DNA of 64,000 nt. It comes from Armatimonadetes bacterium Uphvl-Ar1 (lineage in GTDB: Bacteria; Armatimonadota; Fimbriimonadia; Fimbriimonadales; Fimbriimonadaceae). Each line of letters opens with the position of its first letter. The first letter of the stretch is position 1. Positions 1 through 64,000 of the stretch are shown piece by piece. The notes under the pieces were generated by a model, which worked only from the letters and a program-made list of their open reading frames with translations, was not told the origin of the DNA and did not search any database. Location of the stretch: NCBI GenBank assembly GCA_002162075.1, contig CP021423.1:2728001-2792000 (forward strand), in the 5' to 3' direction. Position numbers and translations under genes: made by a program.

Positions 1-1
1 T

Positions 2-184
2 ACTCTGCCGGATGAAGATTTGACGACGAAATTTTTGGCGGAGTCGAAGGCGGCAGGTTTCCATGAGTTGAAAGGTCACCGCTCAGTTGGTGGATGTCGA
101 GCGAGTATTTACAATGCCTTTCCGGCGGAAGGGTGTGTTGCTTTGGGCGGGTTTATGCGTGAGTTCGCGTCGGCGAATGGGTAG
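2..184 (+). CDS. serC: Phosphoserine aminotransferase, C-terminal fragment
   Basis: This is the last 60 residues of a PLP-dependent aminotransferase; the gene begins before the window. The stretch [18 protein letters not shown], followed by a Pro-x-Glu-Gly and a FMREF ending, is the usual C-terminus of SerC, which converts 3-phosphohydroxypyruvate and glutamate to phosphoserine in serine synthesis. The arginine of the GCRAS segment belongs to the conserved substrate-binding region of the family. The stop TAG is at 182-184. A perfect hairpin follows directly. Two further, diverged copies of the same 3' end lie downstream (242-334 and 402-434), which is unusual and is described separately. Only the C-terminus is visible, so the assignment rests on this motif. 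Confidence 0.85.
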
Positions 185-205
185 GTGACCTTTCCCCTCC
201 CTCAA

Positions 206-226
206 TCCCTCCCCAGAGGGGAGGGA
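206..226 (+). terminator. Hairpin after serC
   Basis: A perfect 9-bp stem, TCCCTCCCC (206-214) and GGGGAGGGA (218-226), with a 3-base loop, starts 21 bases after the serC stop. No long T tract follows, so it may act as a weak terminator or an mRNA-stabilising hairpin. A very similar, less perfect copy lies at 451-473 after the third serC end. Confidence 0.5.
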
Positions 227-241
227 AGTTCGCTCGATTAG

Positions 242-334
242 GGCTGTCGGGCGAGTATTTATAATGCTTTTCCGGCGGAGGGGTGTGTTGCTTTAGGTGG
301 GTTTATGCGTGAGTTTGCGAAAATGAGTAAATAG
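242..334 (+). repeat. Second copy of serC 3' end (diverged)
   Basis: Bases 242-334 encode [10 protein letters not shown] and continue through FMREF to AKMSK and a TAG stop, repeating the last third of the serC fragment at 2-184. The differences from the first copy across the shared codons are nearly all silent third-position changes (for example TAC/TAT, GCC/GCT, GAA/GAG, TTG/TTA, GGC/GGT, TTC/TTT). Only the last few residues differ in amino acid. There is no start codon or reading frame leading into it, so it is not expressed by itself. The silent pattern suggests an allele that evolved as a real serC elsewhere and was recombined here. Confidence 0.75.
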
Positions 335-360
335 TTCCTTCTTAATCAACCCCACCCCTG

Positions 361-388
361 CCCCTCCCCAAACGTGGGGAGGGGATTT
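361..388 (+). terminator. Rho-independent terminator-like hairpin
   Basis: A perfect 10-bp stem, CCCCTCCCCA (361-370) and TGGGGAGGGG (375-384), with an AACG loop is followed by ATTTTC. It sits 26 bases after the second serC end copy and probably was that allele's terminator. Confidence 0.65.
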
Positions 389-401
389 TCCGCCAGTATG
401 A

Positions 402-484
402 TTTATGCGTGAGTTTGCCGGTTCAAACGGGTGACCGTTCCCCTCCCTCTTTCCCTCCCCAGCAGGAAGGGAAGTTCGCTCACA
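402..484 (+). repeat. Third copy of serC 3' tail plus terminator
   Basis: Bases 402-434 encode FMREFAGSNG and a TGA stop, matching the [10 protein letters not shown] end of the first copy. The following 50 bases repeat the first copy's post-stop sequence: GTGACC, two C-rich stretches, and GGGAAGTTCGCTC. So coding tail and terminator were copied together. The hairpin here is imperfect (stem halves near 451-460 and 465-473). Nothing upstream puts it in an expressed frame. Confidence 0.65.
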
Positions 485-728
485 ATGTCAATCACCCAGA
501 ATCAAGGGCCTACCTTGCCTCAATCTTTCCACACTCCGGAGGGAAAAACTGACCCCAGAGGCTGATCTAGAGTTTCTGGAACTCAAGGTGAAAAAGCAAT
601 CTCTGATTTGCCAACGGATTAAGTCTGAGGCATGCTTTCCCCAAATGGAAGCAAGGCTCGATTGTTTAGGTTGAGACATGTGAGTTTACAAGTTCAGACT
701 GATCTCCGATTCAGTGTCGGAATGCTGA
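485..728. other. Gene-free stretch
   Basis: Between the third serC tail and the acyltransferase I see no recognisable gene or structure. A 63-codon minus-strand frame at 488-679 shows no family resemblance. With the serC remnants, the region 185-728 is effectively a non-coding recombination scar. Confidence 0.4.
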
Positions 729-1894
729 TTGATTGATCGGGGTGTGATATTCTCGCCCCCTATGGGTGGAACCACGCAATCAAGTGAGCTTATCCGCCCG
801 CTCGCGGGATTTCGTGCGATTGCTGCTTTGTGGGTTGTGGTGGTTCATACGGAGAGCCTGCATCCTGGGAACATCCCGGAATCGGCACAGATGTTTCTGC
901 GGGGGTACGGAACACTTCCGGTTGTGTTCTTTTTTGTCCTATCGGGGTTTATCCTTAGTCTTGTTTATTCTGAGCGCATTGGCGAATCCGGATTTCAACC
1001 GAATGAACTCAAGACGTACGCTTGGGCAAGGATTGCTCGGGTTGTCCCTCTTTACTTTTTCACATTGATTGTTCCGATCGGGTTTCACATAGCATGGACA
1101 AATCGGGGGGGAACCGTTCCGATGCCTTTCACCGAACACACTGTGATAGGATCGCTTGGGTTTTCGACGGATGGATGGGCATTTAATTCGCTTTTCCGGA
1201 GCAATGTTCCCGCTTGGACATTGACGGCGGAATTGATTTTTACTCTCTTTTTCCATTTATCTTTCCTCGGATTGCTCGGCAAGACCGAACCACTTTGCTT
1301 CGGGGCCTCTACTTCTCGATGGGTACCTATGGGGTCATCCAGTTGGGTTTGGGGATAGCTCAGATTTATGGAGATGACTGGTGGAGACCGGTGGGATATG
1401 GCTTGGGTCACTTTGGTCCGCCGCTGTTTGTGCCCGTTTTTCTGGTTGGAATCTATATGGGAGTTCTCGCGCGCAGAGGGGGGCTGTCGAAATGGACTGA
1501 AACCCACGCTGATGCGATCTATGCGGCCTTTATGATTGGAGTTGTGCTGCTGGTAACTCTGCCTACTCCTCCGCTCCCTCCGTCCCTTGTGACTGCGTTG
1601 CTTTGCCCATTAATTTGCCTTTCGATTGTTGCCGGGCATGGTCAAATGGGGTTAACGAACCGGGTTCTTTCTTGGCCAGTGGTTCAGCTTTTTGGTTCAG
1701 CCAGCTACGCGATATACATCACTCATTGGCCGGTCAAGGAGCTTTTGCAGTTCTACTTCCACCCTAAAGGTTGGCCCGAATTTTCGAAGGGCTTTGTTGT
1801 TCTGGGGATTGTCATTGTGGTAGGGCTTGTTTGTCATTTCTGGGTGGAGAAGCCACTCTACCGATGGGTGCGTCGGATGTCGGGGGTCGGTTAA
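729..1894 (+). CDS. Acyltransferase 3 family membrane protein (frameshifted)
   Basis: The protein resembles OafA-type O-acyltransferases, which acylate surface sugars from the cytoplasmic side. The N-terminal part has the motif RPLAGFRAIAALWVVVVHTE with the conserved histidine, then FFVLSGFILS and several membrane helices. The C-terminal part ends with SASYAIYITHWPVKE and a last helix before the basic KPLYRWVRR tail. The frame breaks at a T run (1237-1241). One added T joins AWTLTAELIF to YSLFPFIFP, the expected family sequence, giving about 388 residues. The ATG at 762 is an alternative start, 11 codons in. It overlaps the stop of the convergent permease gene by a few bases. The substrate cannot be told. 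Confidence 0.75.
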
Positions 1895-3501
1895 CGTTCG
1901 CCGGGGAGGACGATGCCGCGCATGATGACATTTTGGGCAAAGAAGAAAACGACCAGAGTTGGCAGGGCGGCGAGGGTGACAGCGGCCATAACGATAGCTT
2001 TGGGGGCCGTCAATTGAAGTTGGTAAATGAAGACCATGAGGGTCCACATTTCCCGGTTTTGGGCGACCAGAAAAGCATAAATGAATGCGCCATATGAGCC
2101 CATGAAAGCGAGGAGGGCGAGGTAGCCGAGGACTGGCTTTGAGAGGGGAAAGGCGAGGCGGAGCATCATGAGCCATTCTGGAGCTCCGTCAATTTGTCCG
2201 GATTCAAAGATTTCTTGGGGGAGGGAGTCGAAGAAGCCTTTAAGGAGGAAAATCATGTAGCCAGATGCAGCGGCGGGAAGGACGAGGGCGGCAAAGGTAT
2301 TGAGGAGGTTGAGGTCTTTAAGGAGAAGGAAGCTGGGGATCATTGCAACTTCGGCAGGGAAAGCCATGGTTGCCAGGAGGAAGAGGAGGATTTTGCCCGT
2401 GGACTTCATCGGGAAGCGACTGAGAGCATAGGCAGCGAGGGGGTTGACGGTGAGCTGAATGAGGATCATCAAGCCACAGAAGATGATGGTGTTGGCGACT
2501 GCGCGGCCATTGAGGAGGATGTAGTCCAGCACATAGATGTAGTTGCGCCAAGTGAATTCAGAGCGAATGGACTTTTCGTTCTGACGGAGATAGTGAGTGT
2601 CGAATGCGGCTATGGGGAGGGTATCTGTCGCCGTTACAGAGGGGTTATTGGAGGTCGCCACCCAGTTCATCCATTGGCGCTCGATCGTTCCGTTTTCCTG
2701 AAACGGTTTGGGGAGCGCGGAGGCGAAAAAGTCAATTTGGTCTTGGGGTTGTTTACTTGTGCTAACCAATCGGCTTTGGGAGAAATCGGGGATTGCTCCT
2801 TCTGGAGTGCGGAATGGAATCTCTTTCGGGACGTCACCGAGTTGGTTTTTATATCTGGTGCGGAGGAATTCTTGGTAGAGGCGTTGGGATGAAATGGGGA
2901 TCCGGAATTCTGCGGGGAGGGTTTTCTTGAATTCAAGCCAGTCGGCCCACTTTTGATCTTGTTTGGGATTCCAAGCAGGATCGTCGAGGCGTTCGGGCGG
3001 TGGGGTGACCTGTTGGAAGGCCCCGTTGATTTCGTTGAATGCGGCGTTGACGTCTTCAACTGTTTTGTACTTGGTTCGGAGCCAGGCTTGCCATGCGCGG
3101 TTGAGTCGTGAGGTGACGTTGGTGGATGGGGTTGTGAAACCAGCTAACCACTGGTCAGCGGGGAGTTGGGCGAGGAACTCTTCGAATTCGGCTAGGGTGG
3201 CGGGAGTAGCCTTGTCGGTGTTTGCGGCGGAGGCGATCCAGGAAGCGTTGCCGGCGTATTTGTCGTCGACATATTTGGATTCGAGTTCAGCGAAATCGCT
3301 CCAGAAGGAAGGGATAAGTTTGTTGTCGTTTTGGTCGGTGTTGCCTTTGAATCCGGTCGTGAGCATCGTCAGGAACGGATAGAGCGTTGTCAGTGCGCCG
3401 ATGGTGAGGATGAGATAAACGATCGACATCGCGGCAATGGCGCGGGGGCGTTTGCGACCAACTTTGCCGACGAGTGACATTTCGGCTTTATTGTAATCCA
3501 T
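1891..3501 (-). CDS. MalG-type sugar ABC transporter permease with large insert
   Basis: At 536 residues this is almost twice the usual MalG-type permease (about 280). Residues 25-50 form a first membrane helix. Residues 52-312 are a hydrophilic insert rich in Trp, Lys and Asn/Gln. Residues 313-536 hold the remaining membrane helices. The EAA loop that docks on the ATPase is at about 430-453 (EIFESGQIDGAPEWLMMLRL). By family topology the insert after helix 1 should lie outside the cytoplasm. No partner permease, ATPase or binding protein is adjacent, so the transporter is incomplete here. It is divergent from the GH57 gene with a 46-base gap, which suggests a link to glycan metabolism, but the substrate is unknown. 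Confidence 0.8.
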   Translation of the reverse strand: MDYNKAEMSLVGKVGRKRPRAIAAMSIVYLILTIGALTTLYPFLTMLTTGFKGNTDQNDNKLIPSFWSDFAELESKYVDDKYAGNASWIASAANTDKATPATLAEFEEFLAQLPADQWLAGFTTPSTNVTSRLNRAWQAWLRTKYKTVEDVNAAFNEINGAFQQVTPPPERLDDPAWNPKQDQKWADWLEFKKTLPAEFRIPISSQRLYQEFLRTRYKNQLGDVPKEIPFRTPEGAIPDFSQSRLVSTSKQPQDQIDFFASALPKPFQENGTIERQWMNWVATSNNPSVTATDTLPIAAFDTHYLRQNEKSIRSEFTWRNYIYVLDYILLNGRAVANTIIFCGLMILIQLTVNPLAAYALSRFPMKSTGKILLFLLATMAFPAEVAMIPSFLLLKDLNLLNTFAALVLPAAASGYMIFLLKGFFDSLPQEIFESGQIDGAPEWLMMLRLAFPLSKPVLGYLALLAFMGSYGAFIYAFLVAQNREMWTLMVFIYQLQLTAPKAIVMAAVTLAALPTLVVFFFAQNVIMRGIVLPGER

Positions 3502-3547
3502 TTTGGGTCGGATTCGGCGTTGGTTTTGCGGCTAGAATGAGGGTGAT

Positions 3548-5263
3548 ATGCCCGTCGGTCGGTTCATGCTCGTGTTGCACTCGCACATGCCTTATGTTTT
3601 GAGTCATGGCAAGTCTCCTCACGGGACGGATTGGCTGTTTGAGGCGGCGGTGGAGTGTTATCTACCGCTTTTGGATGCACTGGATCGAATGCGTCAGGCG
3701 GGAGTGAAGCCGCGATGGACGGTGAATATGACTCCGATTCTGGCGGAGCAGTTGGATGATCCGGCTTTTCAGGAAGGATTTATCGAGTATTGCGAGGAGA
3801 AGGCGGAGTTTGCGCGGCAGGATCGGGAGCTTTTTGAAGCACAGGGCGAACTTTGGATGACGGGCTTGGCGGCGATGTGGGAGCGGTGGTTTACCAAGGC
3901 GGTGATTCAGTTTAAGCATCAGTGCGGCCGGTCGATCACGGGGAGTTTTAAGAGTTTTCAGGATGATGGGCTGATCGAGTTGATTACTTGTGGGGCGACG
4001 CACGGTTATTTTCCTTTGGCGGGGACGGACGAGAGTGTTCAGGCACAAGTGAAGCTGGCAGTTTCGAGTCACAAGAAGCGTTTTGGGAGCGATCCGAGAG
4101 GGATTTGGTTGCCGGAGTGCGCCTATCGACCGGGGTATTCGTGGAAGGCACCGGCAGGGGATGATGAAGCAGTTTGGGATCGAAAAGGAGTCGAGCAATT
4201 TTTGGCGGAGAATGGGATTGAGTACTTTTTTGTTGACTCTCATATGATTCGGGGTGGAGAGCCCTTGGGGACTTATTGGCAGAAATTCCCTCAGTTGGCG
4301 GAACTGTTCTCGCGGAGCAAGGAGTTGTTCTCGCCGCCGGACGAGTACCGGAGCGAATATGAGCATTATCTGATTCCAGAAGGTGTGACGGTTTTTGCGC
4401 GCGATCCGCAAAGTACGGTGAAGGTTTGGAGTGGGGACGTCGGGTATCCGGGGAATCCTTTCTATTTGGAATTCCACAAGCAGCAGTATCCGGGTCGGTT
4501 GCGGTATTGGCGGATCAGTGAGGACAAGTCGAATTTGGGGGCCAAGCAGCCCTATGATCCGTGGCGGGCGCATGAGCTCGTTGCCGAACACGCGGCGGAT
4601 TTTGTGAATATCGTTAAGGGGACGCTGGCGCAGTACAAAGGTCAAGCGAATCGGGAAGGAACGCTTGTGGCGATGTACGATACGGAATTGTTCGGGCATT
4701 GGTGGTGGGAGGGGCCAGAATTTTTGTATGAGCTTGGAATGAAGATGGCGTCTGATCCCGATTTGCAAATGTGCAGTGGGGGGGACGTGATTGACCAAGA
4801 TCCGGCCCGGCATATGATTCATCTGCCCGAAGGAAGTTGGGGCGAGGGTGGTTACCACAATGTTTGGCTGAATGAGGATAACCATTGGACATGGGCGATG
4901 CTTTATCCCGCACAGAAGTGGATGCGGCATTTGGCTCGATTGGGGGTGACGGGATTGGCTCAAGAAATTGCAGAACAGGCAGCGAGGGAGCTTCTTTTGG
5001 CGGAGGCAAGCGACTGGCAGTTCTTGATTTCGACGTTCTCGGCGAAGGATTATGCCGAGGCACGGTTCCCCGATCACATTGACCGGTTCAATCGCCTGGC
5101 GGAAATGGCGGAACGTGTTCATGGTGGCGCGACGTTGAACGAGGAAGAACTCGAATTTCTGCGGGATTGCCAAGTGAAAGATGCGCCGTTCCCCGAGCTG
5201 GATTTGAGTTATTGGGCGCATTTGGATCACCCGTTGCGTCCGCCTGAGGCCTATCGATCATGA
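3548..5263 (+). CDS. GH57 family 1,4-alpha-glucan branching enzyme
   Basis: This 571-residue protein belongs to glycoside hydrolase family 57, branching-enzyme type, which forms alpha-1,6 branches in glycogen-like glucan. The N-terminus has the metal-free barrel signature LHSHMPYVL, the likely nucleophile is Glu190 in WLPECAYRPGY, and the likely acid is Asp378 in MYDTELFGHWW. The C-terminal helical region contains the YHNVWLNEDNHWTWAMLYPA segment and a DUF1957-like end typical of the branching enzymes rather than amylases. The length matches the family. Its stop overlaps a possible ATG of the next gene (ATGA). A long antisense frame at 3662-5230 is a composition artefact. Confidence 0.88.
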   Translation: MPVGRFMLVLHSHMPYVLSHGKSPHGTDWLFEAAVECYLPLLDALDRMRQAGVKPRWTVNMTPILAEQLDDPAFQEGFIEYCEEKAEFARQDRELFEAQGELWMTGLAAMWERWFTKAVIQFKHQCGRSITGSFKSFQDDGLIELITCGATHGYFPLAGTDESVQAQVKLAVSSHKKRFGSDPRGIWLPECAYRPGYSWKAPAGDDEAVWDRKGVEQFLAENGIEYFFVDSHMIRGGEPLGTYWQKFPQLAELFSRSKELFSPPDEYRSEYEHYLIPEGVTVFARDPQSTVKVWSGDVGYPGNPFYLEFHKQQYPGRLRYWRISEDKSNLGAKQPYDPWRAHELVAEHAADFVNIVKGTLAQYKGQANREGTLVAMYDTELFGHWWWEGPEFLYELGMKMASDPDLQMCSGGDVIDQDPARHMIHLPEGSWGEGGYHNVWLNEDNHWTWAMLYPAQKWMRHLARLGVTGLAQEIAEQAARELLLAEASDWQFLISTFSAKDYAEARFPDHIDRFNRLAEMAERVHGGATLNEEELEFLRDCQVKDAPFPELDLSYWAHLDHPLRPPEAYRS

Positions 5264-5307
5264 GAGAAGGGAAACGAATAAGGGAATTGAAACCGTCTGG
5301 GATTCGG

Positions 5308-6255
5308 ATGAATCGATTGTCATTTGGCTTGGTGGTGGTTTGCGGCGTTGCCTTGGTCGGTTGCGCTCAGAAGGGAGGCGATTTGGCCCCAGTAAGCAAG
5401 AGCAGTCGGGGCGGTGGAGGTGCGCCAGGTTCTTCGGAGAGTTCTCCCACCGAGCCGACCAAAACTGAGGCGGAAAAAACGGCGGCGGCTAGGGCAGAAG
5501 CGGCCCTCAAGAAAATGGAGCCTCGCGACGAGGAGATGACCATTGACCGAGACGATGAAAAGTGGGCGGAGGCAAAGCCTGCTCCGGTGGCAGTTAAGCG
5601 AACGGTTGGCGCGGAAATGGACGACGCTTTTGAGCAATTGCCACCCGCCTATGTGATAGTGAGCATTGAATGTGTGGATCGCGGAGATCAGCTCCGATTC
5701 AATCCTAAGATTAAGATTAATAGTCCGGAAAAGTTTCGGATTGAGTATGCCTTGCCTGAGACTGGGGGATCGCTTAATACGTTGACTTCCGATGGTCAGA
5801 AACGTGTTCAATTTGAAGGCGAGAAGTGGACAGAATTACCCAAGATCGGGGTGACAACGGTTTCTTCCAAGATGAACCGGGCTCAGATTGAAAATTTTGC
5901 GAAACGGATGCCGGTAGATGGGTTCCGCTATTGGAGTTATGGTGATCGGATTTGGTCGGCTTTCATTGCGGGTTTGAACGATCCGGCTAACGGATTTGAG
6001 GTTGAAACGACGCAGATGAACGCGAACCCTGTGGGGGATGAACGACCGTTTATTCGAGTCTTGGCAAAGTCGACAAAGGGGCCAAATCTTGAATTGGAGT
6101 TGGTCGTTGATACCAAGCGTTATGTCCCAGTGACCTTCCGCACAAATTTCAAGTATGCCGACGGTCAGGAGCGCAAGATGCTCTGGAAAGGAGACTGGGC
6201 GTTTGGGAGTTTGCACGAGGATAAGGAATTCAAGAATCCGAAGCCGCTGAAGTGA
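5308..6255 (+). CDS. Putative lipoprotein, LolA-like fold possible
   Basis: The protein starts best at the ATG at 5308, giving MNRLSFGLVVVCGVALVGC: a signal peptide with an LVGC lipobox, so Cys19 would be lipid-modified. An upstream in-frame ATG at 5260, overlapping the GH57 stop, would add 16 charged residues in front of the signal. After a low-complexity Ser/Gly/Glu linker, residues from about 100 on alternate strands such as FRIEYALPE and LELELVVDTKRYVPVTF. This resembles the periplasmic outer-membrane lipoprotein-carrier fold (DUF1571/LolA-like), but I cannot confirm it. It is probably co-transcribed with the GH57 gene. Function unknown. Confidence 0.65.
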   Translation: MNRLSFGLVVVCGVALVGCAQKGGDLAPVSKSSRGGGGAPGSSESSPTEPTKTEAEKTAAARAEAALKKMEPRDEEMTIDRDDEKWAEAKPAPVAVKRTVGAEMDDAFEQLPPAYVIVSIECVDRGDQLRFNPKIKINSPEKFRIEYALPETGGSLNTLTSDGQKRVQFEGEKWTELPKIGVTTVSSKMNRAQIENFAKRMPVDGFRYWSYGDRIWSAFIAGLNDPANGFEVETTQMNANPVGDERPFIRVLAKSTKGPNLELELVVDTKRYVPVTFRTNFKYADGQERKMLWKGDWAFGSLHEDKEFKNPKPLK

Positions 6256-6330
6256 GGAAATTTGGGTTTTTTGCCCGTTTCGCTGTACCGTTATCATTGC
6301 TGGGTCGTCTTGGTTTTTGAAGGGATTCAG

Positions 6331-7308
6331 ATGGTTACATCAACGGTTATTGCAGGATTGGTTTTGGGGCAGTCGCCCTTGAGTGTGAAGCGGGTGAAAA
6401 CACTGGAAGGGGTTCGGGCGGTCGCCATTTCTCCTTCACCGCTTGATTCGCGGTTCATTGTCTGTTTGGAAAATTCCCAGGTGCGGATCATGGATGCGAA
6501 CGGGAAGATTCAAAGCGTGAGTTTGGTTGGGCACGCCCAGCCTGCTTACGGAGCCGCTTTTTCACCGGATGGCAAGTTTGTATTGACTGGCGATGAGCAA
6601 GCAAAGATTTTCTTGTGGGATGCTAAGACCGGTAAGAAGTTGCGAGAATTTCCTCGAGAAAAGGGGCATCAGCGGGGGATTCAGTCGCTTGCCTACAGCG
6701 CGGATGGGAAGCAGTTTTTGTCGGTCGGGAAAGATGACTCGATTTGTGTCTGGAATGTGAGTGGAGGGAACCCGGTTGTGAAAGTCACGGGTGAGCCAGC
6801 GAATTTTTATGGGGCATTTTTCACCAAGGCTGGGGCAGTTTATACGGGTACTCAAGCTGAAGGGTGGCGAGTTTTGGCACCGAAGACTTTGGCAACGGTG
6901 ACAAAAGTGACTTTGCCGGGTGGTCAGGGGGCGAACGGTTTTGCGATGAACCGGGCAGGAACATTGGCGGTGACTTTGGGGCGTGATGGCTTGGTGACGG
7001 TTTATGACGCGGTCAAGCGGGCTCGTTTGCAAGGATTGAAGGGTCACGGTGACTTTGTGACGGCGGGGATGTTCACACCGAGCGGTCGCTTTGTGGGGAC
7101 AAGCTCGATTGACGGGACGGTTCGGCTTTGGGATGCAAAGGCTTACAAGGAAGTTGCGATGGTTGACAATCGGAGTTATATCGGGTCACCGGTTGCGTTT
7201 ACGGGTGATGGCAAATATTTGTTGACGACGAATGCGTTTGACACGGTGGAGATTCATCTGTTGACGCCTCCTCAGCCGGAGCCGAAACCAGTTCGCCGCC
7301 GACGGTAG
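6331..7308 (+). CDS. Secreted WD40 repeat protein
   Basis: About 325 residues forming a probable beta-propeller. WD40-type units are visible: AAFSPDGKFVLTGDEQAKIFLWDAK cut as FSPDGKFVLTGD and IFLWDA, then AYSADGKQFLSVGKDDSICVW, and FVGTSSIDGTVRLWDAK. The chosen ATG at 6331 follows GAAGGGA and gives a hydrophobic start (MVTSTVIAGLVLGQ) that resembles a short signal peptide. An upstream in-frame start at 6262 would bury it. The C-terminus is a Pro- and Arg-rich tail. It follows the lipoprotein gene and may be in the same operon. The partner of the propeller cannot be told. Confidence 0.75.
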   Translation: MVTSTVIAGLVLGQSPLSVKRVKTLEGVRAVAISPSPLDSRFIVCLENSQVRIMDANGKIQSVSLVGHAQPAYGAAFSPDGKFVLTGDEQAKIFLWDAKTGKKLREFPREKGHQRGIQSLAYSADGKQFLSVGKDDSICVWNVSGGNPVVKVTGEPANFYGAFFTKAGAVYTGTQAEGWRVLAPKTLATVTKVTLPGGQGANGFAMNRAGTLAVTLGRDGLVTVYDAVKRARLQGLKGHGDFVTAGMFTPSGRFVGTSSIDGTVRLWDAKAYKEVAMVDNRSYIGSPVAFTGDGKYLLTTNAFDTVEIHLLTPPQPEPKPVRRRR

Positions 7309-7315
7309 TTTTGAA

Positions 7316-7350
7316 CCCACCCCCTCCCAAAAGTAATTCAGGGAGGGGTA
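7316..7350. terminator. Bidirectional hairpin between convergent genes
   Basis: CCCCTCCC (7321-7328) pairs with GGGAGGGG (7341-7348) between the WD40 gene and the convergent M42 peptidase gene. The stem has the same C-rich/G-rich arms as the hairpins after the serC copies, so this may be a recurrent terminator type of the genome. Confidence 0.5.
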
Positions 7351-7362
7351 GGCATTTCTGAT

Positions 7363-8411
7363 TCAATCCTCTTCGATCAGGTATTCGGCGATGAGTTGGG
7401 CGGTAGCGCGGAGGGCGTCGATGTGGGTGCGTTCGTAACCATGGGAGGTGTCCACGCCGGGGCCGACGAGGCTGACGCGGGCGGTCCCGCCGGATTGCCA
7501 ATAGGCACTGCCGTCGCTGCCGTAGTGGGGGTAAATGTCTCGTCGGAGGTCGATGTTGGCCCGTCCCGCGATGTCAACGATTTTTTGGTTGAGCTCTTTG
7601 CTGTAGGGGCCGGATGAATCTTTGACGCAGAGAGAGCAGTGGAATTCATCACCGTTCTGCCCGTTGCCGACGACGGCCATGTCGAGGACGAGGTATTCGT
7701 GGAGGTCATCGGGGAGTGAGTCCATGCCGCCGTGTCCGACTTCTTCGTAGTTGCTGATGAGGACGGTGGTGCGCTGGGCGGGGCTGACTCCGGCATCGTG
7801 AAGAGCTTTGAGGGCGGCGACAAGGCAAGCGACACAGGCCTTATCGTCGAGGAATCGGGAGCGGATATAGCCCGATTCGGAGGCTTCAAATTTGGGATCG
7901 AGAGCAACGAAATCCCCGACGTTGATGCCAAGGAGGCGGGTTTCTTCGGCTGAGCTTGTTCGTTCGTCGATTCTGACTTCGAGGTTATTGGCGTTGCGGG
8001 GGGCAATGGGAGCCTCTTTGTTGACGTGAGCGGCGCCATTTTCGAAAACCATACTGCCACGGATTCCCCGGCCCGATTGAGTTTGAATGGTTACCCCTTC
8101 GGATTCGATAGTGGGCCACATAATGCCGCCGAGGGCGGTGGTGCGGAGGCGTCCGGAGGATTTGATTTCGGCGACCATGAGTCCCAGGGTGTCGATGTGG
8201 GCGGTGAGGGCTCGGGGTCGGTCATCTTGGAGACCTTGATAGTTGGCGACGAGGGCCCTTTGGGAGTGATGAAAGTGGTTGCTCCGAGGGTTTCGAGTTC
8301 GTTTTGAGCAAACGAGACAGCCCAGGCGGTGTCCCCAGTTGGACTGGGGGTGTTGATGAGGTCTTTGAGAAACGAGACGAGGTAGTCGGTGTCGATTTCG
8401 AACCGGGGCAT
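7363..8411 (-). CDS. M42 family metallopeptidase (frameshifted)
   Basis: An M42 glutamyl/leucyl aminopeptidase or endoglucanase-M type dinuclear zinc peptidase. The N-terminus (LKDLINTPSPTGDT) is in one frame. The rest, starting around ALTAHIDTLGLMVAEIK, is in another. Zinc-site and catalytic motifs visible are AHIDTLG, FLDDKACVACLV (bridging Asp), SNYEEVGHGG (catalytic and ligand Glu) and DTSHGYERTH. One C added at 8256-8258 on the plus strand joins ITPKG to ALVANYQG, giving 349 residues, the normal length. I therefore treat it as one intact gene carrying a probable sequencing deletion. It probably trims peptides in the cytosol. Confidence 0.8.
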
Positions 8412-8535
8412 GACGGGTATTTTAGCCGTTTTTTTGGTGCTGACTTTGTTTTTCGATTTGTTGTATTACAATGGAAGTGCACAGAACGATGTGTTGTTTT
8501 GTGTGACTGAACTCACTGAAGAGAGAAATCAAATT

Positions 8536-9480
8536 ATGCGAAAAGCCTTCACCCTTATCGAACTGCTTGTCGTAATCGCGATTATTGCGATTTTGGCGGC
8601 GATTTTGTTCCCCGTATTTGCCCAGGCGAAAGTCGCGGCAAAGCGAACCCAGTACATTGCTCAATCGAAGCAAGCAGGAACAGCAATCATCATTTACATG
8701 GCGGATTATGATGACTTGTTCCCGCAAGGAACGGTTCCAGATTTGACCCAAGCGGTTCAACCGAGTTTCCGGAATGCGGCGAACTACACTGCTAGCCCCG
8801 CTACTTGGTGCAATGCGGCATCTCTGCCGACTCTCCGCCAAGAATCCGCCTTGGTTTGGGTGAATGCAACTGAACCTTATCGAAAGAACTACGGGATGCT
8901 GAACCCGAGCAACGACAAGCGAAATTTCACGTCCGGCTCATTGGCAGATTGTAATCTTGCATCGGCTCGAGTCGGAACTCCCGCTGGTTCAAACATGAGC
9001 TACAACGGATTCCTTCAGGGAATTAGCCAAGATAGTTTGGCGGCGATCAGTAAGCTTACGATGATCTGGCCTGGTATGGGAACCTACACATATGATGGCT
9101 TTACTGCGGTGAGTCCTCGCCTCAACTGCCCCGTACAAGGAGTTGCTTGCCTTTACAATCCAGCTGGTCGTCCGCAGAATGCGGCATCCGGTTCGGCTTA
9201 CGGTATGGCATTTGAATTAGCCGGGCCGTCTTGGCACGCATTTGGGCAAGGTTCGGTTCATGTGATGGCGGATACGAGCGCACGTTACATTGCTTACGGA
9301 AGCGGAAACAATGCTTCGGGTAACGCACGCTTGATTGCTCAGCAGCCGTGGCAATTCTTGGATGCACAAGGAAAGATTCCGGTTGCTCCGGGTGCGTTTA
9401 TCCGAGGCTGGATCGCTGGACCGACATTCTATCCGGCGGCTTTTGTTCCAAACAACCCGTTTGACGGTACGACGAACTAA
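8536..9480 (+). CDS. Type IV/II pseudopilin-like protein
   Basis: A 314-residue prepilin-type protein. The ATG at 8536 follows the strong ribosome site GAAGAGAGAAA, and gives MRKA then FTLIELLVVIAIIAILAAI, a class III signal cleaved before Phe5, with the required Glu at mature position 5. The next residues, FPVFAQAKVAAKRT, are the form common among Armatimonadota pseudopilins. The globular part is rich in Asn, Ala and Gly and ends with a SWHAFGQGSVHVMADTSARY segment reminiscent of the H-x9-DG box of DUF1559 proteins. It overlaps the small lipoprotein gene by one base (TAATG), so the two are translationally coupled. Whether it is a structural pilin or a secretion pseudopilin is unknown. Confidence 0.85.
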   Translation: MRKAFTLIELLVVIAIIAILAAILFPVFAQAKVAAKRTQYIAQSKQAGTAIIIYMADYDDLFPQGTVPDLTQAVQPSFRNAANYTASPATWCNAASLPTLRQESALVWVNATEPYRKNYGMLNPSNDKRNFTSGSLADCNLASARVGTPAGSNMSYNGFLQGISQDSLAAISKLTMIWPGMGTYTYDGFTAVSPRLNCPVQGVACLYNPAGRPQNAASGSAYGMAFELAGPSWHAFGQGSVHVMADTSARYIAYGSGNNASGNARLIAQQPWQFLDAQGKIPVAPGAFIRGWIAGPTFYPAAFVPNNPFDGTTN

Positions 9481-9731
9481 TGAAGAAAACCCTTGTTATT
9501 GGACTGGCCTTGTTTGCTATTGCACTGATGGGATGTCAGCCCCAAGGCGAGATCGCTCCGGCTCCGCCTGAGCCGGTCAAGTCGACGGCTGCTCCGGTGC
9601 CTGGCGCGGCGGGTCAAGCTCAGCAAAGTACCACTCCGGTTCCGCCGGAAATGCAAAACGAGTCGGCTAACCCCGATTCGGCGAATAGTGGATTGCAGCA
9701 GCTTCCTTCTGGTAACTCAGGCGGATATTAA
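9480..9731 (+). CDS. Small lipoprotein coupled to pseudopilin
   Basis: An 83-residue protein with a classic lipoprotein signal, MKKTLVIGLALFAIALMGC, where Cys19 of the LMGC lipobox would be acylated. The mature part is short and disordered, rich in Pro, Ala, Gln and Ser. It has no recognisable domain. Its ATG shares a base with the pseudopilin stop, and a terminator follows, so the two genes form a complete two-gene operon. A role in anchoring or assembling the pseudopilin is inference. Confidence 0.7.
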   Translation: MKKTLVIGLALFAIALMGCQPQGEIAPAPPEPVKSTAAPVPGAAGQAQQSTTPVPPEMQNESANPDSANSGLQQLPSGNSGGY

Positions 9732-9743
9732 CTAAAAGTCACG

Positions 9744-9777
9744 ATGGGGGCCAGATTACAGACCTGGCCCTCATTTT
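9744..9777. terminator. Rho-independent terminator
   Basis: GGGCCAG (9748-9754) pairs with CTGGCCC (9764-9770), followed by CATTTT. It lies between the lipoprotein gene and the convergent M29 gene and can serve both. Confidence 0.7.
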
Positions 9778-9780
9778 AGT

Positions 9781-10905
9781 TTAAGCCCCTAGCTGATCGG
9801 GATTAAGTCCGGCCAGTTCGGGAAGGATAAATAGGCCGTCTTTGCGGATCAGGACGTCATCGAACCAGACTTCCCCGCCGCCATATTCGGGGCGTTGGAT
9901 GCAGACGATATCCCAGTGGATGGCGGAGGTGTTGCCGTTGCCGCCGGGGCCAGTGTAGGCATTGCCCGGTGTGAGGTGGAATGATCCAGCGATTTTCTCA
10001 TCGAACAAGGTGTCGCGCATCGGATGGAGGACGTGAGGGTTGTAGCCGAGGCTCCATTCTCCGAAGTAGCGACCTCCTTCATCGGTATCGAGGATGTTGT
10101 TGAGTTCTTCGGTCATTGGGCCAGCGGTTGCGTCGATGATTTTCCCATCTTTGACTTCGAAGCGAATGTCCTTGAAATCTTGACCCTGGTAGAGGCTGAC
10201 CGTGTTGTACTGGACGACTCCGTTGACAGATTCTTTGACCGGGCACGAGAAGCATTCACCGTCGGGGATGTTGCGTTTGCCGTGGCAAGAGACTGATCCG
10301 ATACCTTTGATGCTGAAACTGAGATCGGTACCGGGGCCGACAAGGCGGACTCGGTCGGTTTTGTTCATGAGTTCAACGAGGGGTTGGGCCGCGCGCTCCA
10401 TTTTTTTGTAGTCGAGGGTGCAGACCCGGAAGTAAAAATCTTCAAAGGTGCTGGTGGGTTGGCTTGCTTGCTGAGCCATGGAGGGAGTCGGCCAGCGGAG
10501 GGCGGCCCACTTGGTGTGCGGGACGCGCTGTCCAAAAACGACCGGCGTGGCGTATGTTTTTTGCCACATGGTGTTGATGTCGCGAGGAACGTCGCTCATT
10601 TCGCTGGAATTGGCGGATCCTCGGAGAGCGATGTAGGCGGTCATCTGCTTCATTTCGTGGAGTTCAATTTCGGCGATGAGTTCGGCATTTCGTTCGGTCA
10701 TGCCGTGCATGAGTTGTCGCTTGGCAAGGGTGGACTCGAGGCGGAGGGCGACGTCGGCCCCTTTGGATTGGGCGACGCGGACGAGTTCGGCGATGCATTC
10801 TTCAGGGATATCGAAGGCGTGGATGAGAAGATTGTCGTCGGCGGTGAGCTCGGTGCTGTGGGTGCAGAGCATTTCTGCGAGTTCGGTGACGCGGGGGTCA
10901 AGCAT
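9781..10905 (-). CDS. M29 family aminopeptidase
   Basis: A 374-residue aminopeptidase T/AmpS-type (M29) metallopeptidase. Likely metal ligands are Glu217 in IPDGECFSCP, Glu283 in RYFGEWSLGYN, His310 in GSFHLTPGNAY, and His330 and Asp332 in SAIHWDIV. These are the motifs conserved in the family. The N-terminal third (DNLLIHAF, LVRVAQSKGADV) is the smaller dimerisation domain. It has no signal peptide and probably cleaves N-terminal residues from peptides in the cytosol. It is a single gene, convergent with the pseudopilin operon. Confidence 0.88.
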   Translation of the reverse strand: MLDPRVTELAEMLCTHSTELTADDNLLIHAFDIPEECIAELVRVAQSKGADVALRLESTLAKRQLMHGMTERNAELIAEIELHEMKQMTAYIALRGSANSSEMSDVPRDINTMWQKTYATPVVFGQRVPHTKWAALRWPTPSMAQQASQPTSTFEDFYFRVCTLDYKKMERAAQPLVELMNKTDRVRLVGPGTDLSFSIKGIGSVSCHGKRNIPDGECFSCPVKESVNGVVQYNTVSLYQGQDFKDIRFEVKDGKIIDATAGPMTEELNNILDTDEGGRYFGEWSLGYNPHVLHPMRDTLFDEKIAGSFHLTPGNAYTGPGGNGNTSAIHWDIVCIQRPEYGGGEVWFDDVLIRKDGLFILPELAGLNPDQLGA

Positions 10906-11093
10906 GATTTGACTTTACCGGGTCTGGTCTTTGGGCGAACGATGGGGCCTGGTATTCTGTGGGTTCTGCTCCGGTGCGGGCTCGATCCTAGTTGCGATGA
11001 AGTTCTGACCTTCCGCCGAGATCGATTGACCCCGGTTTTGCAGAAATTTGAATCTCCTGTGGGGAGATTGCACAGACAAGGAAATTTAACACA

Positions 11094-12910
11094 TTGAGAA
11101 ATGACAATACACGGAGCCGATCACGGGCTCCTCGCAAGACATCTGATCGTCCTTCGACTCGTTCGAATTCTTCGGCACCTCGATCCCGTGGACCCCGTCA
11201 AATTGATATTGTTGTGAACTCGGCGAACCGGGAAACCAGGATTGCATTGCTGGAAGACGGCAAGCTCATGGAATATCGTGTCGAGCGAGAAGAGCGCGTC
11301 GTTGGATCGATCTTTAAAGGAATTGTTCAGAACGTTTTGCCGGGAATGGATGCCGCGTTTGTGGATATTGGTTTGGAGCGAAATGCGTTCTTGTATGTCG
11401 GTGACATTGTTCCGGAAGAAGGGGACGACACGAGTCCGGCAAGTGTAAAACGCAGTGAATTGCGCCGGCGCAAGATCAAGGAACTGATCAAGCCGGGTCA
11501 GGAACTGATGGTTCAGGTCACGAAAGGACCTCGCGGGACGAAGGGCGCGCGGGTCACGACTCGGATCAGTTTGCCGGGGCGCTACGTTGTTTTGGTTCCA
11601 GAGGGTGGTCACCTCGGCGTGAGTCGCAAGGTTGAAGATCGTCGCGAGCGAGATCGTTTGCGCCGGATCGGGGAAAAGGTTCTGCCGGAGACGTTTGGTT
11701 TGATCATGCGCACGGAGTGTGAAGGGCGAACCGAGGCGGAGTTGAGGGCGGACATCCAATTTTTGCAGCAGTTGTGGAGCCAAGTCTTAGAGGCCGCAAA
11801 GAAGCTAAGGGCTCCGTGCGTGGTTCACCGGGATCAAACATTGCTTTACCGAACGATTCGGGATGTTTTTGGGGATGAAATTGATCGGTTGGTGATTGAT
11901 GATCCCGATGAGTACGAGAAAGTTTCATTGGTCGCGAGCATGGTTGCCCCAAACCTCAAGGACAAAATTGTTCTTTATGACAAGGACGAGCCCGTTTTTG
12001 ACCATTACAACATTGAAAAAGACTTAGATGACTTGATGGAGCATCATGTGCGGTTGCGGTCAGGTGGATATTTGGTCATTGACCAGATGGAGGCTTTGAC
12101 GGCAATTGACATCAACACCGGAAAGCAAGTTGGGACAAAGAGTCTGAACGATACGATTCTGAAGACGAACATGGAGGCAGCGGACGAAGTCTGCCGTCAA
12201 CTCAGGCTGCGCGATATGGGGGAATTATTGTGATTGACTTTATTGATATGGAAGACGAGAACGACAAGAAGAAGCTGATGGATCACTTCCAGAAGGGTCT
12301 TGATCGTGATCGGGCACGGACTCGGATTGGGAAGATTTCCAGTTTGGGTCTGATTGAGATTACGCGCAAACGAACCGGCGAGAGTGTGACGGAATTGATC
12401 ACGACGGTTTGTCCGACCTGTGAGGGCCGGGCGCGGATTCCAAGCGTGGATACGATTTCGCTTTGGATTGAGCGTGAGATGCGGCGTCGGGTTGCGGAAC
12501 CGGGCAATGCGTTTTATGTTCAGTGTCACCCGGCGGTCGTTGAGAATTTGATTGGTGCAGACGGTGAGGCGATTGAAGAGCTTGAGCATGAGCTGCATCG
12601 GGGCCTTTACTTGCGAGCCAACTTTGACTACGAAATTGATGAATTTGAAGTGACGGGCGGCTCGATTGATGAGTTTGACGAGGCTCTCATGGGCTTCCGG
12701 CGCACTCAGGTTTTGGAGTGCAACGTCCGGTCTTCTCATGCAGATCGATCTGGCAAGGCCATTGGTTGGACGGATAAGGGCTTTTATGTTGAGCTTTTGG
12801 ACGGTCACGATCTGGTTGGTTCGCGGGTGAAGGTTGTTTTGCAGGATATTCGTCGGGCCTTTGCGGTGGCGGATGTGGTGATTCCGGGCAAGGGAGCTTT
12901 GCGGGGCTAG
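11094..12910 (+). CDS. rng: Ribonuclease E/G (frameshifted)
   Basis: An RNase E/G family endoribonuclease that starts mRNA decay and processes rRNA. A TTG at 11094, preceded by AAGGA, opens a basic Arg/Ser-rich N-terminus of about 35 residues. The S1 domain follows (GSIFKGIVQNVLPGMDAAFV). The catalytic region has AIDINTGK with the magnesium-binding Asp, and VCPTCEGRARI supplies the zinc-link cysteines. The frame ends at TGA 12231-12233 after DMGELL. Adding one G to the run 12218-12222 gives DMGGIIVIDFIDMED, the family consensus. The corrected protein has 605 residues. Such a gene is rarely dispensable, so a base-calling deletion is much more likely than a true mutation. Confidence 0.88.
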
Positions 12911-12925
12911 AGTTTTGGGCCGGCA

Positions 12926-13580
12926 CTAAGCCGAGTTCGTGGTGTCGTCGAATCCGGGCTGGCGCGCCACGAGGGCAAGGATCAACGCCCACCCGATTCC
13001 GAGGGCCAGGGCGTTGGTGCCCCACAACCCGTACCCCCAGCATCCGATTGCGGCTCCGAAGATGAGCCCAACCCACAGTCCTAAGTATTTGAGCCACTCC
13101 CATCGGGGGTTCCGGTGAAAAGTCCGGCAATGATTTGACCCATTTTCACTAAGACCCCAGTCATATAGGTTAATCCGATGGACGGTTCACCATCGCGGTG
13201 GAAGACGGCGTTTTCGGCACCCATTGCCATCACGATGAAAACGAGTCCCATGTGGGGGACACGAAACACCCACGCGAACGCTCCAACGGCAAGGAATAGG
13301 GCAACAAGGAAGAGAACTCGTGAGCGTTGGCGGCGGCGGCTCAGGGATGCGATGACGGTGCCAATTGCGACTCCCGTAACGAAACAGAGGATGACCCCTA
13401 ATCCAAGTCCGACAACTTTCAGATCCTGTTCGCCGATGCCAACCCCACGCGCGTTGAGTTTCCGGTCATGAATGAGACGAAAAAACCACCGGTGACGAGG
13501 AATCCGATTGCATCCACAAATCCGGCGAGGAGAGACAGAGAGATCGCCAATCCAGTTGAGCGGCGATCGAGGTCTGTCAT
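12926..13580 (-). CDS. DUF1275 (YoaK-like) membrane protein, two frameshifts
   Basis: No single frame covers this gene. Translating by parts gives MTDLDRRSTGLAISLSLLAG then GFVDAIGFL and FFVSFMTGNSTR. A second frame holds FRVPHMGLVFIVMAMGAENAV and GLTYMTGVLVKMGQIIAGL. A third ends in RWEWLKYLGLWVGLIFGA. These are the membrane segments and the MTGN and TYMTG signatures of DUF1275 proteins. One base added to each of two runs (plus-strand C 13443-13446 and G 13105-13109) restores one frame of 218 residues with about six helices. The function of the family is not established; transport has been suggested. Confidence 0.7.
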
Positions 13581-13713
13581 TTGATCTGAGGCTACCAGTC
13601 TTCGGAGAGTTTTTGCGATTGAGACTTTTTTGACGTGAGACTAGGTGGATAGTTAAGGGAGACAGCTTGACTCCGACCTGCGCCTATGGCGTCGAAGACA
13701 TCTACTGGCACTA

Positions 13714-14454
13714 CTAACTAAAAGTTGGTTTGCCCTGCTTCAAAGTGATCTTGCCGAGATTTTTTTTGGGAATTAGTTGAAACAGGATTGAATGTGCTTT
13801 CCCCCACCTTTGTTTGGCGATAAGCATTGATTCGAAAGAGATGCGTATTGAATTACCTCGATGCAATTTAATGTAGTATATTTGATTAGTCTTTACTTTT
13901 CGAAGTGCGTCACAAAATGGAATGTACAAATCTCCCATGGGTAATAGCTCGCCAAATCGAACTGAGAGAGCACTTGCAAATACTTCGCTTGTATCGAACA
14001 CCCCGTCAAACACTTCTCCGAAGGTATTGTCATGAAAAAAAAGAACTTGTTGCAAAGAATGTACTTCTATCCACTCGCGGGGAATCCAGAAAACACATCC
14101 AAATTCTTCGTATTCCTTTACGATCTCTAATGAATTCAGATTGATCGTCTCGTTATCAATCGAATAAAGTATCATTTCGTCACTTTCTCCTAAGAAAACT
14201 GGCAAGCCCAGATTAATGTTACGTTTCTTGAGCTCCGGCAAAAATTGCTCAATTCCCAAAGATGCAAACCAATAAGAATCATCTTCCAGAGAAAACTCTA
14301 CTTCTTCACCGGTATTTTGATATGTCAAAAATTCTGGAATAGTTCGCGGATCATATGCACTTTCAAGTGTCACCAGTCGCCCTTCGCCGTGAAAAGCTAC
14401 ATTAACTTTCCAACAAAAATCAATTTCCACCAACCCCCTAGCCGGTCTGGCCAC
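13714..14454 (-). CDS. AT-rich unknown domain continuous with TsaE
   Basis: The first part of this frame (about 14350-14435) encodes LVEIDFCWKVNVAFHGEGRL and VTLESA, which is the missing C-terminus of TsaE from the gene before it. The frame then continues without a stop for 213 residues of unknown type. That part is rich in Phe, Glu, Ile and Leu, with segments such as EDDSYWFASLGIEQFLPEL and FGCVFWIPREWIEV. It has no signal peptide or membrane helix. Base composition is visibly more AT-rich than the neighbours, which suggests acquired DNA. If it is a separate gene it lacks a good ATG; a TTG in EFLTYQ is possible. I do not recognise it. Confidence 0.5.
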   Translation of the reverse strand: MARPARGLVEIDFCWKVNVAFHGEGRLVTLESAYDPRTIPEFLTYQNTGEEVEFSLEDDSYWFASLGIEQFLPELKKRNINLGLPVFLGESDEMILYSIDNETINLNSLEIVKEYEEFGCVFWIPREWIEVHSLQQVLFFHDNTFGEVFDGVFDTSEVFASALSVRFGELLPMGDLYIPFCDALRKVKTNQIYYIKLHRGNSIRISFESMLIAKQRWGKAHSILFQLIPKKNLGKITLKQGKPTFS

Positions 14455-14759
14455 TCGATCAGAACCAAGTGGTCGTCAAAATACTCTTCTAGCCCAATTC
14501 CCGCCGCCGAAGCCACCCGGTACAAGTCGGCATGAACGACTGGCACTCGCGTTGGATAGACCTGCATCAGATTAAACGTCGGGGACCGCACCGCCCCCTC
14601 CCAACCTAAACCTTCCATCACTCCCCGAACTAAGGTTGTTTTCCCTGCCCCCAAGTCTCCGTAAAGCAAAACAATATCCCCCGCCTTCAAAAGTTCTGCG
14701 AGGTCCCGCCCCAAAGCAACCATCTCCAGTTCACTTGCGATATAGCGATCCACAACCAT
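14397..14759 (-). CDS. tsaE: tRNA threonylcarbamoyladenosine ATPase TsaE (3' end frameshifted)
   Basis: TsaE is the small ATPase that supports the TsaB-TsaD complex in making the t6A modification of tRNA position 37. Walker A is GDLGAGKTTLVRG, residues 34-46. SPTFNLMQVY and the metal-site HADLYR follow, then LIEWPDRLGG. After residue 109 this frame runs into an atypical WWKLIFVGKLM end. Adding one G (plus-strand C run 14434-14438) moves into the frame with the normal TsaE ending. TsaE proper would then be about 135 residues and continue into the unknown domain. The gene is almost always essential, so a deletion artefact is likely. Confidence 0.85.
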   Translation of the reverse strand: MVVDRYIASELEMVALGRDLAELLKAGDIVLLYGDLGAGKTTLVRGVMEGLGWEGAVRSPTFNLMQVYPTRVPVVHADLYRVASAAGIGLEEYFDDHLVLIEWPDRLGGWWKLIFVGKLM

Positions 14760-14786
14760 CTGGTTAAATTCTAGCTCAAAACAAAC

Positions 14787-14824
14787 AAAAGACGGCCCGG
14801 GTGGAGTATCCCGGGCGGTCTTTT
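14787..14824 (-). terminator. Terminator of the flagellin gene
   Basis: GACGGCCCGGG (14791-14801) and CCCGGGCGGTC (14810-14820) form an 11-bp stem with one mismatch and an 8-base loop. T runs flank it on both strands, so it could act in both directions, but it lies just downstream of the minus-strand flagellin gene. Confidence 0.75.
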
Positions 14825-14873
14825 CACGTTATAAGGTGGTTGAAATTTCACCGCATTATGAGCCTGTGTCTCA

Positions 14874-16328
14874 TTAACCTCGGAGCAGACTCAAGACTCC
14901 CTGTGGAGCTTGGTTTGCCTGAGCGAGAACGCTGAGGCCGCTTTGTTGGAGAATCTGCAACTTGGTGTAGTTGGTCATTTCATCGGCGATATCGACGTCT
15001 CGGATTGCCGATTCGGTGGCTTGGAGGTTCTCCTTGGCAATTCCGAGGGACCGGACATTGCTCTCCAAGACGTTTCGCATGAAGGAACCAATTTCTCCTC
15101 GTTTGCGGCTGAGTTCGCTGATCGCGTTCTCGATTTTGCCCATCGCTGCGTTCACACCATTCGGGGTGGTGAGGTCAAGGTTGTCAATGTCGAGAGCCGA
15201 ACTGAGGAAGCTACCGATGCTGAGCGTAGTTCGTTGACCAGCATTGCCACCGGTTTGGAACTGCGCCGAACCGACTTGGACATAGCCTGCATCGTTCAGG
15301 GTTGCGACGGCAGCGCCCGGTTGGAGAGTGATGACGTTTCCGTCAGCATCGCTCAGGGTGAGACCGTCTCGGCCCATCAAGCCTCCGGTGAAGGTGACGG
15401 TTTCGGTTCCGATGGTGACATCAGCGACGGCGTTGACGCCAGCTGTACCGCCGACGGCGTTCTTCGTATCGATGAGGCCAGCTGCGGTCAAGAGGACTCC
15501 ACTGTCGGAGACGACGAAGTCTCCTTTAGATCCGTAAGTCGTTGAAGTCAGTTTGATCGATCCGTTTCCAGCACCAAAGACGGCTTCGGCGGTTATGCCT
15601 GTTTGGGCGCTTCGCTCGTTGATTCGGGCAACAACATCACCCCAAGTATCCGTTGCAGACACCGAGAATGTTGTTCCGTTGATTGCGAACTGGCCAGCAT
15701 CGGTACCAACTGCCGCTCCGAGGTATGCGTTCAAACTTGCTGCGGCGATGGTGTTTGTACCCGTTGCGGTTGCTTTGGTTGATGCAGCGGTGATGTCAAT
15801 GTCAATTGGGCCGTTCGTTGTTACGGATTGGCCATTAAAAACACCACTGAGGCTGATGTTTCGGACATTGGCGAGGTTGACGACGCTGGCGTTGACTCCG
15901 CTGGAGCCGTCGAGCAGCCGCTTTTTGCCAAATGCGGTATCAGTCGCGATTCGGTTAACGGATTGCACCATCAGGTTCCACTGATTTTGGTTGGCTTGAA
16001 TCTGGTTAGCATCGAGCAGGGCGGTGTTACCGCTTTGTACGGCGAGTTCACGACCTTCTCGGAGAAGTCGAGCAATTTCGTCCAATGCGCCTTCGGCGGT
16101 CTTGGCGTAGTTCATTGCGTCTTGGTTGTTGCGGATGGCTTGCGACACACCGCTGATTTGCGCTCGGAAGTTCTCACTGACAATCAATCCGGCAGGATCG
16201 TCAGCTGCGCTGTTGATGCGCATACCGGTGGACAACCGGTTGATACTCTTGTTGAACATGGTGCTGTTCATGTTCAGGTTGCGAAGGGCGCCCATGGCGC
16301 TGATGTTTGAGTTGATGCGAAAAGACAT
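14874..16328 (-). CDS. Flagellin
   Basis: A 484-residue flagellin, the filament subunit exported through the flagellar type III system. The ATG at 16328 follows GGAGGAAAACAG and gives MSFRINSNISAMGALRNLN; an upstream in-frame start would add eight unlikely residues. The N-terminal helix region (STGMRINSAADDPAGLIVSE) and the C-terminal one (EMTNYTKLQILQQSGLSVLA) pack the filament core. Residues about 170-390 are the variable exposed domain, rich in Thr, Ala and Val, with a hook-IN-like stretch around GRDGLTLSDADGNVITL. It stands alone; its chaperone FliS is about 18 kb away. Confidence 0.93.
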   Translation of the reverse strand: MSFRINSNISAMGALRNLNMNSTMFNKSINRLSTGMRINSAADDPAGLIVSENFRAQISGVSQAIRNNQDAMNYAKTAEGALDEIARLLREGRELAVQSGNTALLDANQIQANQNQWNLMVQSVNRIATDTAFGKKRLLDGSSGVNASVVNLANVRNISLSGVFNGQSVTTNGPIDIDITAASTKATATGTNTIAAASLNAYLGAAVGTDAGQFAINGTTFSVSATDTWGDVVARINERSAQTGITAEAVFGAGNGSIKLTSTTYGSKGDFVVSDSGVLLTAAGLIDTKNAVGGTAGVNAVADVTIGTETVTFTGGLMGRDGLTLSDADGNVITLQPGAAVATLNDAGYVQVGSAQFQTGGNAGQRTTLSIGSFLSSALDIDNLDLTTPNGVNAAMGKIENAISELSRKRGEIGSFMRNVLESNVRSLGIAKENLQATESAIRDVDIADEMTNYTKLQILQQSGLSVLAQANQAPQGVLSLLRG

Positions 16329-16442
16329 TCTGTTTTCCTCCGTGAATCCCACTTATCTGGTCGCCACTCCATAGGCTTCCGTTTTTGTGATCTGTGGGGA
16401 TCAACACCAGTCTTGTTCCCTGTTACAATTGCCTGGACACCT

Positions 16443-16472
16443 AGTATAATTACCAGTATTCAGTATTTCTAA
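16443..16472 (-). promoter_or_regulatory. Possible flagellin promoter
   Basis: Read on the minus strand, TTAGAA and TATACT with an 18-base spacer lie about 115 bases before the flagellin start. They resemble a sigma-70 -35/-10 pair, the -10 better than the -35. No sigma-28-like pair stood out. This is a visual match only. Confidence 0.3.
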
Positions 16473-16496
16473 CAGTTTTTTTCATTCCCCGCATTT

Positions 16497-17369
16497 TCAC
16501 CGGGGAATCCCGAGTTTTGATGCGGAAATGCCAACCCGCTCCTCAATCAATCCCGCCAGTTCGGCTCCATCCGCTTCTTCTAGCGGTAATCGAATATCTT
16601 TTGAGTTTATGATTTCCCACTCCGCCAAAACCGCTTTATTCATCGCTGGTTGGGGGCCCTTGCGAATTGCCTCCACTACGGGCAGGACGGTTTGAAATAC
16701 CGACTCATTCTTTTCTGCGACGACGCGGCTCAGCCAACCTGGTATCAAATTAGCCGCCCCGCTAATTGATCCACTCCACCCGGCGGCGAGTGCGTCCCAG
16801 AGTAGGGTTTCATCTCCGACCAGCAAACTTTTTCCTGGGGCCGACCTGCGGAACATCTCCAAATTGCTACGCTCGCCGCTACTATCCTTGAACCCAACAA
16901 CGTTCTGCATTTTGGCAAGTTCTGTGACTACTGCTTCTGTAAATGTAAAGCCAGTGAACTTGGGAAAGTTGTACGCAATTACGGGAACCGGGCTCGATTC
17001 AGCTACAGCCCGAAACCAACCGATCACGCCCGATTCGCTGGCATTTCTAAAGTATCCGGGGGCCATGACTAGCACTCCCGCCGCACCTGACTTCCCGGCT
17101 TGCGAGCACAACCATGTTGCTTCAGTTAAGCTGGGAGTTGCGATGCCCAAAATCACGGGTAAGTCCCCCAGCCGAACCGCTGATCGAACTAAATCTCGCT
17201 TTTCGACAGCACTCAAACTTGGCCCCTCACCGTTTGTTCCGGCTACGACAACGCCCGAACAGCCGTTCGCTAGAAAATAGGCAAGCAGCTTGGCTAAGCC
17301 GACTTCATCGACCTGGCCATCTGGATCAAAGGGGGTCACACATGCCGGCATCACACCTCGAAAAGTCAC
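16497..17369 (-). CDS. Dihydrodipicolinate synthase family aldolase
   Basis: A DapA/N-acetylneuraminate-lyase family TIM barrel that forms a Schiff base between a lysine and a keto acid. GTNGEGPSLS is the pyruvate-binding loop, VIAYNFPKFTG carries the family tyrosine, and VGFKDSSGE carries the Schiff-base lysine. The first 20 residues of the longest frame are not family-like, so I choose the GTG at 17369 (protein VTFRGVMPACVTPF); the ATG at 17351 is also possible. Length is about 290 residues. It is a single gene and lacks lysine-pathway neighbours, so it may be true DapA or another keto-acid aldolase. Confidence 0.8.
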   Translation of the reverse strand: MTFRGVMPACVTPFDPDGQVDEVGLAKLLAYFLANGCSGVVVAGTNGEGPSLSAVEKRDLVRSAVRLGDLPVILGIATPSLTEATWLCSQAGKSGAAGVLVMAPGYFRNASESGVIGWFRAVAESSPVPVIAYNFPKFTGFTFTEAVVTELAKMQNVVGFKDSSGERSNLEMFRRSAPGKSLLVGDETLLWDALAAGWSGSISGAANLIPGWLSRVVAEKNESVFQTVLPVVEAIRKGPQPAMNKAVLAEWEIINSKDIRLPLEEADGAELAGLIEERVGISASKLGIPR

Positions 17370-17491
17370 CTCCGCAGTGTAGCTAAAAACCAGGAACGAA
17401 ACAAAAATCTGATACAATAGCGTCCGCACATGAGCGACGATCCCGTTCCCTTATGCCATTCATATCGAACTAGGCTCATGGCTTACCGGCC

Positions 17492-18792
17492 ATGAATGAC
17501 CTCATAACTGCCCTTATCGGGCTCTTTCTTGTTTTGTTTGCCGGATTTTTCGTTGCGGCTGAATACGCGATTGTTTCGAGCCGCATGAGCAAGCTTGAAT
17601 CCAATGCCAAGCGCGGTGGACCAATCGACCAGTTGGCGCTTCGACTCGCCAAAGATCAGTCCGCGTCGGTTGCCGCAATTCAGGTCTGGATTACGCTTCT
17701 CGGGATTGGCATTGGTGCGTTGCTCGAAGAATGGATTACGGGCAAGCTCGAAACGTTCCTGAGCGGACTGCCCGCATTCGTTCTCTCCATCATCTCGCTT
17801 CTGATCATTACATTTCCCCTCGTGATTCTAGGTGAACTCGTCCCTAAATATCTTGCCTTGCAGTTTCCGGAAACAGGTTTGCGGCTGATGGCCGGCCCAC
17901 TCCGTGTCCTCACCGTCATTATCAAACCCATTTCTTGGCTCCTTCAAAAGGCAGGGGAGCTCGTCCTCAAGCTATTGCGGATTCCAACCGACGAAGGTGG
18001 GCCAGCAATTTCTCGGGAAGAGCTTCACTTCTTCATCAAGTCTGGTGAAGCTTCGGGTGGTCTGAATGAAGATCACGCTGATTTCGTCACCAAAACCCTC
18101 CGCCTGGATGAACTTGACGCCGAGGATGCGATGCTTCACCGATTGGATATCAAATGGTTGGATATTAATTTGACGCGGGATGAGACTATTGAGAAATTGC
18201 AGGATATTCCGAACAGTCGGATCCCGGTTTGTCGGGGGATATTGATGATATTGTCGGGATCGCATACCTTCACGATATTGTCACCAACTTCCATAGCCCC
18301 GAATTCAAGCTGGAAGAAATCGCCCGCCCCGCCGTTTACGTCCCCGAATCCCTCACTCTCAACCGTCTTGTCGAGATTATGCGTGAGACAAAATCTCAAA
18401 TCGTGATCGTCCAGGATGAGTACGGTGGAACTCAGGGCCTCATCACGCTGGAAGACGTTATTGAAGAAGTTTTTGGCGATATGGAAGACCGGCTTGAATA
18501 CGAGCGGCCAGCGATCGAACGCACTTCCCCCGGTCGGCTCAGCCTCCGACCCGATGTCCGTTACGATGAGCTTCTCGAATTTCTTGAAATAGAATCTCAT
18601 TCCGACGACAACTACACAACCGAAACGGTTGCGGGAATCATTGTTGATATCATCGACCGCACCCCCAAGCTTGGCGACACAGTAGACCTGCCACTTGGTC
18701 GCCTTCGGGTTGAGCAAGCTGCAAAAAATCGCATCACTCGAGTTGGCGTTTACCCTGTTGAGCGCCTCGATTCTGCTGACGAAGCCGAGTAA
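17492..18792 (+). CDS. CNNM/CorC (hemolysin C-like) membrane protein, frameshifted
   Basis: A CNNM-type protein linked in the family to magnesium or other ion efflux. Residues 1-170 hold the DUF21 membrane domain (GFFVAAEYAIVSSRMSKLE). After it come two CBS domains (VVIVQDEYGGTQG region read as IVIVQDEYGGTQGLITLED) and a C-terminal CorC_HlyC domain that ends in RITRVGVYPVERLD. The frame breaks at the G run 18234-18238. One more G joins RIPVCRG to DIDDIVGIAYLHD, the expected CBS sequence, giving 433 residues. It is followed 43 bases later by serS. Confidence 0.82.
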
Positions 18793-18835
18793 TCCTCCCC
18801 AAAGCCTTGTTCCGTTCGACTGGTAAATTGAATCC

Positions 18836-20116
18836 ATGTTGGATCGCAAGCTCATTCGTGAAAATCCGGATTTTGTTAAGGCGGGGGCCCTGCGGAAAGG
18901 AATCGAAGCTCCGGTTGATGAATTTTTGCGGATTGACTCGGAATGGCGGGCCGCGATTCACGACCTAGAGCAAAAAAAAGCCGAATCCAACAAAATCAGC
19001 AAGTCCATTGGTCAACTCATGGGGCAAGGTGACCAGGCCGGGGCCGAGGCTGCCAAAGCACAAACCGGAGAACTCAAGGAAGCCATCAAGGCACTGGAAC
19101 CCCGGGTCAAAGATTTGGAACAGCAACTCGAAAAACTTGAACTCACGTTCCCCAATCTCCCTCATGAATCCACCCCTGATGGACTCACCCCCGATGAGAA
19201 TGTTGAAGTCCGGGCTTGGGGTTCTCAGCCCACCGGCGATTACAAACCTCATTACGATATTGCTGAAGAACTTCAGATGATCGACTTCGCCGCTGGTGCA
19301 AAGATTAGCGGTTCTGGATTTGTTGTCTACACGGGCTACGGGGCCAAGCTTGTACGGGCTTTGACCAACTTCATGCTCGACTTTCAAGTCGATGAAAATC
19401 ACTATTCCGAGGTCTATCCTCCGGCTTTGGTGAGTTCGGAATCGCTGACGGGAACGGGGAACTTACCAAAATTCGCGGACGATCTTTACCGGGCGGATGA
19501 AGATTTGTGGTTGGTTCCGACGGCGGAGGTGCCGGTGACTAACTTGCTGCGAGATGAGATATTGGAGCCTTGGCAACTCCCGGTCAAATTTGCCGCATAC
19601 ACTCCTTGTTTCCGAAAAGAGGCGGGGGCCGCAGGAAGGGACACCCGCGGAATTCTCCGGATGCACCAGTTCGATAAAGTCGAGCTGGTCAAATTTGTCC
19701 GACCCGAAGAGAGTTACGATCACCTAGAGGAACTTGTCACCAACGCCGAATCGATCCTCCAAGCCCTTGGTCTTCACTATCGCGTTCTTCTGCTATGTGC
19801 GGGGGACATGGGAGACAAGGGATGCAAATGTTACGACCTTGAGGTTTGGGCACCCGGTGAACAGCGATACCTCGAAGTCAGTTCGTGTACCAACTTTGAA
19901 GCGTTTCAAGCTCGTCGCACCAATATCCGATTCCGGCCCGAGCCGGGCGCACCTCCCGAATTTGTTCACATTCTGAACGGCTCCGGACTTGCCGTGCCGC
20001 GATTAATGGTTGCGCTCCTCGAAACATATCGCCAAGCTGACGGCTCAATTGCAATCCCTGAACCTCTTCAACGGTACATGGGGACCGATGTAATCCCCGT
20101 ACCACCAACTGCGTAG
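18836..20116 (+). CDS. serS: Seryl-tRNA synthetase
   Basis: A 426-residue class II aminoacyl-tRNA synthetase that charges tRNA-Ser and tRNA-Sec. Residues 30-105 form the long antiparallel coiled-coil arm that contacts the tRNA (IHDLEQKKAESNKISKSI). Motif 2 is FRKEAGAAGRDTRGILRMHQ and motif 3 is NGSGLAVPRLMVALLE near the C-terminus. Length and motifs are normal. Charging of tRNA-Sec by this enzyme is relevant because SelD in this window contains selenocysteine. The DedA gene follows after 14 bases. Confidence 0.96.
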   Translation: MLDRKLIRENPDFVKAGALRKGIEAPVDEFLRIDSEWRAAIHDLEQKKAESNKISKSIGQLMGQGDQAGAEAAKAQTGELKEAIKALEPRVKDLEQQLEKLELTFPNLPHESTPDGLTPDENVEVRAWGSQPTGDYKPHYDIAEELQMIDFAAGAKISGSGFVVYTGYGAKLVRALTNFMLDFQVDENHYSEVYPPALVSSESLTGTGNLPKFADDLYRADEDLWLVPTAEVPVTNLLRDEILEPWQLPVKFAAYTPCFRKEAGAAGRDTRGILRMHQFDKVELVKFVRPEESYDHLEELVTNAESILQALGLHYRVLLLCAGDMGDKGCKCYDLEVWAPGEQRYLEVSSCTNFEAFQARRTNIRFRPEPGAPPEFVHILNGSGLAVPRLMVALLETYRQADGSIAIPEPLQRYMGTDVIPVPPTA

Positions 20117-20130
20117 AACGGCATAATCCA

Positions 20131-20751
20131 ATGGGCGACCCGAATCAACTCTTGCTTGACCTCGCCCAACAGTTCGGCCCGGGTGTTTTGTTCATCCTGG
20201 TCGGCATTGCCTTCACCCAAACGGGACTTGTTCTTGGCCCGCTGATTCCGGGAAACACACTTCTGTTCACCGCCGGGATTCTTTCGGCTTCGGGAAACCC
20301 GAACTTGACTTGGCCGGCTGTGACTCTCAGTTTTATCTCCGGTGGCGTCATCGGCAATGCGGCGAACTACGTTCAGGGTCAAAAATTTGGGCGGTCATTT
20401 TTTGAGCGGCGCGAGACTGGCTTGGTTTCTTCGGCGTCGCTTGCCAAAACTGAGGCGTTCTTTACGCGTCATGGTCGGCTCACGATGCTCTTTAGCCCGT
20501 TTGTTCCGTTTGTTCGTTCGTTTGCGCCTTTTGTAGCGGGTGTTAGTCAGATGCGATTTCCAAGCTACTTTCTGTTTGCGGCACTTGGAGTTGCTTTGTG
20601 GGTCACCGTTCTGGTCAGCCTGGGTGCCGGGCTCGGTCAAATCCCCTGGGTCAAAAATAACCTTGGCACATTTGTTATTGCCATTTTCGTCATCATCAGT
20701 GCCCAGCTCTTGATCGCGGTGTTTCGGAAGCGGCGGAAACCTGTCGAGTGA
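20131..20751 (+). CDS. DedA family membrane protein
   Basis: A 206-residue DedA (SNARE-associated/VTT-domain) inner-membrane protein; characterised members translocate phospholipid carriers. Family marks are GLVLGPLIPGNTLLFTAG, the arginine-bearing FERRETGL region with FFTRHGRLTMLFSPFVPFVR, and the later APFVAGVSQMRF. Several membrane helices follow, and the basic tail FRKRRKP ends in the cytoplasm. It lies 14 bases behind serS and is probably co-transcribed. The lipid carried here is not known. Confidence 0.88.
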   Translation: MGDPNQLLLDLAQQFGPGVLFILVGIAFTQTGLVLGPLIPGNTLLFTAGILSASGNPNLTWPAVTLSFISGGVIGNAANYVQGQKFGRSFFERRETGLVSSASLAKTEAFFTRHGRLTMLFSPFVPFVRSFAPFVAGVSQMRFPSYFLFAALGVALWVTVLVSLGAGLGQIPWVKNNLGTFVIAIFVIISAQLLIAVFRKRRKPVE

Positions 20752-20954
20752 TAGTTGAGTCGAGTCCTCGATTGCGTGATCAGAGGAGCAGAGAACGCGT
20801 GTGGTTTTTTCGCTATTCACTTCGTTATTGGTGCAAGCCAGGAGATGATGCGGGCATCTGGTAGCGGTTCTAGTACGGTCTGAGAATTGTGAAAGAAATG
20901 ACCATCAGTGAATGAGCATTTTGAAACCGTACTCATCCAATAAGAAGTAACGTT

Positions 20955-21758
20955 TCACCTTTGATGAAGTCGAAGTTCGTCACCAATCCACTCATGGAGT
21001 TCAAAATGGAGATGGGAGAGCTGATCTAAGATACTGATGATCTGCTTTTGAGTAGGTTGGTAGAGTCCAAATTCGAAGAAGCAGTCTTCCTCCTCAAGAT
21101 AAATCGATACGGAGTGGGTTTCGTCGGCGGCGAAGGCACGATAGTCTCCGACGGGAGGTAGGTCAGGATGGAGGTAGTGATTTCTGAGCTGAAGGGGTGA
21201 AAAAACCGGGGCAAGCGGTTGGTATGGATACCATACAGGGTAGGTTTCGGGAGCATACAAATCGACAATTTTTTCAAGTGCTGCTCTAAGTTCGGGGTCT
21301 CGACCTGGAGTCCAATTCTGCTTCGAAGAGTCCATCGTAATTCGAAAATACTGAACCCCCGCAGGGTCTAACTCGATTTGCTTGTTTAGGTTGGAGAACA
21401 GTTTATTCGCAAGGCCGAGCAGTTGGGGCCAGTGCGGATGCTTTACAAGTTCAAATTCAAAACGGCCTTGTCGACTCACACTCGCAAGAAGAGATTCATA
21501 GGCAGTAACAAAGTTGGTCAAGCAAATCAACTCTTGCTCTGATAATCCAAATTCGTCATCGCGAATGAACTGGCTCCCTTTATCACGCCAGGGTGTCAAC
21601 TCCTCTGTTAGAAAGTCGACTATTCCCCTGATGCCCAGCCAATAGTTCGTTTCTTGTTGCCACCAAGAATTGGACATTGGGTCCGTGAGAAGAGGAAGAA
21701 TGGTTCTGAGTCCTTCCCTGATTCGCAAGAACTCGTATGTTTCTGGGTTGTGCAACAT
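20955..21758 (-). CDS. Hypothetical protein
   Basis: I do not recognise this 267-residue protein. It has no signal peptide or membrane helix. It is rich in Leu, Glu, Trp and Tyr with segments such as NYWLGIRGIVDFLTEEL and VWYPYQPLAPVFSP. The end, LHFELHEWIGDELRLHQR, looks helical and amphipathic. Composition is somewhat more AT-rich than the neighbouring housekeeping genes. It lies immediately downstream of the two tRNA genes on the same strand, a place where acquired genes often sit, but no integrase or repeat is visible. The 200 bases between it and the DedA gene hold nothing I can identify. Confidence 0.55.
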   Translation of the reverse strand: MLHNPETYEFLRIREGLRTILPLLTDPMSNSWWQQETNYWLGIRGIVDFLTEELTPWRDKGSQFIRDDEFGLSEQELICLTNFVTAYESLLASVSRQGRFEFELVKHPHWPQLLGLANKLFSNLNKQIELDPAGVQYFRITMDSSKQNWTPGRDPELRAALEKIVDLYAPETYPVWYPYQPLAPVFSPLQLRNHYLHPDLPPVGDYRAFAADETHSVSIYLEEEDCFFEFGLYQPTQKQIISILDQLSHLHFELHEWIGDELRLHQR

Positions 21759-21787
21759 GTTGTGTTATATAGAAATGAAACATTCTC

Positions 21788-21862
21788 TGGAGCCCTCGAC
21801 GAGAATTGAACTCGTGACCTCTCCCTTACCAAGGGAACGCTCTGCCGCTGAGCTACGAGGGC
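21788..21862 (-). tRNA. tRNA-Thr (GGU)
   Basis: The minus strand folds as a cloverleaf: acceptor GCCCTCG/CGAGGGC, D arm with AGCTCAGCGGCAGAGC, anticodon stem-loop CCCTTGGTAAGGG with anticodon GGT, and T arm with GGTTCAATTC-type sequence (GAGTTCAATTCTC). CCA is encoded (plus-strand TGG at 21788-21790). Only 9 bases separate it from tRNA-Tyr. Confidence 0.93.
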
Positions 21863-21871
21863 GCATGTCAC

Positions 21872-21957
21872 TGGTGGGCAGTGCAGGATTCGAACCTGCG
21901 TAGGCTCTCGCCGACAGATTTACAGTCTGTTCCCATTGGCCACTCGGGCAACTGCCC
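21872..21957 (-). tRNA. tRNA-Tyr (GUA)
   Basis: An 86-base tRNA on the minus strand with a long variable arm, as expected for bacterial tRNA-Tyr. Acceptor halves are GGGCAGT and ACTGCCC, the D arm contains CCCGAGTGGCCAA, the anticodon loop is ACTGTAAAT with GTA, and the T loop is GGTTCGAATCC. The CCA end is encoded. It precedes tRNA-Thr in a two-gene cluster. Confidence 0.95.
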
Positions 21958-22102
21958 AGGACAGTTGGGGATATTACCAGATGGCAAATCGCCCTTTGGG
22001 TTGTTCCTTATGTGAAGTGGGATTGGCGGGTCCTCTGTCCCGTGCGAATTTGGAAGCGGGGCGGTTTTGAGGTGAGGTGAGAGCGTAGAATAGCAGAAGT
22101 TC

Positions 22103-23491
22103 ATGGCAAAGACGCTTTTTGAGAAGGTTTGGGATGCGCATACGGTTTGCGATCTACCAGGTGGAGGGACGCTGCTCTATATAGATCGGCACCTCGTTCA
22201 CGAGGTGACATCTCCCCAGGCGTTTGATTCTTTGCGGGTGGCGGGGCGACCAGTGCGGCGTCCGGATTTGACTTTTGCGACGGTGGATCACAACGTACCA
22301 ACGGATGGGCGTCCGATTGATTCAAGCACGTTGAGCGGGATGCAACTCGATGCGCTTGACCGGAACGCGAAGGAGTTCGGGATTCCGCTGTTTGGCTATG
22401 ATGACCCTCGTCAAGGGATTGTCCACATTATTGGCCCCGAGTTGGGATTGACATTGCCAGGTTTGACAATGGTGTGTGGGGACAGTCACACGAGCACACA
22501 TGGCGCATTTGGGGCGCTGGCTTTTGGCATTGGTACGAGCGAAGTGGAGCATGTTCTGGCGACTCAAACTCTGCGGGCGGCGAAAAAACCAAAGACTCTT
22601 CGGGTGAATGCGGAAGGCACCCTGAGCCATGGGGTCACGGCGAAGGACATTATTCTGGCGATTATTCGCAAGCTAGGCGCGGGGGGCGGCACGGGTTACG
22701 TTGTGGAATATGCCGGTTCAGCGATTCGGGCTTTGGCGATGAGCGGTAGAATGACGATTTGCAACATGAGTATTGAGATGGGGGCTCGGGCAGGGATGGT
22801 TGCTCCGGATGACACAACGTTTGAGTTCATTTCAGCGGTGGATCGTCCCTATGCGCCCAAGGGGGTTGAATTTGACCGAATGGTTGAGTATGCCCGGGGG
22901 CTTGCAACGGATGACGGCGCGGTCTTTGACCGGGAAGAACATCTGGACGTGAACGCTTTGGTTCCGCAGGTGAGTTGGGGAACGACTCCGGCGATGACGG
23001 TGGATATAGATGGAGCGATTCCGGAGCCAAAGGATGCAGCGGAAAAGCGCGCGCAGATGTACATGGGTCTGACCCCAGGTACGGCGATTCATGACTTGGA
23101 CATCAATACGGTCTTTATTGGCAGTTGCACGAATGCGCGGATTGAAGATTTGCGGCAGGCGGCGGCAGTGGTGGATGGTCAGCGGGTGAAGGAAGGAGTC
23201 CGGGCGATGGTCGTTCCGGGTTCGGCAGCGGTTCGGGCACTTGCGGAGCAAGAGGGGCTCGACGTGGTGTTCCAATCTGCCGGGTTTGAGTGGCACCGGG
23301 CAGGATGCAGTATGTGCTTGGGGATGAACGGCGACATTTTGCGCCCTCAGCAACGGTCGGCGAGTACGAGCAATCGTCCCTATGAAGGTCGGCAAGGGCC
23401 GGGGAGTCGGACGCATTTGGTGAGCCCGATCACAGCGGCGGCGACGGCTTTAACGGGTCGGTTGACGGATCCGCGTGAGTTTCTGAACTAG
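22103..23491 (+). CDS. leuC: 3-isopropylmalate dehydratase, large subunit
   Basis: A 462-residue aconitase-family enzyme that isomerises 2- to 3-isopropylmalate in leucine synthesis, together with the small subunit LeuD. Iron-sulfur ligands are the cysteine in [13 protein letters not shown] and the pair in [36 protein letters not shown] and [20 protein letters not shown] are further family signatures. leuD is not adjacent, which departs from the usual leuCD pairing. The stop overlaps the stop of the convergent ARC ATPase gene by two to three bases. Confidence 0.95.
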
Positions 23492-25155
23492 ATTACAGAC
23501 TTGCGGTACTTTTCTCCGGGTCGTTTTTGACCAACGGGGCGGACGTCAACGACTGCTTCGGGTTCGAAGTCTAGGAGTTTGAGCCAGTCTTCAACCGAAT
23601 CGGTTTTGGGGAAGATTTCGTTTTCTCGGAATTCATCTTCGACCGCTTGGTGGAGATCGGCAATGGTCAGTCCGGAGTTAGTCGCGTCATCGGCGATGGC
23701 CCGTTTGATTGCGAAATCTTTGGCGCGGTCAACCACTGATTTGAGGAGGGCACCGCTGACCATATCCCGCCAGTGGAGGGTTTGGGTGGTGCTATCACGG
23801 TTGGTGATTACGAGGAATTCTGTGTCTTTGGATTCGCGCCATATGTGGGCAAGGGTGGACTCGACTAAAGCTTTGCGCGCACAGGCTTCGCCATCATGCT
23901 CTTTAACCAATTGGTTGTTAATGGGGAGTCCTTCTTTGAGGTAAATGCTTAGGATGTCCCGGGTGGCATCTTGGTCGGGTCGTTTGATGCGGATTTTGCG
24001 ATCAATACGCTCGGGGCGAAGGATTGCAGGGTCAATGTAGTCAGGTCGGTTGGACGTGAGCACGATAACGACGTTTTCGAGTCCGACTAGTCCATCCATT
24101 TCGGCGCAGAACTGGGGAACAACGGTGTTGGAGATGTTGAGATAGCGTCCGGATGAGCGGGTGCGAAGGACGGATTCGGCTTCGTCAATGAAGACAACGA
24201 CGATTTGTCCTTCAGCGGCTTTCTCTCGGGCGGTGGCGAAGATTTCGCGCACCATGCGTTCGGTTTCGCCGAGCCACATGTTGAGGATTTTGGGGCCGCT
24301 GATGTGGAGGAAGCATTCTTTGGCGTCTTCTTTGCCAGTGCGGGCGCGGTATTCGGCGGCGAGGTTGTAGGCGATGGCTTTTCCGAGGAGGGTTTTTCCG
24401 CAGCCCGGAGGGCCATAGAGGAGGATTCCTTTGGGGGGCTTCTTGTCGTATTGGGCGTAGAGTTCAGGATAGAGGAGGGGTTGCTCGATTGACTCTTTGA
24501 TGAGAGCGATTGCTTCTTGTTGTCCGCCGACGGATGACCAAGGGGTCTGGGGAATTTCTTCGATGAAGTAGTTTTGGGCGCCTTGCCGAGGGAGGTGTTC
24601 GATCGCGACTTTTCCGCTGGCATCAAGGACGACTTCATCGCCTTGTTTGATCGTCGTTTCAACCAATTGGTGGCTTCGAGATATAAGGCGTCCTTGGGTG
24701 CCTTGGGCGTCGGTGGAGACGCGAAGGCGTCCGTCCTCATAGACTTGGGCGATGGAGATGATTTGTCCACCGATTCCTTCGGGGGCGAGCCCGACGATAG
24801 CGTAGGCGTCGTTGAGTTTGACGCGGACGCCGGGTTGGAGGTCGTCAAATTTGATGGCAGGGTCGATGGTCGCAACGTATTCGGTGTCCCCGAGCATGAC
24901 TTGGACGAGGCCGTTATCGAGATGGCGGATAAAGACGCCGATGCGGTTTGCGGGTTGAGTCAGCTTTACGTAGGCTTCTTCGAATTGGGCAAGGAGTTCG
25001 GCTTGGGCCTGTCCATCTTTAGCCGTTCGTTGGAGTTCTGATTTAAGAGCGGCTAGATAGGTTTTGGTTTTGGCATCGGCCTCGGGGAGGGCGAGCTCGA
25101 TCCGCTCCAGGAGCTCCGCCATGCGATCAAATGAAGACGACCCAGTTTCAGACAT
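23488..25155 (-). CDS. arc: Proteasome-type AAA ATPase (ARC/Mpa family)
   Basis: A ring-forming AAA+ unfoldase of the ARC/Mpa group, which in actinobacteria feeds pupylated proteins to the 20S proteasome. The ATG at 25155 follows a TTG-started longer frame. An N-terminal coiled coil (about residues 12-65, [10 protein letters not shown] onward) is the Pup-docking element in Mpa. Two OB-like domains follow ([16 protein letters not shown]). Walker A is GPPGCGKT, Walker [11 protein letters not shown], and [20 protein letters not shown] carries sensor 1 and the arginine finger. The C-terminus is GEKYRKSVI and lacks the Gln-Tyr-Leu type end that Mpa uses to open the proteasome gate. No pup, prcA/B or pafA gene is nearby. 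It is the last gene of a three-gene operon. Confidence 0.88.
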
Positions 25156-25200
25156 GCTTGATACTACGCACAAATCACTAGGAAAAGTGATGCGCCCTAT

Positions 25201-26301
25201 TTACCGGAGAAGTGCGCCTTCCCAAACGGCTTCGCGAATAGTTTTTTCAAGATCGGCCGTGATGGGTTTTACGGATCGGAATGCATATTCCTGTCCATCT
25301 TGGGCCATTTTGCCAGTGACGATGACCTGATGTTGTTGTTTTTCGCCTCGGATGAACAGGGTGTCGTAGATTTCGATCGAGCTTTGGCTTGCGGTTGCGG
25401 CTTGGTGGGCGGCATGAGTGGCAATGCGCATCCAGTCGCTTGTTGCAGGCAGGGGTGCAGTCCGTTGATGTTTGGAAGGTTCTCGATCTTCCGATTTAGG
25501 TTTGTTGGCGAGGCAATCTTTGGAGGCAAGAGAAATGAGGTTGTCAAGGGTTGCGGCAACGTGGTCACGACTTGGCTCGGTGGTTCGCTTGCCGCCGGAG
25601 AGTCCGTAGCTGAAAGTGACGGGCGCGGGAATTTCTGGGATATTGAATTGGCGGTCTTGGAGAGTCGCCAACCAATCGGCGATCTCTTCGCGGGGCCGAA
25701 TTGTGGCGAGGGCGAATTCATCCCCTCCGTAGCGAACGAGCATATCTTTCGTTGAGTCGATTCTCTTGCTCAGGAGTTTCGCGAACCCTTGGAGAACATG
25801 ATCTCCGACGAGGTGACCGTATGTTTTGTTGTAGACACCGAAGTTATCGAGGTCGAAAAAGATGACGCAGAGTTCTTGTCCGAGTTCAAGACGATCAACC
25901 CCCCAGTCGCGCAGAGCGTCGCTCCAGCTGAGCTCGGTAAGGGGATCGTAGCTGCGACCGAGTTCGGTGATGAGGGCGAGGGCACTGACAATGCCGAGGA
26001 ACCGCTTGCCTTCAAAAACGGGAAGAAAATCAGCTTGTTGCTGGACAAACTTCTTGGAGGCTGACCGGATAGCGTCTTGGGCTTCCAGATGAGCAGATGC
26101 ACGGCGGAGGAAGTCGGAAACGGGGGTATTTGGTTCGCTGAGTACCGCAGATTCGATGGTGACAAATCCAAGAAATTCGCCCTTGCGGAGGACTGCGGCG
26201 GCGGCTACTCCTCCTTTTTGCATGGAGAGCAGAGCTGATCCCATATCGGCATCTTCGGTGACGATGAGGGTGTTGAGATTGAGATCAGCGAGCTTTCTCA
26301 T
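25201..26301 (-). CDS. CBS-pair diguanylate cyclase (GGDEF) protein
   Basis: A 366-residue signalling protein. Residues 1-125 form two CBS units (LIVTEDADMGSALLSMQKGG; ADFLPVFEGKRFLGIVSALA), which usually bind adenine nucleotides. Residues 150-270 are a GGDEF domain with FFDLDNFGVYNKTYGHLVGD and the intact active-site motif RYGGDEFAL, so it can be expected to make cyclic di-GMP. Residues 275-366 are a tail I do not recognise (IEIYDTLFIRGEKQQHQVIV). No membrane helix is seen. It lies 30 bases after the DnaA-like gene and 45 bases before the ARC ATPase gene, so the three are probably one transcript. Confidence 0.82.
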   Translation of the reverse strand: MRKLADLNLNTLIVTEDADMGSALLSMQKGGVAAAAVLRKGEFLGFVTIESAVLSEPNTPVSDFLRRASAHLEAQDAIRSASKKFVQQQADFLPVFEGKRFLGIVSALALITELGRSYDPLTELSWSDALRDWGVDRLELGQELCVIFFDLDNFGVYNKTYGHLVGDHVLQGFAKLLSKRIDSTKDMLVRYGGDEFALATIRPREEIADWLATLQDRQFNIPEIPAPVTFSYGLSGGKRTTEPSRDHVAATLDNLISLASKDCLANKPKSEDREPSKHQRTAPLPATSDWMRIATHAAHQAATASQSSIEIYDTLFIRGEKQQHQVIVTGKMAQDGQEYAFRSVKPITADLEKTIREAVWEGALLR

Positions 26302-26331
26302 TGTTTAACTACTTGGAAAATTGAGCAAGAT

Positions 26332-27354
26332 TCATGCCGAATCTGTCCAATCTGCGGAATGGGCAAGGGCGGCGAATGTATGGGTGCGAAGGACATCAAT
26401 GAATTGACGAACTTCGGGGTTATCCAGTCGGTCTTGGACAGATTTACAGTGGCGATAGACCTGCCCGGGCCGGACGCGGAGGAAGCAGGCGACATCTTCT
26501 TCGGCTAACCGAATCACTTGGTTGAGAAGATAAGCGAGTGCGGCCCTCTTGCCGAGGGGGGCCGAACTTGGCCAAGCGAGGTAGACGTGGTTTAGAGCCT
26601 CGGTGACTACATCGCGGGGATCCCAGCCATCCTCACCGATGAGAAACGGCATAAGTACACCGCAAGCTTCAGCGAAGTCATCTAGCGTTGCCCAGTTGGA
26701 TTTGACGAGTTTCATCCGAAGGAGGGCACCCCGGATCGAACGTCCGTTACCATTGAGGTGAAGAGCGATGAGCGATTCGATGGATGGATGAAGGTTGATG
26801 CGTTCGACTTTGGCGATTTGGTGGGTGATTCGTTGACGCTCGATGAGAGAAGGCGCATTGATTTCAGCAAGATGCCACCCGCTGAGCGGGGAGATGATGC
26901 GGTTTCGAATAGCTTTATCGAAATTTTCGGCAGTACAAATCATTGTGGGGAGATTACGCCGGAGTCGGTGCTCGAGTCGGAGACGGAGTAGGTGGCGCAA
27001 GCGGGGGCTCCGGAGAGCATCTTGGAGATCATCCAGAAGGAGGACGGAATTGCGGCACGCCGGCGAGTTTGAGATTGCCCACTGATCTGCAGATTGAACT
27101 TCGGTGATGATGCCTTGGGAATGTTTGAGAATTTCGCGGACGCGGTGCAGCAGTTCAGATTTTCCCCATCCACTTGGCCCGCCGACTCCAATAAAGTTCT
27201 GTTGTCCACAGGCGAAGTCGAGTCCGAGTGCGAGGGCAGCGAGGTTGCTTGGGAGCTCCGCAATGGGGTTGAGTACTACTTGATTCAAATCCAGATTGAT
27301 GGGAAGGCTCAGTTGGGAGTCTTGAATTGATCTGGGGTCGGGGAGCGCGCTCAT
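26332..27354 (-). CDS. DnaA-like AAA+ ATPase
   Basis: A 340-residue relative of the replication initiator DnaA. Walker A is GPSGWGKSELLHRV. Walker B is VLLLDDLQDAL, with the DD-Q pattern of DnaA. ICTAENFDKAIRNRIISPL matches the sensor 1/box VII region, and GRSIRGALLRM matches the sensor 2 motif (RELEGAL in DnaA). The last 90 residues resemble the domain IV DNA-binding helices (EALNHVYLAWPSS; VRPGQVYRHCKSVQDRL), but the GRDHSTV signature is replaced. Domain I is missing, since the ATPase domain begins near residue 35. It is therefore a diverged paralogue or regulator rather than clearly the main initiator. It heads the operon with the GGDEF and ARC genes. Confidence 0.72.
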   Translation of the reverse strand: MSALPDPRSIQDSQLSLPINLDLNQVVLNPIAELPSNLAALALGLDFACGQQNFIGVGGPSGWGKSELLHRVREILKHSQGIITEVQSADQWAISNSPACRNSVLLLDDLQDALRSPRLRHLLRLRLEHRLRRNLPTMICTAENFDKAIRNRIISPLSGWHLAEINAPSLIERQRITHQIAKVERINLHPSIESLIALHLNGNGRSIRGALLRMKLVKSNWATLDDFAEACGVLMPFLIGEDGWDPRDVVTEALNHVYLAWPSSAPLGKRAALAYLLNQVIRLAEEDVACFLRVRPGQVYRHCKSVQDRLDNPEVRQFIDVLRTHTFAALAHSADWTDSA

Positions 27355-27547
27355 TGAGGAGGGACCTGAAGGATGTGTTTAATCGGACGTTCATTCTGGA
27401 CCCCGAATGGGGTGAGAGACAAGGGCCGACTAGGCCAAAAAATGTAAAAGTTTGAGCTCAAAAGAATTACAGATCAGGGTATTTGAAGGTGAGAATTTTG
27501 TTTCAGAAAAGTTGGCTTTTTTTCCACTTCTTTTCCCCGTTTGGGGA

Positions 27548-28756
27548 TTAGTGTTTAATCTTCTCCCAGTACTGCTCAAAATCGAAGTTTGGGCTGTGGG
27601 CTAGGTTGTGGCAAGGGGTGCAACTGTTCTTGCCGACAGTGGGCATTTTCACTTTTTCAGGAGCTTGGATATGGTTGTATCCGGCTCCGTGACAGCTTTC
27701 GCACCCGACATCTGTGAGGTGGGGAGTGCGTTCTTTGACAAGGAAGCCTCTGGTGCTATCAATCCCAACGGAATGGCACGAGACGCAGTCAGGGTCAGAA
27801 TCGTGTCCATCGGCTTCGAGCGTTGCCCACGCTTGACTATGTTTGGAATCAGTCCAAATTTGGTGCTCGGTGGTGTGACACGACATACATGCGTCGGAGC
27901 CAGCGTAATGATCGTCCTGCGGCTTGGGCATCCGTTCGACGAGTTTTTCCGCTTTGAGGCGATCAAGGTATTGGGAGTATTGCCGAGAGACGGTGGGGTT
28001 ATCGGTGATGTCTGGACCGAGGTCGAAGACTGTGGGAGATTCAAATCCCGAATTGGTGAACGTGAATGTGAGGACGTATTTGCCTTGGTCGCCCGCTGAA
28101 GCGATCCAGGTTTTGCCGACTCTCTTGGCGACTCCCGTTGGGTTGGACGAGCTTGCGTAGATGATCAGGCTCAGTTCTGGGAGAGCTCGCGCGATTTCCT
28201 CGGCGGATTCTTCGTTTGCTTGGGTGACGAGGATGGGAGTTTTGCCGTTTGACTGGCGGATGAGAGAGCGGGCGATTGCGATTGTGTCCGCTTGGTCTTC
28301 TGAATTGGTGTCGGTTGCGATGATCCAATCCGGCGTGGTCAGGAATGTGGTGTCATCGATGAGTGTCGCTTCGCTGATGCGGGTGTAGGTTTCGATCACT
28401 CCGGTTCCAAGTTGAAGGTCTTGCTTCGTGAGGGTAAAGGCATCGGTACCCATTTGTTGCAATGCTTGAGCTTGGGTTTCGGCTTTGATTTCGGATTGCC
28501 GCCCGAGGGGACCAGCGAATGGGCCAAGCTCAAGGACGAAGTCACCAGGCTTTTTGAGCTGGTTGATGAGAGTTGTCCGACGACGGATGCCGCCACTCAT
28601 CGGTTTGGTACATCCGCAGGGGGCGAGATAGCCTTTTGTTGCTCCACTGATGAATAAAGTTTTGGCGTTGGTGGCGGGTGAAGTGCCGAGGAGGGTGAGG
28701 ATAAAAGGGAGCGCACTTAAAATGAGCCAAACAACTGATCGCTTATTTGACATAGG
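27548..28756 (-). CDS. Exported tetraheme cytochrome with phosphoesterase-like N-terminus
   Basis: About 402 residues from the ATG at 28756 ([20 protein letters not shown]), a signal peptide; the longer frame starts inside the previous gene. The N-terminal region resembles the metallophosphatase/5'-nucleotidase-like part of cytochrome c554-type fusions: GYLAPCGCTKPMSGGIRRRT is the familiar Cys-rich entry motif. The C-terminal 130 residues have four heme sites, CMSCH, CVSCH, CESCH and CTPCH, with extra histidines for axial ligands. It is probably periplasmic and redox-active. It overlaps the DUF1573 gene by 14 bases and is the last gene of the prfB operon. Confidence 0.78.
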   Translation of the reverse strand, partial: PMSNKRSVVWLILSALPFILTLLGTSPATNAKTLFISGATKGYLAPCGCTKPMSGGIRRRTTLINQLKKPGDFVLELGPFAGPLGRQSEIKAETQAQALQQMGTDAFTLTKQDLQLGTGVIETYTRISEATLIDDTTFLTTPDWIIATDTNSEDQADTIAIARSLIRQSNGKTPILVTQANEESAEEIARALPELSLIIYASSSNPTGVAKRVGKTWIASAGDQGKYVLTFTFTNSGFESPTVFDLGPDITDNPTVSRQYSQYLDRLKAEKLVERMPKPQDDHYAGSDACMSCHTTEHQIWTDSKHSQAWATLEADGHDSDPDCVSCHSVGIDSTRGFLVKERTPHLTDVGCESCHGAGYNHIQAPEKVKMPTVGKNSCTPCHNLAHSPNFDFEQYWEKIKH

Positions 28757-30356
28757 CTTGGATGGGGATCGTGATGAGTGGGGATTTGGGATCGTTGGTC
28801 TTGAGGGCAACGCTGGAATAGATGGTTCCTTTTGTGCTTCCTGGTTGGAATGTTACTTCGACTCGGACATTTCGTCCTTCAAGGGCAGTCGCTTTTACAG
28901 AGAATTGAGAGTCTGCCGACGAGGATTCAAGTACTTTGAAATCAGAATTTGTGCCGGTGACGATGACGGAGGCTTGTACTGATTTGGTCGTGACATCGCC
29001 AAAGAAGATGGTTGCAGGCGTGACCGCAACCCCATTTTGAACGGTGAAGTTTGCGGCGATCGTCGGGAATTGTTCTGAATCGGTTCTGATGATGAGGGCA
29101 ACGAGGTTCTTCCCGGTTGGTGCATTGGGGCTGATGAGGACTTCAACTTTGTAACCCGTGACCTGCTGTTTGCCTTTGAAAAGTGTGGGGTCTTCGATTT
29201 CACCAGTCCAGGGTGAGATTTCGGCGATGCCGTTGAGGCCCTGGATTGAGGCTTTGCGGGGTTCAAATCCGAGTTTGGATTCCCCGTAAATGTAGTAGGT
29301 TGTTTTGAGTCCATTTTCGGACATTAGAAAGTCGGCAGTATTTTCGGCGTTGATGAGGCGGTAAGCGGGAACGAGGTCGGCGCGGATATTGACTCGGGTG
29401 ACAGGTTGGCTGGGGTCGTTGGTGTAGAAGTAGAGGCCTTTGTTTTGGAGACCTTGGAACTCGGCAGTGTGCATACGGATCGTAACAATTCCGGTGCTGT
29501 TGGGCGGTACGACTGCATCGTAAGCAAGCTGGAAACAAGAACAATCGGGCTTGATCGTGAAATTGAGCGGGCCAGATCCGCGGTTGACAACATCAAACTG
29601 GAAGTCTTTGATTTCACCTTGAGGGAATCGACCGAGGTCTTTTGATTTTTCCCTCAGAAATGCCTCGGGGAATGAAGCGATGATCGTCGTTTTGGCTTTT
29701 GCCCACGTTCGCAGTTGTTCAGCTTGCAAGACATTGAGTGAGGCGAGAAAAGCAGACTCGCCATCCACTTTGGTTGATCGGTTGGCGAGCCCTTCGAATC
29801 GAAACATTGTCGAGGCGACGACGGGGGATCGTTCGAGGCCGAGGTATTGACCGATAGCGTAATTGATGTCAGCGGTGAGCTGATTGGCATCAAGGAGGGC
29901 ACTTGTTTTGCCGCGTTGGAGGGCGATGACGGCTTCGAGGGTTGGGTCAGTTGGGGAATCCGACGGGAACAGAGCCAGGGATCTTTCTTCGGCGGCGTTC
30001 GGTTCTGAAATTCGTTTGACAAACGAGATGAGGACGGTCGGCTTAGAATCTGAAAGGGTGATTTTGAGTTCTGGGTATGCGGTTTGCCAGGCGGAAATGG
30101 CACGTTCGAGAGAACTTTGGGTGAGGGTTTTCTCAGCGGGAGAGAGATTCTCACTAGAAATTTGGACCGTGAAATTCGCTTTTGGGAGTGATTGAGCGGC
30201 GGTGGTTGCCGAGGCGAACTCTCCTTGACTGAGGGCTTGGGCGGTGGATTTGAGCTGGGTTTGGAAAAATTCGTTCGTGCCGAGGTTGGGAGACGGCGCA
30301 GTTGGGGTTTGACTTGCGGTTTGGGCAAGGATAAGTCCGGCGAGGGCGGTGATCAT
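28743..30356 (-). CDS. Secreted DUF1573 domain protein
   Basis: A 537-residue exported protein starting [17 protein letters not shown], a short signal. The central part, [20 protein letters not shown] with [20 protein letters not shown], is a DUF1573 immunoglobulin-like domain that carries the characteristic Cys-x-Cys. Beta-sandwich segments continue to the end ([29 protein letters not shown]). The N-terminal 200 residues are alpha-helical and unrecognised. It overlaps prfB by four bases (ATGA) and the cytochrome gene by 14, so all three are translationally linked. Function unknown. Confidence 0.75.
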
Positions 30357-31532
30357 GGGTGGCTTAGTTGTTTGACGTTTGGTCGGGCCGATTGGATCGG
30401 CCCGCTTTGATTCGGACTATTCGATGAATGTGTCTTCGGTTGGGGACGCTTGAGGAATGCTTCGATGAATCCATCAATTTCCCCGTCCATAACGGCGAGG
30501 ACGTTTCCAGTTTCGTGCCCCGTTCGGTGGTCTTTCACCATCGTGTACGGCTGCATAACATAGCTTCGGATCTGTCGGCCCCATTCGGCGGGGCCAGCTT
30601 CGCCTTTGATGGCTTTATCGCGTTGCTCATCGGCGAGGCGTTGGAGCTCGGCGAGTTTGGCGGCAAGCATTTTGTAAACGGTGGCACGGTTTTTATGCTG
30701 ACTGCGTTCGTTTTGGCATTGAACGACGATGCCAGTTGGGATGTGGGTCAGCCGAACGGCACTTTCGGTTTTGTTAACGTGCTGACCGCCAGCGCCGGAT
30801 GCGCGTAGGGTTTCTTCCTTAACATCATCGGGGTTGATTTCGACTTCGGTATCTTCCATTTCGGGAAGAATTTCCACCCGGCAGAACGATGTGTGTCGGC
30901 GGGCGTTGGAGTCGAATGGGGAGATGCGAACGAGTCGGTGGACACCGCTTTCGGCTTTCATATAGCCGTAAGCTGTTTCGCCTGTGAGTTGAAAGCTGAT
31001 ATTGCGGTAGCCGACGACATCACCGGGGGTTTCGGAGACGATTTCGAGCTTATAGTTTTTGAGTTGGGCCCATCGGGAGTACATCCTGAAGAGGATCGAG
31101 GCCCAGTCACATGCTTCGGAGCCTCCGGCTCCGGCACTAATTTCGACGATGCAGTTGCGGTCGTCGTATTCACCGCTGAGAAGGGTTTGGAGTTCGTACT
31201 GATCAAGATCAGCGAGGAATTTGAGGGCTTGGTTTTCTGCATCGAGAGCGAGTTCTTCGTCTGGCTCAAGTTTGAGCATATCGAAGAATTCTTGGATGTC
31301 ATTGAGTCGGCTTTCGAGTTCGTCAAATGGGTTGACGGAGCCTTTGAGTCGGGAGAGTTTCCGCAGTTGTGTTTGCGCGGCTTGCGGATCGTCCCAGAAG
31401 TCGGATGCGCTGGATCGTTCTTCTAATTCAGCGAGTTGGGTTTTAAGGCGGGGGAGGTCAAAGATGCCCCCTAATAGCGTCCAGGCGGCCGCTCGCCTCG
31501 GACAGCGCTTGATGCTGTTCATGTGTCAACAT
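30353..31532 (-). CDS. prfB: Peptide chain release factor 2, with programmed +1 frameshift
   Basis: RF2 recognises UGA and UAA stops and releases the peptide with its GGQ loop, seen here in [18 protein letters not shown]. The ATG at 31532 opens a 24-codon zero frame ([20 protein letters not shown] then RGHL) that ends in TGA at 31458-31460. The remaining protein, [20 protein letters not shown] and on, is in the +1 frame. The junction AGG GGG CAT CTT TGA C is the classic RF2 autoregulatory site. The start at 31522 in the other frame gives an atypical N-terminus and should not be used. A Pro/Ser/Asn-rich tail of about 25 residues follows the usual end. Confidence 0.95.
31457..31472 (-). promoter_or_regulatory. 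prfB: RF2 programmed frameshift site
   Basis: On the minus strand AGGGGG (31467-31472) acts as an internal Shine-Dalgarno, CAT is a spacer codon, CTT (31461-31463) is the slippery codon and TGA (31458-31460) followed by C is the poorly read stop. Low RF2 lets ribosomes slip +1 and make the full protein. This matches the E. coli element except for CAT in place of TAT. Confidence 0.95.
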
Positions 31533-31680
31533 TTCGTTACTTTACCGATTGTCTTGATGTTAAGATTTGCAATCTGGCCCATGGGTTCGGCTACAATAGA
31601 TGGTGAAAGAATAGGGTTAGTGCGTCCTACGCCGATCATGGATGAGGAAAAAGTGGATCTTATTCTGGAGAGAACATTAA

Positions 31681-33834
31681 ATGAAAGGGGCAATTATTAA
31701 AAACCTTGGACTCGCAATTGTGGCTTTTGGCCTCGTTGCGGTTTCATTTGGTCAGGCTCGGCCGCAGGCATCTGGTGGTGCGTTGGGCCAACGAATGAAG
31801 CCAGGTGAAGTCCGTGAACTGAAAAAAGTTCCCACAGAGGTCAAGTTCGAGAAATTCAACACAGCGAGTCTCTTTCCTCAAGTGAACCGCTCGATTACCG
31901 CCCGTGGCGTTCGCCCGAGCAACCCCAGTGTTGCCCATCGCTTCACTCGCGATATCACGAAAGAGGAAGCCATGAAACGCCAAGCGGCGGGTGCGGAGCG
32001 CATCGTCACAGGTGGCACGACTTTGGTCAACAATTTGGTAAGCGAAACTCGGTTCCCCGGGATCGGTTTTACTGGCTCTACACCTCCCGATACTCACATG
32101 GCGGTTGGCCCCAACCACATCGTCCAAGTTGTCAATACATCACTTGCATTTTTCAATAAGAAGACAGGTGCGTTGGAGTTCTTGCAGCCGATGTCTCGGA
32201 CAGGTTTCTTGCGTCGAGCCGGTGATTTTGTTTTTGACCCTCGCGTTGTTTTTGATCCTGATTCACAACAATTCGTGGTTGTTGTATTGGATGTTGATTT
32301 CAATACCGGTCAGTCTTTCTTCCACATTGCGATTTCCGACGATGCTAACCCGAACGGAAATTGGGACATTGCCAAGATTGACAACACGGTTAATCTAAGC
32401 GGTGATTTGCGGTGGGGCGATTATCCTTCCGTGACCACCAGCCAGCGCTCTTACTCGATCACGTTCAATCACTTCTCATTTGGAAGTGGTGGCGGAGTTC
32501 TTTCGACCCTTTGGGTTATCCGAAAAGGGGACTTTGAGATTTTCTCAGGTGGAACCGGATCGTTCTTCGTTTCGATGGCGAAGAAATACACGGCCGGCCC
32601 TGAAGTACCGATGATGGCGGCATTGACCTTCCCATTCCTGTTGGGTGGCTTTATTCCGATTGATCCGACCGTTGAATTGGTGGCATTGCGAGATGATCAA
32701 GATCCACCTACTCTGGAATCAACTGCAGTTGACATCCCAGTTTTCGTTCCCCATTTTGGTGGCTCGGAGACCGCTGGATTCAATATCGACACGATCGGCG
32801 ACCGGATGATGGATGTTTCGCGAACCGGCGACAATATCTTGTTCGCGTTTTCCGCGAACATTGGCCCGGATGCTGACGGCTACACAAATATCAACTTTGA
32901 CCAAGACGAGGATCGGCAAACCAAGGTTCGTTGGGGTGAAATCCAGCTCAATAACTGGCCCGTCCAACCCAATGCGCCGGCTTTGACCCAGTCGGGTGAA
33001 GTTGCCAGTACCCTAGGCGACAAAACGTCGTTCTTGATGCCAGCGATTGTGAAGAATACGGAAGGTTCGGTGATGCTGGTCATGACCGAGTGCGGTGAGA
33101 CGTTTACGCCGAAGATTGTTGCGACGGCTCGTCGGGCAACTGATCCGGCCGGTCAAATGGGTGCTCCACAAACCTTCGGTACGTCCGCAAACTTCACGAT
33201 TGAAAATGCGGATGACCTGGTTTCCCGATGGGGTGACTATGCTGGAATTGGCATTGACCCGGTCGTACCGGATGTGATCTGGGGTAGCCACGAGCTGTTC
33301 GCGAATGCGGGCTTGCGATGGCGAACCGAAATCTTCAGCTTGCGAATCAAGACTAGTGTTGTTGCGAATCGTCAAGTGAAATCCGTCACAACGATTTTCG
33401 GGACGAACACGGGGGGCGATATCAACAGCTTTGCAGCAGTTGATGGCAACCAGTTCGCTATCTTGGCAGAAGATGTTCCTGGTCGGGGCAACTACGCAGG
33501 ATGGGAAGCGGTGTTCGACACAACCGGTTTGAAAGACGGTGCGCGATTGAATCTTGCTCTGTCGGCAAACCTGGAAGGGATTTCCGGCTTCGTCTATGCG
33601 CTGAATCATCAGACGGGACAGTTTGATTTGATCAACACTCTCCGGTTGAAGACAACCACCACCACGACGACTCAGTTGTTCCCGACTTCGTTCTGGACAA
33701 AGTATCGCAATCCGGGTAACGGTGATATGACCGTTCGAGTCGTTGCATTGAACACCGTTCGACGACGTGGAGTTGCTCCGGCAGCGTTTACGCTCAACAC
33801 GGACTTTGGTCAAATTACGATCAACGAACTTTGA
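31681..33834 (+). CDS. Large secreted protein, probable beta-propeller
   Basis: A 717-residue exported protein; the signal is MKGAIIKNLGLAIVAFGLVA. From residue 120 the sequence has repeated beta-strand units that look propeller-like (PPDTHMAVGPNHIVQVVN; DPRVVFDPDSQQFVVVVLDV; WGDYPSVTTSQRSYSITFNH; RWGDYAGIGIDPVVPDVIWG). The Asp-rich FDPDSQQF and SRWGDYAGIGIDP segments recur in many secreted bacterial proteins of unknown role. The C-terminal 150 residues form another beta domain with a Thr-rich stretch (LKTTTTTTTQLFPTSF). A possible promoter lies upstream (TTGCAA 31567 and TACAAT 31592, spacing wide). A strong terminator follows. Function unknown. Confidence 0.7.
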   Translation: MKGAIIKNLGLAIVAFGLVAVSFGQARPQASGGALGQRMKPGEVRELKKVPTEVKFEKFNTASLFPQVNRSITARGVRPSNPSVAHRFTRDITKEEAMKRQAAGAERIVTGGTTLVNNLVSETRFPGIGFTGSTPPDTHMAVGPNHIVQVVNTSLAFFNKKTGALEFLQPMSRTGFLRRAGDFVFDPRVVFDPDSQQFVVVVLDVDFNTGQSFFHIAISDDANPNGNWDIAKIDNTVNLSGDLRWGDYPSVTTSQRSYSITFNHFSFGSGGGVLSTLWVIRKGDFEIFSGGTGSFFVSMAKKYTAGPEVPMMAALTFPFLLGGFIPIDPTVELVALRDDQDPPTLESTAVDIPVFVPHFGGSETAGFNIDTIGDRMMDVSRTGDNILFAFSANIGPDADGYTNINFDQDEDRQTKVRWGEIQLNNWPVQPNAPALTQSGEVASTLGDKTSFLMPAIVKNTEGSVMLVMTECGETFTPKIVATARRATDPAGQMGAPQTFGTSANFTIENADDLVSRWGDYAGIGIDPVVPDVIWGSHELFANAGLRWRTEIFSLRIKTSVVANRQVKSVTTIFGTNTGGDINSFAAVDGNQFAILAEDVPGRGNYAGWEAVFDTTGLKDGARLNLALSANLEGISGFVYALNHQTGQFDLINTLRLKTTTTTTTQLFPTSFWTKYRNPGNGDMTVRVVALNTVRRRGVAPAAFTLNTDFGQITINEL

Positions 33835-33847
33835 TCTAGTCCAAAAC

Positions 33848-33889
33848 AAAAAAACTGGGCACTCTCAAAGTGAGAGTGCCCAGTTTTTG
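33848..33889. terminator. Strong bidirectional terminator
   Basis: A perfect 14-bp stem, ACTGGGCACTCTCA (33854-33867) and TGAGAGTGCCCAGT (33871-33884), with a 3-base loop, an A tract before and a T tract after. It separates the secreted-protein gene from the convergent fliS pair. Confidence 0.9.
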
Positions 33890-33894
33890 TTGGT

Positions 33895-34236
33895 TTAACC
33901 CGTGAGTTCGTAGAGGGGAGTCGAATCTGAATTGTAGATTGCCCGCGTTTTGCGTTGAGATTGCACGAGTCCGATGTCGGTACGCAAGTTAGATTTCACC
34001 CGATCAAGGACGAGATTGATTGATTGATCAGCGTGGGCGAGAGTTATGCGTTGATCGGTTGAAAGCGACTCGCCAGTTGAGAGCAAATCTTGAATTTCGG
34101 ATAGGCTTTGCTGGCGCGAATCAAAAAGGTCATCACAGTTATCCGAAGTGTCTTGAATGAGTTCAGATTCAAGAATTGCGCTGAGCATGACGAATCGGTC
34201 GATTGCGTCCTGGAGAGTATCAGCTTGCATTGGCAT
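33895..34236 (-). CDS. Putative FliT-like flagellar chaperone
   Basis: A helical protein of about 113 residues beginning MPMQADTLQDAIDRFVMLSA. The first ATG in a sensible place (34236) overlaps the fliS stop by 17 bases; a longer frame inside fliS is a shadow. Small helical proteins directly behind FliS are usually FliT-type chaperones for flagellar export, and the size and helix content fit. Sequence similarity is too weak to be sure. Confidence 0.5.
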   Translation of the reverse strand: MPMQADTLQDAIDRFVMLSAILESELIQDTSDNCDDLFDSRQQSLSEIQDLLSTGESLSTDQRITLAHADQSINLVLDRVKSNLRTDIGLVQSQRKTRAIYNSDSTPLYELTG

Positions 34237-34651
34237 AAGAGTGGTTTGTTTGAGACTGTTGCTCAAGGGTGGCCCAGCTTTCTCGGAGTTCAGAGAGAAC
34301 CTGGATTGACTGGTCAAGAAGGAGCGGATTGTCTTCGATGTTAGCCTGGACAATTCGATCGAAAGTGAATGTGTAGAGGGCGAAGAGATTTTGGGCGATT
34401 TCGCCTCCTTGCTTCAGATCAAGGCAGGACATGAGTTCGGAGATAATGTCTTGAGCGCGTTTACAGGCTTCGTTTTGCCGTTCCAACTCTCGTTTCTCCA
34501 TTGCGTCTTTGGCTTGGTTCATGAAGCGGATAGCGCCATCGTAAAGCATGATGACAAGTTGGAGAGGGCTTGCCGAATTGACAGCGGCTTTGCGATATTG
34601 TTGAACTGAATTGTTTGGATACGCCACGCGCGATATTTCTCCGGTTTCCAA
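34220..34651 (-). CDS. fliS: Flagellin chaperone FliS
   Basis: A 143-residue four-helix protein that binds flagellin's C-terminus in the cytoplasm and stops it polymerising before export. Family marks are the tyrosine-bearing start AYPNNSVQQYRKAAVNSASP, then QLVIMLYDGAIRFMNQAKDA and LKQGGEIAQNLFALYTFTFD. It should serve the flagellin at 14874-16328. It overlaps the FliT-like gene and ends with NHSYANAS. Confidence 0.9.
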   Translation of the reverse strand: METGEISRVAYPNNSVQQYRKAAVNSASPLQLVIMLYDGAIRFMNQAKDAMEKRELERQNEACKRAQDIISELMSCLDLKQGGEIAQNLFALYTFTFDRIVQANIEDNPLLLDQSIQVLSELRESWATLEQQSQTNHSYANAS

Positions 34652-34675
34652 GTTATATGGTCGGAGGTTGGGGGT

Positions 34676-35062
34676 TTAACCTTCAGGCTTTTTTTCAGGA
34701 TCGCGATAGGCAAAGAGCATAGCGGCGAGACCGGCGAGCATCCAAGCGAGAGGAATAATCCATCGGAACTGTTCGGGGTAATCGGGAACCTTGAGATTGG
34801 GGTCTTTGATGCCCAAGGTTTCAAGGTTGAGGTTCATAAATAGGAAGACGGCCCCGACGAATAGCCCTCCGCTGAACGCCACCGATCCAGCAAGGGCGAA
34901 AAGTCGGACGAGAACAACACCGACGATGAGCACGGGAATTGCCGCGAAGAGGAGGCACTTGGTGAGATCAGTGGTGGTGTTGGCGGGGAAGACGAGGAAT
35001 GGCCACCAGGTCAGGAGGAATACAGCGAGACTCCCGCCAAAGATTGTAGAGCACCCACCCAC
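34676..35062 (-). CDS. Small membrane protein
   Basis: A 128-residue protein with about four membrane helices (SLAVFLLTWWPFLVF; CLLFAAIPVLIVGVVLVRLF; SVAFSGGLFVGAVFLFM; WIIPLAWMLAGLAAMLFAY) and a charged C-terminal tail YRDPEKKPEG. No domain is recognised. It lies 24 bases upstream of fliS on the same strand and 89 bases after gapA, so it may be in the transcript of either. A CCCACCCACAAG/CTTGGGTGGG inverted repeat overlaps its first codons. Confidence 0.6.
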   Translation of the reverse strand: MGGCSTIFGGSLAVFLLTWWPFLVFPANTTTDLTKCLLFAAIPVLIVGVVLVRLFALAGSVAFSGGLFVGAVFLFMNLNLETLGIKDPNLKVPDYPEQFRWIIPLAWMLAGLAAMLFAYRDPEKKPEG

Positions 35063-35099
35063 AAGCTGGTTTTCAAAGCTCTTGGGTGGGCGTGGATAA

Positions 35100-35141
35100 T
35101 TCGAACCCTGGGTTGGCTCATCGGTGCCGAGGGTTCGAATG
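35100..35141 (-). terminator. Hairpin after gapA
   Basis: ATTCGAACCCT (35100-35110) pairs perfectly with AGGGTTCGAAT (35131-35141) around a 20-base loop. It begins 11 bases past the gapA stop. There is no clear T tract, so termination strength is uncertain. Confidence 0.5.
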
Positions 35142-35151
35142 GCATCGCTTT

Positions 35152-36162
35152 TTAGAATCCCTTATCAGCGACGAACTTGGTTAGATCGGCGATCCGGCAG
35201 CTATAGCCCCATTCGTTGTCGTACCAGGCGACGACTTTGACCAGGTCATCTATCGCAACGGTATCAACCGCACTGAAGATAGAACTGTGGGTGCTTCCCC
35301 GGAGGTCGCTGGAAACGAGCTCTTCTTCAGAATAACGAAGAATGCCGCTCATGGCTCCATCTGCATATTCTTTCATCGCGGCATTGATTTCTTCGATGGA
35401 TCCGGCTTTGGTGAGGTGAGCGGTGAAGTCAACAACGCTGACGGTTGGGACAGGCACCCGGAAGGCCATTCCGGTGAATTTGCCTTTCAGTTCGGGGATG
35501 ACTAGACCGACGGCCTTAGCGGCTCCGGTGCTTGCGGGGACAACGTTCTCAGCGGCGGCACGGCTGTCGCGAAGACCTTTGCGGGCGGTATCAACGGTGG
35601 CCTGGCTGTTCGTATAAGCATGAACGGTGGTGAGGAGTCCTTTTTCGATTCCGAATCGCTCGTGCAGGACTTTGGCGACTGGAGCGAGTCCGTTCGTCGT
35701 ACAGCTTGCATTGCTGATCACGTGGTGGTTCGCCGGATCGTACATGCCTTCGTTGACGCCGAGGACGATTGTCAAGTCTTCATTTTTGGCTGGAGCTGAA
35801 ATGATGACTTTTTTGGCTCCGGCAGTTCGGTGTGCAGCGGCTTTTTCTGCATCGGTGAAGAACCCGGTGCATTCGAGAACGATATCTGCGCCCACAGATG
35901 CCCAGGGGATGCTGGCGGGGTCGCGTTCGCTAAAGACTTGGAATCGGTCGCCATCGACAGTGATGCTTGATTCGTCATGAGCTACGGTTCCGTTGAACGG
36001 TCCGTATACGGTGTCGTACTTGAACAGATGAGCGTTTGTTTCGGTATCGGTGAGGTCATTAATCCCGACAACGTCGATCTCGCCCTTGTATCGTTCAAGA
36101 AGGGTGCGGAGCGAGAGGCGTCCGATTCTTCCGAATCCGTTTATTCCAACTTTTACTGCCAT
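35152..36162 (-). CDS. gapA: Glyceraldehyde-3-phosphate dehydrogenase
   Basis: A 336-residue type I GAPDH, the NAD(P)-dependent glycolytic enzyme. The Rossmann start VGINGFGRIGRLSLRTLLE is clear. The catalytic Cys154 is in SNASCTTNGLAPV and the assisting histidine follows in TTVHAYTNSQ. The end, WYDNEWGYSCRIADL, is typical. Asp36 in GINDLTD suggests NAD rather than NADP use. No other glycolysis gene is adjacent (pgk often follows). Confidence 0.96.
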   Translation of the reverse strand: MAVKVGINGFGRIGRLSLRTLLERYKGEIDVVGINDLTDTETNAHLFKYDTVYGPFNGTVAHDESSITVDGDRFQVFSERDPASIPWASVGADIVLECTGFFTDAEKAAAHRTAGAKKVIISAPAKNEDLTIVLGVNEGMYDPANHHVISNASCTTNGLAPVAKVLHERFGIEKGLLTTVHAYTNSQATVDTARKGLRDSRAAAENVVPASTGAAKAVGLVIPELKGKFTGMAFRVPVPTVSVVDFTAHLTKAGSIEEINAAMKEYADGAMSGILRYSEEELVSSDLRGSTHSSIFSAVDTVAIDDLVKVVAWYDNEWGYSCRIADLTKFVADKGF

Positions 36163-36219
36163 GATGGTTTCCGACCGCTATTTTACTAGGGTTTGGCTTG
36201 GTTTGACGGGATGTTAACG

Positions 36220-36264
36220 CGAAACGCCGGGCTGCCCGTTCTTAGGTAGGAGCCCGGCGTTTCG
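36220..36264. terminator. Long perfect hairpin between gapA and the PilB-like gene
   Basis: CGAAACGCCGGGCT (36220-36233) and AGCCCGGCGTTTCG (36251-36264) form a 14-bp perfect stem with a 17-base loop. It lies 15 bases past the stop of the minus-strand PilB-like gene and upstream of gapA, so it should end the former transcript. Confidence 0.7.
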
Positions 36265-36278
36265 AAGTCGGAGTAGGT

Positions 36279-39200
36279 TCAGCTTGCTTGGGTGTGCCAG
36301 CTATCTCGTCGGCTGATGGGCGAGAGATCACGCTGGGCGAACATCACGATCCGCTTGGCGGTGCTGAAGTCAATTTCTCCATGGATTATGCGAGTAACGG
36401 CATCGTAGCTCATCGGGAGATACCCGGCGAATCCGGCTTGTTCGGAGATTTTTCGACGGATGCTTTTTCTGCGATCAAGTGACGTACGTCGGCACTTACC
36501 GGGAGAACTTCACTGATGACGATCTGTCCGTCAACGCCAGTATGAGCACACTCTTCACACCCTTCGCTTTCGTAGACTTGGGTGATGTGGCGCATTCCAT
36601 ACAAATCAAGGATTTCTCTCTCGAAGGGGTTGACTGAGCGCGGCTCTCGGCACTCTTGGCAGAGACGAGGAGCGACGGCTTGGCACCACACGCCAGTCAA
36701 GATTGTGGCGAGAAGGTAGGGGTCAGCTCCACAGGCGACCAACTGTTGGATTGCGGTCGGAGCATCATTCGCGGTGATTTCCGCGAGAATGAGGTGTCCG
36801 GAGGAGGCAGCTTTGACTGCGGCCTGAATGTCGTTGTCATTGGTGAGCTCACCGACGACGATCACTTCGCTTTCAGATGTCACGGCCAAGTTGATTTGCT
36901 CGGCGATAGATTCTCCTTCAGTTGCGCGGGCAACAACTCGTCCAGATCGTTCAATTTCTTGAGCGAGTGACGCAAGGGTTGAAGCTTTATCGCTACGGGC
37001 GGAGCCAGTAATGAGAACCAGACCGTATGGTCGGTCGGTGAGGTGGCGGAGGAGTTTAAGATTTTCCGCTTCGATCCCAAGTTCGGCCAGGTCTTTGATC
37101 GTGGCTTCTTGGCGCGGGAAGGTGATGACAAACGACTCTCCACCCGTACTTTCAGCAATGGCAACCTTATGAGACTGTTCGATCTCAAAAGGAATTGCTT
37201 CCAATTCAAATGACTTATGCGCACTCTCCAGAACGGCTTGGGCGAGTTCAGACGGGATCGATTGCACTGGACAAAGGCGACCGTGGATTCGGAAATAGAC
37301 TTGTCCCTTGTCAGCGTCGTTACCGATGGTGACGGATGTTGCTTGCCGGCGGTGGGCTTCGGCGATGACCTCTCGAATCAAGGCATTCAGATGCTCCGGT
37401 TTATCGGGGTTTACGATGGTTCCGTCGGACAAGTGAATTTCTTGTTCGTGGGCAATTGCAACCATCTCTTCGAGTCGATTGGCCTCGTGCTCTTTGACGA
37501 TTCCGTACGCTTTGTCGATGGTGTATGCGAGGCGCGCTTCGTCGGCGAGGACGGGTTCGATTCGCTTGCTCGCCATGGATCGGACGGCGGAAATGGCTTC
37601 TTGATCATTCGTGTCGACCATGGCGAGGAGGAGCAAATCCCCTCGGACGGCGACGGGAAGCACATGGAAGAGCTTGCAGGCATCATGGGGAACGAGGACA
37701 AGCGCGTCTTGGCTGGGTGCATCGTCTTCGAGATGCCATGCGCTGACACCCTTTTGGGATGCAAGAACTTGGAGAAGCCTTCGCTCGGAAATGAGGCCCA
37801 TTGAAATGAGAATCTGACCGAGTTTTTCGTTGGTTTCGTCTTGTCGTTCTAGCGCTCGGCTGAGTTGAGCGGGAGCGACGAGTTTGTGTTTGAGTAGAAG
37901 ATCACCGACGCGGGTATCACGTTCGACTTGTTCGGTGTAGTGCCCTTCCTCAATTTTCGTGTAAGGCTCGGGAATATCTGAAACGGCCGATGGTGCATCC
38001 GCGCTGGCATCTTCTTTTGGTTGATCCTCCGCCGAAGCCGTTGTTTCGTTTGGAGTAGGTGCAGTTGCGGGTTGAGTGGAATGCGGAACGTTCGCGCCGG
38101 GGATGTTCGACCAGAAATCGTTGGGGTTAGCCTGACTCGGAATCGAAACGGGTTCGGGATCGGCTGTAGCCGCTGGGACGGAATCCCAAGCAGATGGCGG
38201 TGTTTCCGTGCTGATCGGCGGCAATTCGGAAATTTCAGTTGGTGCCGGAACAGGCGCAGCTGACTCTGGAGCAGGTGATTCAGTTGCCTGAGCTTCTGAC
38301 TGTTCCCAGACTGACGTTGTTTGTTCCGTCACAACCAGGGGTAATTCGGCGATGACGGGTTCGGAAATTGGCTCTACTGAGGTAAGTTCTGTTGCTGCAT
38401 CGATCCCTTCTACCGTTACAGGTTGATCCCACGGAGCCGAGTCGGCGGGTGCATTACCCCGAGGAGTCCGCCTTTGGGTTTAAATGGATCATCTGATTCA
38501 GTTTTGTATTCGGGTCTCGCGGCGAATTTTGGTTCCGGGATTTCAAGAGCGGATAACCCAGATCCTTGATTGAAGGCTTCAGGAAGCTCGACGGATGTAG
38601 CTGGCTCTAAATTTTGAATTGCTGGAGGAGTTGATGCAATCACCGGGGTCTCGGTTTCAGAGTTGCTCGTGAGATCAGGGAGTTTGGCAGGCGGAGGCAC
38701 TGATCCAGTGAAGGCTGGAGCGAACGGCGGGCGGGCTTCGGCGACCGGGGGAGCCGATTCCGGTTTGATGTATTCCGTTTGAGCCCGTGGAGGCGTAAAG
38801 GCAACAGGGGATTCGGTGACCACTGCTGGTGTTGGAATCGGGGTCGTTTCTTCTTCCCATGCTGAGCTTTGGGCGATTTGATCGGTTTTGGCGCGGATTT
38901 CTTCCTCGCTTGGTCGGACATATTCGGCGGGGATGGGTTGGAATTCTTCGGGGTTTCGGGTTCCGGCCATTAGGTCGCTTTCACTGGGGGTCTGGTTTGA
39001 GGCGGGAGTGAGTTCTACGTTTTGCCAATCTGTAGGAGGGGTGGGGTTCATTGCGGCAGTCGTTTGCTGTTCGAGCTGGTTCCAAAATTGATTGGCGGGA
39101 GGGGCTGGCGTGGATGCAACGGATGCGACGGGTTCTTGAACGGGAGTTGGCACTACGGGTGCTGGGGTTTCGGAAACTTGGATAGGGGCGAGGGATGCGT

Positions 39201-39450
39201 TTTGGTCTTCGACTTGGTACTGATCCCAGTCGATGACGAGCGGTGCTCTTTGGGGTTGTTCTTGGGTCGGCGGCGGAGTGAGGATTGGGGGAGCAGCAGA
39301 AATCGGTGCATTTTGCCCAATCACTTGGGGACGGGACGCTTGGAGAGGCGCGACCGGTCCTTCGACTCGCTCCGGAACCATAGAAATCGTATTGTCTTCT
39401 TCGGCCTTGCCTTTTTTCATCAGACGATCCCAGCTAAATTTTTCACCCAT
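36279..39450 (-). CDS. Giant PilB/GspE-like protein with degenerate P-loop (two frameshifts)
   Basis: Two frames (38416-39450 and 36410-38332) plus an unread tail form one gene. One base added at plus-strand C 38457-38460 joins GGLLG to GNAPADSAPWDQ. One at T 36449-36453 joins ASVEK to ISEQAGFAGYLP, ending at 36279. The result is about 1057 residues. Residues 1-500 are Pro/Glu/Thr-rich and disordered. About 508-650 is an MshEN-type domain (LLLKHKLVAPAQLSRALERQ). The C-terminal ATPase core keeps VVVGEL, the GHLILAEITANDAP box and the zinc cysteines CQEC and CEEC. The Walker A is GSARSDKAST, where the Gly before Lys is Asp and the next Thr is Ala. ATP hydrolysis is therefore doubtful. It may be a regulatory partner of a true pilus ATPase. 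Confidence 0.72.
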
Positions 39451-39509
39451 TGTTCTGTTTCCTCAGTTTGTGGCCCGTTCAAAATGGCCCTTTTTCTTTG
39501 GGTGTCCCC

Positions 39510-39556
39510 GCAAAAATGCGGAAACCTCCGACTCATTTGTCGGAGGTTTCCTTTAG
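39510..39556 (-). terminator. Terminator of the tricorn gene
   Basis: GGAAACCTCCGAC (39520-39532) and GTCGGAGGTTTCC (39539-39551) make a perfect 13-bp stem with a 6-base loop. On the minus strand a T5 run follows (plus-strand A5 at 39512-39516). Confidence 0.8.
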
Positions 39557-39574
39557 GTTTTTGAGGGTGGAAAG

Positions 39575-42500
39575 TTAATTTCCGCCAACTTTTGGTCTTG
39601 GAGGTGCTTGCAGTGGTTTTTTGCCCTTCATTTGCCCCTTGAGGTATTCGACCGCCTTTTCGAGTTGGACATCTTTACCTTGGGCTCGGGTGTCCGGTCG
39701 GTCATCAACTTTAATGTCGGGATCGACACCAGTGTTTTCGGCGATCCATTTCTTGGTATCAGGATCATAGATTCCGAAAGCTGGGGAAGTGACTCCGCCG
39801 CCACCTACGAGGTTGTAGGTTCCTTGGATACCAACCAAGCCTCCCCAAGTTCTGGTTCCGACGAGGGGGCCGATGTTTGCCTTTCGGAAGAGGTAAGGCA
39901 AGAGGTCGCCACCTGATCCTGCATGCTGGTTGATCATCATGACTTTGGGTCCGTTTAACGAGGGTTTCAAGCCCTGGTCTAAGCCGTGTCGAGGAGCAAA
40001 GACATTGGTGATCTCAGCCGTGAGATAGTCAATGAAGAAGGTTGGGATCCAGCCCCCTCCGTTGTACCGTTCATCAATGACCCATGCTTCCTTATCTTGT
40101 TGAGCGATATAGCCTCGAATGAACATGATCATGCCTTGGACGCTGGTGTCGGGCACATGAATGTATCCGATTCGTCCGCCGCTCAAATCGTCAACCAGTT
40201 GGCGTCGCTCTTCGACCCAAGTTTCATACCGAAGATTGGCTTCGTTTATGGTGGGGTAGACATGATAGGTGCGCGCTCCATCGGTCGTGGGCGACGAGTT
40301 GACTTGAATTTCAACTTTCCGTCCGACTTTTCCGGACAGGTGTTTGGTGACGCCATCTTTTGCGGTGACGGGTTTTCCGTCAATGCTGAGGATGTAGTCG
40401 CCAGCCTTGACTTCCACTCCGAGTGCACCTAAAGGGCCTCGGCTATCGGGAACGTAGCTGACTCCGCGATAGACTTTGGAAATCCGTACGCGATTGCCCA
40501 CGGCTTCGTAGTCGGCACCCAAAAGTCCAGACGGAGGAGTCATGGGATCGCTTCCGACGGGTCCTGGGGTGACGTATGCGTGACCTGTTCCCAGTTCACC
40601 GATGAGTTGTCCGAAGATGTAGTCAAGATCGCTGCGATCTCCGACGTTATCGAGGAGTGACGCGTATTTGTCGCCAATCGCTTTCCAATTGAGTCCAAGC
40701 ATTTTCTCGTCATAGAACTGATCACGTTGGAAGCGCCAAACATCCCAGTACATTTGTTTGAACTCTTTGTTTGGGTCGATCATCCGACCTACGCGATTGA
40801 GGCTAACTGCTCCTTCGCCAATTCGGACATTGGGCCGAAAATCGGTGATTCCAATTGTCGGGCCAACTTTGTATGCGACTTTGCTTCGATCTTGGTTGAA
40901 AGAGACGCTTTCGACGATGGGCATGATCGGGAGGACGGCGCGGGCTCCGACGCTGAATTGAGTGATTCCGCTGGGGGCATACACCATGACCCCGTTTCGG
41001 AGGCCAACGACGGCGAAATAGCTTCCGACCGGATAGGGAAGGGAAACCATTCGGCTTTCAAATCCTTCCGTATCGACCTTCATGGCTGTGGGTTGCGGCT
41101 GGGGTTCTGATTCTCCATCACCCGACTTCGGCATGGGTTCCTCATCTTCCGGGGCCATCAGGGGGTTAGGGGTGTCTTTGCTGAGTGGCACCATGTAAAC
41201 CCGTTGAATTTCGCCTTGTTCGAGATGCGGGCCGAGGAGACCGATGTTCGGTGCATAGTCCCGACTTGAGATGAAGTAGAGGTATTTGCCTGTCATATCG
41301 AACGTTGGATTTCCGTCGCCAAAGAAGCCTTTGGTGACTTGATGTTCCTTGTTGTTTTCAAGATCGTACAGGCAGACCGCGTTGAGCAGGCTGGGCATTG
41401 ACTTGGAGTAGGTAAGCCACTTGCCATCTTGTGACCAGTCTGCCGAAGGGGCAGCCGCATTGTCTTTGACAATCAATTTGGACTGACCAGTCTTGAGATC
41501 AAGATGATACAGGGTGAAGTCAATTCCATTGAAGAGGAGTGCTTCTCCGTTCGGGCTGAGGTTGAATGCACTGACCTTCACGGTGGATGGTGTTTTGATG
41601 ATTTCCTCTTCGCCCCCCATTTGGTTACGGCGAGCAATTTGCATTTCACCAGACCGGTCGGTCAAATAATAGACCCACTGTCCATCGGGGCTCCATGACG
41701 GAGATTGTTCTCGGATACCGTCGGAGTCAGTGAGGTTTCGCGTTTCGCCATTCGTTGCCGGAACGGAGAAAATATCTCCTCTGGCTTCGACGGTCAACCG
41801 TTTCCCGGTTGGAGAAAGCGCGAAGTTGCTCACACTTTGGGAGAGATTGAAGTAGCGCGGTCTCATGGCGAGGTTGTCGCCAGTTACACGAGCATCAAGG
41901 GTTTTGATTTCACCGGATTTGATATCGTAGGTGTGGAGTTTGAGGTTCCGCTCAAACACGATGGTTTTGCCATCGGTTGAGGGCCACCGCATATCGGCGT
42001 CATCGAACTTGGTGAGTTGCGTAATGCGCTTGTTGCCGACGTTGTATTTATAGAGATTCAGGGTGCTTTGGTTTCGATCACTGATGAAGTAGACGTCTTC
42101 GCCAACCCACATGGGGAAGAAGTTCTGTTCGAGATCGGCGGGAATTTCGCTGTAGCTTTTGGTTTTAAAATCCCAGAATGAGATTCGGCCTTGGGTTCCG
42201 CCTCGGTAGCGTCGCCAGTTAAATTGGTGACTGTTGCTTCGGTTGTAGGCGAGTTTTGTGCCATCGGCACTAAAGGAAACATCGGCGACTTCAGCAAGGT
42301 CTGTTCGTTCAATCATTCCTCCTTCAGCGGGGACAAACCACAGTCTAGACATGCGGGTCGTGTGGTTTCCATAGTTTGAGGAGAAGGCAATCTTTTTCCC
42401 GTCGGGAGTCCATCCTTCCACCGACTCATTCGTCGGTTCATAGGTCATCCGGGTGGGCTCTCCTCCCGAGGTGGGAATCGTGTAGACGTCGGTTCCACCA

Positions 42501-42736
42501 TCGTACTGAGCGGAAAATGCGATCGTTTTTCCGTCAGGGGAGAATTTAGGCAGGAATTCCATTCCCGGATGCGATGTGAGGCGGCGTGCGGTTCCGCCGT
42601 TTGCATCGGTGATCCAGAGATCGGAGGCGTAGACGAAAACAACTTTGTTTTCGTGTATATCGGGATAACGCATGAGTCGGACTTCATCCGTCATGGATTG
42701 GCCCAATGCGAGGGCTGCGAGTGAGGAGATCAACAT
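39575..42736 (-). CDS. Tricorn protease homologue (S41), exported
   Basis: A 1053-residue protein with the whole tricorn layout. A signal-like start (MLISSLAALALGQ) suggests it is exported, unlike archaeal tricorn. Residues 20-620 are two beta-propellers with repeated units such as FLPKFSPDGKTIAFSAQYDG and SPSWSPDGQWVYYLTDRSG. About 750-850 is a PDZ domain (LGALGVEVKAGDYILSIDGK). The S41 core has the histidine in LGTGHAYVTPG, and the nucleophile Ser in NQHAGSGGDLLPYLF followed by GTRTWGGLVGI. It should cut peptides into short pieces. A Glu/Pro-rich linker sits near residue 560. Single gene with its own terminator. Confidence 0.9.
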   Translation of the reverse strand: MLISSLAALALGQSMTDEVRLMRYPDIHENKVVFVYASDLWITDANGGTARRLTSHPGMEFLPKFSPDGKTIAFSAQYDGGTDVYTIPTSGGEPTRMTYEPTNESVEGWTPDGKKIAFSSNYGNHTTRMSRLWFVPAEGGMIERTDLAEVADVSFSADGTKLAYNRSNSHQFNWRRYRGGTQGRISFWDFKTKSYSEIPADLEQNFFPMWVGEDVYFISDRNQSTLNLYKYNVGNKRITQLTKFDDADMRWPSTDGKTIVFERNLKLHTYDIKSGEIKTLDARVTGDNLAMRPRYFNLSQSVSNFALSPTGKRLTVEARGDIFSVPATNGETRNLTDSDGIREQSPSWSPDGQWVYYLTDRSGEMQIARRNQMGGEEEIIKTPSTVKVSAFNLSPNGEALLFNGIDFTLYHLDLKTGQSKLIVKDNAAAPSADWSQDGKWLTYSKSMPSLLNAVCLYDLENNKEHQVTKGFFGDGNPTFDMTGKYLYFISSRDYAPNIGLLGPHLEQGEIQRVYMVPLSKDTPNPLMAPEDEEPMPKSGDGESEPQPQPTAMKVDTEGFESRMVSLPYPVGSYFAVVGLRNGVMVYAPSGITQFSVGARAVLPIMPIVESVSFNQDRSKVAYKVGPTIGITDFRPNVRIGEGAVSLNRVGRMIDPNKEFKQMYWDVWRFQRDQFYDEKMLGLNWKAIGDKYASLLDNVGDRSDLDYIFGQLIGELGTGHAYVTPGPVGSDPMTPPSGLLGADYEAVGNRVRISKVYRGVSYVPDSRGPLGALGVEVKAGDYILSIDGKPVTAKDGVTKHLSGKVGRKVEIQVNSSPTTDGARTYHVYPTINEANLRYETWVEERRQLVDDLSGGRIGYIHVPDTSVQGMIMFIRGYIAQQDKEAWVIDERYNGGGWIPTFFIDYLTAEITNVFAPRHGLDQGLKPSLNGPKVMMINQHAGSGGDLLPYLFRKANIGPLVGTRTWGGLVGIQGTYNLVGGGGVTSPAFGIYDPDTKKWIAENTGVDPDIKVDDRPDTRAQGKDVQLEKAVEYLKGQMKGKKPLQAPPRPKVGGN

Positions 42737-42820
42737 AGTGCTCTTTTCAGTTATGGCATGAAAGCCAGTCCTGTAGGTGTTACTGTTTGTAATATGTTGA
42801 TCGTTTCGCGGTGGGACTTT

Positions 42821-44257
42821 TTAGAATGTTGGGTGGGGAGTTCCGGGAGGAAGGGGGGCAATAACTTCGATTTCGACGCTAGCAATCTTGCCTTGGATCC
42901 ATGCACTCACTTTTACTTTGCCGGGTGTAAGGGTCCGGAGAACACCTGATTGGTCGATCCAAGCGGCTCCTTGGGCGGCCCAGATGACAGAATTTGCTGG
43001 GACTTTCTGACCTCGGGAGTCTATGACGGTGTAGGTGGCCGTTCCACCTTCTTCGAGGTTGGGGACACCTTTGATGACGTACGTGAGGTCATTTACGGGT
43101 TCAGGGAGTTGACCGAACAGGAGGATGCTGTTGCAAATTGCGCGTTCGAGTCCGTTGTCGCTGGGGCGATTGAGAACGAGTGCACCGAGGGCGAGGGTAG
43201 TGCTTCCTCCGCCGTCAAGATTAATTGCCTCGGTGCAGCCAAGTCGTTGCATGACGCGGGCAAGCTCTTCGAGCGAGGAGCCACGGCTCATTGCTTGACG
43301 TCCGTCGATTGTGACGAGCCAGATGTCACCTGAGGCGGTTGAACCGACGGCGGTTCGTGGATGCATCGTTGTCGAGAACGAATCGGGAAATTTTTCGGCT
43401 GCAGAATTGAGGGCGATTTTGCCTGCGGTGATGAGGCGTGGTCCACCGGCAACAGCGTGGATCGTTTTTTCCGGGTTGATGCCAGTGGTTGCGACGGAGA
43501 ATGTGACGGATTGATCTTTGCTGAGTGCACTGAGTACAGAGGCTTGGTTGCCTGTTGCTACGAGAATGACCTCATCTTCCTTGATGGGCGAAGTTTTGAG
43601 ATCGGGGGTGACGAGGGTGACAACTCCAGTCAGTTCGCCACTGACCGGTAGCTTGGCTTGGGTTTTGAGGATTGCATAAGTGCCAGGAGTTGCGGAGCGG
43701 ACAATTCCGCTAGCGGGTGTGAAGAGAGTGAGCGCGTTGTCTTTCGCTTCTTCGTTGAGGCCATCAACAGTTTTCTGGAGAGTGCCGATGCGGACGGTGA
43801 GGGTGGTTTTGACAGGTGATGAGGCAAAGTAATTGGCACCCCAGGCGAAGACGGAACGGTCAGGAAAAGGCAGGCTAAGAAGTTCACCTTGGCGCACCAT
43901 CATGCCGATGGGATCACCGCTCCAGGGGAAGAAATCGGCATTGATTCCGGCGAGAGCCCCGTTGGTTTGAATTGTGGTTGTGAGAGCTTCTCGACCTTTG
44001 GTTGCGTTGTCGGGCATGAAGACTTGGCTGCCCGCGAGTTCGGGCCGGGAGAAGACGTTGCCCGAGCCGGGGGTGTATCGGAATGCGTGGATGACCCGGG
44101 GGAGACCCAGGTCAACTTCCATACGGTAGGTGAGGCCCGGAATAATCAGTTTTTCCCAGGTTTGGGACTGGGCGATCAATAATTGTGGGGCGACGGTAAG
44201 GGCGAGAATTCCGGTCGCAGCGAGGAGAGTTTTTAGACGGTTTGGGGCGAGCGGCAT
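42821..44257 (-). CDS. Exported NAGPA-family phosphodiester glycosidase-like protein
   Basis: A 478-residue protein; the signal peptide is LAATGILALTVAPQLLIAQS. The core is a NAGPA domain (phosphodiester glycosidase, known from the mammalian uncovering enzyme and bacterial exopolysaccharide proteins), with AGINADFFPWSGDPIGMMV, MHPRTAVGSTASGDIWLVTI and the signature CTEAINLDGGGSTTLAL. The C-terminal 90 residues form a bacterial Ig-like/beta domain (ATYTVIDSRGQKVPANSVIW). It probably acts on periplasmic or surface sugars. Lies 85 bases upstream of the tricorn gene on the same strand. Confidence 0.82.
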   Translation of the reverse strand: MPLAPNRLKTLLAATGILALTVAPQLLIAQSQTWEKLIIPGLTYRMEVDLGLPRVIHAFRYTPGSGNVFSRPELAGSQVFMPDNATKGREALTTTIQTNGALAGINADFFPWSGDPIGMMVRQGELLSLPFPDRSVFAWGANYFASSPVKTTLTVRIGTLQKTVDGLNEEAKDNALTLFTPASGIVRSATPGTYAILKTQAKLPVSGELTGVVTLVTPDLKTSPIKEDEVILVATGNQASVLSALSKDQSVTFSVATTGINPEKTIHAVAGGPRLITAGKIALNSAAEKFPDSFSTTMHPRTAVGSTASGDIWLVTIDGRQAMSRGSSLEELARVMQRLGCTEAINLDGGGSTTLALGALVLNRPSDNGLERAICNSILLFGQLPEPVNDLTYVIKGVPNLEEGGTATYTVIDSRGQKVPANSVIWAAQGAAWIDQSGVLRTLTPGKVKVSAWIQGKIASVEIEVIAPLPPGTPHPTF

Positions 44258-44329
44258 GGGAAGATTCCTGAGCCTGGTGAGAGTACCTGAGGGAACTTGT
44301 GGATGGTGAGCGGTATTCTTTCCGTTGAC

Positions 44330-45331
44330 ATGCGATTAACGCACCTTGTGAAATGCGCGGGTTGAGCGAGTAAATTGGGCCCGACCCAATTGGCGGAGGT
44401 TCTCCGTCAGCTACCCCCACAGACGCATCCCGATCTGCTGGTCGGCTTCGATACGAAGGATGATGCGGGGGTTATTCGTGTGCCGGGGCAACCTCATTTG
44501 GCGCTTATCCAAACGATGGATTTTTTCACACCAGTGGTGGATGATCCTTACTCCTTCGGAGCGATCGCGGCGGCAAATGCGTTGAGCGACGTTTATGCTA
44601 TGGGGGGTCAACCGCTTACCGTGATGAATATCTGTTGTTTTGACCCAGAAGCAGCTCCGGCGGAGGTTTGGGCGAAAGTGTTACTGGGGATGGCAGAAAA
44701 ATGTGCTGAAGCGGGGGCGATGATTGTTGGTGGGCATTCGGTAGAAGATAACGAACCCAAATTTGGGTTGAGCGTTACCGGAACGGTCGCAGTAGATCGA
44801 GTATTTGCAAACTCAAATGCTGTGGTTGGGGAGAAGATTTTTTTAAGCAAACCTCTAGGGTCGGGAATTGCGACGACGGCGGCGAAGTTTGATAAAGCGA
44901 TGCCAGAACAGGTTCAGGCCGTGATAGACGTGATGGCGGCGTTGAATGCAGGTGCGATGGAGGTTGCTCAGGCGGCTGATGTGCGGTGTGCGACGGATAT
45001 CACAGGTTTTGGACTGGTTGGTCACTTATGGAATGTTGCGCGTGCAAGTGGAGTCCGAATAGAAATTGATACGGGCAAATTGCCGTTGCTTGAGGGGACT
45101 CAGGAATTGGTTGAGTGTGGATGCATCACTGGGGGTTCGCGAAAGAATCGGGATGCGCTGGGTGAAAATTTGATTATTGACCAATTGGTTCCGAAATGGC
45201 TTGTCGAGGTTGTGGTTGATCCCCAGACCAGTGGTGGCTTGGCGGTCACGAGTCGGGCTGATGCGCTTGACGGCTATGTTGAGATTGGGCGGGTCATCCC
45301 CGGGGAACCGGGAATCGTTGTCCGGCCATGA
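44330..45331 (+). CDS. selD: Selenophosphate synthase with selenocysteine (in-frame UGA)
   Basis: SelD makes selenophosphate from selenide and ATP for selenocysteine and selenouridine synthesis. An ATG-less reading starts at TTG 44375, but the true start is the ATG at 44330: MRLTHLVKCAG, then TGA at 44363-44365, then ASKLGPTQLAEVL. This is the conserved active-site segment of SelD, in which position 12 is Cys or Sec, so the TGA is read as selenocysteine. FDTKDDAGV and LIQTMDFFTPVVDDPY bind ATP and magnesium, and ALSDVYAMGG and DITGFGLVGHL are family motifs. Corrected length is 333 residues. A hairpin follows the TGA (separate entry). Confidence 0.92.
44373..44391 (+). promoter_or_regulatory. 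selD: Candidate bacterial SECIS hairpin in selD
   Basis: AATTGGG (44373-44379) and CCCAATT (44385-44391) form a perfect 7-bp stem with a 5-base loop CCCGA, starting 8 bases after the selenocysteine TGA. Bacterial SECIS elements lie in this position within the coding region and bind SelB through the apical loop. Confidence 0.6.
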
Positions 45332-45334
45332 TTT

Positions 45335-47029
45335 TTAATCTTCGATGTTGCCGCGATAGAAATTCCAGGGTTCAAGCTCTTGGGAAATCTCCGATCCGCT
45401 GAGAAGCTTTCGGATAACGGCCCAGGGCATGTTGCCGAGCTGCATGATTTGATCATGAAATTCTTTCTCCGGGATTTTGCCAGTGAGAACGAGTTCGCGC
45501 CGAATTTCCCAAAGTTGGAGGGCGCCCAGCATGTATGCGGCTTGATAGAGTGGGGGGTAGGTGCCATTGAATGATCGGCGCACTTCCCCTTCGGCGGTGG
45601 ATTGTTCGTGCCCGACAACATCGGTCAGCATTTTGACGCACTCATCGGTTGTCATTTGACCGAGGTGATATTTGAGTGAGAAGATGATTCTTGCGCATCG
45701 GTGTTTGCGCCAGAAGAGAAATCCCACTCGCTCTTCCGGAGTGGCGGCGAATTTCCGTTGGTAGAGCAGAAACTCCCAGTAGAGGGCCCAGCCTTCAACC
45801 CAGAATGGCGTTCCGGTGACGCCGTTCCGGTGAGTGTTGTAGCGTGAGGTCATGTAGAACTGCATATGGTGACCGGGAATAAGTTCGTGATGGACGGTGG
45901 CTTTGGCGAAGTATCGGTTGTTTGACCGGAGGCTCATGAGCTTCTCTTCGTGGGTCATTTCATCGGTCGGGAATGAGATGATAATGGTTTCTCCGCCGAG
46001 GAAAAATGGGCTTACCTTTTGGCGTTCGGGGGACATCATGTCCATACGCCAGACTTCTTTGGCGAGGGGTGGGATGGTGAGGAGATCGTGTTTTTCTAGG
46101 TAGTCAATCGCTTTATCGGCGAGTTCTCGAATGAGTTTGGGTTGGTCGCCCGGTTTTTCGTGGAGGGTTTTGACATGTTCAAGTGCGGCTCTCCAGTTGT
46201 CTCCATAGCCAAGTTCTTGAGCCGCTTTGGCAAACTCCTTGTCGACCCACTTCATTTCATTTTCCGCAATGGCAATGAGTTCTTCGGGGGTGTAGTCGAT
46301 CATTTCCCGACGGAGGGCGCGAACTAATTCTTCCCGACCAACGGGGTCGCCCGTAATTTTGTCTTCGGCTGGCTTGATATAGATTTCATTGAGGACTGCC
46401 CGGTGTTTTTCAAGGGCGGCATCAACTTGCTGAACGGGCTTTTTGCACCACCATGTGAAAAGGGGGTCGTATCCTGCGAAGTGGTCGTACCAATTATCCA
46501 GTGCGCGTCGGGCTGAGTTGGTGGCTGCGACCGCTCGTTGTCCATGAAAATCTTGGAATTGAGGTCGTGTTTTCTCGTTGGAGATTGACTGAGTTGCTTG
46601 CGTGACGGCTTTTTCTAATCGAGCGAGCTCAGCGGCGAATTGCTCGGGCTGGGGGAGCGTGCGGGAGATGCGATGATCGTGGAATTTCGAGAGTTCTGCG
46701 AGAAACGGGATAAGAGGTTGAATTTCGGCGAGTCGGGTATGGCTGAGTTGAACTTCTTGGCGTTTTTCGTCGAGTTCAAGTTGCATGAGGAGCCAATCGG
46801 CTCGGTCGGCAGAGGAAAGTTGATTGAATGGGATTGCGGCGAGGTTTTTTTCTGCTTGTTTGAAGTAATCAAGGAGTACTGTGTGTCGGGTGGGAGATTC
46901 CGGAAAAGTATGAAGTCGATTGAGGGCTCCAAGGTCAGCAGAGTATTGGGTCATGAAGTTGGGCAGGGAGGATTTTTGGGGTGTCATGAGGGCAATGGCG
47001 GTGAGCCAGGCGGCGGCTATTTGGGCCAT
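45335..47029 (-). CDS. DUF885 family zinc-peptidase-like protein
   Basis: A 564-residue protein of the DUF885 family, related to M32/M3-type helical zinc peptidases. The zinc motif is VHHELIPGHHMQFYM and the second part is FWVEGWALYWEFLLYQRKF, with the Glu ligand in EGWALY. Other family segments are YTPEELIAIAENEMKWV and YPPLYQAAYMLGALQLWEIR. A short hydrophobic start (AAAWLTAIALM) could be a signal peptide. It is convergent with selD, ending 3 bases beyond it. Substrate unknown. Confidence 0.83.
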   Translation of the reverse strand: MAQIAAAWLTAIALMTPQKSSLPNFMTQYSADLGALNRLHTFPESPTRHTVLLDYFKQAEKNLAAIPFNQLSSADRADWLLMQLELDEKRQEVQLSHTRLAEIQPLIPFLAELSKFHDHRISRTLPQPEQFAAELARLEKAVTQATQSISNEKTRPQFQDFHGQRAVAATNSARRALDNWYDHFAGYDPLFTWWCKKPVQQVDAALEKHRAVLNEIYIKPAEDKITGDPVGREELVRALRREMIDYTPEELIAIAENEMKWVDKEFAKAAQELGYGDNWRAALEHVKTLHEKPGDQPKLIRELADKAIDYLEKHDLLTIPPLAKEVWRMDMMSPERQKVSPFFLGGETIIISFPTDEMTHEEKLMSLRSNNRYFAKATVHHELIPGHHMQFYMTSRYNTHRNGVTGTPFWVEGWALYWEFLLYQRKFAATPEERVGFLFWRKHRCARIIFSLKYHLGQMTTDECVKMLTDVVGHEQSTAEGEVRRSFNGTYPPLYQAAYMLGALQLWEIRRELVLTGKIPEKEFHDQIMQLGNMPWAVIRKLLSGSEISQELEPWNFYRGNIED

Positions 47030-47195
47030 GGTGGGCAGTATACGGTTTAATGTTCAAGAAATTCTAATTGTTTTGGGGTGCCAATGGACCCTTGGGTGTC
47101 CCATTGGTTCGTCTTGAGTTGGGTTCCGGGAGGTATATTCCGACGTTCAGAAACATCGCATTCTGTGCGAGTTGTCTTTTTGAAGGATCAGGTTT

Positions 47196-47330
47196 ATGAA
47201 GCGAACGTTCCAACCGAATAACCGGAAGCGGCACAAGAAGCATGGCTTTCGCGTCCGCATGCGCACGAACGATGGACAGAATGTCTTGAAGCGACGCCGA
47301 ACGAAGGGTCGACACCGATTAGGGGCATAA
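47196..47330 (+). CDS. rpmH: Ribosomal protein L34
   Basis: A 44-residue basic protein, [20 protein letters not shown] followed by [20 protein letters not shown] and RLGA, the standard L34 sequence. It is too short for most ORF lists. The ribosome site GAAGGATCAGG lies just upstream. It opens the conserved rpmH-rnpA-yidD-yidC-jag operon. An inverted repeat CCAATGG/CCATTGG (47081-47087, 47101-47107) in the 166-base upstream gap may be part of its control region. Confidence 0.97.
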
Positions 47331-47659
47331 AGGGCCCCTCTGCCGGGCGCTTTCAAGAGATTATTTCTGGGGGGCTTCGGGCAACGACCGATCACGTCAC
47401 CTTATATATGCTGCCTGGAACTGGACATGTGGGAGTCACGACTAGCAAGTCGATTGGAAGCCGTGCGCGGCGGAATCGGACGAAGCGTCGGATTCGGGAA
47501 GCGGCTCGCATCCATGGGGATCGTTTGGCGACGAAAGATTCGATCGTTTTGGGCCGTAACTCTGCGGAAAAAGCACCTTTTGAAGATGTTGCCCGCAACC
47601 TTGGGGAGTTAATTGACGAATTGGAACGACGATGGGAAAAGCAGTTGGAGTCTTCTTGA
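47318..47659 (+). CDS. rnpA: Ribonuclease P protein component
   Basis: RnpA binds RNase P RNA and helps it take up precursor tRNA. The motif [17 protein letters not shown] is the RNR signature. The ATG at 47408 would leave out the first helix and strand, but the open frame extends upstream through [20 protein letters not shown], which is clearly RnpA-like. That extension has no ATG, GTG or TTG. The best initiator is ATT at 47318 ([15 protein letters not shown]), 9 bases after GAAGGG (47303-47308) and overlapping the rpmH end by 13 bases. The frame is open back only to 47222. The length would be 113 residues, normal for the family. The start is inference. Confidence 0.82.
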
Positions 47660-47841
47660 TCCGTGTTTACCAACGCTCTACCCGCTGGGTTCCGCCCACT
47701 TGCCGCTACACGCCTTCTTGCTCCCAGTACACTTTGGAAGCCGTTGAGAAATACGGACTGCTCAAGGGTAGTTGGCTGGGTCTCAAGCGGATTTGGCGTT
47801 GCAATCCATTTCACCCCGGGGGTCACGACCCCGTTCCTTAG
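47632..47841 (+). CDS. yidD: Membrane protein insertion efficiency factor YidD
   Basis: A 69-residue protein with the invariant core [20 protein letters not shown], then [20 protein letters not shown], and a hydrophobic N-terminal helix ([12 protein letters not shown]). YidD is thought to assist YidC in inserting membrane proteins. It overlaps the end of rnpA by 28 bases and is 7 bases from yidC. Confidence 0.95.
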
Positions 47842-47848
47842 AGACTAG

Positions 47849-49252
47849 ATGAGTACCCCCGCCCCTCCTCGCAATAACTTCATGACTGTCCTCTTGATGG
47901 GGATGATGATCTTTTTGGGGATTCAGCTCATCATGGCTCCGCAGCAGGGGAATCGAGATTCGCGGTCGGCGGACGAGATTTGGGCGAAGATGCAAACGCT
48001 GAACCGGGAATTGAAAGACGTTTCGATTCAGCAGGAGCTTCGGATTTATGAAAGCAAGCTGAACGATGAGGCAGGGAAAAAGGGGATGTCCAAGGAAGAA
48101 TTGGACAAGCAGATTTTGCGCGCCCATTTACTTGTCGCGGATACGATGTACAAAAGTGGTCTTTACCGGGGCCAGTTGTTTAAAAGTGGCGGTGTTGGTG
48201 AAGACTGGGCTTATCGCAAACTCGATAAGGCATACACATTTATTAAGCCTAAATACGAAGCTTTCTATCGAACTCCGATTTGGGGTGCTACTTCGGTAGC
48301 GGTGAATCCGACAGCGAAGACGCCGGCGACGGAGCGCACGGCGAATGAGATTTATGATCAACTCGTTATGGATTTGAGTCCGCTGGCGAAGGCGGAGCCA
48401 GTTTTTGGTTTTATTCCTGGCTATCAGCTTATTGATGCATTGGTTCAGCCGACGGGAGCGAATCCTGGTTTTAGTTATTGGTTTGCGGCCTTTTTGCTCG
48501 CCTTGGTTGTCCGGGCGATCATTTGGCCCTTAGCTCAGAAGCAGATCATGCATGGTCGGCAGATGATGAAGCTTCAGCCTCGGATCAAGGAGATTCAGGA
48601 GAAGTACAAAGACAAGAAATCGGGCCAGATTAAGGATCCTCAGGCAATGCAGATGGAGACCATGGCCATCTACAAGGAATACGGCTTGAACCCGTTTGCG
48701 GGATGTGGACCGGCTTTGGTGCAGATGCCGTTGTTCTTGGCGGTGTATCAGTCCATGCACCACTATAAGTTTGAGTTTACGAAGGGGACTTTCCTTTGGA
48801 TTAACGAATCAAGTTATCGGTTTGCGGGGATTCCTTTGGCTCCGAATCTGGGTGAGCGGGATTACATTTTGGTGTTTTTCTATATGATTTCTATGATTGC
48901 CACGACGCTTTTGATGCCGGTGACCGACCCGAGCAATGTTCGTCAACAGCGGTTGATGGGGATTGGGATCGCGGTTGTGTTCTCGGTGATGATGTTCTTT
49001 TACACTCTGCCATCGGCGTTTATTTTGTATTGGATTTTCACGAACGTATTATCGACGGCTCAATCGCTGCTGAGCTATCGATTACCGGTGCCTGAGCTTG
49101 TGAAAGTTCAGACGGTCGCCGGGGGCAAGGTGATTGACACTGATGCCAGCAAGAATGGTCGCAACGGCTCTGTTAATGGAGCCATTTCCCCCGACTTTTT
49201 TGGCAAGAAGGGCACACCGAAAGCAAATAAGCAGCGCAAGCGGAAGAGATGA
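47849..49252 (+). CDS. yidC: Membrane protein insertase YidC
   Basis: A 467-residue YidC/Oxa1 insertase, which inserts and folds membrane proteins alone or with SecYEG. Residues 10-30 are the first membrane helix and are followed by a mostly helical periplasmic segment shorter than the E. coli P1 domain (no clear beta-sandwich). The conserved core begins at FSYWFAAFLLALVVRAIIWP with its hydrophilic-groove Arg, then QKQIMHGRQMMKLQPRIKEI and YGLNPFAGCGPALVQMPLFL. The C-terminal tail GTPKANKQRKRKR is basic and may touch ribosomes. Between yidD and jag in the classic order. Confidence 0.95.
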   Translation: MSTPAPPRNNFMTVLLMGMMIFLGIQLIMAPQQGNRDSRSADEIWAKMQTLNRELKDVSIQQELRIYESKLNDEAGKKGMSKEELDKQILRAHLLVADTMYKSGLYRGQLFKSGGVGEDWAYRKLDKAYTFIKPKYEAFYRTPIWGATSVAVNPTAKTPATERTANEIYDQLVMDLSPLAKAEPVFGFIPGYQLIDALVQPTGANPGFSYWFAAFLLALVVRAIIWPLAQKQIMHGRQMMKLQPRIKEIQEKYKDKKSGQIKDPQAMQMETMAIYKEYGLNPFAGCGPALVQMPLFLAVYQSMHHYKFEFTKGTFLWINESSYRFAGIPLAPNLGERDYILVFFYMISMIATTLLMPVTDPSNVRQQRLMGIGIAVVFSVMMFFYTLPSAFILYWIFTNVLSTAQSLLSYRLPVPELVKVQTVAGGKVIDTDASKNGRNGSVNGAISPDFFGKKGTPKANKQRKRKR

Positions 49253-49279
49253 CCGCTGATCCACAGTTGAGCAAGTACC

Positions 49280-50107
49280 ATGGAAACGATTGAAGTTGTA
49301 GCAAGTAGCGTTGAAGAGGCGATTGAGCGGGCGGCAGTCCAGCTTGGCGTTGAAGCAAGCGCAGTGAAGTCAGAAGTGATTGACCAGACCAAAGGACTCT
49401 TTGGCAAGCCGGGCAAGGTGACGGTCAAGGCATGGGCGGAGAAGGTTGAAGCACCGAAGCCCAAGGCTCCACCGAAGGTGGTTGAAACGGCTCCGGTTGA
49501 AGAAGCAGTTGTAGCGGAAGAAGTTGCAGAAGAGAAGCCGAAGCGACGGACACGGGTCAAGAAGGAAGAGGCTGAAGAAGCTCCGAAGGCAGAAGTTGAG
49601 GCTTCGGGCGATGCTCCGGAAGAGAAGGGTGAGCAAGCCGACGTTGTCGCATCTGATGAAGATGCCGAGAAGTTGCTGGGCGTTTTGAGGTCGTTGCTCG
49701 CTGCTGGTGACATGTCGGCTGAGGCGACGATTTCTCGACTGAACGGTCGGTATGTTCACATTGATATTGATGGAAAAGATGTTGGGTTCCTGATTGGTCG
49801 CCGAGGCGAAGTTTTGAACTCAATTCAATACTTGATGAACGTGATTTCTGCTCGCCACTTGAACAATGGAGTGCGAGTTGTGGTGGAAGGCGATAACTAT
49901 CGTGAGCGCCGAGCCGAAGCATTGAGCGAAATGGCTCAGCGAATCGCGGCTCAGGTTGTGGAGCGCGGCGAAGAAGCGGTTTTGGATGCATTGCCCGCAT
50001 TTGAGCGACGGGTGATTCACCAAGCTTTGGTGGACTTTGAGGGCATCAGTACTTACAGTGAAGGCGAAGAGCCAGATCGCTGTGTTGTCATTGCGCCGGC
50101 AGGCTAA
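49280..50107 (+). CDS. jag: Jag/KhpB RNA-binding protein
   Basis: A 275-residue protein with the three parts of Jag/KhpB. Residues 1-52 are the Jag-N domain (ASSVEEAIERAAVQLGV; KGLFGKPGKVTVKAW). Residues 53-125 are an acidic/basic low-complexity linker (Ala, Glu, Lys). About 145-215 is a KH domain (DGKDVGFLIGRRGEVLNSIQ), and 216-275 an R3H domain (RERRAEALSEMAQRIA; FERRVIHQAL). It binds RNA and in Firmicutes affects cell elongation and division. Last gene of the rpmH operon, followed by a hairpin. Confidence 0.93.
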   Translation: METIEVVASSVEEAIERAAVQLGVEASAVKSEVIDQTKGLFGKPGKVTVKAWAEKVEAPKPKAPPKVVETAPVEEAVVAEEVAEEKPKRRTRVKKEEAEEAPKAEVEASGDAPEEKGEQADVVASDEDAEKLLGVLRSLLAAGDMSAEATISRLNGRYVHIDIDGKDVGFLIGRRGEVLNSIQYLMNVISARHLNNGVRVVVEGDNYRERRAEALSEMAQRIAAQVVERGEEAVLDALPAFERRVIHQALVDFEGISTYSEGEEPDRCVVIAPAG

Positions 50108-50120
50108 TTTTGGCGTGAAG

Positions 50121-50156
50121 AATGTGCCCCTTGGCCTTGCGGTCAGGGGGCATTTT
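50121..50156 (+). terminator. Terminator after jag
   Basis: AATGTGCCCCTTGGCC (50121-50136) and GGTCAGGGGGCATT (50141-50154) form an imperfect stem with a 4-base loop, followed by TTTT. It closes the rpmH-jag operon. Confidence 0.7.
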
Positions 50157-50180
50157 CTGTTTGGGTATGGTCATGGAGTG

Positions 50181-51098
50181 ATGACGAAACCGCGTGCGTT
50201 GAAGCCTGGCTCCCAAGTTCGAATTGTGAGTCCGGCGAGTGCTTTGACGATGGAGCAGATTGAGGATGGGATCAAGTTTTTGGAGGGCGAAGGGTACCGG
50301 GTGAGCTTGGGGGATCATGTTTTTGATCGGCACTTTTATTTGGCGGGTGGCGACGAGACACGGGCTAGAGATTTTATGGATGCGGTCAATGATGACGACG
50401 TGGATTGTGTGATGTGTTCTCGTGGAGGCTATGGGTGTGCGCGATTGATTCCTTTGTTGGATCTCGATGCCATTGTGAATGCGGGGAAACAAATTTGTGG
50501 ATTTAGTGATGTGACGACGCTTCATTTGGCATTGAATCGGCGGGGATTGGTGACACTGCACACGCCGATGATGATTACGCTGAGTGTGGAGCGAGTGGAC
50601 TGGGTTTATGAATCGTTTCGTCAGATTTTGCGGGGAGGCGATCCTTTTCCGGCAGAAGCGAAGCGGGCGGAGACACTTGTTCCGGGCGCTGCGGAAGGGG
50701 TGATTACGGGTGGTTGTTTGTGTTTGATGACGGATAGTTTCGGGACGGGATACGACTTGGATTGTGCAGGGAAGATTGTGGTGATTGAGGACGTGGATGA
50801 GGATCCACACCGGGTGGATGCGATGCTGACGAATTTGGTCAACAATGGTCAGTTGGCGAGTGCGGCGGGGATTGTGGTTGGGGAGATGACGGGCACGGAT
50901 GAGCGGGCGGACGAGAAGATTGGAAGGTGGCCTTGGCGAGAAATCGTGGCTGACCGGATTGTTCCGCTGGGGGTTCCGGCGGTGGTGAACTTCCCGTTTG
51001 GGCATATGAAGACGATGTTGAGTTTGCCGATGGGGGTGGGGGCGCGGTTGGATGCGGACGCAGGGACGTTGCGGTTACTGGAGAGTTATACGTCGTAG
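50181..51098 (+). CDS. LD-carboxypeptidase (S66 family)
   Basis: A 305-residue S66 peptidase; characterised members remove the last D-alanine from murein tetrapeptides in wall recycling. The ATG at 50181 (MTKPRALKPGSQVRIVSPAS) fits the family start; a longer frame reaching into jag does not. The nucleophile Ser lies in MCSRGGYGCARLI, the Glu near VIEDVDEDPHRVDAML and the histidine in NFPFGHMKTMLSLPMG, completing the Ser-Glu-His triad. No signal peptide, so it is cytoplasmic. Confidence 0.9.
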   Translation: MTKPRALKPGSQVRIVSPASALTMEQIEDGIKFLEGEGYRVSLGDHVFDRHFYLAGGDETRARDFMDAVNDDDVDCVMCSRGGYGCARLIPLLDLDAIVNAGKQICGFSDVTTLHLALNRRGLVTLHTPMMITLSVERVDWVYESFRQILRGGDPFPAEAKRAETLVPGAAEGVITGGCLCLMTDSFGTGYDLDCAGKIVVIEDVDEDPHRVDAMLTNLVNNGQLASAAGIVVGEMTGTDERADEKIGRWPWREIVADRIVPLGVPAVVNFPFGHMKTMLSLPMGVGARLDADAGTLRLLESYTS

Positions 51099-51114
51099 CG
51101 GTATGATTTGGAGT

Positions 51115-51430
<316 letters not shown>

Positions 51431-51432
<2 letters not shown>

Positions 51433-53407
51433 AGTACTTTATGGTGAAGGGGACAACGGCTTTGAAGACCAGTCGGTCTGTGAATTGATCGGCACGGGGG
51501 TCGCCGATGAGAATGAAGTACTCAGCTCCTTTCTTTCCGCTCAGGCGATAGGAGAGGAACCAGTTGGACTTTCCGTTGAATGAGACGAGTCGTCCGCCGA
51601 TTGATTCAAACTTTCCGATATCGTAGTTGAAGCTCAAGATGTGTTGAGTATCTGTTTCCGTTGTTTCGACGATTTCGGTTGATCCGTTGAATTGAAGTCG
51701 GTTGAGAGGGCGATATCGCCAATTCAATTCGTATTGCTCGAATTGCTCACCTCGGAAGGTTCCGGTGTCGTAATTGAGTCCAACTTGGTTGTATGGGTTG
51801 TTGGTTGGGTAGGCCGCACCGATGCCAAGACCCCGGTCAAAGACTCCTTCAAATTGAGTTTGATTAATTCCTATTCCGACAGAGAGTCCGCTTCTCAGAT
51901 TGACTCCGCCGTTGAGATTGATTTCGTTTCGATAGAAGTCACCACTGAATCGGTCGAAAGTGCTGAGGTTTGCGCTCATGTCGTAGCTATTAATTGATCC
52001 GCTTTTGGGTGTGACCTGATATGAACCGTACGCCGAATAGCCTTTAAGGTCGCGTTCCCGACTAAATCCAATTCGAGGGAGGAACTCGGGCGAAATTGAG
52101 ACATATTCGGTTCCAGCATTTAGGTTTTTGTCTTCATATCTCAAGCCGATGTTGTTTCTCCATCCATTACCATCGATTTGATCGGCGGTGTATTGATTTA
52201 TGGTGTAGTACTCGATGGAACCAGATCGGCCGAAGTAGTTCAAGAGGCCTGCAACGTTGTTTCGACCGGGTTGGGCGTTGTTGACCAGGCCAAAATCGAG
52301 CGATTCATTGTCATTCAATTGGTGTGAGAGCTTGAGGGCAGATGCTTGGCGATTGCCAAAATCTATGGTGGTCAGGGCACCGATGTTAGTCTTGTCATCG
52401 AGTTCTCCATAGATATTGAGGCCAGTATCGAATGTAGGGATACGTTGGGGGGCGAAGAGTCGAGAATCAAAACCAAATCTGAGATATTCGGAGCCTTCTT
52501 GGAAGAACGGCCGATTTTCGTTAGCTAGTCGCTCAAAGAACGAGAAATCGAGCGAGAGGATAGAGTTTTCGACGTTACGAAAATCGGGGTTGACGGTTCC
52601 GACAAATTGGAGGGTTTCAGATAGATTGGTTTTGAAATCAAGTCCGGCGTTGGCGATTGGTCCAGATCCCTTTTCGACACCAAGGAAGGTGTAGGGAAGA
52701 AGGCTGATGGATCGGTCTCTGGGGATTGCTGGAATACTGACTTGTGACCAAACAGGGATGAGCGATGAATCGTTGTTAATAAATCGGAAAGTGTAGGAAT
52801 TTTGCTTGTTTGATCGGAACCAGCGCACATTGAATCGGAGGTCTCGAGTTCCTGCTGAGGGCAGATTCATGATGCTCCAGGGAATTCTCATTTCGGTTTC
52901 CCATCCGGAATCGGTCAATCTGCCGTTGGCTTCTATTTCTCCCAGCCATTCGGTTTTAGCGGCCCTTCCTCCAGAGAGGTTGATTGAGGTTGCTCCGTTT
53001 GAATTGGTGGAGAATGAATTGAAATTGTTGTTTGCTCCAAATGGGTCGAGCAGGAGGGTGAAGTTGTCATTTCCTCTAATATTTGAATTAGGGCGATATT
53101 CTTGGCGGACGACGCGGCGGGGATCCGTTTTGACTCGTCCGGCGAAGTAGATAAATTTTTCATCGTATGTCAGCCAGAATTCGGCGTATTCATCTGATGT
53201 GAGGTTGGTGTCGGCATCAGAAAATCCTTCTCGGCGACTGGCTTCGGGATATTCGCCAACATTAATGGTTCCGTCGGCTTGTGGGGGAGTAGTTGCCGTA
53301 ATTCCGGGAATGTCGAAAGTCTGAGATTGGGGAACGTGGGGGCTTGCTTGAGCGTTACTGCAAAGGAGAATTGCAGTCCAGGCAAGCGCTAGGGAGAAGA
53401 CTTTCAC
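51431..53407 (-). CDS. DUF5916-like outer-membrane protein with CBM9-type domain
   Basis: A 658-residue exported protein; the signal is MKVFSLALAWTAILLCSNAQ. Residues 40-205 are a carbohydrate-binding family 9-like domain (NVGEYPEASRREGFSD; EYAEFWLTYDEKFIYFAGRV; GWETEMRIPWSIMNLP). The rest is a long series of amphipathic strands with Asn and aromatic residues, ending VFKAVVPFTIKY with a terminal aromatic, as in outer-membrane barrels. RPFFQEGSEYLRFGFDSRLF matches the DUF5916 junction motif. Its job is unknown; binding or uptake of a polymer is inference. The stop overlaps rnpB by two bases. Confidence 0.8.
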
Positions 53408-53493
53408 CCAATACGGAACGAAAAGCGCGCCTGAAATGTCACCGACCTACGATTGGTATAGGTCGGAAGACTATACTTGCAGTTCTGACATCC

Positions 53494-53803
53494 ATGCCGA
53501 ATTGGATTCCTATATTAATCGTTTTGCTGACCCAGAGTAGCGGAACGATGGCGACGGTTCACCCGCACGATATGGTGCGGATGTTGAAGTATGCCGCTCA
53601 GCTTGAGATTGCGGTGAGTGAATCGCAGGCGACAGATGAGTCACTCTCAACTTCCCCGAGTAGGAAATCGCTTCTCCGATCTGATTCACAAAGTGGGACT
53701 GAGTCGATCGGTTTTGGTTCAACGAATGTTTGGCCTTATTCGGATCTTGCGCGCGATGGCCCTTTGGCTTAGATTTTTGACTTGTCTCGATTGTTTCTTT
53801 TGA
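53494..53803 (+). CDS. Small exported protein, possibly frameshifted
   Basis: From the ATG at 53494 (MPNWIPILIVLLTQSSGTMA) the frame runs 92 codons to 53772. The N-terminus looks like a signal peptide. The second half in this frame is Ser-rich and unconvincing. The next frame reads RVGNRFSDLIHKVGLSRSVL and on through LIRILRAMALWLRFL to a stop at 53803, more protein-like. One C added at 53654-53657 would join them into about 103 residues. I do not recognise the protein, and it could be spurious. It precedes secA. Confidence 0.35.
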
Positions 53804-53851
53804 GGTGCTTGCCACCTCCCTTACCGTTCGGAATTTACACAACACACAACA

Positions 53852-56800
53852 ATGCTTCAGTTTCTCAGAAAACTCCTTGACACCAGCTCGAAAGAGGTTG
53901 CGAGTCTTCAACCGATTGTCGAATCCATTAACTTGCTTGAACCCAAATATGAGGGAATGAGCGATGACGACCTCAAGGCCATGGGGCCGACATTCCGGTC
54001 TCAGCTCCAAGCTGGCGAGAAGACGATTGACGAAATTTTGCCAGATGTCTTTGCGGCGGTTCGCGAGGTTTCTCGGCGCACGCTCGGGATGCGCCAGTTC
54101 GATGTTCAGATGATCGGTGGTGTCGTTTTGCACCAAGGAAAGATCTCGGAGATGCGGACTGGGGAAGGAAAGACCCTGGTTGCGGTTGCGCCGATGGTTT
54201 TGAACGCATTGGGGGGCAAGGGTGCGCATTTGGTTACAGTCAACGACTACTTGGCTCGCCGTGATGCCGTGTGGATGGGTCCGATTTACCACTCATTTGG
54301 ATTGAGCTTAGGGATTGTCCAAGGTCAGGGTGCTGATTCGGATGAGCTTGGTGGGAGCTTTATCTATGAGCCGGGATATGAGCATAGCGATCCCCGCTAT
54401 ACGAACCTCCGGCCCTGCTCACGTCGCGAAGCTTATTTGTGCGACATCACATACGGAACAAACCACGAGTTTGGGTTTGACTACTTGCGCGACAACATGG
54501 CATTTGAGAAAGAGCATTTGTCGATGCGCGAATTGAACTTTGCGTTGATTGACGAAGTTGACTCAATTTTGATTGACGAGGCGCGTACGCCGCACATCAT
54601 CAGCGGCCCGAGTGCGGAAGACGTCTCGGTTTATGCGGTTCTGGACAAGATTGTCAAAGAGATGATCCCGGAAGAGCATTACACGAGTGACAAAAAGAGC
54701 CACTCGGCGAGCTTTACCGAGGAAGGGATGGATTACCTTGAGGAGGCTTTGGGGATTGACAATATCGCCGAAGAGCCGATGATGTTCCATCACGCAGGGG
54801 CGGCGATCAAAGCGTACAGCTTGTTTGAGAAAAACGTGCATTACGTTGTGCGCAACGGTGAAGTCGTGATTGTTGACGAGAATACGGGCCGGATGATGTT
54901 CGGTCGACGTTTCAGTGATGGTTTGCACCAGGCACTTGAGGCCAAGGAAGGGGTACAGGTTCAGCGTGAAAGTCAAACCGTTGCGGTGATCACATTCCAG
55001 AATTTGTTCCGGATGTATAACAAGCTGTCGGGAATGACCGGAACGGCTAAAACCGAAGAAGATGAATTCCGGAAAATCTATGGCTTGGAAGTTGTGGCGA
55101 TTCCGACTCACCGCCCGATGGTTCGGAAGGATCAGGAAGACATTGTTTACAAGTCGATGGACGTGAAGTACCGGGGGGTTGCGCGGGAGATTTTGCGTCT
55201 TTACACGAAGCAACAACCGACGCTGGTGGGGACTCGATCGATTGAGACGACGGAATTGGTTTCTGGTCGTTTGGAAGCAGAAATGCTCCAGAAGTTGATC
55301 CTGACGGATTACGTTCTGGACAAGATTTTGAACGAGAAATCATCGGGGAGTCTGAAGAAGGAAGCAGATCCTTTGTTCGATACGCCTTTGCCGGATTTGA
55401 CAATGTCGATGATTAAGAATGTGATGGGTTCGGCGGGACTGCCGACCGACCCGCATTCGGCTGAAATCAGCGACTGGTTCCTCTCGAAGCATGATTTGAA
55501 GGGGAACGGTGAGTATTTGAAGGAGGCGTTAGCGCACGGAGTTCCGCACAACGTTTTGAACGCAAAATTCCACGAAAAGGAAGCTTTGATTGTCTCGGAA
55601 GCGGGTCGAAAAGGTGCGGTGACGATCGCTACGAACATGGCGGGACGGGGAGTTGACATTCTCCTTGGGGGTCGCGTTCAGGACGAGGAAGTTTTGCGGG
55701 CACGAGAGCAGGACGATGTCGCGGGTGGTCAGACTCACGACTACGACGATACGTTCATTTCATTCCGGCGCGGTGGTAAGGAGCGAGCAGCTCCGCCTTT
55801 GCCTTTGGATGATACAGAGCGAAGAGCGGCGGCAGAAGAAGTTCGCGAATTGGGAGGTCTTTTCATCCTCGGTACTGAGCGACACGAAAGTCGGCGAATC
55901 GACAACCAGTTACGGGGTCGCGCAGGTCGTCAGGGTGATCCGGGCGAGAGCCGATTCTTTGTTTCGCTTGAAGACGAGCTGTGGCGAATTTTTAATAAGA
56001 ACATGATGGACAATCCGGTTCTGAAGGCTTGGCCGACGATGGAAGAAGTCCGGGCGAAGTTCATCAGCGGAATGATCTTGAAGACGCAAGAACGGATTGA
56101 GAACCACTTCTTTGAAGCTCGGAAGCACATTCTGGAATACGATGACGTTTTGAACGCGCAACGCGAACACGTTTATGGTATGCGTCGGGAGATATTGCTC
56201 GGCAAACCGTGCCGAGATGAGATCACTCAAGGAATTAGTACATTCATTGCTGAAACGGTTTCGTCAGGTCGCGAGATGGACATTGACACGGGCGACATTA
56301 CGTTTGATCACGAAAAGGTTTATGAACGATTGAACGAGGTGATGCCGCTGGTTGATCACATGACTCCGAGTCAGTTCAATGGCCTGGCTTATGGTCAGGA
56401 AATGATTGACGAACTCACGGCAATTGCATCGAAGGAATACGACGCCAAACATGCGAAATACGGTGAAGAAGTGTTTGCCCAGCTTGAGCAACAAGTGATG
56501 CTTCGCGCGATCAATGATGCTTGGATGGACCACTTGAAGATGATTGACTACATTCGCGAGGGGATTAGCTTGCGCGGATATGGTCAGACTGATCCTCTGG
56601 TTGCCTACAAGAAAGAGACATTTGACTTGTTCCAACATACGAAGAAGCAGATTCGAGATACCGCGGTCAAGATGGTGTTTTATGCTCAGATCCGCACGGA
56701 AGCACCTCAGCAAGCTCCGGTGGAGTCGCAGGTTCCGGAGCAAGAGATGGCGATGATGGCTCTGGATGAAGAGGTTCAACCAAAGGAGATTGATTTGGAT

Positions 56801-56908
56801 TCAGTTGACTGGAGCCGGGTTGGTCGTAATCAGGATTGTCCTTGTGGCAGTGGTAAGAAGTTCAAGAATTGCCACTATCCAATGCTTCGAGCGATGGGAA
56901 AGATCTAA
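53852..56908 (+). CDS. secA: Preprotein translocase ATPase SecA
   Basis: A 1018-residue SecA, the motor that drives proteins through SecYEG. Walker A is EMRTGEGKTLVAV, the DEAD box is NFALIDEVDSILIDEARTPH, and TYGTNHEFGFDYLRDNM and GRAGRQGDPGESRFFVSLED are the usual motifs. The C-terminal SEC-C zinc motif is QDCPCGSGKKFKNCHY. The longer length relative to E. coli (901) comes from an extra segment around residues 465-560 (the region of LILTDYVLDKILNEKSSG) and from one around QDEEVLRAREQDDVAGGQTH. SecY lies 6 kb downstream. Confidence 0.97.
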   Translation: MLQFLRKLLDTSSKEVASLQPIVESINLLEPKYEGMSDDDLKAMGPTFRSQLQAGEKTIDEILPDVFAAVREVSRRTLGMRQFDVQMIGGVVLHQGKISEMRTGEGKTLVAVAPMVLNALGGKGAHLVTVNDYLARRDAVWMGPIYHSFGLSLGIVQGQGADSDELGGSFIYEPGYEHSDPRYTNLRPCSRREAYLCDITYGTNHEFGFDYLRDNMAFEKEHLSMRELNFALIDEVDSILIDEARTPHIISGPSAEDVSVYAVLDKIVKEMIPEEHYTSDKKSHSASFTEEGMDYLEEALGIDNIAEEPMMFHHAGAAIKAYSLFEKNVHYVVRNGEVVIVDENTGRMMFGRRFSDGLHQALEAKEGVQVQRESQTVAVITFQNLFRMYNKLSGMTGTAKTEEDEFRKIYGLEVVAIPTHRPMVRKDQEDIVYKSMDVKYRGVAREILRLYTKQQPTLVGTRSIETTELVSGRLEAEMLQKLILTDYVLDKILNEKSSGSLKKEADPLFDTPLPDLTMSMIKNVMGSAGLPTDPHSAEISDWFLSKHDLKGNGEYLKEALAHGVPHNVLNAKFHEKEALIVSEAGRKGAVTIATNMAGRGVDILLGGRVQDEEVLRAREQDDVAGGQTHDYDDTFISFRRGGKERAAPPLPLDDTERRAAAEEVRELGGLFILGTERHESRRIDNQLRGRAGRQGDPGESRFFVSLEDELWRIFNKNMMDNPVLKAWPTMEEVRAKFISGMILKTQERIENHFFEARKHILEYDDVLNAQREHVYGMRREILLGKPCRDEITQGISTFIAETVSSGREMDIDTGDITFDHEKVYERLNEVMPLVDHMTPSQFNGLAYGQEMIDELTAIASKEYDAKHAKYGEEVFAQLEQQVMLRAINDAWMDHLKMIDYIREGISLRGYGQTDPLVAYKKETFDLFQHTKKQIRDTAVKMVFYAQIRTEAPQQAPVESQVPEQEMAMMALDEEVQPKEIDLDSVDWSRVGRNQDCPCGSGKKFKNCHYPMLRAMGKI

Positions 56909-56927
56909 TTTTTCCCTGAGTTGGATG

Positions 56928-56962
56928 ATTTCAGCCTGGTGAGTGCCGGGCTGAAATTTTTT
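56928..56962. terminator. Terminator after secA
   Basis: ATTTCAGCC (56928-56936) pairs with GGCTGAAAT (56949-56957), followed by TTTTT. It lies between secA and the convergent TPR gene and may serve both. Confidence 0.75.
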
Positions 56963-57563
56963 AGTACAACCATCCGCGTTCACGGTGTTTTATAAGGCCC
57001 AGGAGCTTAGCGAGATCAGGGATGGCCGGGTGGTCGGGTTTTGACTCTGTTAGGATGCGAAAGTGCCGTTTTGCTTCTTCGTATTCGGCCATTTTGTGTT
57101 TGAATTCGGTGAGCTGGGCAAGGGCATCGGAGCAGTGGGGGTCGAGTTCGAGTTGGTTTTGAATGGCTTGCTCCGCCCAATTGAAGTTTCCGGCGGCCAT
57201 TAATTCGCGGGTGTGAATTTGGAGGGCTTTTTGCAGCATCTTTGTGGCGAGCGGGTGGTTGGGATTGAGTTCGAGAGTTCGCTTGAATTCGTTGATGGCC
57301 CGGTATGGATCACCGGTTTCCATGAGGGCAAGTCCGTGCCCGAAATGAAGTTCTGGCTGATTGAACGAGAGTTTGATGCCTTTCTCGAAGACTTGGAGGG
57401 CTTCTGCGGATTGACTTGTGGCGTGGAGGGCGAATGCAAGACCGATGATTGCCTCGGTATTGCTGGGATCAATTTCAACCACTTGTTGAAAGGCAGTTGC
57501 AGCCTCAGAAAACTGATTGCTCTTAAAAAGTGATTTACCGCGCTCTAAGAGTTGTGAACTCAT
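56961..57563 (-). CDS. TPR repeat protein
   Basis: About 200 residues from the ATG at 57563 (MSSQLLERGKSLFKSNQFSE); the longer frame adds an unlikely basic leader that overlaps the next gene. TPR units are visible: FSEAATAFQQVVEIDPSNTE, SAEALQVFEKGIKLSFNQPE, DPYRAINEFKRTLELNPNHP, and WAEQAIQNQLELDPHCSDA. No signal peptide, so it is likely a cytoplasmic scaffold. It follows the larger TPR gene by 94 bases and probably shares its role. Confidence 0.78.
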   Translation of the reverse strand: MSSQLLERGKSLFKSNQFSEAATAFQQVVEIDPSNTEAIIGLAFALHATSQSAEALQVFEKGIKLSFNQPELHFGHGLALMETGDPYRAINEFKRTLELNPNHPLATKMLQKALQIHTRELMAAGNFNWAEQAIQNQLELDPHCSDALAQLTEFKHKMAEYEEAKRHFRILTESKPDHPAIPDLAKLLGLIKHRERGWLY

Positions 57564-57657
57564 CGTTGTGCCCTTATGGGTTTTAACGATTGAGACCAGA
57601 TGATGGTTTAGTCCGAAGGTGAATTTCCGGTCAATTCGACCTCCTGATCTCCAGTCT

Positions 57658-59601
57658 TTACTTTTTCTTAAAGAGTTTTTTGAAGAAGCCACCAGACTCT
57701 TCGGGAGCGTTCCGACCTGAAATAACCGTCCCGATGATGGGATCGACGGTTTTTCCGCAATGGGGGCAGAGCCTTGACCGACCGAGCATCATTTGTTTGC
57801 AAGCGGGGCAGGGAAGCATTTCGGGGACTTCTGAGTAGGCTTTGACGTTGCCGACGATGGATTTATTGGGGTCATTGATCGTTGGTTCTTCTTTGGGGGT
57901 TTCCGGTTGGTAGCCTCTTTCAGCGGGGAGAAGGAGATCGGCTTGTTGGGAGAGGGGAACTTCTCCGGCTCCAGCGGACATTTCAGGTGCATCGAACCCG
58001 AGTTCGATCGCGATTTTTGCGGCTTGGGTGCCCTGTCCGGTTTCTTTGTAGTATTCAAAGAGGAGGCGAGTTGTGGATTCGTCGGCGGGGTCTAGTTTGT
58101 GGGCTTTTTCCAGGAACTGCTCAATTGCGAGGAGATTGCCGATTTCTCTCATGTGATCGCAATAACCAAGGAGGCTGATTTTTAGTGCGGTCTTAGCTTC
58201 TTCGTGCTTGGGGTCTTGGCGGAGTGCTTCTTCAAAGGGGTGAATGGCGTGGGAATGATCCCCAAGTTTTTGGTGGGCGAGGCCGAATCCATACTGTGAT
58301 TGGGCATCTTCAAATCGGATAACCGTGGCTTTTTTGAAGACTTCGGCGGCTTTTTGTGGCTGATCGGCATCGAGGTAGGCGAAGCCGAGCTTGCGCCAAT
58401 TTTGCCAGTCTTCATTGTTGGAGGCGAGGTGGGCGGTGAGGTTATCGATGCCTTCGATGTCGACAGATGATGCTGCGGTTGTGTTTCCGGTGTTGGATGT
58501 AGTTGACTTTTTGGGTTTTATTTCTTCCGGTGTCGCAATTCCGTGGGCGGTGAGGTCTTTGATAACCGCTTGCTTTTTGTGTCCTTGACCTGATTCTGTG
58601 TAGTATCCGAGGAGGCGTGCGGTGACATGCTCATCGGTAGAGTCGTTTTTGTGGGCCCTTTCGAGATATTGTTCGACGGCGAACAGATTGCCGATGTCTT
58701 CCATGTGGTCGACATATGCGAGCAGTGACTTATTGAGGGCGGGTTTGGCTTTGGCGTGGTGTTTGTCTCTGTTCAGAGCTTCTTCAAAAGCGTGGATCGC
58801 GTGTGAATGATCGTCGAGATCCTGGAGGCTTTGTCCATATCCGTACTGCGCTTCGGCGTCATCGGGGCGAATCACCGTTGCTTTTTTGAACGCATCGTGG
58901 GCGGCTTGAGGGTTGTTTGCTTCGAGTTCAAGGAAACCAATTGCGCGATGGGCTTGCCAATTGTTTGATTGTTCGGCGACAAGGGATCGGAGTTCGGGTA
59001 AGGACTGAGGGAGTTCCTTGTCAGCGGCGGTTTCTTCGGGTTGGTAGAGTTCGCGGTCGGGGACGGGGATTTCCCGGCGATTGAGTTCAACTTTGGCGAT
59101 TTCAAGTTTGTTTGCTTGACCAGTTTTTTCGTAGTATCGGAAGAGTTGGATGGTGATGGATTCGTCTTCAGGATTAAATTTGTGGGCTTTTTCGAGATAT
59201 TCCTCGACGGCGAGGAGGTTGCCGATCTCCTTCATTCTTTGGACTTGTGCAAGCAATGATTCTGAGATCGCGATTTTTGAGGGTTCGTGTTTGTGGTCGT
59301 GTCGAAGGGCTTCTTCGAGAGCTTTGATGGCTTTGGCGTGATCGCTGGCTTTTTGGAAGGCGATACCGGAGCCGTACTGAGCTTCAACGTCATCGGGACG
59401 GATGAGGGTCGCTTTGCTGAAGGCAGCGACGGCTTCCGAGGGATTGTCTTTTTGGATATTTGTAAAACCTAGCCCCCGCCAGGCCATCCACTTTTCAGAG
59501 TTTTCGGTCACGACTTCTGTGAAGAGTTGGTGAGCGAGGTCGATGTTGTTTTGATCAAGCGCCTCTTGCCCTTGCGCGATCTTTTCTTCCAAATTTGGCA
59601 T
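57658..59601 (-). CDS. TPR protein with three long super-repeats and zinc ribbon
   Basis: A 647-residue protein built of three copies of a unit of about 140 residues (about 34-175, 212-350, 397-535). Each holds a tryptophan start, a LGF/IGF segment, FKKATVIRPDDAEAQYG, a DHSHAIHAFEEAL helix, IGNLLAVEQYLEKAHK and a tyrosine-rich YYxETGQ end. Each unit contains several TPR-like helix pairs. The C-terminus has a zinc ribbon, CPACKQMMLGRSRLCPHCGK, and a very basic end FFKKLFKKK. No membrane helix is seen. The basic tail could bind lipid or nucleic acid. No known function fits this whole layout. Confidence 0.82.
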   Translation of the reverse strand: MPNLEEKIAQGQEALDQNNIDLAHQLFTEVVTENSEKWMAWRGLGFTNIQKDNPSEAVAAFSKATLIRPDDVEAQYGSGIAFQKASDHAKAIKALEEALRHDHKHEPSKIAISESLLAQVQRMKEIGNLLAVEEYLEKAHKFNPEDESITIQLFRYYEKTGQANKLEIAKVELNRREIPVPDRELYQPEETAADKELPQSLPELRSLVAEQSNNWQAHRAIGFLELEANNPQAAHDAFKKATVIRPDDAEAQYGYGQSLQDLDDHSHAIHAFEEALNRDKHHAKAKPALNKSLLAYVDHMEDIGNLFAVEQYLERAHKNDSTDEHVTARLLGYYTESGQGHKKQAVIKDLTAHGIATPEEIKPKKSTTSNTGNTTAASSVDIEGIDNLTAHLASNNEDWQNWRKLGFAYLDADQPQKAAEVFKKATVIRFEDAQSQYGFGLAHQKLGDHSHAIHPFEEALRQDPKHEEAKTALKISLLGYCDHMREIGNLLAIEQFLEKAHKLDPADESTTRLLFEYYKETGQGTQAAKIAIELGFDAPEMSAGAGEVPLSQQADLLLPAERGYQPETPKEEPTINDPNKSIVGNVKAYSEVPEMLPCPACKQMMLGRSRLCPHCGKTVDPIIGTVISGRNAPEESGGFFKKLFKKK

Positions 59602-59847
59602 CCCAAAGCTATTTTAATTGAAAAGGGTTGTGAGAACAAACAGAAATTTTTTTGGGGGGTGAGGGTCGGGAATCGGGTCCCCTGGCTCAGTGGGGACCCA
59701 GGTGAGTTCAATTGCTCTGTTTCGGCTGGTATCATTTGAGGCTGTCTCTGCCTGTCAGAGGCAATACAACTGAACCACGAGCTAGGTGGGATGGTGCTTG
59801 CTAAGGCCCGCCAAACCAAACCAGTTCGGGAACGGTGGGTAAGAACA
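59602..59847 (+). promoter_or_regulatory. Leader region of the rpsN operon
   Basis: These 246 bases separate the divergent TPR gene from rpsN. GGGTCCCC (59675-59682) and GGGGACCC (59692-59699) form a perfect 8-bp stem with a 9-base loop. A weaker TGCCT/AGGCA hairpin lies near 59750-59762. An in-frame ATG at 59791 would lengthen S14 by 19 residues unlike the family, so I treat it as leader. A structured leader could bind a regulatory ribosomal protein, but I see no established motif. Confidence 0.4.
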
Positions 59848-60150
59848 ATGGCCAAAGAATGTCTCATTAACAAGCATGCGAAGCTTGAAGCTCGGTGGGC
59901 CGAGTTTGAAGCGCGCAAAGCGGCGATTGAAAACGACCAATCCTTGAGCAAGGAGCAGCGCGCTCAGGCTTTGGAGGCGTTGGAAGAATCGCGCATTAAG
60001 AATCGACTTTACAAGTCACGTCGCTATAACCGATGTGCCGAGACGGGTCGTCCGAAGGGTTATTACCGTTACTTCGGCGTTTGTCGTCAGGTACTTCGTG
60101 AGAAGGCTCACCTTGGTTTGTTGCCAGGAGTTAAGAAATCCAGCTGGTAA
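59848..60150 (+). CDS. rpsN: Ribosomal protein S14
   Basis: A 100-residue S14 of the long, zinc-free type: [20 protein letters not shown] at the start and [20 protein letters not shown] then [14 protein letters not shown] at the end. There is no CxxC pair of the short zinc form. The ATG at 59848 is the family start. In most bacteria rplN-rplX-rplE come before rpsN; here the gene stands first after a divergent TPR gene, so the spc operon is split. Confidence 0.95.
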
Positions 60151-60168
60151 CAGTGGAGGAAGAGCATT

Positions 60169-60564
60169 ATGCATAGTGATCCGATTGCTGACCTTTTGAC
60201 GCGGATTCGTAACGGCCTGCGGGCAAGCCACATGCATGTGGACGTTCCGATGAGCAAGATCAAGGTTGAAGTAGTAAAGATTCTTGAACAGGAAGGATTT
60301 TTGAGTTCGCACGAGGTGGTTGCTGAAGGCAAGTTCCCGGTGTTGCGAGTTCATTTGAAATACGACTCACGCCGTAAGCCGGTGATTCACAACATTAAGC
60401 GTGTGAGCACTCCTGGTTTGCGCGTTTACCGAGCCGCCAGTGATCTTCGCCCGGTGCGAAGTGGTTTGGCGACGATGGTTCTGACGACAAGTCAGGGAGT
60501 CATGACCGACCGTGAAGCACGCCGACGTCGAATCGGTGGTGAAGTGCTTTGCCAGGTGCATTAA
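60169..60564 (+). CDS. rpsH: Ribosomal protein S8
   Basis: A 131-residue S8, which binds 16S rRNA helix 21 and in enterobacteria represses the spc operon. MHSDPIADLLTRIRNGLRAS at the start and GLATMVLTTSQGVMTDREA with RRRRIGGEVLC at the end are standard. The ribosome site GGAGGAAGAGC is just upstream. It follows rpsN by 18 bases. Confidence 0.97.
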   Translation: MHSDPIADLLTRIRNGLRASHMHVDVPMSKIKVEVVKILEQEGFLSSHEVVAEGKFPVLRVHLKYDSRRKPVIHNIKRVSTPGLRVYRAASDLRPVRSGLATMVLTTSQGVMTDREARRRRIGGEVLCQVH

Positions 60565-60579
60565 GGAGGCGATGAACTC

Positions 60580-61134
60580 ATGTCACGAATTGGATTGAAG
60601 CCTATTCCTGTCTCCGACAAAGTTTCTGTGTCCGTTGAGAATTCCGTTGTGACCGTGAAAGGTCCAAAGGGTGAATTGACTCAGCCGATCCACGGAGAGT
60701 TGACGGTGAAGCAGGACGGCGGAGTTTTGCAAGTTGAGCGTCCGAACAATGACCGCGAGAATCGTTCTCAGCACGGTTTGGCGCGGACGTTGATTTCAAA
60801 TATGATTGCGGGTGTGACCGAAGGTCACAAGAAGACTTTGGAAATTCACGGGGTTGGTTACCGTGCGGCGGTTCAGGGCAAGGATTTGGTTTTGAACGTT
60901 GGCTACAGCCACCCGGTTGAGATCAAAGCTCCGGCAGGAATCACTTTTGAAGTCCCGGCCCCGGAAAAGGGTAAGGCGTTGACGATTATTGTGAGCGGTA
61001 TTGATAAGGCCTTGGTTGGTCAGATCGCTGCTGACGTTCGGAAAACGCGCAAGCCTGATCCTTACAAGGGCAAGGGCGTTCGTTATCAGGGCGAAATTGT
61101 TCGCACCCGACCCGGTAAGAGGGCCGGTAAGTAA
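60580..61134 (+). CDS. rplF: Ribosomal protein L6
   Basis: A 184-residue L6 (uL6), located near the sarcin-ricin loop of 23S rRNA. MSRIGLKPIPVSDKVSVSVE opens the first of two similar domains; the second ends DPYKGKGVRYQGEIVRTRPG, the usual signature. Preceded by AAGGAGGCG. Spacing of 15 bases to rpsH and rplR keeps the spc order. Confidence 0.97.
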   Translation: MSRIGLKPIPVSDKVSVSVENSVVTVKGPKGELTQPIHGELTVKQDGGVLQVERPNNDRENRSQHGLARTLISNMIAGVTEGHKKTLEIHGVGYRAAVQGKDLVLNVGYSHPVEIKAPAGITFEVPAPEKGKALTIIVSGIDKALVGQIAADVRKTRKPDPYKGKGVRYQGEIVRTRPGKRAGK

Positions 61135-61149
61135 TCCGGAAATACGACC

Positions 61150-61503
61150 ATGGCAGTTAAGACACGAACTCAAATGCGGAAAGCGCGTCACGTGCGCATT
61201 CGCAAGCATCTGGCTGGTACTCCGGAGCGCCCCCGATTGGCGGTCTTTCGGAGCAGCAAGCACTTGTATGCTCAATTGATTGACGATGTAAACCGCGTGA
61301 CGCTGGCAGCAGCGAGTACGACGGAAAAGGATTTGAAGGCAGGCGATACCGTCGCTGGTGCAAAGGTCGTGGGTGAAACCCTGGCCAAGCGCGCCAAAGA
61401 GAAAGGCGTTAAAGCAGTGGTCTTTGATCGAGGTGGGTTCCAATATCACGGAACAATAGCGAGCCTCGCTGACGGTGCCCGCGAAGGGGGCCTGGAGTTC
61501 TAA
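61150..61503 (+). CDS. rplR: Ribosomal protein L18
   Basis: A 117-residue L18 that binds 5S rRNA. The basic start ([18 protein letters not shown]), [20 protein letters not shown] and the end [20 protein letters not shown] are typical. It ends two bases before the rpsE start. Confidence 0.97.
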
Positions 61504-61504
61504 G

Positions 61505-62080
61505 ATGGCAAGAGGACCACGAATCGTAGGCCGGCGTCAGTCGGCGCTCAGAAACACGGAAGGACCGCAGTATGACGTGCGGGTGATCCGTTCGAACAAA
61601 GTGTTCAAGACTCACAAGGGTGGTAAGACGGCATCATGGTCGATTACTGTTGTAGTGGGAGATAACAAGGGCAAGGTTGGTCTTGGGATTGGCAAAGCTC
61701 GGGGTATTCCCGACGCGATCCGCAAGGCTGAAGAAGCTGCTCGAAAGAACATGTTCAGTGTCAATTTGATTGGGGAAACGATTCCCCACGCAATTGAAGC
61801 CGAGCATGGATCGGCTCGCGTGATTCTTCGCCCGGCATCGCCGGGTACGGGAGTTAAGGCGGGTTCTGCCGTTCGGCAGTGCTTGGAAGCGGCAGGCGTT
61901 CACAACGTTTTGGCGAAATGTCTTGGGAGTCGCAACGGGGTCAACTTGGCTTATGCGACGATGAAGGCGTTCCGCATGATGGAAGCTCCGGAATCGGCGG
62001 CGACTCGTCGAGGTGCAGATGTGAATGAGCTTGTTCCTTGGCTTGCTAAGGCTCGCAAAGAGGAGGCAGATCATGCTTAA
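61505..62080 (+). CDS. rpsE: Ribosomal protein S5
   Basis: A 191-residue S5, needed for decoding accuracy. The ATG at 61505 ([20 protein letters not shown]) is chosen over an in-frame start inside rpl[21 protein letters not shown] and [20 protein letters not shown] are core motifs. The end has a short basic/acidic tail. It overlaps rpmD by 8 bases. Confidence 0.96.
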
Positions 62081-62450
62081 GGTCACCCTCGTCAAAAGCA
62101 AGATCGGCAATACGCCGGCAAACCGAGCAACTGTCAAGGCACTTGGTTTGAACAAGATTGGGAGCAGCAACACATTTGAAGACAGTGCTTCGATCCGCGG
62201 GATGATTCACAAAGTGAAGCATCTTTTGAAGGTTGAAGAAGTTGATGGTGTGGTTGTTCGACGTCGCCAAGATGGAAAAGCGGTCAGCGAAAAGCGGGCA
62301 GCCAAGGCGGCAGGCGCAGTAGCTCCGGTCAAGGAAAAGGCTCCGGCAAAAGCAAAGGCTGAACCGAAGAAGGAAGCCGTGAAGGAAGAATCTGCTGAGG
62401 CAAAGCCAAAGCGCACGACCAAGAAGAAGACTGAAGAGGCCAAATCATGA
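62073..62450 (+). CDS. rpmD: Ribosomal protein L30 with charged C-terminal extension
   Basis: Residues 1-60 are a normal L30 ([40 protein letters not shown]). L30 is usually about 60 residues, but this protein has 125. The extra part from about residue 66 is rich in Lys, Ala and Glu ([20 protein letters not shown]) and is likely disordered. The ATG at 62073 lies inside the end of rpsE. The last codons overlap the rplO start by four bases. Confidence 0.92.
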
Positions 62451-62887
62451 ATTTGAATGATCTTTCCCCCAATCCGGGATCAACCAAGCGCAAGCGTCGA
62501 ATCGCTCGCGGTATTGGTTCCGGCATGGGTAAGACGGCAACCCGAGGAACCAAGGGGCAGAAGGCTCGACGCCAAATCCCGAACTGGTTTGAGGGTGGTC
62601 AGACCCCGATTCACCGCCGATTGCCGGTGAAGAAGGGTTTCCGCAACATTAACCATAAGGAGTACGCGATTGTGAACTTGGACGACTTGGAGAAGTTCTT
62701 CAAGGCGGGCGAGACGGTGAATCCGCAAGCGATTGTGGATCGCGGGATCATGAGCGACTTCAAGGACGGTTTGAAGGTTTTGGCTTTTGGCGAACTTTCG
62801 ATTAAGTTGCGAGTCGAGGCTCACAAGTTCAGCAAGACGGCAGCGGCAGCAATTGAAAAGGCTGGCGGCGAGGTCGTTACTCTGTGA
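62447..62887 (+). CDS. rplO: Ribosomal protein L15
   Basis: A 146-residue L15, a late-assembly 50S protein. [20 protein letters not shown] followed by [20 protein letters not shown] is the characteristic Gly-rich, rRNA-binding N-terminus, and [18 protein letters not shown] follows. Its stop overlaps the GTG start of secY by two to four bases. Confidence 0.97.
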
Positions 62888-64000
62888 GTTACGTGGGATC
62901 GGGCGCAAGTAAAGGCGCAGGCGACAAGGGACTAAGATTCTCGCTTTTTGAGACTCTTCGTTTGGCCTGGGCGGATGAGGATTTGCGGGGTCGCTTGCAA
63001 TTCATCATCATGATCTTGACGATTTACGTCGTTGGGGTCAACATTGCGGTTCCGGTTCCGGGCATTAGCCCAGCAGCAATTGAAGATCTGGTCAAAAATA
63101 ACCCAGTTTTTCAATTGATTAACGCTTTGGGTGGAGGTGCGTTTAAGCGCATCTCCATCTTTGCGCTTGGTTTGAACCCTTATATTGTTGCTTCAATTAT
63201 TTTGCAAGTTTTGACCTACGGAAATCCGAAGTGGAAAGAGGAGATGAAGGAGGGGGGCGAATATGCTCGTCGCCAACAGAATCGCCGGACTCGGATTCTG
63301 ACGATCGTTCTTGCCTTTGCCCAAGGTTATGGGTTGATGACGGCGATGGGGTCAGCGATTGCCGAGGTTTTGCCCGCTTATCGCTTTATGATTGTTCTCT
63401 TCTGGACAGCGGGATCGATGTTCCTGTTGTGGTTGGGTGAACAAGTGAGCGAGCGTGGCGTGGGGAATGGAATTTCAATTTTGATTTTCACGGGGATCAT
63501 CATTTCGTTGCCATCAATTTTGGGAACGCTTGGAGCTGGTCTTGCGGGCGGAAACATTGCAATTTGGCAGATCGTTGCCTTGATTGCGCTGTTCTTCGCA
63601 ACGACTTGGTTTATCGTTCTCTTCACGGTTGCCCAGAGACGGATTCCGATCCAGCACATGCGTCGGAACTTTGGCACGAAGGCGATGGGTGGTCAGGTGA
63701 GTTACCTACCGATTGCGGTCGCGATGGCCGGGGTTATCCCGATCATCTTCGCGATTACATTGATCTATTTGCCAGCTCAGTTCCAGGCATGGTTCCCGGT
63801 TGATTCGGCAGGACACAGAATTCTTGGTGAGATTGCCGGATTTATGAATCCAGACTTCACGCGATGGCAGGGTTATGTCGGGGCGTTGATTTACATGGGG
63901 ATGATTTTCTTCTTCACGTATTTCTGGACGGCTTTGCAGTACAACGTTGAGGACATCGCGGACAACTTGAAGAAAGGCGGTAGCTACATTCAGGGGATTC
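62884..64000 (+). CDS. secY: Protein translocase subunit SecY, N-terminal part
   Basis: The frame opens with GTG at 62884 and stays open to the window end (372 codons), so the gene continues beyond. SecY forms the protein-conducting channel driven by SecA. The cytoplasmic start (FSLFETLRLAWADEDLRGRL) is followed by helix 1 and VPVPGISP, the plug region, then LGLNPYIVASIILQ in helix 2 and EEMKEGGEYARRQQNRRTRI in a cytoplasmic loop. The window ends in ADNLKKGGSYIQGI, just before the C-terminal part. It closes the ribosomal spc operon in the normal position. Helices 1-8 or so are present. Confidence 0.96.
   Translation, partial: MSYVGSGASKGAGDKGLRFSLFETLRLAWADEDLRGRLQFIIMILTIYVVGVNIAVPVPGISPAAIEDLVKNNPVFQLINALGGGAFKRISIFALGLNPYIVASIILQVLTYGNPKWKEEMKEGGEYARRQQNRRTRILTIVLAFAQGYGLMTAMGSAIAEVLPAYRFMIVLFWTAGSMFLLWLGEQVSERGVGNGISILIFTGIIISLPSILGTLGAGLAGGNIAIWQIVALIALFFATTWFIVLFTVAQRRIPIQHMRRNFGTKAMGGQVSYLPIAVAMAGVIPIIFAITLIYLPAQFQAWFPVDSAGHRILGEIAGFMNPDFTRWQGYVGALIYMGMIFFFTYFWTALQYNVEDIADNLKKGGSYIQGI

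Follow-up and report, generated by a model that had tools for sequence, protein, structure and literature searches.

A predicted selenocysteine codon and two adjoining hairpins in selD of a Fimbriimonadaceae bacterium

The selD locus and its in-frame UGA

The window, a 64,000-nucleotide stretch of a Fimbriimonadaceae (Armatimonadota) genome that forms one contig of 2,985,450 bases (2.99 Mb), carries a gene for SelD with a UGA codon inside its frame and two abutting hairpins, H1 and H2, shortly after it (Table 1). Read from the ATG at 44330, the frame gives MRLTHLVKCAG, meets the TGA as codon 12, continues with ASKLGPTQLAEVLRQL and runs onward to a terminal TGA stop at 45329-45331; with recoding, the translation begins MRLTHLVKCAGUASKLGPTQLAEVLRQL. 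Under translation table 11 without recoding, the longest selD frame opens at TTG 44375, downstream of the TGA, and this is the apparent TTG start that a preliminary description of the same DNA had noticed. The product matches TIGR00476 with 353.5 bits against a curated cut-off of 125, over profile positions 1-307 of 311. A domain search places AIRS and AIRS_C domains in it, and its relatives in the PDB (3u0o, 2yye) are named selenide, water dikinase. In the PDB alignment U12 lies opposite the Cys of 3u0o, which bears out the earlier identification of MRLTHLVKCAG-TGA-ASKLGPTQL as the SelD active-site segment, and codons 11-15 (G-U-A-S-K) follow the catalytic U/C-x-x-K pattern.

Table 1. Features of the selD locus, and other TGA-containing genes of the genome.
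Feature	Position	Strand	Description	Basis or remark
selD, selenide, water dikinase (selenophosphate synthetase)	44330..45331	+	333 residues, predicted Sec at codon 12	TIGR00476, AIRS/AIRS_C, PDB relatives
Probable start codon	44330..44332	+	ATG	ATG or GTG here in 42/42 family sequences; upstream unconserved
Predicted Sec-UGA codon	44363..44365	+	active-site residue	TGA in 38/41 (first set) and 33/36 (wider phylum sample)
H1	44373..44391	+	AATTGGG-CCCGA-CCCAATT, perfect 7-bp hairpin	family-level accessory, possible spacer
H2, likely bSECIS	44392..44408	+	GGCGGAG-GUU-CUCCGUC	model fit, covariation, decay in Cys forms
TlpA/ResA-like lipoprotein, UxxC	G000:C1:219973-220557 (L063 1318-1908)		FWAFW-U-SSC	loop GGU, 21 nt from UGA
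Weaker TlpA-like protein	G000:C1:196425-196763		GEG-U-GAC	loop GGUCU, 18 nt from UGA
SelW-like small protein (Rdx, PF10262), CxxU	G000:C1:2612619-2612795 and beyond (L113 around 1501-1737)		CVR-U	loop AGGU, 21 nt

Among 42 family sequences the residues RLT and CAG ahead of the TGA are kept in variable codons; R, L, T and the G preceding the Sec codon are invariant while their codons vary (6, 6, 4 and 4, respectively), and the position preceding the start codon shows no conservation. A stretch that is constant in its residues and variable in its codons bears the mark of a translated protein, and since the start codon and the residues that follow it are conserved with varying codons in all 42 sequences, reading through the UGA lies far beyond chance.

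The codon itself recurs widely. In the 41 family SelD sequences read, the site is TGA in 38 and Cys in 3, and in a phylum sample of 40 loci it is TGA in 33 and Cys in 3, with 4 unmatched by the motif. Across the phylum 123 of 251 genomes have SelD, and about 105 of the 126 SelD rows contain a TGA. Within the family, SelD exceeds its cut-off in 38 of 61 genomes and tRNA-Sec likewise in 38. Taken together, both are found in 38 genomes (a count that takes in G036, whose SelD is a fragment at a contig end), neither in 22 and SelD alone in 1, the genome G054, which is fragmented and 88% complete. The Cys-form SelD loci L040, L048 and L054 lie amid a mostly Sec-form family. Two genomes, G001 and G005, have Cys-SelD yet retain tRNA-Sec, so that other selenoproteins, as clients of that tRNA, are probably present in them.

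Selenocysteine machinery in the genome

At scattered positions the genome contains tRNA-Sec (selC; 73.9 bits, anticodon TCA), SelB (351.7 bits, 611 aa) and SelA (430.2 bits). The preliminary description had expected all three, and had named their absence from the complete genome as the observation that would overturn its claim of a SelD with UGA at codon 12; the search was run, all three were found in the same genome, and the claim survives. On this comparative record the selD product is very probably a Sec-containing selenophosphate synthetase, with synthesis of selenophosphate from selenide and ATP as its predicted activity. A SelD serving selenouridine was also considered and was rejected, as the genome search returned no SelU/YbbB above its cut-off; Sec is therefore the evident use of selenophosphate here.

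Two hairpins downstream of the UGA

Both hairpins were compared with the published bSECIS model (PMC13188914, Fig. 2A), which has a loop of 3-9 nt, a stem of 4-16 bp and a distance of 16-37 nt from the UGA, with a G among the first two bases of the loop and a free energy no higher than -7.5 kcal/mol (PMC13188914). Pairing was counted in 42 family sequences, 26 sequences from outside the family and 6 Cys forms, against a null that recodes each codon synonymously according to the codon usage of SelD, and changes were mapped onto a tree built from 39 SelD proteins. Only 0.4% of the synonymous recodings make both hairpins perfect. Taken together in one 63-nt segment, the two hairpins have a folding energy of -18.8 kcal/mol, which is unimpressive against shuffles (z -1.2), so that the case rests on comparison and not on energy.

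H2 is alike to the consensus bSECIS (PMC13188914): its 7-bp stem, its 3-nt loop opening with GU and its distance of 33 nt from the UGA all fall within the model, the distance near the upper end of the range. With the top pair open the loop reads GGUUC and matches the favoured G-[G/U] pattern, and the GU is kept in 42 of 42 family sequences. In the family, H2 has 6.57 of 7 pairs per sequence against a null of 4.13 (z 14.6), and outside the family 5.19 of 7 against 3.85 (z 6.2), where these z values, like those for H1, overstate significance because the sequences are related. The tree helps in this respect. On it, pair 30-44 goes from G-C to T-A four separate times and pair 32-42 switches from G-C to C-G with one reversal, and outside the family CAG..CTG replaces GAG..CTC in the stem, a change on both sides; the stem thus covaries beyond what the protein constrains. 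In the register examined, a good H2 is missing from some of the outside sequences. In the six Cys forms only 2-4 of the 7 pairs are left. One of them, L054, is nested among Sec forms and has AUU in place of the GUU loop, apparently a change from Sec to Cys accompanied by decay of H2. When the window was scanned mechanically for SECIS elements, H2 was the candidate followed by the longest frame. Because H2 agrees with the bSECIS model in stem, loop and spacing, shows covariation through much of the phylum and is eroded in the Cys versions, we consider it the likely SECIS of selD and the predicted site of SelB.

H1 was the hairpin singled out in the preliminary description as perfect and beginning 8 bases after the TGA. 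All 7 of its base pairs are complementary, and a gap of 7 nt separates it from the TGA. Its loop, CCCGA, sits 14 nt after the UGA, and neither of the loop's first two bases is a G, so that H1 is unlike the consensus bSECIS in both spacing and loop (PMC13188914). In the family it averages 6.67 pairs out of 7 against a null of 5.46 (z 8.1), and outside the family 4.0 of 7 against 4.26 (z -1.7). On the tree, pair 12-26 goes from C-G to T-A about six times, in changes that leave the protein unaltered. When this stretch of protein is recoded at random with synonymous codons, all 7 H1 pairs arise 16% of the time, and since the codons for KLGPTQL favour pairing, the pairing of H1 taken alone is weak evidence. 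The six Cys forms keep 3-7 of the 7 pairs, and the fact that H1 is largely kept in two of them (6 of 7 in both L040 and L048) indicates that the protein codons explain much of it. H1 is a family-level extra that may act as a spacer or helper.

Such a role could take the form of a composite signal, in which H1 folds the intervening RNA and brings the loop of H2 to the usual SelB distance. The two hairpins abut without a gap (44391/44392), and within the family each of them exceeds its null. Measured from the UGA, the loop of H2 lies 12-15 nt beyond the loops of the three other TGA genes in Table 1, which come 18-21 nt after it. Outside the family, however, the distance between the UGA and H2 is the same in the absence of a conserved H1, and a ribosome at the UGA should partly unwind a hairpin that starts only 7 nt past it. 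We therefore entertain the composite signal tentatively, as a possibility somewhat short of even. If true, it would mean that the bacterial recoding signal has been elaborated in a lineage-specific way in Fimbriimonadaceae selD.

The preliminary description had taken H1 itself for the SECIS, in which case H2 would be incidental. H1 is the hairpin nearest to the UGA, and its excess of pairs within the family and its silent two-sided changes would agree with such a function. But its spacing and loop depart from the published model, its excess of pairs is absent outside the family although SelD is still TGA-coded there, and it largely persists in L040 and L048, which encode Cys. On the strength of its spacing, its loop and its lack of conservation outside the family, we reject H1 as the most likely SECIS and regard this assignment as unlikely; the adjoining H2, which starts immediately past the segment given in the preliminary description, fits where H1 does not. 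Because H1 pairs above the null within the family, it may nevertheless have some role in recoding.

It is very improbable that the UGA is a true stop and that the enzyme is made from TTG 44375 without the N-terminal segment. The open frame of table 11 does begin there, but that form has no catalytic residue, the segment ahead of the UGA shows protein-level conservation in 42 sequences, and tRNA-Sec, SelA and SelB are present in the genome. A sequencing error or pseudogene lesion has a negligible chance, with nothing seen in its favour, and is refuted by the comparative data, the same TGA standing in dozens of other family and phylum genomes with an intact frame behind it.

Proposed mechanism and relation to known systems

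The UGA, its conservation, the machinery and the covarying hairpins are all seen in the sequences, and from them we propose the following path. The ribosome would start at ATG 44330 and meet the UGA at codon 12. SelB carrying Sec-tRNA-Sec would bind H2 (loop G-GU-U-C, 33 nt downstream) and lead to insertion of Sec, both steps that we infer, and Sec would take the place of the catalytic Cys in SelD. This Sec-SelD would make selenophosphate, which SelA would use for more Sec-tRNA. As Sec-SelD would supply the selenophosphate for Sec-tRNA, the enzyme would depend on its own product.

Sec-containing SelD is a well-known selenoprotein, found in many bacteria, and native SelD of Aquifex aeolicus presumably has Sec at this site. 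By sequence search alone, the Aquifex aeolicus enzyme (PDB 2yye, 2zod) belongs to the same family as the one described here. Common features of the known bacterial Sec-SelD (PMC4561486) are Sec in the N-terminal active-site loop, a bSECIS within the gene, and SelA, SelB and tRNA-Sec. The Fimbriimonadaceae genes differ in having the extra H1 between the UGA and the model-conforming H2. The Sec-SelD described here is thus ordinary in kind, and the hairpin layout is a modest new point, a small and testable variation on bacterial recoding. In the open-licence literature we found no paper that joins selenocysteine with Armatimonadota and none on selenocysteine use in Fimbriimonadaceae; the one match that pairs Armatimonadetes with a selenoprotein and the one that pairs Fimbriimonad- with selenocysteine appear to concern other organisms or habitats. 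What appears to be a complete selenocysteine system is documented here across a phylum that has received little study, and the large natural set of compensatory changes allows the SECIS to be located.

Other UGA-containing genes

The preliminary description had also suggested that further UGA-containing genes in the genome may be misannotated, and three more genes with an in-frame TGA and SECIS-like hairpins were indeed present (Table 1). They came from family-wise searches, and the selenoprotein list of the genome is incomplete, with at least three candidates besides selD. Reading every UGA as a stop would shorten or miss selD and these other genes in annotation. The genome has 23 matches to the AhpC-TSA family, two of them, the TlpA-like genes of Table 1, with one in-frame TGA. 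Directly ahead of the UxxC lipoprotein lies a Cys paralogue, likewise a TlpA/ResA-like lipoprotein (FWGFWCPYC, 219414-219944), which makes a tandem CxxC/UxxC pair, and a relative in the genome G049 shares this TGA, again within a tandem Cys/Sec pair. Peroxiredoxin-like UxxC (PF00578) and SelW-like CxxU (PF10262) selenoproteins are both listed in PMC13188914, and the UxxC and CxxU proteins found here are therefore of known kinds. None of the three genome matches to molybdopterin enzymes of the formate dehydrogenase type (PF00384) and none of the ten to thioredoxin (PF00085) contains a TGA. The scan of the window gave 25 mechanical TGA/SECIS candidates including selD, and the rest look by eye like chance frames.

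Three further observations were made. At locus L077 (1327-1911), the last ~36 codons of a TlpA-like TGA gene recur ~1.3 kb downstream on the same strand (3127-3285), resembling a partial duplication of the gene. At locus L001 (1009-1458), an OsmC-like protein with Cys, recognised by eye, adjoins the tRNA-Sec gene. The window also carries a class A RNase P RNA at 51114-51437 (276 bits).
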